Virus record (IMG/VR): IMGVR_UViG_3300033571_009115
Coordinates: 1 to 24,306 of that record
DNA: 24,306 nt
Source of the DNA: a virus
Direction: 5' to 3' (one strand)
The position numbers were made by a program, and so were the translations under genes. The notes under the pieces are model-generated. The model had not been told where the DNA came from. It saw only the letters and a list, made by a program, of their open reading frames with translations, and searched no databases. This document shows positions 1 through 24,306 of the stretch, in pieces. How positions within the stretch are numbered: the stretch's first letter is position 1; each line of letters begins with the position of its first letter.

Positions 1-900
1 TTCAAGGCGCTTGATGCGGCGATGAAGGCAAACGTAATTATATTGATTGCTACCCTAATTGCTGCTGCGGCTGTTGCTATATACTACAATTGGGATAAGA
101 TAAAGAAGTTCTTTGTGAGTCTGTGGAATGGTCCGCTAAACAATAAGTACATTCAAGCGGCACTCGCTTACTTCTTTCCATTCATTGGGTTGCCGATTCT
201 AATCATAAAGAACTGGACAAAAATAAAGTCGTTCTTCGTCAACCTATGGAATGGAATAAAAGCTGTATTCTCTGCTGCATGGCAAGGTATCAAGGCTATA
301 ATCTGGGACTACCAACCCCCTGTACTTATCTACAATAATTGGAGCAAGATAGTATCATTTTTCTCTGGCCTATGGAGTAGAGTTAAGAACATTTTCAATA
401 GCTTCCTAGTCTATTTAGGGACGATAGGTAACAGATTCTACAACGCTGGAGTAAATATCGTCAACAACATTTGGAACGGTATGAAGTCCAAGTTCAAAGA
501 CATGGTAGCTTGGTTCAAAGACGGCTTGCAGGAAATGCGGAACATGCTTCCGTTTTCTCCAGCCAAAACAGGGCCGCTCAAGGATATTCATAAGCTAAAG
601 CTAGTCGAGACGATTGCTGCGAGCATCAAGCCTTCACCAATGGTCAACGCTATGAACAAGTCTTTGACTTCCGTTCGTGGTGCGATGTCTCCAAAAGGGT
701 TTGGCTCATCTGGTTCTAAGCAGAGTGTTTCTGCTAGTGGTGGTGGTGTTACGGTGAATTTCTCACCGACTATCAACGTCAAAGGTGGTAGTGCATCTGA
801 CAAGCAAGACTTCATGAATATGTTGAAGGAATACCAGCCAGAGTTGATAAAAGCAATTGAATCAGCAATGGCACGTAAACAACGCGCAAAATTTGCATAA
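1..900 (+). CDS. tail tape measure protein, C-terminal part (partial)
   Basis: The frame is open from base 1, so the start lies left of the window and only about 299 C-terminal residues are seen. The tape measure protein sets tail length, is chaperoned inside the tail tube and takes part in DNA entry. A hydrophobic segment (bases 34-80) is followed by three copies of an N-W-x-K-I-x-x-F-F-x-x-L-W unit at bases 88, 211 and 337, a period of 41-42 residues. The motif PFSPAKTGPLKD (bases 551-586) is typical of the C-terminal part of tape measure proteins. A Gly/Ser-rich linker and a short helical tail follow. The stop overlaps the next start (TAATG), and the gene is first in a run of tail genes. 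The family call is secure; what lies upstream cannot be judged. Confidence 0.9.
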   Translation, partial: FKALDAAMKANVIILIATLIAAAAVAIYYNWDKIKKFFVSLWNGPLNNKYIQAALAYFFPFIGLPILIIKNWTKIKSFFVNLWNGIKAVFSAAWQGIKAIIWDYQPPVLIYNNWSKIVSFFSGLWSRVKNIFNSFLVYLGTIGNRFYNAGVNIVNNIWNGMKSKFKDMVAWFKDGLQEMRNMLPFSPAKTGPLKDIHKLKLVETIAASIKPSPMVNAMNKSLTSVRGAMSPKGFGSSGSKQSVSASGGGVTVNFSPTINVKGGSASDKQDFMNMLKEYQPELIKAIESAMARKQRAKFA

Positions 901-1799
901 TGTACGCACAGTTAGGAAATATCATATTCACGCCCGTAAAGGGATTCACGGAAGTATCTTTCACTTCGGAAACTAACCTTGTGGAACACGCTCTCATTGA
1001 CGGCAAGCCAAAGCTTCAGCGCGTAGGTGAGAACTTGGAGACATTGGACATCAGTATTCTCTTTGACATTGCATTTTGCAATCCTCAATCGGAAATAGAT
1101 GCGCTCAAATCTTCAAGGCAAGCTGGTGAGGTAATGCCTCTCATCATGGGAAACGGTCGCTTCGTTGGAAATTACGTTATCAGAACGATTGATCAGACGA
1201 ATGCGAACGAAGCTCCAGACGGAACTCTCCTACAGGCGGAAGTCTCTTTGGCTTTGTCAGAGTATGCAAATGAGGAATTGCCACAGGCATCTACAAGCAG
1301 TTCGATTTCACAAGCGTTCGCAACGGCAGTTAATACGCCTCTGAGCTTTGCGAATTTGACGGAATACAAATCTGTCAATCAGCAAGCATCCGCTGATGTG
1401 ATTGCTTCATCTGCTTCTATGAACACAGCGAGCACCACGTTAGCCACGCTTGATGCATCTGTGGAGCTTTACCGACCGAAGGCAAACGCTATCATTCGTG
1501 ATATGCAAACGGCAGGAGACACGTTAGAGAACTTGCTCTCCACCATCAACGCGGACTCAGCATCCGAGCTATACGGATTGACTCGAAGTTTGGCAATTGC
1601 AATAGCCGTTTGTCTTTCGGTTGTTTCCGATGTTACGGTCGAAGCTCAGGCACTGATTGCCGATATTGATGCTAATAACACAGGTTCAATTCCAGGGCGC
1701 ATAGCTTCTCTCGTTCAGCGTTCGGTTGAAATTAGGTCACGTAGCAAGCAGATGTCACAATCGGCTGCTGATTTAGTCACATATATAGTCACTCACTAA
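900..1799 (+). CDS. P2 gpU-like tail protein with long C-terminal extension
   Basis: The N-terminal ~125 residues look like phage P2 tail protein U: a MYAQLGNIIFTPVKGF start, then a GKPKLQRVGENLETLDISI segment, a central MPLIMGNGRFVGNYVI strand and a closing ADGTLLQAEVSLAL-like strand. GpU-type proteins act at the tail terminus or tube end. P2 gpU is about 160 residues, whereas this protein has 299. The extra ~165 residues are Ala/Ser/Thr-rich and mostly predicted helical, with no motif I recognise. The start overlaps the tape measure stop by 1 nt and the end overlaps the gpX start (TAATG), so translation is probably coupled. The family assignment rests on pattern recognition and position between tape measure and gpX. 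Confidence 0.8.
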   Translation: MYAQLGNIIFTPVKGFTEVSFTSETNLVEHALIDGKPKLQRVGENLETLDISILFDIAFCNPQSEIDALKSSRQAGEVMPLIMGNGRFVGNYVIRTIDQTNANEAPDGTLLQAEVSLALSEYANEELPQASTSSSISQAFATAVNTPLSFANLTEYKSVNQQASADVIASSASMNTASTTLATLDASVELYRPKANAIIRDMQTAGDTLENLLSTINADSASELYGLTRSLAIAIAVCLSVVSDVTVEAQALIADIDANNTGSIPGRIASLVQRSVEIRSRSKQMSQSAADLVTYIVTH

Positions 1800-2011
1800 T
1801 GGCATACACTAGATATACAACCGTTCAGGGAGATCGTTGGGATACCGTAGCCTTCAAGGCTTATGGTGACGCCACGCTATACAGCGAAATTGTTGAAGCT
1901 AATCCGACCGTTCCAAAGGATGCTGTCATTCCTTCAGGGATAGTTCTGAACATTCCTATCCGTGAAAATAGTGTTTCCAAGAAATCCGTTTTGCCACCAT
2001 GGAAACAGTAA
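1799..2011 (+). CDS. P2 gpX-like tail protein (LysM-type fold)
   Basis: This 70-residue protein has the LysM-like layout of tail protein X: YTTVQGDRWDTVAFKAYGD, then a LYSEIVEANP helix and a VIPSGIVLNIPI strand. In P2-like and Mu-like phages gpX lies between gpU and gpD and belongs to the tail/baseplate hub. The length matches the family (about 67-75 aa). The C-terminus is basic and Ser-rich. It overlaps gpU by 1 nt at the start, and its last 13 nt overlap the start of the hub gene in another frame. Confidence 0.85.
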   Translation: MAYTRYTTVQGDRWDTVAFKAYGDATLYSEIVEANPTVPKDAVIPSGIVLNIPIRENSVSKKSVLPPWKQ

Positions 2012-3360
2012 TACAGCCACGTGTACGCATCACGTACCAGGGCAAGGACATCACGAGCGATATATCTGCTTACTTACTTTCAGTTGAGTACTCAGACAGC
2101 ACGGAGGACGAATCGGACGAAGCTAGTTTCACGGTTGAGAACACCGAGCAAGTGTGGAACACAAACTGGCGGCCGAAGAAGAAGGACAAGCTCCAGATAT
2201 CCATTGGCTACGATTCGGAAATGCTCGATTGTGGAACATTCACGGTCGATGAGATTGAGTTCTCTGGACCACCAGACACCGTTTCTATCCGAGCATTGGC
2301 GGCTTCGGTAGCCAACCCAATCCGAACTAAGGACAGCAAGGCCTACGAAAAACAGACCTTGCAACAGATAGCTGAGGAGATTGCTAAGAAGCACGGATAT
2401 CAGATAGTCAACAACATGTCTGACAAGGACAAGTTGAAGGATATCAAGTTTGAGCGAATCACTCAGTCGCGCCAAACAGACCTGGCATTCTTGAGCCGAA
2501 TCTCAGACGACTACGGCATCATGTTTTCCGTCCGTGACACCAAGCTCATATTCACTTCGGTATATGATATCGAAGGTGCCGGAACAGCTTTGAAGCTCGA
2601 CCGAAAAGACCTTATGAATTACTCGGTCAAAGACCAAGCCGTTGACACGTACAAGAGCGCATCGGTGAAACACGTCGTTCCGAAAAAGAGCGAGACGGTG
2701 AAATTCATCTATGAAGGGGAAGGAAATAAGAATGCTGCCGATACATTGGAGGTTCGTTCAAAGGCTGAGGACACGAAGCAAGCGGAAACGAAAGCCAAAG
2801 CGAAGCTCCACAAGGCGAACAAGAAGGAAGTGACTGGCTCATTCTCGATAGAGGGAAATCCTCGCATCGTTGCTGGAATCAACTTTGATCTAACTGGATT
2901 TGGTTTGCTCTCTGGCAAGTGGAACGTGACTAAGACCACGCACAGAATAGATAAGTCGGGAGGTTACACAACTGACTTTGACGCCAACTTCATTTCATCC
3001 GCTCCACAGACTGGCCAATACGCTTCAATAGGGAATGTTCTGTTTGACACAGACAAATCCGTTATCCGTTCTGAGGGTGCTACCGAAATTGATAGAGTGG
3101 TGAAGTTTCTTCAGGATAATGTCAATGTGACTATGGAAATAGCAGGGCATACAGATAGCAATGCAGACGCTAACTATAACCTTGCGTTGTCCGAGCGACG
3201 TGCGAATGCTGTTCGAGACTATATGATTAGCAAGGGAATCTTCGCTACTCGCTTGACGGCGAAGGGATACGGGGAGTCACAGCCAGTCGCAACGAATGAA
3301 ACAGGAGACGGTCGTCAGAAAAATAGACGAACCGATTTTGTTATCGTCAAGAATAATTGA
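1999..3360 (+). CDS. gpD-like baseplate hub (late control D family) fused to an OmpA-like domain
   Basis: Residues 1 to about 335 match the late control gene D / gp27-like hub family: an N-terminal ITYQGKDITSDISAYLLSVEYSD strand set, a middle LQQIAEEIAKKHGY segment, a DLAFLSRISDDYGI motif and a SGKWNVTKTTHRID closing strand. GpD forms the ring at the tube end that holds the spike. Residues ~341-453 (bases ~3019-3360) are an OmpA C-terminal-like peptidoglycan-binding domain: VLFDTDKSVI, the GHTDSNADANYNLALSERRA core, a KGYGESQPVATN segment and the ending NRRTDFVIV. The core keeps the expected Asp and Arg residues (GHTDS, SERRA, NRR) for binding meso-diaminopimelate-type peptide stems. P2 gpD is 387 aa without such a domain. 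The start overlaps gpX by 13 nt. Confidence 0.88.
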   Translation: METVIQPRVRITYQGKDITSDISAYLLSVEYSDSTEDESDEASFTVENTEQVWNTNWRPKKKDKLQISIGYDSEMLDCGTFTVDEIEFSGPPDTVSIRALAASVANPIRTKDSKAYEKQTLQQIAEEIAKKHGYQIVNNMSDKDKLKDIKFERITQSRQTDLAFLSRISDDYGIMFSVRDTKLIFTSVYDIEGAGTALKLDRKDLMNYSVKDQAVDTYKSASVKHVVPKKSETVKFIYEGEGNKNAADTLEVRSKAEDTKQAETKAKAKLHKANKKEVTGSFSIEGNPRIVAGINFDLTGFGLLSGKWNVTKTTHRIDKSGGYTTDFDANFISSAPQTGQYASIGNVLFDTDKSVIRSEGATEIDRVVKFLQDNVNVTMEIAGHTDSNADANYNLALSERRANAVRDYMISKGIFATRLTAKGYGESQPVATNETGDGRQKNRRTDFVIVKNN

Positions 3361-3371
3361 TACATTTGACC

Positions 3372-4004
3372 ATGATTCGATATGGAAAGATAACTGAACT
3401 AGATGCTGCCAAAGGTTTGGCGCGCGTCAAATTTGAGGACGATGATATCGTTTCAGATTGGCTACAGATCGTATCTAAGAACTCCAAATCAACTAAAACT
3501 GAATCATGGTTTGATGTAGATGAGTTCGTCGCTTGCGCAATGGATGAGCACAATGAAGAAGGTGTGATTGTTGGTGCGTTGTACCATGAGGGAAATGAGC
3601 CTCCAATTGGCGACAAAGATACAGTTGGTGTCACGTTTCCAGACGGAACGACAATCAGCTATAATCGCTCTTCTCATACGTTGAACGTCAACTGCACAGG
3701 TAATGGAATTGTCAATATCAACTGTAAGACAGCGAGTGTCACAGCAGCCGAATCGGTAACGGTTGACACGCCAACAGCTACGTTTACGGGTAATGTTAGT
3801 GTGGATGGAGTATTGAGTGCAAGCGGATTGACGAGTAGCGGAGACGTTGAAGCAGATGGTGACATCAAGACAGATGGTTCGGTGAAAGCTATCGGAGATG
3901 TTGTGGCTAACAACAGTACTCCGTTGACTGCGGTTCATCTGACTACTCACGCTCACCCAATTGCTGCACCTGGTTCTACTTCACCGCCGACTCCCGGCAC
4001 ATAA
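3372..4004 (+). CDS. gpV-like baseplate spike protein
   Basis: The likely start is ATG 3372, which gives MIRYGKITELDAAKGLARV; a TTG in frame at 3357 overlaps the hub stop and adds only five residues. The first ~85 residues form the OB-fold of baseplate assembly protein V (WLQIVSK..., VIVGALYHEGNEPP). A Ser/Asp/Gly-rich repeat region follows (G-x-V-x-x-x-G-x-L steps at bases ~3790-3910), as expected for the trimeric beta-helix needle. The C-terminus contains HLTTHAHP followed by a Pro/Thr/Gly tail. A His-x-His pair near the end of P2 gpV binds iron at the spike tip, and the HAH here is a candidate for the same site. The order V-W-J-I downstream is as in P2. Confidence 0.85.
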   Translation: MIRYGKITELDAAKGLARVKFEDDDIVSDWLQIVSKNSKSTKTESWFDVDEFVACAMDEHNEEGVIVGALYHEGNEPPIGDKDTVGVTFPDGTTISYNRSSHTLNVNCTGNGIVNINCKTASVTAAESVTVDTPTATFTGNVSVDGVLSASGLTSSGDVEADGDIKTDGSVKAIGDVVANNSTPLTAVHLTTHAHPIAAPGSTSPPTPGT

Positions 4005-4013
4005 TTTTAACAC

Positions 4014-4376
4014 ATGGCAACTTTACAAGATATCACATCAAAGGATTGGTCGCTGAGCCTTGCGGAACAGGGAGCTGTTGTCGAGGGATTCGCTGACATT
4101 CAGCAATGCGTTTATACCATTCTTGTAACGCGGAAGGGAACAGACCCACTTCGTCCTGATTTTGGATGCGGAATATACGAGTACATCGACAAACCATTGA
4201 ACGTCGCTATTCCGAATATGAAGAGAGAAATACTTTTCGCTATTCAGAAGTACGAGCCACGTGTCAAAATAATTAGTATCTTGCACGCCGTAGAAGATGC
4301 ACATTTGACGTTTTCTGTAACTTGGCAATACGCAAACACTACTCAAACAACAACTGTACAATATGGCAACTCCTAA
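4014..4376 (+). CDS. gpW/gp25-like baseplate wedge protein
   Basis: The 120-aa protein belongs to the GPW/gp25 family, structural parts of the baseplate wedge despite a lysozyme-like name in T4. The pattern is clear: DWSLSL near the start, VEGFADIQQCVYTILVTRKGTDPLRPDFGCGIYEYIDKP and then an IPNMKREILFAIQKYEPRV helix followed by beta strands. The length is normal for the family. The last 14 nt overlap the start of the gpJ-like gene. Confidence 0.9.
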   Translation: MATLQDITSKDWSLSLAEQGAVVEGFADIQQCVYTILVTRKGTDPLRPDFGCGIYEYIDKPLNVAIPNMKREILFAIQKYEPRVKIISILHAVEDAHLTFSVTWQYANTTQTTTVQYGNS

Positions 4377-5481
4377 TTTCATAGAACGAGACGTAAATCT
4401 GATTGTAGCTGAAATGATTGCTGACATGGAACAGCGATTAGGAAAAACGTTGCAACCAGCACAAGTCGAGCGATTATTGATAAATGCGTTCGCTTATCGC
4501 GAGTCATTGGTTCGAGAGAGAATTCAATATGCAGCTCTTCAGAACTTAGTTGAGTTTTCGAACGCTCCAGTTTTAGACTACTTAGGCGAGCTTGTGGGAG
4601 TGACGAGGCTGTCAGCTTCCTCAGCGTCGGTTCAGTTAGTGTTCACGCTCGTAGCTATTCATGGTGGTGTTACGATTCCTGCGGGAATGCGCGTTTCAAC
4701 GATTGACGGAGTGGCTGTCTTCACCGTTTCAACGGACGTTGTGGTAGCTCCAGGAGTGACATCCGCATCTGTTGTAGGAATCAGCGTGACATCAGGAACG
4801 GCTGCGAATGGCTACGCTGTAGGATCGGTGAGCCAAATCATGGACCCATTGGCGTACGTTTCAGCTGTCACGAATTCGACCGTCTCTGGTGGTGGTGCGG
4901 AACAAGAAAGCGATGAGGCTCTTCGAGCTCGAATCAAACTTGCTCCGTCCTCTTTTTCCAATGCGGGTAGTCGTGGAGCGTATGAGTATTTCGCATTCGG
5001 TGCGTCGCCGTCTATAATTGATGTTTCCGTACTTGGTCCTAACGACACTCCAGCGACACCACCAGGAGAGGTTCACATTTACCCGTTGATGGCTGACGGT
5101 TCTACTACTCCGGGAACTGTCTTGACCGAAGTAGAATCCGCTGTGAACGATGAGAAAGTACGTCCGTTGACGGACGCAGTTTCCGTTTTTGCGCCTACTC
5201 GGATTGATTACGATGTTGAGGTTGAGGTTGTGATTTACACAACTGCTGACCCTACGGACGTTCAAGCAGCTATCGAAGCCAAGTTGAACGCTCATGTTTT
5301 GGCGAAACGCCAGAAGATAGGGCAGGACATCAAACGCACACAACTCAACGCTCAGGCTATGATTGATGGCGTTTTCGATGTGACGATTGTTCAGCCTGCC
5401 TCAGATATTCTCATTGATGCAACGGAGTTCGCATATTGCAACAGCGTGACAGTTACAGTAACAGGAACTAATATTGGATAG
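4363..5481 (+). CDS. baseplate J-like protein
   Basis: This 372-aa protein is a P2 gpJ / Mu gp47-type baseplate protein that forms the wedge periphery. It has the usual N-terminal helical part (ERDVNLIVAEMIADMEQRLGK, VERLLINAFAYRESLVRERIQ), the FSNAPVLDYLGELVGVTRL motif, a beta-rich IPAGMRVSTIDGVAVF section and the GGGAEQESDEALRARIKLAPSSFSNAGSRGAYEYFA motif typical of baseplate J. The C-terminal half ends with strands of the form VTVTVTGTNIG. The start lies inside the end of the gp25-like gene (14-nt overlap), and the gpI-like gene follows after 3 nt. Confidence 0.9.
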   Translation: MATPNFIERDVNLIVAEMIADMEQRLGKTLQPAQVERLLINAFAYRESLVRERIQYAALQNLVEFSNAPVLDYLGELVGVTRLSASSASVQLVFTLVAIHGGVTIPAGMRVSTIDGVAVFTVSTDVVVAPGVTSASVVGISVTSGTAANGYAVGSVSQIMDPLAYVSAVTNSTVSGGGAEQESDEALRARIKLAPSSFSNAGSRGAYEYFAFGASPSIIDVSVLGPNDTPATPPGEVHIYPLMADGSTTPGTVLTEVESAVNDEKVRPLTDAVSVFAPTRIDYDVEVEVVIYTTADPTDVQAAIEAKLNAHVLAKRQKIGQDIKRTQLNAQAMIDGVFDVTIVQPASDILIDATEFAYCNSVTVTVTGTNIG

Positions 5482-5484
5482 GTT

Positions 5485-6165
5485 ATGAGTAATATTCTTG
5501 CATCAGGCGTTTCCAATATCGAGCACATTGCAGCGTTTGACGCTATGGTGGAACAACGCTTTGCAAATCTCGATATTGAGGCGGTTCTAATATACCTCAT
5601 TGACACCGTGAACGCCTCTGCCTTGCCTTCCTTGGCGGCTCAGTTCGACGTTCTAGGCTACAAAGGGTATGGACTAGCTCAAACGGAACAACAGAAGCGA
5701 AACGTAATAAAACGAGCTATTGAGTTGCACCGATACAAAGGCACGCCTTGGAGTATAAAGGAGGCACTTAAAGCAATCGGATATTACAATGCTACGATTG
5801 ACGAACGTCTTGTAAATCCAATCTACTACGACGGTACGTTCAACCACAACGGCTCACAATTCTACGGACCTGGTCATTGGGCGGATTTCCGAGTGAAAAT
5901 CGACATCGGAAACGATATGGGCGTGACTGATCAGTCTGCCTCTGATGCGGTGAAACTCATTCTTGAGTACAAGAACGTACGTAGTAGGTTGCGTGATGTG
6001 TCATATATGGCTAATCTTACGGAGTATATATCCGATTCAGCTGAGGAGCTAATCGTTAACATCGAAGTCGCTCTATCTGACTCGTTTGGATATTACTACG
6101 ATAACACTTATATTTACGACGGAAATATTACTTATGGTACTATTACCGAAACGCTTACATCATAA
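5485..6165 (+). CDS. gpI-like tail protein
   Basis: The 226-aa protein matches the phage tail protein I family. It sits directly after gpJ, as in P2, and has the core LPSLAAQFDVLGYKGYGLAQTEQQKRNVIKRAIELHRYKGTPWSIKEALKAIGY. GpI is part of the baseplate periphery and connects to the tail fibres. The C-terminal third is acidic and Tyr-rich (YYYDNTYIYDG), with repeated Tyr-Asp-Gly turns. The probable start of the next gene is 10 nt after the stop. Confidence 0.85.
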   Translation: MSNILASGVSNIEHIAAFDAMVEQRFANLDIEAVLIYLIDTVNASALPSLAAQFDVLGYKGYGLAQTEQQKRNVIKRAIELHRYKGTPWSIKEALKAIGYYNATIDERLVNPIYYDGTFNHNGSQFYGPGHWADFRVKIDIGNDMGVTDQSASDAVKLILEYKNVRSRLRDVSYMANLTEYISDSAEELIVNIEVALSDSFGYYYDNTYIYDGNITYGTITETLTS

Positions 6166-6175
6166 TTTGGAAATC

Positions 6176-6616
6176 ATGGAAGAAAAAGTCCTTAAAGAAA
6201 CAATCCTTAAAGGTTCAGTTACGTTGGTTGTTTGGAAGAACGGAGTGCCTATCGAGTCTTACACAGAAGACAACCTAATTGTTAACGTTGGTAAACAATC
6301 GATGGCAAGGTTGCTCGGTGCTGCTGACACAGATAAGAGAGTCACAAAGATTGGATTTGGAACGAGCGGAGCTGTAACAGCTGGCGCAAATACGTCAATC
6401 GAGAACGAATTTGTCAAAGCACTGAATGGCGTAACCTATTCAGGAACGTCCGCAATCTTTGAGTACGCATTGGAGACGACCGAGAACAATGGCGTTACCA
6501 TTCGTGAATTCGCATTGTTCAGTGATGATGATACGATGTTCTCTCGCATAGTTCGTAACCCAATCAACAAAACGGCTGACATTCGTCTGTCCGGTACATG
6601 GAAAATCACTTTTTAA
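6176..6616 (+). CDS. small tail-fibre-region protein
   Basis: I place the start at ATG 6176 (MEEKVLKETILKG), because the open frame further upstream lies inside the gpI-like gene. The 146 residues contain the pattern DNLIVNVGKQSMARLLGA and GFGTSGAVTAGA...TIREFALFSDDDTMFSRI, which is common in small beta-rich proteins encoded between gpI and the fibre gene in P2/Mu-like phages. The product is probably a structural, fibre-associated component. No catalytic motif is visible. Confidence 0.55.
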   Translation: MEEKVLKETILKGSVTLVVWKNGVPIESYTEDNLIVNVGKQSMARLLGAADTDKRVTKIGFGTSGAVTAGANTSIENEFVKALNGVTYSGTSAIFEYALETTENNGVTIREFALFSDDDTMFSRIVRNPINKTADIRLSGTWKITF

Positions 6617-6628
6617 ACATAGGTAAAA

Positions 6629-7996
6629 ATGGCAAATATTACAGAAACGGCTCAATGGGAGCCAAGTATCTATCGAATCGAAACCACAGATCCTGTTATT
6701 GGTGGAGAGGATGGTATCTCAAATATCCAAGCGAAGCTTCTTGGAAACAGAACATTATACTTGAAGGAAGTAGCGGATAACCATGAAGAAAGCATTGAAA
6801 CCCTAAGCAGTTCTCTTTCTACGGTTAGTGGTGAAGTTGGTTCTATCAAAGGAACAGCTACACTTGTTCGACATGGAATAATCGTTGCGAAACGTCAGTC
6901 AGGTTCGTTGACGGCTAAGCCTAACTTCCTTTCGCTAAATGTTGTAACGAAAACGGTCACGTTGGTAGCTTCTGGAACAGAACCTTTTGCTGCTTCAATT
7001 CAGGCTGGATTCGGTGCGAATCCGTTGATTGTGTATGTTCATACGACAGCTAATAAAGATGTTACTTATAGTGTTGGCACGGAGAAGCTATTACTTATTC
7101 AGAAAACAGGTACCTTTAACGACAGCTCTTTCAGTCTTCTGTTGGAAGAATGGGTAGCGCCGGTATTCTCTTTTATTGAACCAACTTCGCCTGTTACAGG
7201 AATGTATTGGTACGACCTTAAGACACATCAGACATTTAGATACGACGGAGTTTGGAATTCAGCTAACCGTCTTCCTATAGCTAAGATTATTCCTGGTGAC
7301 GAACAAATTGTGTACCTTGCTCCGATTGGGAAGTCAGTCGATACGATGTACGGAATATGTGATGTTCCTGCTGGAACGGTTCATGCGTTCGCTGGTTCTG
7401 TTGGTTCTATTCCTGCTGGCTACCTATTGTGTGATGGTGGAGCTGTTAATCGGTCATTTTACTGCAATCTATTCGATGCTATCGGCACGACATACGGAGT
7501 TGGAAACGGTTCAACAACTTTCAATCTTCCTGACTTACGAGGCGAGTTTATTAGAGGTCTTGACGGTGGACGTGGAATTGATACCGATACAATGGTTCTC
7601 AATGGTACGAGAACTAATGCGAGTATCACTATTACAGGTATTCAAGATACGACTGGATTAAGTGTAGGTATGAGTGTTACAGGTACTGGTATAGCTGTTG
7701 GTGCTACTATTGCTAGCATCGTTAGTAATACCTCTATCACATTGAGTGCTGCGGCTACGGCGTCAGGTACAAGTGCTCTGACTTTCAGTCGATCAAGAAC
7801 GCTTGGAAGTTCGCAAGCTGATATGTTTAAACAACACTTTCATTTACTGAAGAAAAATAACTACAGCCAAGGTAGTGGAGCGGGTTTCTTTGGCATGGAC
7901 GATAGCGGTACGGACGGAAGTGAAAACACAGAACCTCGTGGAGGCTATGAAACACGTCCTCGAAACATCGCGATGAATTACATTATAAAGTTCTAA
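6629..7996 (+). CDS. tail fibre with tail-collar domain and inserted beta domain
   Basis: The 455-aa protein begins with a P2/Mu fibre-like anchor (YRIETTDPVIGGEDGISN, then LLGNRTLYLK). A heptad-rich stretch (EESIETLSSSLSTVSGEV) is consistent with trimer formation. A phage tail-collar domain starts at about residue 246: FAGSVGSIPAGYLLCDGGAV, then TFNLPDLRGEFIRGLDGGRGID. In ordinary collar domains this is followed directly by an LGSSQADxFKxHxH segment. Here that segment (base ~7797) comes only after ~70 residues of a Thr/Ser/Gly-rich sequence (bases ~7590-7795) with the pattern VGMSVTGTGIAVGATIASI. The end, GGYETRPRNIAMNYIIKF, is the usual collar-fibre C-terminus. It probably takes part in host recognition. 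Confidence 0.85.
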   Translation: MANITETAQWEPSIYRIETTDPVIGGEDGISNIQAKLLGNRTLYLKEVADNHEESIETLSSSLSTVSGEVGSIKGTATLVRHGIIVAKRQSGSLTAKPNFLSLNVVTKTVTLVASGTEPFAASIQAGFGANPLIVYVHTTANKDVTYSVGTEKLLLIQKTGTFNDSSFSLLLEEWVAPVFSFIEPTSPVTGMYWYDLKTHQTFRYDGVWNSANRLPIAKIIPGDEQIVYLAPIGKSVDTMYGICDVPAGTVHAFAGSVGSIPAGYLLCDGGAVNRSFYCNLFDAIGTTYGVGNGSTTFNLPDLRGEFIRGLDGGRGIDTDTMVLNGTRTNASITITGIQDTTGLSVGMSVTGTGIAVGATIASIVSNTSITLSAAATASGTSALTFSRSRTLGSSQADMFKQHFHLLKKNNYSQGSGAGFFGMDDSGTDGSENTEPRGGYETRPRNIAMNYIIKF

Positions 7997-8000
7997 TACC

Positions 8001-8234
8001 ATGAAAGCATACGCATACAACACCATTGGAGAGTACCTCGGTGAGGTTGACTGCCAACCGAATCCCCTCGAATGGGGGGAGTTCATTGTGCCAGGTCAAG
8101 CTACAGCCGTTGAACCTCCGAAATTCAAAGCTGGAAAAGTCCGAGTATGGAACGGCTCTAAGTGGGTCTATAATGACATTGCTCCAGAGCCAATCGTTAC
8201 CACTGAGGAATCAACCGAAGAGACTGCGGAGTAG
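8001..8234 (+). CDS. small protein after tail fibre, fibre-assembly-like
   Basis: This is a 77-aa acidic protein immediately after the fibre gene. The middle section (VEPPKFKAGKVRVWNGSKWVYNDI) resembles the short W-x-G-x-x-W-x-Y segment seen in tail-fibre-assembly or fibre-tip proteins of many phages. The C-terminus is Glu/Thr-rich. Position and pattern suggest a fibre chaperone or tip component, but nothing proves it. The stop codon (8232-8234) falls inside the tRNA-like sequence, giving a 10-nt overlap. Confidence 0.5.
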   Translation: MKAYAYNTIGEYLGEVDCQPNPLEWGEFIVPGQATAVEPPKFKAGKVRVWNGSKWVYNDIAPEPIVTTEESTEETAE

Positions 8235-8297
8235 AGCAGTGGCTAGCTCGCCTGACTCATAATCAGGAGGTCGTGGGTTCGACTCCCTCCTCCGCTA
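8225..8297 (+). tRNA. tRNA-Met-like (anticodon CAU), possible attP component
   Basis: The cloverleaf can be traced by eye. D-stem GAGC/GCTC at 8234-8237 and 8246-8249 has a GG-containing loop. The anticodon stem CCTGA/TCAGG at 8251-8255 and 8263-8267 encloses loop CTCATAA (anticodon CAT at 8258-8260). A five-base variable loop and a T-arm with loop TTCGACT at 8278-8284 follow. Acceptor positions 2-7 (GCGGAG) pair with CTCCGC; position 1 opposite 72 is T/T, and T-stem pair 50/64 is also T/T. U8 and A9 are in place, the discriminator is A, and no CCA is encoded. The anticodon stem lacks the three G-C pairs of initiators, so it would be an elongator Met or Ile(CAU) tRNA. The two mismatches, the overlap with a coding end and the nearby integrase suggest it may be an integration target copy rather than a working tRNA. 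Confidence 0.7.
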
Positions 8298-8333
8298 CGA
8301 AACGGTTCCATGTTTCAAATTCCTGCTTTGCTT

Positions 8334-8358
8334 AAACCCCTCCTCGTGAGGGGTTTTT
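8334..8358 (+). terminator. intrinsic terminator after tail operon/tRNA
   Basis: A perfect 9-bp stem, AAACCCCTC (8334-8342) with GAGGGGTTT (8348-8356), has a 5-nt loop and ends in a run of five T. It would end late tail transcription before the integrase. Confidence 0.85.
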
Positions 8359-8595
8359 GTTTATACAGCGCAACCGCTAGCATCGGAGATTCCGCGACAA
8401 AAATCCTTGTGTCTTGAGCTACTTACCGAAACGCTTGACTGGTCCGCTACCATTTCCTAACATCATCGGAGTTCACGACGGGTCACGGCTAAGGCGTTTG
8501 AATCATTGGAAAAATCGCCTTTCCAAAGCCTGAGCGTGACAAGCTGTTGAACGGTCAAGCGAAACGCTTACCGACAGCAAAACCGATGGTGTCAC
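8359..8595. other. non-coding spacer before integrase, candidate attP arm region
   Basis: No gene is seen in this ~235-nt stretch. It holds a 10-nt direct repeat CGAAACGCTT at 8427-8436 and 8560-8569, with a one-mismatch copy CGAAACGGTT at 8298-8307 just after the tRNA-like sequence. The second copy is part of a 13-nt inverted repeat, AAGCG-AAA-CGCTT (8557-8569). Such repeats between a tRNA and a tyrosine integrase gene are what integrase arm-type or excisionase sites look like, but binding is inferred. No TAnnTTTG promoter box was found here for int. Confidence 0.35.
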
Positions 8596-9771
8596 ATGCT
8601 CACAGACGTTAGAATCCGCTCAGCCGTTCGTGCTGGCGGTAACAAGGTATTGACAGATGGTGGAAAACGTGGATCAGGCAGACTCACCCTGAGCATCCGA
8701 GAGGGTGTGCGTCCAGAGTGGTATGCGGTCAAATGGACAGACGGCAAACGCAAGACAGTGAAAATCGGCACGTTTCCCGACATGTCGCTCTCCGATGCCA
8801 GAGAGCAATTCAAGTCGGGTGTGTCATTCATCAAAGCTCAGAAGCGCGCCACGCTCGAACAACTGATTACCGACTACGTTTCCCACTTGGAAACAAACGG
8901 ACAGCGCAGCGCACCTGAAATGAAGCGTACGCTGTTGCGATTGGCTGATGCTGTTGGACGTTCCAAGCCAGCGAATGAAGTCACTACCTCCGACATTGTG
9001 GAAGCGATTCGACCTATCTATGCACGTGGAAAGCCATCTATGGCCGATCACATGCGAGGAGCGATTCACTCCGCTTACGGATGGGTGCTCAAGTCACAAA
9101 ACGATTATCGCACACACTCGGAACTGAAGGAGCGATTCGGACTCACACTAAATCCAGCCACAGGAATTCCAACCGAACCTAAGTCGACTGGAGATAGGTG
9201 GCTATCCATTGATGAGCTCGTGGCTTTTTGGAAGTGGTTGCATATCGGAACGCACAACCAAAACCGAAACACAGACCCTAGAAATCTGGTCGCGATTCAA
9301 TTGCTCATTCTAACTGGCCAACGTGTCGAGGAAATTTTGCGCATTCAAACGTCAATGGTGGATAAGAAAATTGCTGTCATTGACTGGCCAAAAACAAAAG
9401 TTGGAAATGAGCATGTCATACCAGCGAGCGCACACGTTCTGAGGCGTCTCACCTGGTGCAAGCGAACAGGAAGCGGTTTGTATTTCCCATCCTTCCAAAA
9501 TGAATCCGTACCAACAGACGATTCGACATTGAGGGCAATCTGTAAGTTGTTCGTTCGTGATGCGAAGATAGAACCATTCACAACGCGCGATCTCAGACGC
9601 ACGTGGAAAACACTAGCGGGGTTGGCTGGAGTAAGTAAAACCGACCGTGATAGGATTCAGAACCACAGCAACGGTGATGTCAGTTCCAAACACTATGACA
9701 GGTACGATTATCTACATGAAAAACGAAACGCTCTACAAACATGGGAGCAATGGTTCTTGAGTAAGGCCTAA
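8596..9771 (+). CDS. int: P4-type tyrosine integrase
   Basis: The 391-aa protein integrates and excises the phage genome by site-specific recombination. The N-terminal ~80 residues match the P4-family arm-binding domain (WYAVKWTDGKRKTVKIGTFP, then MSLSDAREQF). A core-binding helical domain follows (LITDYVSHLETNGQRS...). The catalytic domain has the first Arg at R243 (LTGQRVEEI), the box TTRDLRRTW (R331-R335), H357 in QNHSNGDV and the probable nucleophile Y367 in KHYDRYDY. The His usually starting the H-x-x-R box is Arg here (R331), a variation also known in P4 relatives. It lies next to a tRNA-like sequence and is convergent with the xis-like gene, with a shared terminator between them. Confidence 0.93.
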   Translation: MLTDVRIRSAVRAGGNKVLTDGGKRGSGRLTLSIREGVRPEWYAVKWTDGKRKTVKIGTFPDMSLSDAREQFKSGVSFIKAQKRATLEQLITDYVSHLETNGQRSAPEMKRTLLRLADAVGRSKPANEVTTSDIVEAIRPIYARGKPSMADHMRGAIHSAYGWVLKSQNDYRTHSELKERFGLTLNPATGIPTEPKSTGDRWLSIDELVAFWKWLHIGTHNQNRNTDPRNLVAIQLLILTGQRVEEILRIQTSMVDKKIAVIDWPKTKVGNEHVIPASAHVLRRLTWCKRTGSGLYFPSFQNESVPTDDSTLRAICKLFVRDAKIEPFTTRDLRRTWKTLAGLAGVSKTDRDRIQNHSNGDVSSKHYDRYDYLHEKRNALQTWEQWFLSKA

Positions 9772-9776
9772 CAAAA

Positions 9777-9804
9777 AACCCCCGACAAAATCGGGGGTTA
9801 AATT
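9777..9804. terminator. bidirectional terminator between int and the minus-strand operon
   Basis: A perfect 9-bp stem, AACCCCCGA (9777-9785) with TCGGGGGTT (9791-9799), has loop CAAAA. Read on the minus strand it is followed by TTTTTT, a strong intrinsic terminator for the recombination operon; on the plus strand the tail is TTAAATTT, so it can also serve int. Confidence 0.85.
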
Positions 9805-10014
9805 TCACTTGGAATAGTCGCTTGTGGATTTCACCGTTCTCGTTTTTTCCCATTCCTCAATGTCTTGGAGGCGATAAAATATTCTACCTCCTACCTTCGT
9901 GAATGGTGGTGAAATTCCAGAGCTCCTCCAGTTAGCTAAAGTCCGTACCGTCACCTTGCCGTTATATCTCTCGGCTAGTTCTTGCGGAGATAGGAACAGT
10001 TTACCCTCGCTCAC
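9805..10014 (-). CDS. excisionase/MerR-type helix-turn-helix protein
   Basis: The 69-aa protein has an HTH_17/excisionase-like winged helix: LSPQELAERYNGKVTVRTLANWRSSG, the wing GGRIFYRLQDIEEWEKTR, then a short basic tail. Proteins of this size near an integrase usually act as excisionase (directionality factor) or as a small regulator. The start is GTG at 10014-10012 and overlaps the stop of the upstream gene in a GTGA arrangement, so translation is probably coupled. It is the last gene of the minus-strand operon and converges on int. Confidence 0.75.
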   Translation of the reverse strand: MSEGKLFLSPQELAERYNGKVTVRTLANWRSSGISPPFTKVGGRIFYRLQDIEEWEKTRTVKSTSDYSK

Positions 10015-10985
10015 TGAATTTCCTCATCAGATATATGTGAACCGTTGAATACCTGCGGGGGATTTTGAAAGTTTACAGCCGTTTGACTGCCAGATTGCAA
10101 TGATTCGCTTGCAGGTGCGGCGTTCAGTCGCTCGTTTAGTTTCTGAATAGCAGGGTTATCTTGTGAATTAGAGGACGGCATTTCGAACCAATCAGAAGCC
10201 TTAGACATGCCATCACGAAGACTGTTGTATATTCCTGTAAGCTCCGACATCTGGTCGGGTAGAATGTGATCTACTTGGACACCTAACCGGTGTTCGATAT
10301 GTGCTGAGGAAATTCCCAATTTCGCAAACGCTGCAATCATGTTTCTGATTCTGTCTCCTAGTGGGATTGTCGAATCTCCCGCCAATGCTTTTTTACAAAC
10401 GTCAAGAGAGAACTGCTCCAAGTCTCTATCAACCACAGCTAAGATGCATGCGCGTACTCTTCGTCCTCCTTGGTTGGCGGTCATTTCATAAATGTCACGA
10501 GGGTCGGTAAGCTTCGTGATGCCGTACTTCGTGTGACGCTCGTGTTTAACTGTGAAGTTCATAACTCGTTCGGTATTACTCTCCATATCCCAAGCATAAG
10601 CTTGCATTTCAGATTCGCCTGGACGTTGGCTAAGCTCACGAACTCCGTACTGAATGTTACCGAAGCATCGCGCTATTTCCTCAGCCAATCGAATTGAAGG
10701 ACCTGAAATCGTTTGTCCTCCGCGTGGATACGCATAGGTGGCAATCGCTGCGAATGATGGTCGAGAGCATGCGTTATTCAGTTTCTCGTAGGCCTCAGCC
10801 ATTGAGCGAGGAAACATCTTAGCAATTTGAATCTTACCTAGTGCCTCAGCCACAGCTCGGCTCTGTTCAATTGCTACTGTTCCAGCATTTGCATGTTGTG
10901 CTACAGATGGATGCATATTCATACCAGTTGAATGTTGCTGTTGAATCGGTTGCGAAGCCTTGTTGACTTCTTTTTGTGTGTACAT
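10011..10985 (-). CDS. probable phage recombination (single-strand annealing) protein
   Basis: The protein has 324 aa and matches no named family that I can assign with certainty. The conserved-looking core is residues ~50-210: FPRSMAEAYEKLNNACSRPS, then ATYAYPRGGQTISGPSIRLA, then YGVRELSQRPGESEMQAYAW, then KLTDPRDIYEMTANQGGRRV followed by RACILAVV. The C-terminal ~110 residues are linker-like and Gln/Asn/Ser-rich. Related phage proteins are usually left as hypothetical. Here it sits directly after a RecE-like nuclease, the standard position of RecT/Red-beta/Erf-type annealing proteins, so I infer a strand-annealing role in homologous recombination. The stop overlaps the xis-like start (GTGA). 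Confidence 0.5.
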   Translation of the reverse strand: MYTQKEVNKASQPIQQQHSTGMNMHPSVAQHANAGTVAIEQSRAVAEALGKIQIAKMFPRSMAEAYEKLNNACSRPSFAAIATYAYPRGGQTISGPSIRLAEEIARCFGNIQYGVRELSQRPGESEMQAYAWDMESNTERVMNFTVKHERHTKYGITKLTDPRDIYEMTANQGGRRVRACILAVVDRDLEQFSLDVCKKALAGDSTIPLGDRIRNMIAAFAKLGISSAHIEHRLGVQVDHILPDQMSELTGIYNSLRDGMSKASDWFEMPSSNSQDNPAIQKLNERLNAAPASESLQSGSQTAVNFQNPPQVFNGSHISDEEIQ

Positions 10986-11012
10986 GATATATATATTTAA
11001 GAATTACGATTG

Positions 11013-11801
11013 TTACACCTTGACCCATGAGGGAAGGTTGAGTGGTTTTAGGTTCGTGTCATAACCTGGCCATTGATTCATTTGGCGACACGCCATGTAT
11101 TTGTAAAGATTCTCAGAGTACACTTGTCTGCCGTATTCGATAAGTCCATCAGGCATATAGAAGATGTTTACAAGGTAGGGAGGTTTTTTTTCTACCGCAA
11201 TAAAGATGAACCCATCAGGATTGAGATTGTTTGCTTTTGCGCCGTCAAGATAGAATGCGCCTTGAACGTGGTAGCGATATTTAAAAGACGATTTAGCGAA
11301 GCCTTCATCTGAGGCATCGTCCGTCGATTTCAAATCAACAATTACTCGAACGTCAGGATTCCACCAATCCATCCGACACTTACAAGGTGCGTCTGTGAGT
11401 ACATCTTCCCACTTCAATGTTGTTTCGGTTTTTCCTACCTTCAACAGTTCGAATGCAGCAGGATGTTTCATCACAGAGTCACGCATACGACGAACCATGT
11501 CATATTGTTCCATTGTGATTATTTCCTTGTCAGCGTGCTCTTCTTCGAACGCTTCACGCTTCGCAACGGAACCCGTACCTGAGAATTTTGGACGGATGAC
11601 AAAGTGATACGGAAAGATGTCGTTTTCCAGCGTTAGTACGTGGAATGCATTTCCTACAACTAAAGCTTCTGTTTTCGATTCGGGTTCCCGATTCGGATTT
11701 AAGTACCGCTCCCAATAGTGAGCTGGTGACTTTGCAATGAGGTCAAGTCCCGACTTTGAGATTCTTGAAACATCATTGTGATACATCTGGTTTACTTTCA
11801 T
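11013..11801 (-). CDS. RecE-like PD-(D/E)XK exonuclease (DUF3799-type)
   Basis: The 262-aa protein looks like the exodeoxyribonuclease VIII / DUF3799 branch of the PD-(D/E)XK nucleases, which make 3' single strands for an annealing partner. An N-terminal ISKSGLDLIAKSPAHYWERY segment is followed by EALVVGNAFHVLTLE (Gly-x-x-x-His). Catalytic motifs are CRMDWW (D145), VIVDLKST (D156, K158) and the Gln motif YRYHVQGAFY (Q180). The gene is first in the minus-strand operon behind a TAnnTTTG promoter; 27 nt separate it from the probable annealing protein. Full family length is present. Confidence 0.88.
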   Translation of the reverse strand: MKVNQMYHNDVSRISKSGLDLIAKSPAHYWERYLNPNREPESKTEALVVGNAFHVLTLENDIFPYHFVIRPKFSGTGSVAKREAFEEEHADKEIITMEQYDMVRRMRDSVMKHPAAFELLKVGKTETTLKWEDVLTDAPCKCRMDWWNPDVRVIVDLKSTDDASDEGFAKSSFKYRYHVQGAFYLDGAKANNLNPDGFIFIAVEKKPPYLVNIFYMPDGLIEYGRQVYSENLYKYMACRQMNQWPGYDTNLKPLNLPSWVKV

Positions 11802-11829
11802 TTCGTCTATGTGTGTGAAAAAATATATG

Positions 11830-11856
11830 CAAAAATAACCAACATATTCATAAAAG
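11830..11856 (-). promoter_or_regulatory. Bacteroidota-type promoter for the recombination operon
   Basis: On the minus strand the sequence reads TATTTTTG (plus-strand 11837-11830), fitting the -7 consensus TAnnTTTG. A TTG lies about 19 nt upstream, in the -33 position. It drives the RecE-like gene, whose start is at 11801. Confidence 0.6.
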
Positions 11857-11859
11857 CAA

Positions 11860-11867
11860 TATATTTG
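11860..11867 (+). promoter_or_regulatory. -7 box of the early rightward promoter
   Basis: TATATTTG fits the Bacteroidota -7 consensus and lies 21 nt upstream of the start of the HTH gene at 11889. No good -33 TTTG was seen, so a bound activator or a weak promoter is possible. It is divergent from, and about 30 nt away from, the -7 box of the leftward promoter, so the two are probably co-regulated. Confidence 0.6.
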
Positions 11868-11888
11868 CAGAAAAAATCATCCAAAATC

Positions 11889-12161
11889 ATGGGAGAAGCA
11901 GAAAATACACAGGACAATCATCAGGCGTCACCGAACGTCACGGGGAACACATATAGTTCACTGAAAACACAATGCGACGAGTTAGGAATCAGTGTAGCAA
12001 AGTTGTGCCGAGAGGCGAACGTTGACAGATCATTGTTAGTAAGGTGGCGTAATAAAGAGCCTAACACGCTCAAGATATATAATGCGCTACTACAAGCGTT
12101 GTCGCGTATCCAATCACGTAACCATTTACCTATCAAAAAAGAGAGCCATGAAAATTCTTGA
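11889..12161 (+). CDS. small helix-turn-helix protein
   Basis: The start is ATG 11889, just after the promoter; the longer open frame would begin upstream of it. In the 90 residues, LKTQCDELGISVAKLCREANVDRSLLVRWRN is an XRE/Cro-like helix-turn-helix, flanked by a polar N-terminus and a basic C-terminus. As the first gene of the rightward early unit and divergent from the recombination operon, it is a candidate regulator of both promoters. No CI-like repressor with a dimerisation or protease domain is seen in the window. The last 14 nt overlap the next gene. Confidence 0.65.
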   Translation: MGEAENTQDNHQASPNVTGNTYSSLKTQCDELGISVAKLCREANVDRSLLVRWRNKEPNTLKIYNALLQALSRIQSRNHLPIKKESHENS

Positions 12162-12531
12162 CATTCAGAAATTGAAGTCGAAGCGCGCTACGGGTGTTCC
12201 GATGCTGCGCGTATCGAAAAACAAGGTGTCGTTCGGAACATCACTTGTTGAACATTTGAACCTTGAAGGAGATTCCAACATCTTACTTCAGTTTGCTACC
12301 GATGAAGACACGCTACATATTAGAGTAGCGAATGAAAGCGACGAAAATAGCGCCGAATTTATCAAGCGCTCCAATCAGCAGTGGGAACTCTATAACTCTG
12401 GAGTTGCTAATTACATTCGCAAGCTGTCGGGTAGCGAAGAAAACAGCATTCCTTGCCGTGTAACCAACGTAAACGATGAGGGATGGTATCCAGTTATTAC
12501 TACCTACTGGAAGACAATTAGTAATCAATAA
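12148..12531 (+). CDS. unknown early protein
   Basis: The start is ATG 12148 (MKILDIQKLKSKRATGVPML); an upstream in-frame start at 12082 would lie inside the HTH gene. The 127-aa protein is mixed alpha/beta and acidic in the middle, with two Cys at most and no motif I recognise. It overlaps the HTH gene by 14 nt and is followed 12 nt later by ssb. The position suggests an early accessory or DNA-metabolism role, without direct support. Confidence 0.6.
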   Translation: MKILDIQKLKSKRATGVPMLRVSKNKVSFGTSLVEHLNLEGDSNILLQFATDEDTLHIRVANESDENSAEFIKRSNQQWELYNSGVANYIRKLSGSEENSIPCRVTNVNDEGWYPVITTYWKTISNQ

Positions 12532-12543
12532 ATACACATACAA

Positions 12544-13074
12544 ATGAAGAAAACCGTAATTATCGGTAACATTGGGCAAGACGCCCAATTGCGTACAACT
12601 CAGAACGGGAAACAACTGGCATCGTTTACCGTGGCAGTCTCTGAGAAAATTGGCCAGCAAGAACAAACGACGTGGTTCAACTGCGCTGGATGGGGTGAGC
12701 GATTCACAGGAACACTTCTTCAGTATCTTCGCAAAGGTACTAAGGTGTATATCGAGGGGAACTACTCTCCTAGAATGTACCAGCGTACGGACGGATCAAT
12801 GGACATCAGCCATGATATTATGGTGAACCACATTGAACTGCTTGGAGGACAACAACAGCAAGCTGCACAACCTCAGCAACCTGTTCAACAGCCAATCCAA
12901 CAGCCTGTTCAGCAACCGATTCAGCAACCTGTTCAGCAACAGCAACCACAGCAACAGCCTGTACATAGAGCGGCATACCTACCGCCTCAAAATCAGCCTC
13001 AGACTGCGAATGTGTTCACTACTCCAGGTTCTGGACACAAAGACGACATGTTCGCTAACGACCCACCGTTCTAA
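12544..13074 (+). CDS. ssb: single-stranded DNA-binding protein
   Basis: The 176-aa protein coats single-stranded DNA in replication and recombination. An OB-fold fills residues 1-105: KTVIIGNIGQDAQLRTTQNGK, then LASFTVAVSE, TTWFNCAGWGERFTGTLLQYLRKGTKVYIEG and DGSMDISHDIMVNHIELLG. A Gln/Pro-rich linker (residues ~107-145) is built of QQPVQQPIQ repeats. The C-terminus ends in DPPF, close to the bacterial acidic tip DDDIPF that binds replication partners. It lies between an unknown gene and a DUF4406 gene, upstream of the helicase. Confidence 0.95.
   Translation: MKKTVIIGNIGQDAQLRTTQNGKQLASFTVAVSEKIGQQEQTTWFNCAGWGERFTGTLLQYLRKGTKVYIEGNYSPRMYQRTDGSMDISHDIMVNHIELLGGQQQQAAQPQQPVQQPIQQPVQQPIQQPVQQQQPQQQPVHRAAYLPPQNQPQTANVFTTPGSGHKDDMFANDPPF
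12870..12960 (+). repeat. Gln/Pro codon tandem repeat in ssb linker
   Basis: Short imperfect direct repeats of the type CAACCTGTTCAGCAACC(A/G)AT encode QQPVQQPI. This is a low-complexity linker likely to vary in length by slippage. Confidence 0.7.
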
Positions 13075-13077
13075 GCT

Positions 13078-13374
13078 ATGATCTACATTTCAGGTTCAAT
13101 ATCATCGGATATCATCGAAGCACCTCGCAAATTTCAAGAAGCAGAGGTGCGGATATGCCGAATGTATGGGAAGCCTGTAATCAACCCAATGAAGCTCCCT
13201 CACAAGGAGGGAGCATCTTGGGAGGATTATATGGTAGTCGATTTGGAAGCACTCGATAAGTGCGACACTATCTATATGCTCCCGTGTTGGCAAAGGTCAC
13301 ACGGAGCACGATTAGAACACGCATACGCTAAGTACTATAACAAGCGTATCATCTACGAAGACAAGAACATTTAA
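13078..13374 (+). CDS. DUF4406 protein (nucleoside deoxyribosyltransferase-like)
   Basis: The 98-aa protein matches the DUF4406 pattern: a MIYISGSIS start, NPMKLPH in the middle, DLEALDKCDTIYMLPCW and then the S-x-G-A-x-x-E motif in RSHGARLEHAYAKYYNK with a closing RIIYE strand. The family is structurally related to nucleoside 2-deoxyribosyltransferases, with Glu as the candidate catalytic residue. A role in nucleotide metabolism or DNA modification is likely, but the substrate is unknown. It starts 3 nt after the ssb stop. Confidence 0.8.
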   Translation: MIYISGSISSDIIEAPRKFQEAEVRICRMYGKPVINPMKLPHKEGASWEDYMVVDLEALDKCDTIYMLPCWQRSHGARLEHAYAKYYNKRIIYEDKNI

Positions 13375-13381
13375 CACACAC

Positions 13382-13402
13382 ATGACTAAATGCTACAACT
13401 AA
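13382..13402 (+). other. six-codon upstream ORF overlapping the helicase start
   Basis: An ATG directly after the A/C-rich leader ACACACAC opens a frame that stops at TAA 13400-13402. The helicase ATG at 13390 lies inside it in another frame. It may control helicase translation (inference). Confidence 0.3.
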
Positions 13403-14817
13403 GATACTATCAACAGCAAGCGGTTGACAATATACGTAATTCATACCTTCAGAACTTTCGAGCACCACTTCTAGTCCTTCCAACAGGAGGTGGAAAAACA
13501 GTGGTGTTCTCATATATAGCTGCTACATCGCAGTCAAAGGGAAATAGAGTACTCATCCTAGTACACAGAGTGGAACTGCTAAGGCAGACATCCGCCAAGC
13601 TATCAGAAGCTGGCGTATATCACGGACTAATCTCGCCAAAATACACCCCTAATTTTAGCGCACCAGTACAGGTAGCGAGCGTTCAAACGCTCATCAAACG
13701 CCTCACCAAAATACCACCTCCCGACCTCATCATCATAGACGAAGCTCACCACGCAACAGCTGGTTCTTGGCGAACCATTTTGCAAGCGTACCCTAATGCT
13801 AGAGTGTTGGGAGTGACGGCTACTCCGTGTCGTGGGGATGGCTCAGGACTTGGAATAGTAGCTGGTGGAGTGTTTGACGACATCGTCATTGGTCCACAAG
13901 TGCCGGAACTGATTCAAGCGGGTTTCCTTGTAAAACCAATCATATACGCGCCGAAGGAGAAGCTTGACCTATCGGCCATCAAAATCACAAGGGGTGACTA
14001 CGATGTCAAACAGGTATCGGACTTAGTCGATAAGCCGACAATCACAGGCGATGCCGTTTCCCACTACAAGCGCATCTGTCCTGGTACTCCAGCCGTTGTG
14101 TTCTGCGTATCGGTCAATCACGCTAAGCACGTGGCTGAGGAGTTCCGAAAGGCTGGGTTCAGAGCCTTCCACGCTGACGGATCATTGGAGGACGATGTTC
14201 GAGCACGCATACTCAACGGACTTGGAAACGGTACCGTTGACGTTGTGACCTCTTGTGACCTCATCAGTGAAGGAACGGACATTCCAGCCATTGGGTGCGC
14301 CATATTGCTACGTCCGACACAATCGCTAGGTCTATACATCCAACAGGTAGGACGTGCGCTTAGAATCGCTGAGGGCAAGAAGCACACGTATATCTTAGAC
14401 CACGTTGGCAACGTACTTACGCATGGACTACCAGAAGAGCACAGGGATTGGACGCTTGAAGGCGAAAAGAAGCGCAAGAGAAAGAAGGAGGAGGACATAG
14501 AGAACATCAAAGTTACTCAGTGTCCTAAGTGCTATTGTATGCACGAAACGAATGCTCACAAGGTCAACGTTGAGAATGTTTGGCGAGTGGCTTGTCCTTC
14601 TTGCGGACACATATACGAGCGCAAGGAAGCAGAAGCACCGAAACAGGTAGATGGTGAACTCGTTGAGGTTGACCCAAACCTATTGAAGCGACAGAAAGTT
14701 GTCGAGGTTGCGAAGGCTCGCACTCGTGAGGAATTGGAGCTGATTGCGGAGCAAAGAGGCTACAAAGCGGGGTGGGTAAATCACATGCTTTCAAGTCGAG
14801 AGAAAAAAAATACATAA
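13390..14817 (+). CDS. SF2 DEAD/DEAH-box helicase with zinc ribbon
   Basis: The 475-aa superfamily 2 helicase probably unwinds DNA during phage replication or recombination. Motifs in order: LRYYQQQAVDNI (Q-like), Walker A PTGGGKT at 31-37, DEAH at 117-120, GVTATPCRG at 141-149, CDLISEGTDIP around 289-299 and the arginine-finger motif QQVGRALR around 318-325. A C-terminal zinc ribbon has C378/C381 and C402/C405. A basic KKRKRKK patch (residues ~360-366) links the parts. Length and layout are as in phage SSL2/ComF-like helicases of this type. It is preceded by a six-codon upstream ORF. The next promoter begins 16 nt after the stop. Confidence 0.92.
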   Translation: MLQLRYYQQQAVDNIRNSYLQNFRAPLLVLPTGGGKTVVFSYIAATSQSKGNRVLILVHRVELLRQTSAKLSEAGVYHGLISPKYTPNFSAPVQVASVQTLIKRLTKIPPPDLIIIDEAHHATAGSWRTILQAYPNARVLGVTATPCRGDGSGLGIVAGGVFDDIVIGPQVPELIQAGFLVKPIIYAPKEKLDLSAIKITRGDYDVKQVSDLVDKPTITGDAVSHYKRICPGTPAVVFCVSVNHAKHVAEEFRKAGFRAFHADGSLEDDVRARILNGLGNGTVDVVTSCDLISEGTDIPAIGCAILLRPTQSLGLYIQQVGRALRIAEGKKHTYILDHVGNVLTHGLPEEHRDWTLEGEKKRKRKKEEDIENIKVTQCPKCYCMHETNAHKVNVENVWRVACPSCGHIYERKEAEAPKQVDGELVEVDPNLLKRQKVVEVAKARTREELELIAEQRGYKAGWVNHMLSSREKKNT

Positions 14818-14832
14818 AAAAATGTATGTAAA

Positions 14833-14865
14833 TTTGCATATATAAAAGTTAATTACATATATTTG
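14833..14865 (+). promoter_or_regulatory. promoter for the small-gene cluster
   Basis: A -33 TTTG (14833-14836) and -7 box TATATTTG (14858-14865) are 21 nt apart, matching the Bacteroidota consensus. The -33 TTTG is itself part of a second TAnnTTTG box (TAAATTTG at 14829-14836), so two overlapping promoters are possible. Confidence 0.75.
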
Positions 14866-14888
14866 CAAACACACTAACACGACAGACC

Positions 14889-15041
14889 ATGAAAAGGACA
14901 GTTCACGCAACGATCAACTTGAAGGAAGAAATTGTTAAAACGCTAGAGTTGGGAGAGATAATGAGAGGTAGAACCAAAATCAGTCGATACACAAGAATGA
15001 ATTGGAATTACCACGCTAATCTTATTGTTCACGGAAAATAG
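14889..15041 (+). CDS. small basic protein (50 aa)
   Basis: This short frame starts with MKRTVHATINLKEEIVKTLE and ends with NWNYHANLIVHGK. It is 24 nt downstream of the promoter box, has an ATG start and a TAG stop, and is the first gene of its transcription unit. It is basic, without a recognisable motif; a small DNA-binding or inhibitor protein is possible. Position after a good promoter is the main support. Confidence 0.5.
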   Translation: MKRTVHATINLKEEIVKTLELGEIMRGRTKISRYTRMNWNYHANLIVHGK

Positions 15042-15050
15042 GATAGTACC

Positions 15051-15284
15051 ATGAGAATTCTATACAACCAAGGGCGAATTGTCGCCATCAACAAATCTGG
15101 CAAGTGGGAGCCGCTGAACGGTGTTTCACAGTACGAAGTAGGTCAAGCTATCCGTAACGGAGAGATTGAGGATTATCACGATGAGGAGAAAGTCTCCACA
15201 GCTGATATTGTGGACTTCGCAATGACACTGGCTGTCTGCCTGACAATACTAATAGTAGGAATATATTTTTTGAACATAGAATGA
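15051..15284 (+). CDS. small C-terminally anchored membrane protein
   Basis: The 77-aa protein has a soluble N-terminal part, including SGKWEPLNGVSQYEVGQAIRN, which resembles a small regulatory or GYF/SH3-like fold, and a C-terminal hydrophobic segment (residues ~54-75, AMTLAVCLTILIVGIYFL). A single tail-anchored membrane protein in an early region is a candidate for superinfection exclusion or host takeover (inference). Its last bases overlap the next start (ATGA). Confidence 0.65.
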   Translation: MRILYNQGRIVAINKSGKWEPLNGVSQYEVGQAIRNGEIEDYHDEEKVSTADIVDFAMTLAVCLTILIVGIYFLNIE

Positions 15285-15493
15285 CGACAACACTAACAAT
15301 CATCTGTTCGGTAGCATGGTGCTACTCAGGACTAGCTTCGGTGATCTATTGGGAAAATAGAATCAAGCGAGCAAACGGAAACGAAAATCAAACTTGGCGC
15401 AAGCACCAAGTAGGAGACCTCAAGGAGTTCATGCTCTATGGTCCTGCTTCCTATCTCGCTGGTTGGATGAAGTACAAGAACGAAAAGAAATAA
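15281..15493 (+). CDS. small N-terminally anchored membrane protein
   Basis: The 70-aa protein begins with a hydrophobic segment (TTTLTIICSVAWCYSGLASVIYW) followed by a basic, Trp/Tyr-containing soluble part (KHQVGDLKEFMLYGPASYLA). It overlaps the previous membrane-protein gene by 4 nt, so the two are translated together and may act as a pair. I do not recognise the family. Confidence 0.6.
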   Translation: MTTTLTIICSVAWCYSGLASVIYWENRIKRANGNENQTWRKHQVGDLKEFMLYGPASYLAGWMKYKNEKK

Positions 15494-15521
15494 ACGAGGC
15501 TCGGCAAAGCACGTACAACAA

Positions 15522-15620
15522 GGGTCTGCGACCTTTTCAGGCTCTGGTAAGCCTAACCCCTCCAAAGTTGAAAACCTGGGAAGTTAAAACTGACGTGAAT
15601 TGACACAGGAGGGGTTTTTT
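15522..15620 (+). ncRNA. structured RNA / terminator-like element in the small-gene cluster
   Basis: Three successive hairpins are visible: GGTC (15523-15526)/GACC (15530-15533); AGGCT (15539-15543)/AGCCT (15550-15554); and a 9-bp pair AACCCCTCC (15555-15563)/GGAGGGGTT (15608-15616) closing a 44-nt loop and running into six T (15615-15620). The last element looks like a terminator with an unusually large loop, so it could be a leader, attenuator or small RNA. It does not match a riboswitch class I can name. Confidence 0.4.
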
Positions 15621-15633
15621 AGAACAAGGAACT

Positions 15634-15870
15634 ATGACAATTACAACACTAACAATCGGAAAGGGCATCAATAAGACCTCATTTGAGGTTGTCCACAACC
15701 TAGATGAGTTCTGTTTCTCTCTGGAGAAAGCCGTCAAAATTTGGAGCGTACAGCACACCACGCTAACGCCTGAAATGTTTTGCAAGTACATTCGTCAGCG
15801 AAACTCACATTTCATCTGTATGCCACTAACTGAAGCTAAGAAGGTGGCGCAATTACTAAGTAACAATTAA
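15634..15870 (+). CDS. unknown small protein (78 aa)
   Basis: It is a soluble protein of mixed charge, with helical segments LDEFCFSLEKAVKIWSVQ and LTEAKKVAQLL and three Cys residues. The start is MTITTLTIGKG, 14 nt after the T tract of the structured element. No family recognised. Confidence 0.6.
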   Translation: MTITTLTIGKGINKTSFEVVHNLDEFCFSLEKAVKIWSVQHTTLTPEMFCKYIRQRNSHFICMPLTEAKKVAQLLSNN

Positions 15871-15881
15871 ACACACATACA

Positions 15882-16130
15882 ATGCAGGAAACGACACCAG
15901 CACAGGTAAAGCCTGAACAAGACTACCGCATCCGCCACAAGAAAATCTGGAAAGGCAAAGTAGCACCAATAGGACGTAAGTATATCATTGTCGACGTTTA
16001 TAAAGGCGAAGGTAAAAACAAACGCTACTATTATAATTCGATGCTCGTTGAAGGCGATTATACGCCAGAGGAAGAAGCCGAAATAGCTGAGTTGTTGAGA
16101 GAGGGATTGCGTAAGAAGTACAGGGTATAA
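15882..16130 (+). CDS. unknown small basic protein (82 aa)
   Basis: The start follows the leader ACACACATACA directly. Beta-rich segments (RIRHKKIWKGKVAPIGRKYI, then GKNKRYYYNSMLVEGDY) precede an acidic and then basic C-terminal helix (TPEEEAEIAELLREGLRKKY). A nucleic-acid-binding role would fit the charge, but no family is recognised. A 38-nt gap separates it from the VRR-NUC gene. Confidence 0.6.
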   Translation: MQETTPAQVKPEQDYRIRHKKIWKGKVAPIGRKYIIVDVYKGEGKNKRYYYNSMLVEGDYTPEEEAEIAELLREGLRKKYRV

Positions 16131-16168
16131 GGAATTTTTCGTTATCTTTCGCGTCCATTTAAACAGAC

Positions 16169-16579
16169 ATGATAGAAAACAACCTCCAAAAACTCGTGAT
16201 GTTGGGAATCTCCCGACTCAGAACCACAACCATTTTCAGAAACAACGTAGGCATGGCATGGATAGGACGCTCACGCAGAATTTCAAAGCCTGAAATCGTG
16301 CATCTGAAAGCTGGTGACATCGTAATCCAAGACGGAAGACCGCTTCACGCTGGACTTTGTGAAGGCTCATCTGACCTCATCGGTTGGACAGAAAGAACAA
16401 TCACAGCAGATATGGTCGGTAAGAAGGTCGCAATTTTTACCGCTGTGGAAGTGAAGACACCAAACGGAAGAGCATCGGCCGAACAGCTGAATTTCATTCA
16501 GAGAATCAGACTAGCTGGTGGAATATCGGGAATTGCTCGGAGTCCCGAAGAAGCACAGTTTCTCATTGAGAATCTGTAA
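16169..16579 (+). CDS. VRR-NUC family nuclease
   Basis: The 136-aa protein matches the VRR-NUC branch of PD-(D/E)XK nucleases, often single-domain proteins in phage replication regions that cleave branched DNA such as Holliday junctions or flaps. Residues visible: the G-S-S-D motif at 66-69 (D69), the E-x-K motif in TAVEVKTPNGRAS (E94, K96), Q106 and the following LNFIQRIRLAGGISGIARSPEEA. It precedes the primase-helicase gene by 34 nt, consistent with a replication role. Confidence 0.88.
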   Translation: MIENNLQKLVMLGISRLRTTTIFRNNVGMAWIGRSRRISKPEIVHLKAGDIVIQDGRPLHAGLCEGSSDLIGWTERTITADMVGKKVAIFTAVEVKTPNGRASAEQLNFIQRIRLAGGISGIARSPEEAQFLIENL

Positions 16580-16606
16580 GACGAGCAAAACAGACACACA
16601 CTAAAA

Positions 16607-16612
16607 ATGTAA
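16607..16612 (+). other. minimal start-stop (ATG TAA) before the primase
   Basis: ATG is followed directly by TAA, one base before the primase start at 16614, and follows the leader CACACACTAAAA. It may affect initiation (inference). Confidence 0.3.
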
Positions 16613-16613
16613 T

Positions 16614-19316
16614 ATGATAATTGATTCTGAAGGACTACTTAGTCGGAACGACATCGTTGAAGTCATCCAGCGATATCAGACGCTTGACAAGAAGGGAAGC
16701 GAGCACTACGGAATCTGTCCATTTCACAACGATACACATTCGTCACTACAAGTAAGCCAACGAAAGCAAGTGTTCAAGTGTTTCGCTTGTGGCGCTGGCG
16801 GTGATGCAATTCAATACCTTAGAATGAGAGGACTGTCCTTTCACGAAGCTACTGAATCTCTCGAAGACCCAAAAAATACGGCTGGTAAACAGTACCAAGC
16901 TGTTAGCCTTCCTGCCAATCCTTCCACTAAATCTGTTTGGAAACAGATAAAGCCTTCAAGTGGCGTTGGGTTTGCTATCCAACATGGACGACACGGCACA
17001 CCTTCTAAGACATGGACGTACAACGACAGGGACGGTAAGCCTCTAGGCTACGTCTGTCGATTCGATACGCCAACAGGCAAAGAGGTTCTACCCTTCGTAT
17101 TTGCCACAGACGGCAACCGCTCAGAGTGGCGCTGGATTGGGTTTGAGAAACCTCGACCTCTCTACAATCTTGACCTACTCACACAGCACCAAGGCTCACT
17201 TGTCATTCTCGTTGAAGGCGAAAAATGCGCCGATGCCATTCAACAGCACTTTGAACCGTCGGATATCATCGCCACAACGTGGATAGGTGGAGCTGATGGG
17301 AGAGGTAGCGCAGACTTCACACCGATTGAAGGCAGAACCGTATATCTATGGGCAGACAATGACGCTCCTGGTCGTAAGGCTATGCTCGACATTGCCAAAA
17401 AGCTCAAAGGTGCGGTGCGTTGGATTCCAATACCTGAAACGTATCCTGATAAATGGGATGTTGCCGATAGGGAATGGAGACAAAGTGAGCTGATTCAGTT
17501 CATAGGAAACCATACAGAGCTGCCATTCGAACAGAAGATTTCTGCTCCACAAGCACCAAGCAATCCACCTCCACCACCAATTCCAACAGTACTAAATGAT
17601 GTTGAAGTGTGGACTAAGAACCCACACTATCGCTTCCTCGGATATGACAAAGACGAGAATAGCAGACTTGTATATTTCTTCTTCTCATTCAGTGCGAAGA
17701 CGGTTGTCAAACTCTCACCGTCGTCCATCACCAAAGCCAACCTCATCATGTTAGCACCTCTTAATTATTGGGAGAATGCATTTCCGGGAAGTGGAAAAAC
17801 CAAATTCGATGTTGACTCGGCAACTGAATTCCTTATGCAGAACAGCCACAGCATCGGAGCATTCAAAGACAAGTTCATTCGTGGACGTGGGACATGGATA
17901 GACGAAGGCAAAATAGTAATTCACACAGGCGACAGCCTAATAGTTAATAAGAAGATATTCGGACTGGCTGAGGTCAAATCCAAATACGTATATGAAATGG
18001 GTGAGCGACTTAGCTACGGCATGTCACAACCCTTGAACTCATTAGATGCGTCCAAGATCATTGAGAAAGCCAAATGGCTCTTGTGGGAGCGTGAAATCAA
18101 CGCCTACCTACTCGCTGGTTGGTGCGTGATTGCGCCCTTCTGTGGCGTTCTTCAGTGGAGACCTCACATTTGGGTAACTGGTCCAGCTGGCTCAGGTAAG
18201 TCCTGGGTAATGGACAACTTCATCAAGCGACTTCTCGGAGACATCGGAGTAGTCGTTCAAGGTAAGACAACGGAGGCTGGAGTACGTGGCGTTCTTCAGA
18301 ACGATGCGAGAGCCGTTCTTTTCGATGAGTCGGACGTTGACAGCAACAATGACAAGGAGCGCATCCAGAACATTCTAGCAATGGCTCGTTCAAGTTCCTA
18401 CTATGATGGTGGTTCTGTCGTGAAAGGAACTCAAAGCGGTTCTTCAAGATCGTACACGATGCGCTCTTGCTTCGCCTTCAGTTCCATTGGCGTACACGTC
18501 AATCAACAATCTGACCGCTCACGATTCACAACGCTCGGACTTCAATCCTTTGAAGGCAAACGCCCTAAAGAGGAATTCGCACCGTTCGAGCACGAATGGA
18601 ACGCCATCGTTACGGACGAGTTCGTGAGTGGCCTACAATCTCGGACAATCGAACTGCTCCCAACCATACTGAAGAACGCTCGCACCTTTTCAGATGCCGT
18701 GGCGGCTATCATCGGACAGCGGAGGATTGGTGACCAGGTCGGAGCAATGCTCGCTGGCGCATTCTCGCTGACCTCTCACAAGGAAATCAGCTATGAGGAT
18801 GCCGTCAAATGGGTCAGCGAACGTGACTGGACGGAAGAGCGAGGTCTCGACCTTACCAAGGACGAAAACCAGCTGTTCGGGAAACTGATGGGGTGCATGA
18901 TATCCATCGACACTGATCACGGACGCATTGAGCGAACAATTGGAGAACTCATTCTCGTGTCACTCGAAATGCGTATGGAGTTTGGGTTGTCGAATCAGTC
19001 AGCACATAGCCGACTGCGACGTATGGGAATCCTGTTGAAGGACGGTCGCATTCTCATTGCCAACCAATCGGACTCAATATCAAATATCATCCGAGATACG
19101 CCCTGGTCGAAGAACTACAATCGCATCTTGGAACGTCTTCCGGGAGCAGAGAAAGTAGAGCCTCGAACGTACTTCCCAGGAATGAAGTCGAGGGGAGTAT
19201 CCATTCCTATGTCTATGGTGACGGATGCACTACAGGAGTTCTCCGAAGACCCTAAGATGAATATTCCTGTAGCAGTAGTCACAGCGACAAAAACAGATGA
19301 TGAATTTCCATTTTAA
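16614..19316 (+). CDS. primase-helicase (CHC2 zinc finger, Toprim, P-loop ATPase)
   Basis: The 900-aa multidomain replication protein begins with a CHC2-type zinc finger (C35, H38, C56, C59). A Toprim domain follows: VEGEK around 200-204 and WADNDAPGR with D248/D250. A Pro-rich linker (residues ~311-323) leads to a middle domain (FIRGRGTWIDEGKIVIHTGD) and a helicase-type ATPase with Walker A GPAGSGKS at 523-530 and Walker B VLFDESD at 568-574. Domain order matches phage primase-helicases that prime and unwind at the fork. The C-terminal ~200 residues lack motifs I can name. The single gene spans both activities, and SSB, SF2 helicase and VRR-NUC lie upstream. Confidence 0.9.
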   Translation: MIIDSEGLLSRNDIVEVIQRYQTLDKKGSEHYGICPFHNDTHSSLQVSQRKQVFKCFACGAGGDAIQYLRMRGLSFHEATESLEDPKNTAGKQYQAVSLPANPSTKSVWKQIKPSSGVGFAIQHGRHGTPSKTWTYNDRDGKPLGYVCRFDTPTGKEVLPFVFATDGNRSEWRWIGFEKPRPLYNLDLLTQHQGSLVILVEGEKCADAIQQHFEPSDIIATTWIGGADGRGSADFTPIEGRTVYLWADNDAPGRKAMLDIAKKLKGAVRWIPIPETYPDKWDVADREWRQSELIQFIGNHTELPFEQKISAPQAPSNPPPPPIPTVLNDVEVWTKNPHYRFLGYDKDENSRLVYFFFSFSAKTVVKLSPSSITKANLIMLAPLNYWENAFPGSGKTKFDVDSATEFLMQNSHSIGAFKDKFIRGRGTWIDEGKIVIHTGDSLIVNKKIFGLAEVKSKYVYEMGERLSYGMSQPLNSLDASKIIEKAKWLLWEREINAYLLAGWCVIAPFCGVLQWRPHIWVTGPAGSGKSWVMDNFIKRLLGDIGVVVQGKTTEAGVRGVLQNDARAVLFDESDVDSNNDKERIQNILAMARSSSYYDGGSVVKGTQSGSSRSYTMRSCFAFSSIGVHVNQQSDRSRFTTLGLQSFEGKRPKEEFAPFEHEWNAIVTDEFVSGLQSRTIELLPTILKNARTFSDAVAAIIGQRRIGDQVGAMLAGAFSLTSHKEISYEDAVKWVSERDWTEERGLDLTKDENQLFGKLMGCMISIDTDHGRIERTIGELILVSLEMRMEFGLSNQSAHSRLRRMGILLKDGRILIANQSDSISNIIRDTPWSKNYNRILERLPGAEKVEPRTYFPGMKSRGVSIPMSMVTDALQEFSEDPKMNIPVAVVTATKTDDEFPF

Positions 19317-19392
19317 ATACCAAATTTGCGACTATTTGGTAGATTCAATAGTAATGCGTACTTTTGGCGCAGGTTGAATCATTAGTGTGTGT
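19317..19392 (+). other. spacer with two inverted repeats after the primase
   Basis: TACCAAA (19318-19324) pairs with TTTGGTA (19335-19341), and GATTCAA (19342-19348) pairs with TTGAATC (19374-19380). Both precede the terminator. No gene is seen here; a 3' UTR structure or a small RNA is possible. Confidence 0.35.
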
Positions 19393-19393
19393 T

Positions 19394-19430
19394 ACCGCTG
19401 CTCGAAAGGGTAGCGGTTTCTTTTTTTTTA
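19394..19430 (+). terminator. intrinsic terminator after the replication operon
   Basis: The stem ACCGCT (19394-19399)/AGCGGT (19412-19417), with a GC-containing 12-nt loop, is followed by TTC and nine T. It separates the replication unit from the RadC promoter. Confidence 0.8.
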
Positions 19431-19439
19431 TTCAATATA

Positions 19440-19468
19440 TTGTTATTAAATAAATATATGTATATTTG
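19440..19468 (+). promoter_or_regulatory. promoter for the RadC-like gene
   Basis: A -33 TTG (19440-19442) and -7 TATATTTG (19461-19468) are spaced by 18 nt. The gene starts at 19487, 18 nt after the box. Confidence 0.75.
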
Positions 19469-19486
19469 CATACACATAACAACGAA

Positions 19487-19933
19487 ATGAAGCCACCTGA
19501 AATAAAAATCACTTACTCGCATCACGTTCCAGCACGTGAGAGAATCAAGATTACTTCTGCTCATAGCGCATACGACCTCGCATACTCACTGTACGACGAA
19601 GATAAGATTGAGCACGTTGAGTCGTCATACGCTATTTTTCTCAACAACGCTACAAGAGTGCTTTGCACGATGCTCATTAGCACTGGTGGAGTTTCATCGG
19701 CTATCGTGGACCCGAAAGTCATCTTTCAAGGAGCATTGAAGGCAAACGCAACTTCAATCATAATTACACACAACCATCCGTCAGGTAGTAATTATCCATC
19801 GGATGCGGATAAGCGACTTACTATGAAAATAAAGGAATGCTGTCGCCTATTCGACATGCTACTACTAGACCACATAATCATAACTCCAGAGAAGGGACAT
19901 TTCTACTCCTTCGCGGAGGAAGGTAATCTGTAA
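19487..19933 (+). CDS. RadC-like JAB/MPN metalloprotein
   Basis: The start is ATG 19487, because the in-frame ATG at 19466 lies inside the promoter box. The 148-aa protein is a single-domain RadC-like JAMM protein: FLNNATRVLC, IVDPKVIFQGALKANATSII and the metal motif H95-N-H97 with S105 and D108 (HNHPSGSNYPSDAD), then LLDHIIIT. It lacks the N-terminal HhH part of bacterial RadC, as is common in mobile elements. RadC-like proteins occur in phage and plasmid accessory regions; the biochemical role is still uncertain. It is the first gene of its own transcription unit. Confidence 0.88.
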   Translation: MKPPEIKITYSHHVPARERIKITSAHSAYDLAYSLYDEDKIEHVESSYAIFLNNATRVLCTMLISTGGVSSAIVDPKVIFQGALKANATSIIITHNHPSGSNYPSDADKRLTMKIKECCRLFDMLLLDHIIITPEKGHFYSFAEEGNL

Positions 19934-19952
19934 TCAATTAAATATATATACA

Positions 19953-20405
19953 ATGAGTGAAAAAAAACACACACCCGAGCCGTGGATACAAATGGGAACA
20001 GAAATAGCTGACGATGGATATGAGCACATCGCAGTTATAAATGGCATTACCGACAACGAACTGAATGAGGCTAACGCCAAACGAATAGTCGAATGCGTGA
20101 ACGCTTGTGCCGGAATGGAAGAACCTAAGTTAGAGATTGAATCACTGAAACTGGCAAACAAGTTACTTGAAGTGTCAAAATCAGAACTCACGGAAGAACG
20201 TGACGATTTAAGTGAGTGTACAAAAGACATGTCAGAACATGTGGTTCTAATCGAGAAATTGAACAGCAAACTGCTAACACAACGTGACGAACTCGCTGAG
20301 GCGCTACATTCACTGATTCAAACCGTTATAACGGAGAATCCAAACGCAGAGTTCGGTCCTGCTATCAAAAAGGCACGTGCAGTAATTTCAAACTATCAGT
20401 CATGA
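19953..20405 (+). CDS. HTPEPW-family phage coiled-coil protein
   Basis: The 150-aa protein starts with KKHTPEPWIQMGTEI, followed by EANAKRIVECVNACAGMEEP. These signatures are common in phage and prophage proteins of unknown function. The rest (residues ~60-125) is a heptad-rich coiled coil. The molecular role is not known. The stop overlaps the next start (ATGA). Confidence 0.7.
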   Translation: MSEKKHTPEPWIQMGTEIADDGYEHIAVINGITDNELNEANAKRIVECVNACAGMEEPKLEIESLKLANKLLEVSKSELTEERDDLSECTKDMSEHVVLIEKLNSKLLTQRDELAEALHSLIQTVITENPNAEFGPAIKKARAVISNYQS

Positions 20406-21034
20406 AACAGAGACCAATGTTATACAGCACCCCAATGGTGCAAGCGATTCTTGCAGGACGCAAGACGCAGACTAGAAGAGTAGTGAAATCAAAGGAAAAA
20501 TTAGGTGATAATTTCAACTTAGATTTCGAATTCAATAACACGACCGCTACATGCCCATACGGCAAGGTTGGTGACGTGCTGTGGGTTCGTGAATCGTATT
20601 TGAATTTCAATTCGATAGATGAAGAGCCTAACTACGTTTACAAGGCGTCAAATCAAAACTTTCAGTTAGCAAGTGGTGAACATTGGAAGCCGTCAATTCA
20701 CATGCCGAAAGCAGCGTGTCGTATTTGGCTAGAAATCGTTTCAGTCAAAGTTGAGCGTTTGCAGGATATATCTGAGGAGGACGCTAAAGCGGAAGGTATT
20801 GACTTTGAAATATTCAATGAAGAAGATAATACATTTGTTTATGAAAACTATTTGAAAGGAAAAAACTTTTATAGTTTTTCAGAATATCAATGGAATTTTG
20901 GAAAAGAAACACATTCAGCTCCAGTTGCTTCTTATTGTTCGCTTTGGGAATCAATACACGGTGATGGCTCTTGGAACAACAACCCTTGGGTATGGGTAGT
21001 TGAGTTCAAACAGATTGAAAACCCAAAATTATAG
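20402..21034 (+). CDS. ASCH/PUA-like phage protein
   Basis: The 210-aa protein begins with MKQRPMLYSTPMVQAILAGRKTQTRRVVK and contains GKVGDVLWVRESYLNF, MPKAACRIWLEIVSVKVERLQDISEEDAKAEGI and a closing NNPWVWVVEFKQI strand. This is the usual layout of ASCH-like phage proteins, a fold related to RNA- or nucleic-acid-binding PUA domains. The exact target is unknown. Its start overlaps the coiled-coil gene by 4 nt. The stretch at bases ~20815-20900 looks more AT-rich than its surroundings and may be a recent insertion (FNEEDNTFVYENYLKGKNFY). Confidence 0.8.
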   Translation: MKQRPMLYSTPMVQAILAGRKTQTRRVVKSKEKLGDNFNLDFEFNNTTATCPYGKVGDVLWVRESYLNFNSIDEEPNYVYKASNQNFQLASGEHWKPSIHMPKAACRIWLEIVSVKVERLQDISEEDAKAEGIDFEIFNEEDNTFVYENYLKGKNFYSFSEYQWNFGKETHSAPVASYCSLWESIHGDGSWNNNPWVWVVEFKQIENPKL

Positions 21035-21036
21035 CC

Positions 21037-21228
21037 ATGCCACTGAACCAACAGGAACTTGAACTATGCAAGAAACTTGGCGAGTGTTGGAACGACTTTT
21101 CACAACTTAGAGAGTTGCACCCAATGGACAAGCAGGAGTTCTGTAAGATCATCCATGAAGCACAAAACATGGTAATGGCTCGCTCAGCCGTTCGAGAGCA
21201 CTCAATCGAATTCAAAATCAGTAAATAA
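21037..21228 (+). CDS. unknown small protein (63 aa)
   Basis: A helical protein with three Cys residues (LNQQELELCKKLGECWNDF, then DKQEFCKIIHEAQNMVMARS). It starts 2 nt after the ASCH-like gene, so it is co-transcribed. No family recognised. Confidence 0.6.
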   Translation: MPLNQQELELCKKLGECWNDFSQLRELHPMDKQEFCKIIHEAQNMVMARSAVREHSIEFKISK

Positions 21229-21242
21229 TTAATCAATATAAA

Positions 21243-22418
21243 ATGCTAAAAAAACAGGAAAATCAAAAAGTGGAAGACGCAGTAATTATCGCATCGCCTG
21301 AGCAAGAGACACAGGCGCTAATCATTGCAGAAACAGACAAGCTAATCGAGACAACGCTTGTGGAACTCAAGAAATCGACCGTAACGGACGAAGCTCTGGC
21401 GCACCTCCGAAATGAGTGCACAGCTCTATCCATTTCGGACATCAACGACCTCAAAGGCTACAACGCTGTGAAAGCAGCTGCTACCAAGGTCAAAAAGATT
21501 CGTACTTCATTGGAAGCGAAACGCAAGGAACTGAAAGAGCCAGCTATCCGCTTCGGTGAAGCTCTGGATGCCGAAGCCAAGCGAATCAAAGAACAGCTGG
21601 TACCGCTTGAAGAGGAACTGAACAAAAAGAAACAGGACTACGAAGATGCGGTTGAAGCTGCCAAGCGGGAAGAGTATCAGCGACGTGTCAACCTATTGAC
21701 GGCTAACGCATATCAATTGGTCAATGGCTTCTTCGTGTGTGGTCCAATTCAAGTGCACAGCGATGAGTTGGCGAAAATTACAGACGTACAGATGGACGTG
21801 TACGTACAGCACGGACAGGAGGAATTGAAGCGCAGAGAGGCTGAGGAACAGCGACGACAAGAGGAAGCGGAACGCCAACGCCAGGAGAATGAAAGGCTAC
21901 GATTGGAGAGAGAAGCGCTAGACAAGGAGAAAGCCGAGTTCGAAGCATGGAAAGCGCAACAGCAAGCAGAGCTAAAGGCTCAGACGGCGGCTATCGAAAC
22001 CACTTATGACACGGTTGTCCAACCGACACAGCCTGAGCCGTCAATCGAGTTCGGTGCGCCTATCCACGGCATGCAAGGCGTCAATGGACACCCTGACCCA
22101 GTCGGAGAACCTGGAGCTCCTGGATGGGATGGACTGCCACCTATTCAGAACATGGAAGCGGTCGCACATGCGTTTGTAGCTCCAGAACAGCAACCGCCGT
22201 ACTACGCGCCACAAACTCAACCGATAGCACCAGCGTCACAACATCAGCCACAGCCACAAGCTCCACAACCTGGCAACGCTTTATGGGTTCCTCAGAATGA
22301 GTTCCAACGTGGATTCAATGCTTTCCGAGTGAAGCTTGACCAGTTGTTGAAGTCTGATACTAAGCTGAGCAAGCAACTACTGCATGATTGGGCATGGGGT
22401 CTTCCATTCCCTGAGTAG
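21243..22418 (+). CDS. DUF1351-like coiled-coil phage protein
   Basis: The 391-aa protein has an N-terminal part with DINDLKGYNAVKAAATKVKKIRTSLEAKRKELKEP, which resembles DUF1351. That family is often found near phage recombination genes. A long charged coiled coil (residues ~100-245, rich in RQEEAERQRQENERLRLERE) follows, then a Gln/Pro-rich segment with a short collagen-like GEPGAPGW run (residues ~283-290) and a globular-looking C-terminus (FQRGFNAFRVKLDQLLKSD, ending AWGLPFPE). The role is not known; a scaffold or recombination accessory is likely. A terminator follows 24 nt after the stop. Confidence 0.65.
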   Translation: MLKKQENQKVEDAVIIASPEQETQALIIAETDKLIETTLVELKKSTVTDEALAHLRNECTALSISDINDLKGYNAVKAAATKVKKIRTSLEAKRKELKEPAIRFGEALDAEAKRIKEQLVPLEEELNKKKQDYEDAVEAAKREEYQRRVNLLTANAYQLVNGFFVCGPIQVHSDELAKITDVQMDVYVQHGQEELKRREAEEQRRQEEAERQRQENERLRLEREALDKEKAEFEAWKAQQQAELKAQTAAIETTYDTVVQPTQPEPSIEFGAPIHGMQGVNGHPDPVGEPGAPGWDGLPPIQNMEAVAHAFVAPEQQPPYYAPQTQPIAPASQHQPQPQAPQPGNALWVPQNEFQRGFNAFRVKLDQLLKSDTKLSKQLLHDWAWGLPFPE

Positions 22419-22442
22419 TACAGCAGCACTGTTTATCACTCG

Positions 22443-22468
22443 AATCCCGGTATTTTACCGGGATTTTG
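22443..22468 (+). terminator. intrinsic terminator
   Basis: A 10-bp stem, AATCCCGGTA (22443-22452)/TACCGGGATT (22456-22465), has a TTT loop and a short T-rich tail. Its last bases include the TTTG at 22465-22468, which is also the candidate -33 element of the next promoter. Confidence 0.8.
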
Positions 22469-22497
22469 TGTTTACAATGATTTTTCCATTATATTTG
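22465..22497 (+). promoter_or_regulatory. promoter for the membrane/lipoprotein pair
   Basis: A -33 TTTG (22465-22468) and -7 TATATTTG (22490-22497) are spaced by 21 nt. Start ATG 22526 lies 28 nt downstream. Confidence 0.75.
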
Positions 22498-22525
22498 AGG
22501 CATCCAAATTTTGAAACTTACTGAT

Positions 22526-22921
22526 ATGATTGAACAAATTATCAACTCCGAATGGTTCAAGGCACCAGTATTGATTGCGGGCGGCTTCATTGTTCGAATG
22601 ATTTTCGACCGTCGAAAACTCAAGGCTGAAAACGAAACAGAAGAGTCCAGAGCTAAGTCAGCTCAACTGGATGCCGATACCAAGGCTGTTGAACTCTATG
22701 AACGCTACGCTACACGTATGCAAGGCGAATTTGACCGACTGAATCAGACGGTTGATGGCTTACGTTCTGAGGTGGAAAACCTCAAGCAAGAAAATAAGCA
22801 GCTGAGCCAAGAGAACGAACAACTGCGCAAAGAGAACGGCATACTTCATCAGGAAATCAGTACATTCAACAAACAGATTGAGAGTCTAAAAAAGCAAATT
22901 ACCAAAAAACCAAAACAATGA
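22526..22921 (+). CDS. membrane-anchored coiled-coil protein (possible inner-membrane spanin or lysis accessory)
   Basis: I take ATG 22526; a TTG at 22511 would add five residues. The 131-aa protein has a hydrophobic N-terminal segment (FKAPVLIAGGFIVRMIF, residues ~11-27) followed by a basic stop-transfer, RRKLK, and a long coiled coil (residues ~35-125) with repeated Gln/Glu/Asn-Leu heptads. This N-in, coiled-coil layout is that of an inner-membrane spanin such as Rz or of a tail/holin accessory. The next gene is a lipoprotein that overlaps it by 4 nt (ATGA), like an Rz/Rz1-type pair. Confidence 0.55.
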   Translation: MIEQIINSEWFKAPVLIAGGFIVRMIFDRRKLKAENETEESRAKSAQLDADTKAVELYERYATRMQGEFDRLNQTVDGLRSEVENLKQENKQLSQENEQLRKENGILHQEISTFNKQIESLKKQITKKPKQ

Positions 22922-23508
22922 AAAATCTAATTCTATTCGCACTAGCCATCGTCTCATTGACGGCATGCGGCCATTCTAAGAAGGTAACATCTGAGACGGA
23001 TATCAAAACAGAGCTAACCGCCAGTTCCGTACTCAAGGCGGAAACGAACGTTACCAAGGATTCCAATTTGGATAAAGCCGTGACCACCATCGTCACGGAA
23101 AAAATCGACACGAACGTCCTTGTACCTGGCACAACCGCTTCCGTGTCACGCCCGTTGGCTGATCTCATAGACAATAAGGTCATTGAGGCTTCCAACGGGA
23201 ACACTACTGTATTAGTGACGTATGATCCAACCACAGGAACTGTTCGAGCTGAAGGTAAAACGGCTGAACATTCAGTGCCTGTCCAGGCAACGAAAACGAC
23301 GCTTGTCCGAGAGGACTTAAAATCCTCAGAGCATGAGAAGAGTTCAGAAACAGTCAGTGATAATCATAACACAAAATCAAAGGCACGTACATCTGAAGAA
23401 ACGACGTTCAAGGAGTCATCCAGCAATAGCATTGGAGTATGGATATCCATTATTCTCTTTATTCTATTGCTCATTGGAGTGATAATTACGATAAATCGCA
23501 TGATGTAG
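22918..23508 (+). CDS. lipoprotein with C-terminal transmembrane segment (unimolecular-spanin-like)
   Basis: The 196-aa protein starts with a lipoprotein signal peptide (MKNLILFALAIVSLTACG, lipobox L14-T-A-C17) and ends with a strong membrane segment (IGVWISIILFILLLIGVIIT, residues ~172-191) followed by a basic NRMM. The middle is Thr/Ser/Lys/Glu-rich and probably extended. An N-terminal lipid anchor for the outer membrane plus a C-terminal inner-membrane anchor is the topology of unimolecular spanins (phage T1 gp11), which fuse the two membranes at lysis. T1 gp11 is about 131 aa. The gene overlaps the upstream coiled-coil gene by 4 nt. The function is inferred from topology only. Confidence 0.6.
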   Translation: MKNLILFALAIVSLTACGHSKKVTSETDIKTELTASSVLKAETNVTKDSNLDKAVTTIVTEKIDTNVLVPGTTASVSRPLADLIDNKVIEASNGNTTVLVTYDPTTGTVRAEGKTAEHSVPVQATKTTLVREDLKSSEHEKSSETVSDNHNTKSKARTSEETTFKESSSNSIGVWISIILFILLLIGVIITINRMM

Positions 23509-23529
23509 AAATCGTCTGAAATCCTTATA

Positions 23530-23564
23530 AATAGGTGGGGCTAGCGGCTCACCTATTTTTTTTG
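23530..23564 (+). terminator. intrinsic terminator after the lipoprotein gene
   Basis: An 8-bp stem, AATAGGTG (23530-23537)/CACCTATT (23550-23557), has a GC-rich loop and is followed by a T run through 23563. Confidence 0.8.
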
Positions 23565-23586
23565 AAAAAAAGTTTTATTCAGATAG

Positions 23587-23615
23587 TTGTATATAACAAA
23601 ATGTGTGTATATTTG
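23587..23615 (+). promoter_or_regulatory. promoter before the right-end genes
   Basis: A -33 TTG (23587-23589) and -7 TATATTTG (23608-23615) are spaced by 18 nt. The gene starts at 23639. Confidence 0.75.
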
Positions 23616-23638
23616 CATATATAAAAACACAAAGAAAG

Positions 23639-23941
23639 ATGAAAACACTATCTAAGAAAGCAACCGAAGTTCTATACACGAACAAAGGAACTGTACAGTC
23701 AAACTACGTAAACGCAATCAAAGGCTCACGTTTTGAAGGAAACAAAATCTATCCAGTGAGCTGGAGCGGAAGCGGCAGACACATCAATCTGAAAGACTAC
23801 AGTTCTTACATCACTACAGCTTTGAGACTTGGAGGTTACAAGTACGAAATGGGGAACGATGCGCCGAGAGGTGGCAAAAAAGGTTTCTTCATCCAATGCA
23901 GTAGCACAGCAATCAATTTTCTAATCCTTTTATCTAAGTAA
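23639..23941 (+). CDS. unknown protein (100 aa)
   Basis: The start is ATG 23639; the in-frame ATG at 23603 would be upstream of the promoter box. The 100-aa protein is basic (MKTLSKKATEVLYTNKGTVQ, then SWSGSGRHINLKDYSSYIT), with a hydrophobic end (STAINFLILLSK). No family recognised. The gene is the first of its own transcription unit, and the next gene follows after 24 nt. Confidence 0.65.
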   Translation: MKTLSKKATEVLYTNKGTVQSNYVNAIKGSRFEGNKIYPVSWSGSGRHINLKDYSSYITTALRLGGYKYEMGNDAPRGGKKGFFIQCSSTAINFLILLSK

Positions 23942-23965
23942 TTAACAATTCTAAATACACACACA

Positions 23966-24306
23966 ATGAAAACAAACCTTAACACAACCCAACTACTAGC
24001 TACATTGGTAGCCATTGCAGACAAGAAAGAGCTATCTGCATTCATTTCTAACAACATCGGAGGACTTGAGAACCGATTCACTCGGCAAGAGCTTATGAGA
24101 GAAATCTCAGGAGTGACAATCCCACTTGTGAAATGTGGAATATCTCACCTGGTCGAAGCAATTGACGCTTTAAGAAATGACCCTAAGAACGAAATGGACT
24201 TGTCATTGATGGGAACGCCTTCAACGGAGGTTGAGAGCGAATCAGAGGTGATTGACATGGTTACACCGACGACAGAACCAACTGCGAAGGCTGACAAGGC
24301 TGAGAA
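23966..24306 (+). CDS. unknown protein, cut by the window edge (partial)
   Basis: The frame opens at ATG 23966 after the leader ACACACACA and stays open to the last base (113 codons seen). It begins MKTNLNTTQLLATLVAIADK, has a helical middle (ELMREISGVTIPLVKCGISH) and turns acidic and Thr/Glu-rich toward the edge. No motif recognised. Confidence 0.6.
   Translation, partial: MKTNLNTTQLLATLVAIADKKELSAFISNNIGGLENRFTRQELMREISGVTIPLVKCGISHLVEAIDALRNDPKNEMDLSLMGTPSTEVESESEVIDMVTPTTEPTAKADKAE

Follow-up and report, generated by a model that had tools for sequence, protein, structure and literature searches.

The window analysed herein is the 24,306-base fragment IMGVR_UViG_3300033571_009115 from IMG/VR. 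Its genes include a tail module of P2 type (GpU, GPD hub, spike, baseplate J, and collar), an integrase gene, and a region for replication that encodes a zinc-ribbon (DnaG-type) primase/helicase and RadC; the source is a P2-like tailed phage, probably one infecting a Bacteroidota host. The motif TTTG-N17-23-TAnnTTTG, which is the promoter type of Bacteroidota, occurred five times in the window against 0.58 expected, with none of 100 shuffles reaching five, and thus a Bacteroidota host appeared likely. The motif was also enriched in the related locus L002 (five against 0.72 expected; 0 of 200 shuffles reached five); in the related locus L003 the enrichment was weaker (three against 0.58 expected; 6 of 200 shuffles reached three). 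Relatives of the window primase were also carried by two MAG contigs of doubtful host (L038 and L039), labelled Phycisphaerales and Geobacter; these two were the only same-primase prophage contigs of this kind found, and their labels were set aside as host evidence because the binning of phage contigs in MAGs is unreliable. A separate observation concerned the tail module, in which the GPD-type baseplate hub gene (1999–3360) has a fused C-terminal OmpA-family peptidoglycan-binding domain (PF00691, 1.9e-23); the relative G002 has an OmpA-like C-terminal stretch at the matching position.

Downstream of a phage gene at 21243–22418, for which the PHROG matches were of unknown function, stands a pair of genes that the initial annotation had proposed as overlapping lysis genes at 22526–23508. 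Both the coordinates and the overlap were right, with the two ORFs (22526–22921 and 22918–23508) sharing an ATGA. The locus comprises the following features.

22442–22466, plus strand: intrinsic terminator 5' of the pair with an 11-pair stem, closing the preceding gene (terminator scan)
22465–22497, plus strand: Bacteroidota-type promoter, TTTG - 21 nt - TATATTTG, approximately 28 nt 5' of the ATG (motif scan)
22526–22921, plus strand: ORF for a membrane protein of 131 aa with an N-terminal TM and a coiled coil, putative N-out/C-in lysis accessory (releasin-/LysF1b-like)
22553–22606, plus strand: membrane segment of this protein, residues 10–27 (WFKAPVLIAGGFIVRMIF), followed by DRRK; its best conserved part
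22918–23508, plus strand: ORF for a lipoprotein of 196 aa with a C-terminal membrane anchor, predicted u-spanin with a homologue in a lysis cassette
22957–22968, plus strand: lipobox LTAC, residues 14–17, with the sole cysteine of the lipoprotein
23074–23319, plus strand: beta-rich periplasmic core, residues 53–134 (AlphaFold2), the conserved part of the lipoprotein
23428–23502, plus strand: C-terminal transmembrane helix, residues 171–195 (hydrophobicity and AlphaFold2 model)
23529–23558, plus strand: intrinsic terminator 3' of the pair (terminator scan)

The start of the coiled-coil ORF was set at the ATG at 22526, and a TTG extension by five residues to 22511 was unsupported by the relatives. 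In IMG/VR, two relatives of approximately 45 kb, G001 and G002, kept the order and adjacency of the pair within a gene order like that of the window (RadC, the phage gene of unknown function, coiled-coil gene, and lipoprotein gene, with small genes interspersed in places). Their coiled-coil proteins were 59 and 48% identical to that of the window and their lipoproteins 35 and 43%, and one relative retained the ATGA overlap, whereas a gap of 2 nt separates the two genes in the second. Since both proteins, their order, and their adjacency are conserved in two other phages, the pair is not a product of chance. The flanking elements recurred as well: L003 had the upstream and downstream terminators and the TATATTTG box at equivalent places, and L002 had the downstream terminator and the TATATTTG promoter, both found by scan, together with an upstream hairpin with a T run (AATCCCGG..CCGGGATTTTTT) that was recognized by eye only and was not reported by the scan. 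Terminator, promoter, gene pair, and terminator form one unit common to all three phages.

The downstream gene encodes the sole lipoprotein candidate of the window in all six frames of both strands. As the initial annotation had correctly read, the protein combines a signal peptide with the lipobox LTAC (residues 14–17) with a strongly hydrophobic C-terminal segment (residues 172–190; Kyte-Doolittle mean 3.15). The AlphaFold2 model suggested strands through residues 53–134 and a helix at residues 171–195, this model being weak overall (pLDDT of 56.5 from four sequences) and reaching approximately 72–82 only for residues 71–120. The lipobox Cys was kept in all four lipoprotein homologues, which have cysteine only in the lipobox or signal peptide and none in the periplasmic part, and the C-terminal membrane anchor was kept in four phages. 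Sequence identity was 50–60% in the core (residues 51–134) and 18–41% in the signal peptide and C-terminal helix. According to Kongari et al. (2018; PMC6139136), the defining features of unimolecular spanins (u-spanins) are a lipobox and a C-terminal TMD, to which the prototype adds a beta-rich periplasmic domain; periplasmic cysteine was absent in 58 of 58 u-spanins (PMC6139136). The lipoprotein thus displays every u-spanin sequence feature that was tested, namely the lipobox, C-terminal TM helix, beta-rich core, and absence of periplasmic cysteine, all of which it has in common with u-spanins of the T1 gp11 type.

Despite this shared architecture, no sequence homology was found to the listed u-spanin families. 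No Pfam, PHROG, or NCBIfam model covers the lipoprotein family, and a fold search against the PDB found nothing. Relatives were found neither in public phage records nor in bacterial genomes. Homology to the lipoproteins of BS-TP2, 11b, and RAP44 was considered but not supported, with the alignments confined to the signal-peptide region (in 11b, plus a short stretch behind it), and weak hints came from an HMM match to the phi12:1 protein (E of 0.005) and from the phi17:1 lipoprotein at rank 4 in Foldseek (E of 0.024). Judged by its sequence, the lipoprotein likely represents a new family of u-spanin.

The connection to lysis was provided by another phage contig, L006, which encodes a protein distantly homologous to the lipoprotein (37% identity over residues 69–148, approximately 80 residues; E of 5e-8 among candidate stretches). 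Its gene order is a TM/coiled-coil gene, a small two-TM holin-like gene, a Peptidase_M15_3 endolysin gene (7.7e-20), and the lipoprotein gene, which overlaps the Peptidase_M15_3 gene by ATGA and is thus coupled to an endolysin gene as u-spanin genes are. This cassette supported the earlier proposals of lysis genes and of a u-spanin topology for the lipoprotein. An endolysin gene beside a homologue, for which the initial annotation had suggested a search, was present in L006. In G001 and G002, an M15_3 gene, directly preceded by a holin-like gene, lies behind the tape measure gene approximately 20–22 kb from the pair. The M15_3 gene of these relatives matched the PHROG 894 endolysin (4e-34); since its product is without a membrane segment, no SAR endolysin is known here. 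Unlike the genes of the listed u-spanins, the lipoprotein gene of the 45-kb relatives is thus remote from the holin and endolysin genes, is paired with a coiled-coil gene, and has its own promoter. In T4, the spanin genes likewise stand apart from the holin and endolysin genes, its lysis genes being scattered (PMC6139136).

The slot between the tape measure and GpU genes, which holds the holin-like and M15_3 genes in the 45-kb relatives (L012, 17147–17795; L009, 15961–16648), is empty in the window, where the end of the tape measure gene (1–900) is directly followed by GpU (900–1799). Profiles of M15 and of the relatives' holin gave no match over the window, in which no recognizable endolysin or holin was found; either the endolysin gene of this phage must be located outside the fragment, or its endolysin belongs to a different type. 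A complete-looking lysis-like cassette (11557–13178) stands directly 3' of the primase gene in L057, a phage whose primase is homologous to the window primase; the cassette consists of a small coil-plus-TM gene, a CHAP-like endolysin gene, a holin-like gene, and a lipobox and C-terminal-TM gene, with the endolysin and holin assigned by eye. A simple topology filter for a lipobox plus a C-terminal TM, which gave a few false positives elsewhere, singled out one ORF and no more in each of the window and the two 45-kb relatives. It also selected the lipoproteins of 11b, phi12:1, RAP44, and BS-TP2/3, each beside an endolysin.

The remark in the initial annotation that spanins of Bacteroidota phages are poorly described held insofar as they are little studied, the literature searched containing predictions only and no experimental test of any Bacteroidota u-spanin. 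It did not hold for the predictions themselves: u-spanins were predicted in 2018 for Cellulophaga, Flavobacterium, and Riemerella phages (phi12:1, 11b as a singleton, and RAP44; PMC6139136), further predictions for Bacteroidota phages followed in 2021, and a 2025 survey described u-spanins as the only type of spanin that Bacteroidetes phages use (PMC12596118). In the isolated Bacteroides phages BS-TP2 and BS-TP3, we additionally observed an unannotated lipobox and C-terminal-TM gene after the holin and endolysin genes (L020, 4315–4830; L027, 5397–5930), likely encoding u-spanins although the products have four cysteines each. In the Bacteroides phage B124-14 and its relatives, which form another case, a conserved N-terminal-TM/coiled-coil protein of approximately 200 aa (PHROG 14010 in B124-14) is encoded right behind the M15 endolysin (L017, 5390–5995; L021, 5387–5992; L019, 5390–5977; L025, 2125–2730). 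No embedded or overlapping lipoprotein was found at this gene, and the protein is possibly an unusual outer-membrane disruptor; B124-14 was entered as spanin-less in the 2018 listing.

The upstream gene of the pair encodes a cysteine-free protein with a single weak, glycine-containing membrane segment (maximum Kyte-Doolittle value of 1.28) followed by the coil. Identity among the relatives was 78–100% in the membrane segment versus 39–52% in the coil, whereas i-spanin-like controls from Bacteroides phages at moderate divergence exhibited the opposite pattern, with the membrane segment as the less conserved part (44% versus 72%). The net charge of the first 12 residues was −1 or −2 in all seven relatives and look-alikes and −1 in the N-out/C-in control Mu gp25, whereas the seven i-spanins or i-spanin-like proteins compared ranged from 0 to +2. 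The K/R count according to the positive-inside rule was rejected as a topology test, the K/R excess after the TM being found not only in this protein but also in lambda Rz, T7 18.5, and P2 LysB; the K/R balance is uninformative here, and the topology therefore rests on the N-terminal charge and the conservation.

These properties resemble those of two known lysis proteins, Mu gp25, a releasin (DUF2730, PF10805) described as N-out/C-in (PMC9239132), and LysF1b of the mycobacteriophages Girr and NBJ, a putative N-out/C-in holin (PMC13056207). The coiled-coil protein has in common with Mu gp25 a short acidic N-terminus, an AGG-containing TM, an RR at the TM junction, and a charged C-terminal domain, but its coil is longer and heptad-rich, and hhalign indicated no homology (probability of 1%). 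PF10805 gave no match to the window protein and 15.7 bits for the best relative, under the cut-off of 24.9, and by sequence the protein is not placed in the DUF2730 family. With LysF1b, which was compared by description and differs in its Gram-positive host, it shares a single N-terminal TM, a predicted N-out/C-in topology, a charged C-terminal domain, and the character of a lysis gene. Small TM/coiled-coil proteins of like build are encoded immediately before the endolysin gene in 11b, P12024L, and pippi8-1, and in L006 at a distance of two genes 5' of it; the L006 protein was matched by the window-group profile (7.5e-10, a value that coil content may inflate). No homology to 11b gp47, to the P12024L protein, or to Mu gp25 was found. 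By analogy, we see an even chance that the coiled-coil protein acts as a lysis accessory of N-out/C-in topology, in the manner of the Mu gp25 releasin.

Taken as a pair, the two genes probably constitute an outer-membrane-disruption module, in which a u-spanin and an N-out/C-in accessory are expressed from their own promoter. The initial annotation had regarded the joint presence of both layouts as unusual, but the combination is not unique because 11b and L006 have both protein types around one endolysin. In 11b (gp47-gp48-gp49) and IMG/VR 3300010885_015134, the TM/coiled-coil and u-spanin-type lipoprotein genes share one lysis cassette with the endolysin gene between them, whereas in the window group they are directly adjacent and isolated.

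Several other explanations were weighed against this module. The coiled-coil protein could itself be the holin, of the single-TM LysF1b type, so that the pair would be a holin/u-spanin unit; the conserved, weak, glycine-containing TM agrees with this, as does LysF1b, which in mycobacteriophages behaves like a holin of putative N-out/C-in type (PMC13056207), but a holin-like gene of its own stands directly 5' of the M15 endolysin gene in both G001/G002 and L006, making it unlikely. We consider it quite unlikely that the pair serves outside lysis, as an early surface lipoprotein and a membrane protein for superinfection exclusion or another host-takeover function. Its own promoter within the replication region, away from the late genes, would suit such a role, as would the integrase of the phage and a weak PHROG match of the lipoprotein to the Cor exclusion protein (0.21, in the signal peptide only), but in L006 the homologous gene is coupled to that of an endolysin, the C-terminal anchor is retained in four phages, and the two 45-kb relatives have no other ORF of u-spanin topology.

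The initial annotation had likened the coiled-coil gene to Rz, and the pair would then be a two-component spanin, with the coiled-coil protein as an i-spanin (N-in, with a periplasmic coil) joined across the periplasm to the lipoprotein as an o-spanin that gained a C-terminal helix. A TM/coiled-coil gene directly 5' of and overlapping a lipoprotein gene is indeed the overlapped-type layout seen in Rz/Rz1 and LysB/LysC, the K/R excess after the TM resembles that of Rz, T7 18.5, and LysB, and weak matches to LysB (TIGR03495, 17.5 bits) and to Rz-like PHROGs were obtained. The LysB match, however, was far from the cut-off of 92.75 bits, and the PHROG matches were at the level of the coil only. 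Moreover, both mature proteins are without cysteine, whereas 507 of 528 known two-component spanins (96%) have a periplasmic cysteine in the i- or o-spanin (PMC6139136), the lipoprotein has a second membrane anchor, and no out-of-frame Rz1-like o-spanin was found embedded in the coiled-coil gene. The acidic N-terminus and the better conservation of the TM than of the coil, opposite to the i-spanin-like controls, also disagreed with an i-spanin, and the two protein types are encoded on either side of the endolysin gene in 11b and L006. The Rz-like reading was thus not borne out, and we regard a two-component spanin as improbable. A hybrid spanin, in which the lipoprotein is a self-sufficient bridge in complex with a dedicated inner-membrane partner having a periplasmic coil, appeared most improbable. 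The pair is co-conserved and translationally coupled or closely spaced in three phages, which would suit such a complex, but the N-terminal charge favors a cytoplasmic coil, and in RAP44, phi12:1, and BS-TP2/3 the protein of u-spanin topology encoded next to the endolysin has no coiled-coil partner adjacent to it.

For the favored module of u-spanin and accessory, we infer lipidation, topology, and lytic action as follows. The lipoprotein would be lipidated at Cys17 and thereby hold its N-terminus in the outer membrane, while the C-terminal helix would anchor it in the inner membrane and the beta-rich core would bridge the periplasm; upon clearance of the peptidoglycan by the endolysin, its collapse would bring about membrane fusion, as in the model for T1 gp11. 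The coiled-coil protein would be tethered to the membrane with its N-terminus outside and its coil in the cytoplasm, and may act on the holin or endolysin, and the two genes are presumably co-expressed from a promoter of their own, at a distance from the holin/endolysin pair.

New here are the sequence family, which no Pfam, PHROG, or NCBIfam model represents, and the isolated unit of two genes in which it is found. The locus also advises caution, as the layout of a coiled-coil membrane gene beside a lipoprotein gene is by itself insufficient for an Rz-like label. It is conceivable, albeit unlikely, that the two proteins form one machine, in which the coiled-coil protein, as a dedicated partner in the inner membrane, would support or time the action of the u-spanin; if so, this would be a third layout for outer-membrane disruption beside the two-component and unimolecular spanins. 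U-spanins are the predicted outer-membrane opener of Bacteroidota phages; the pair offers a clean, testable two-gene unit, and the putative new family is tied to a lysis cassette through its homologue.
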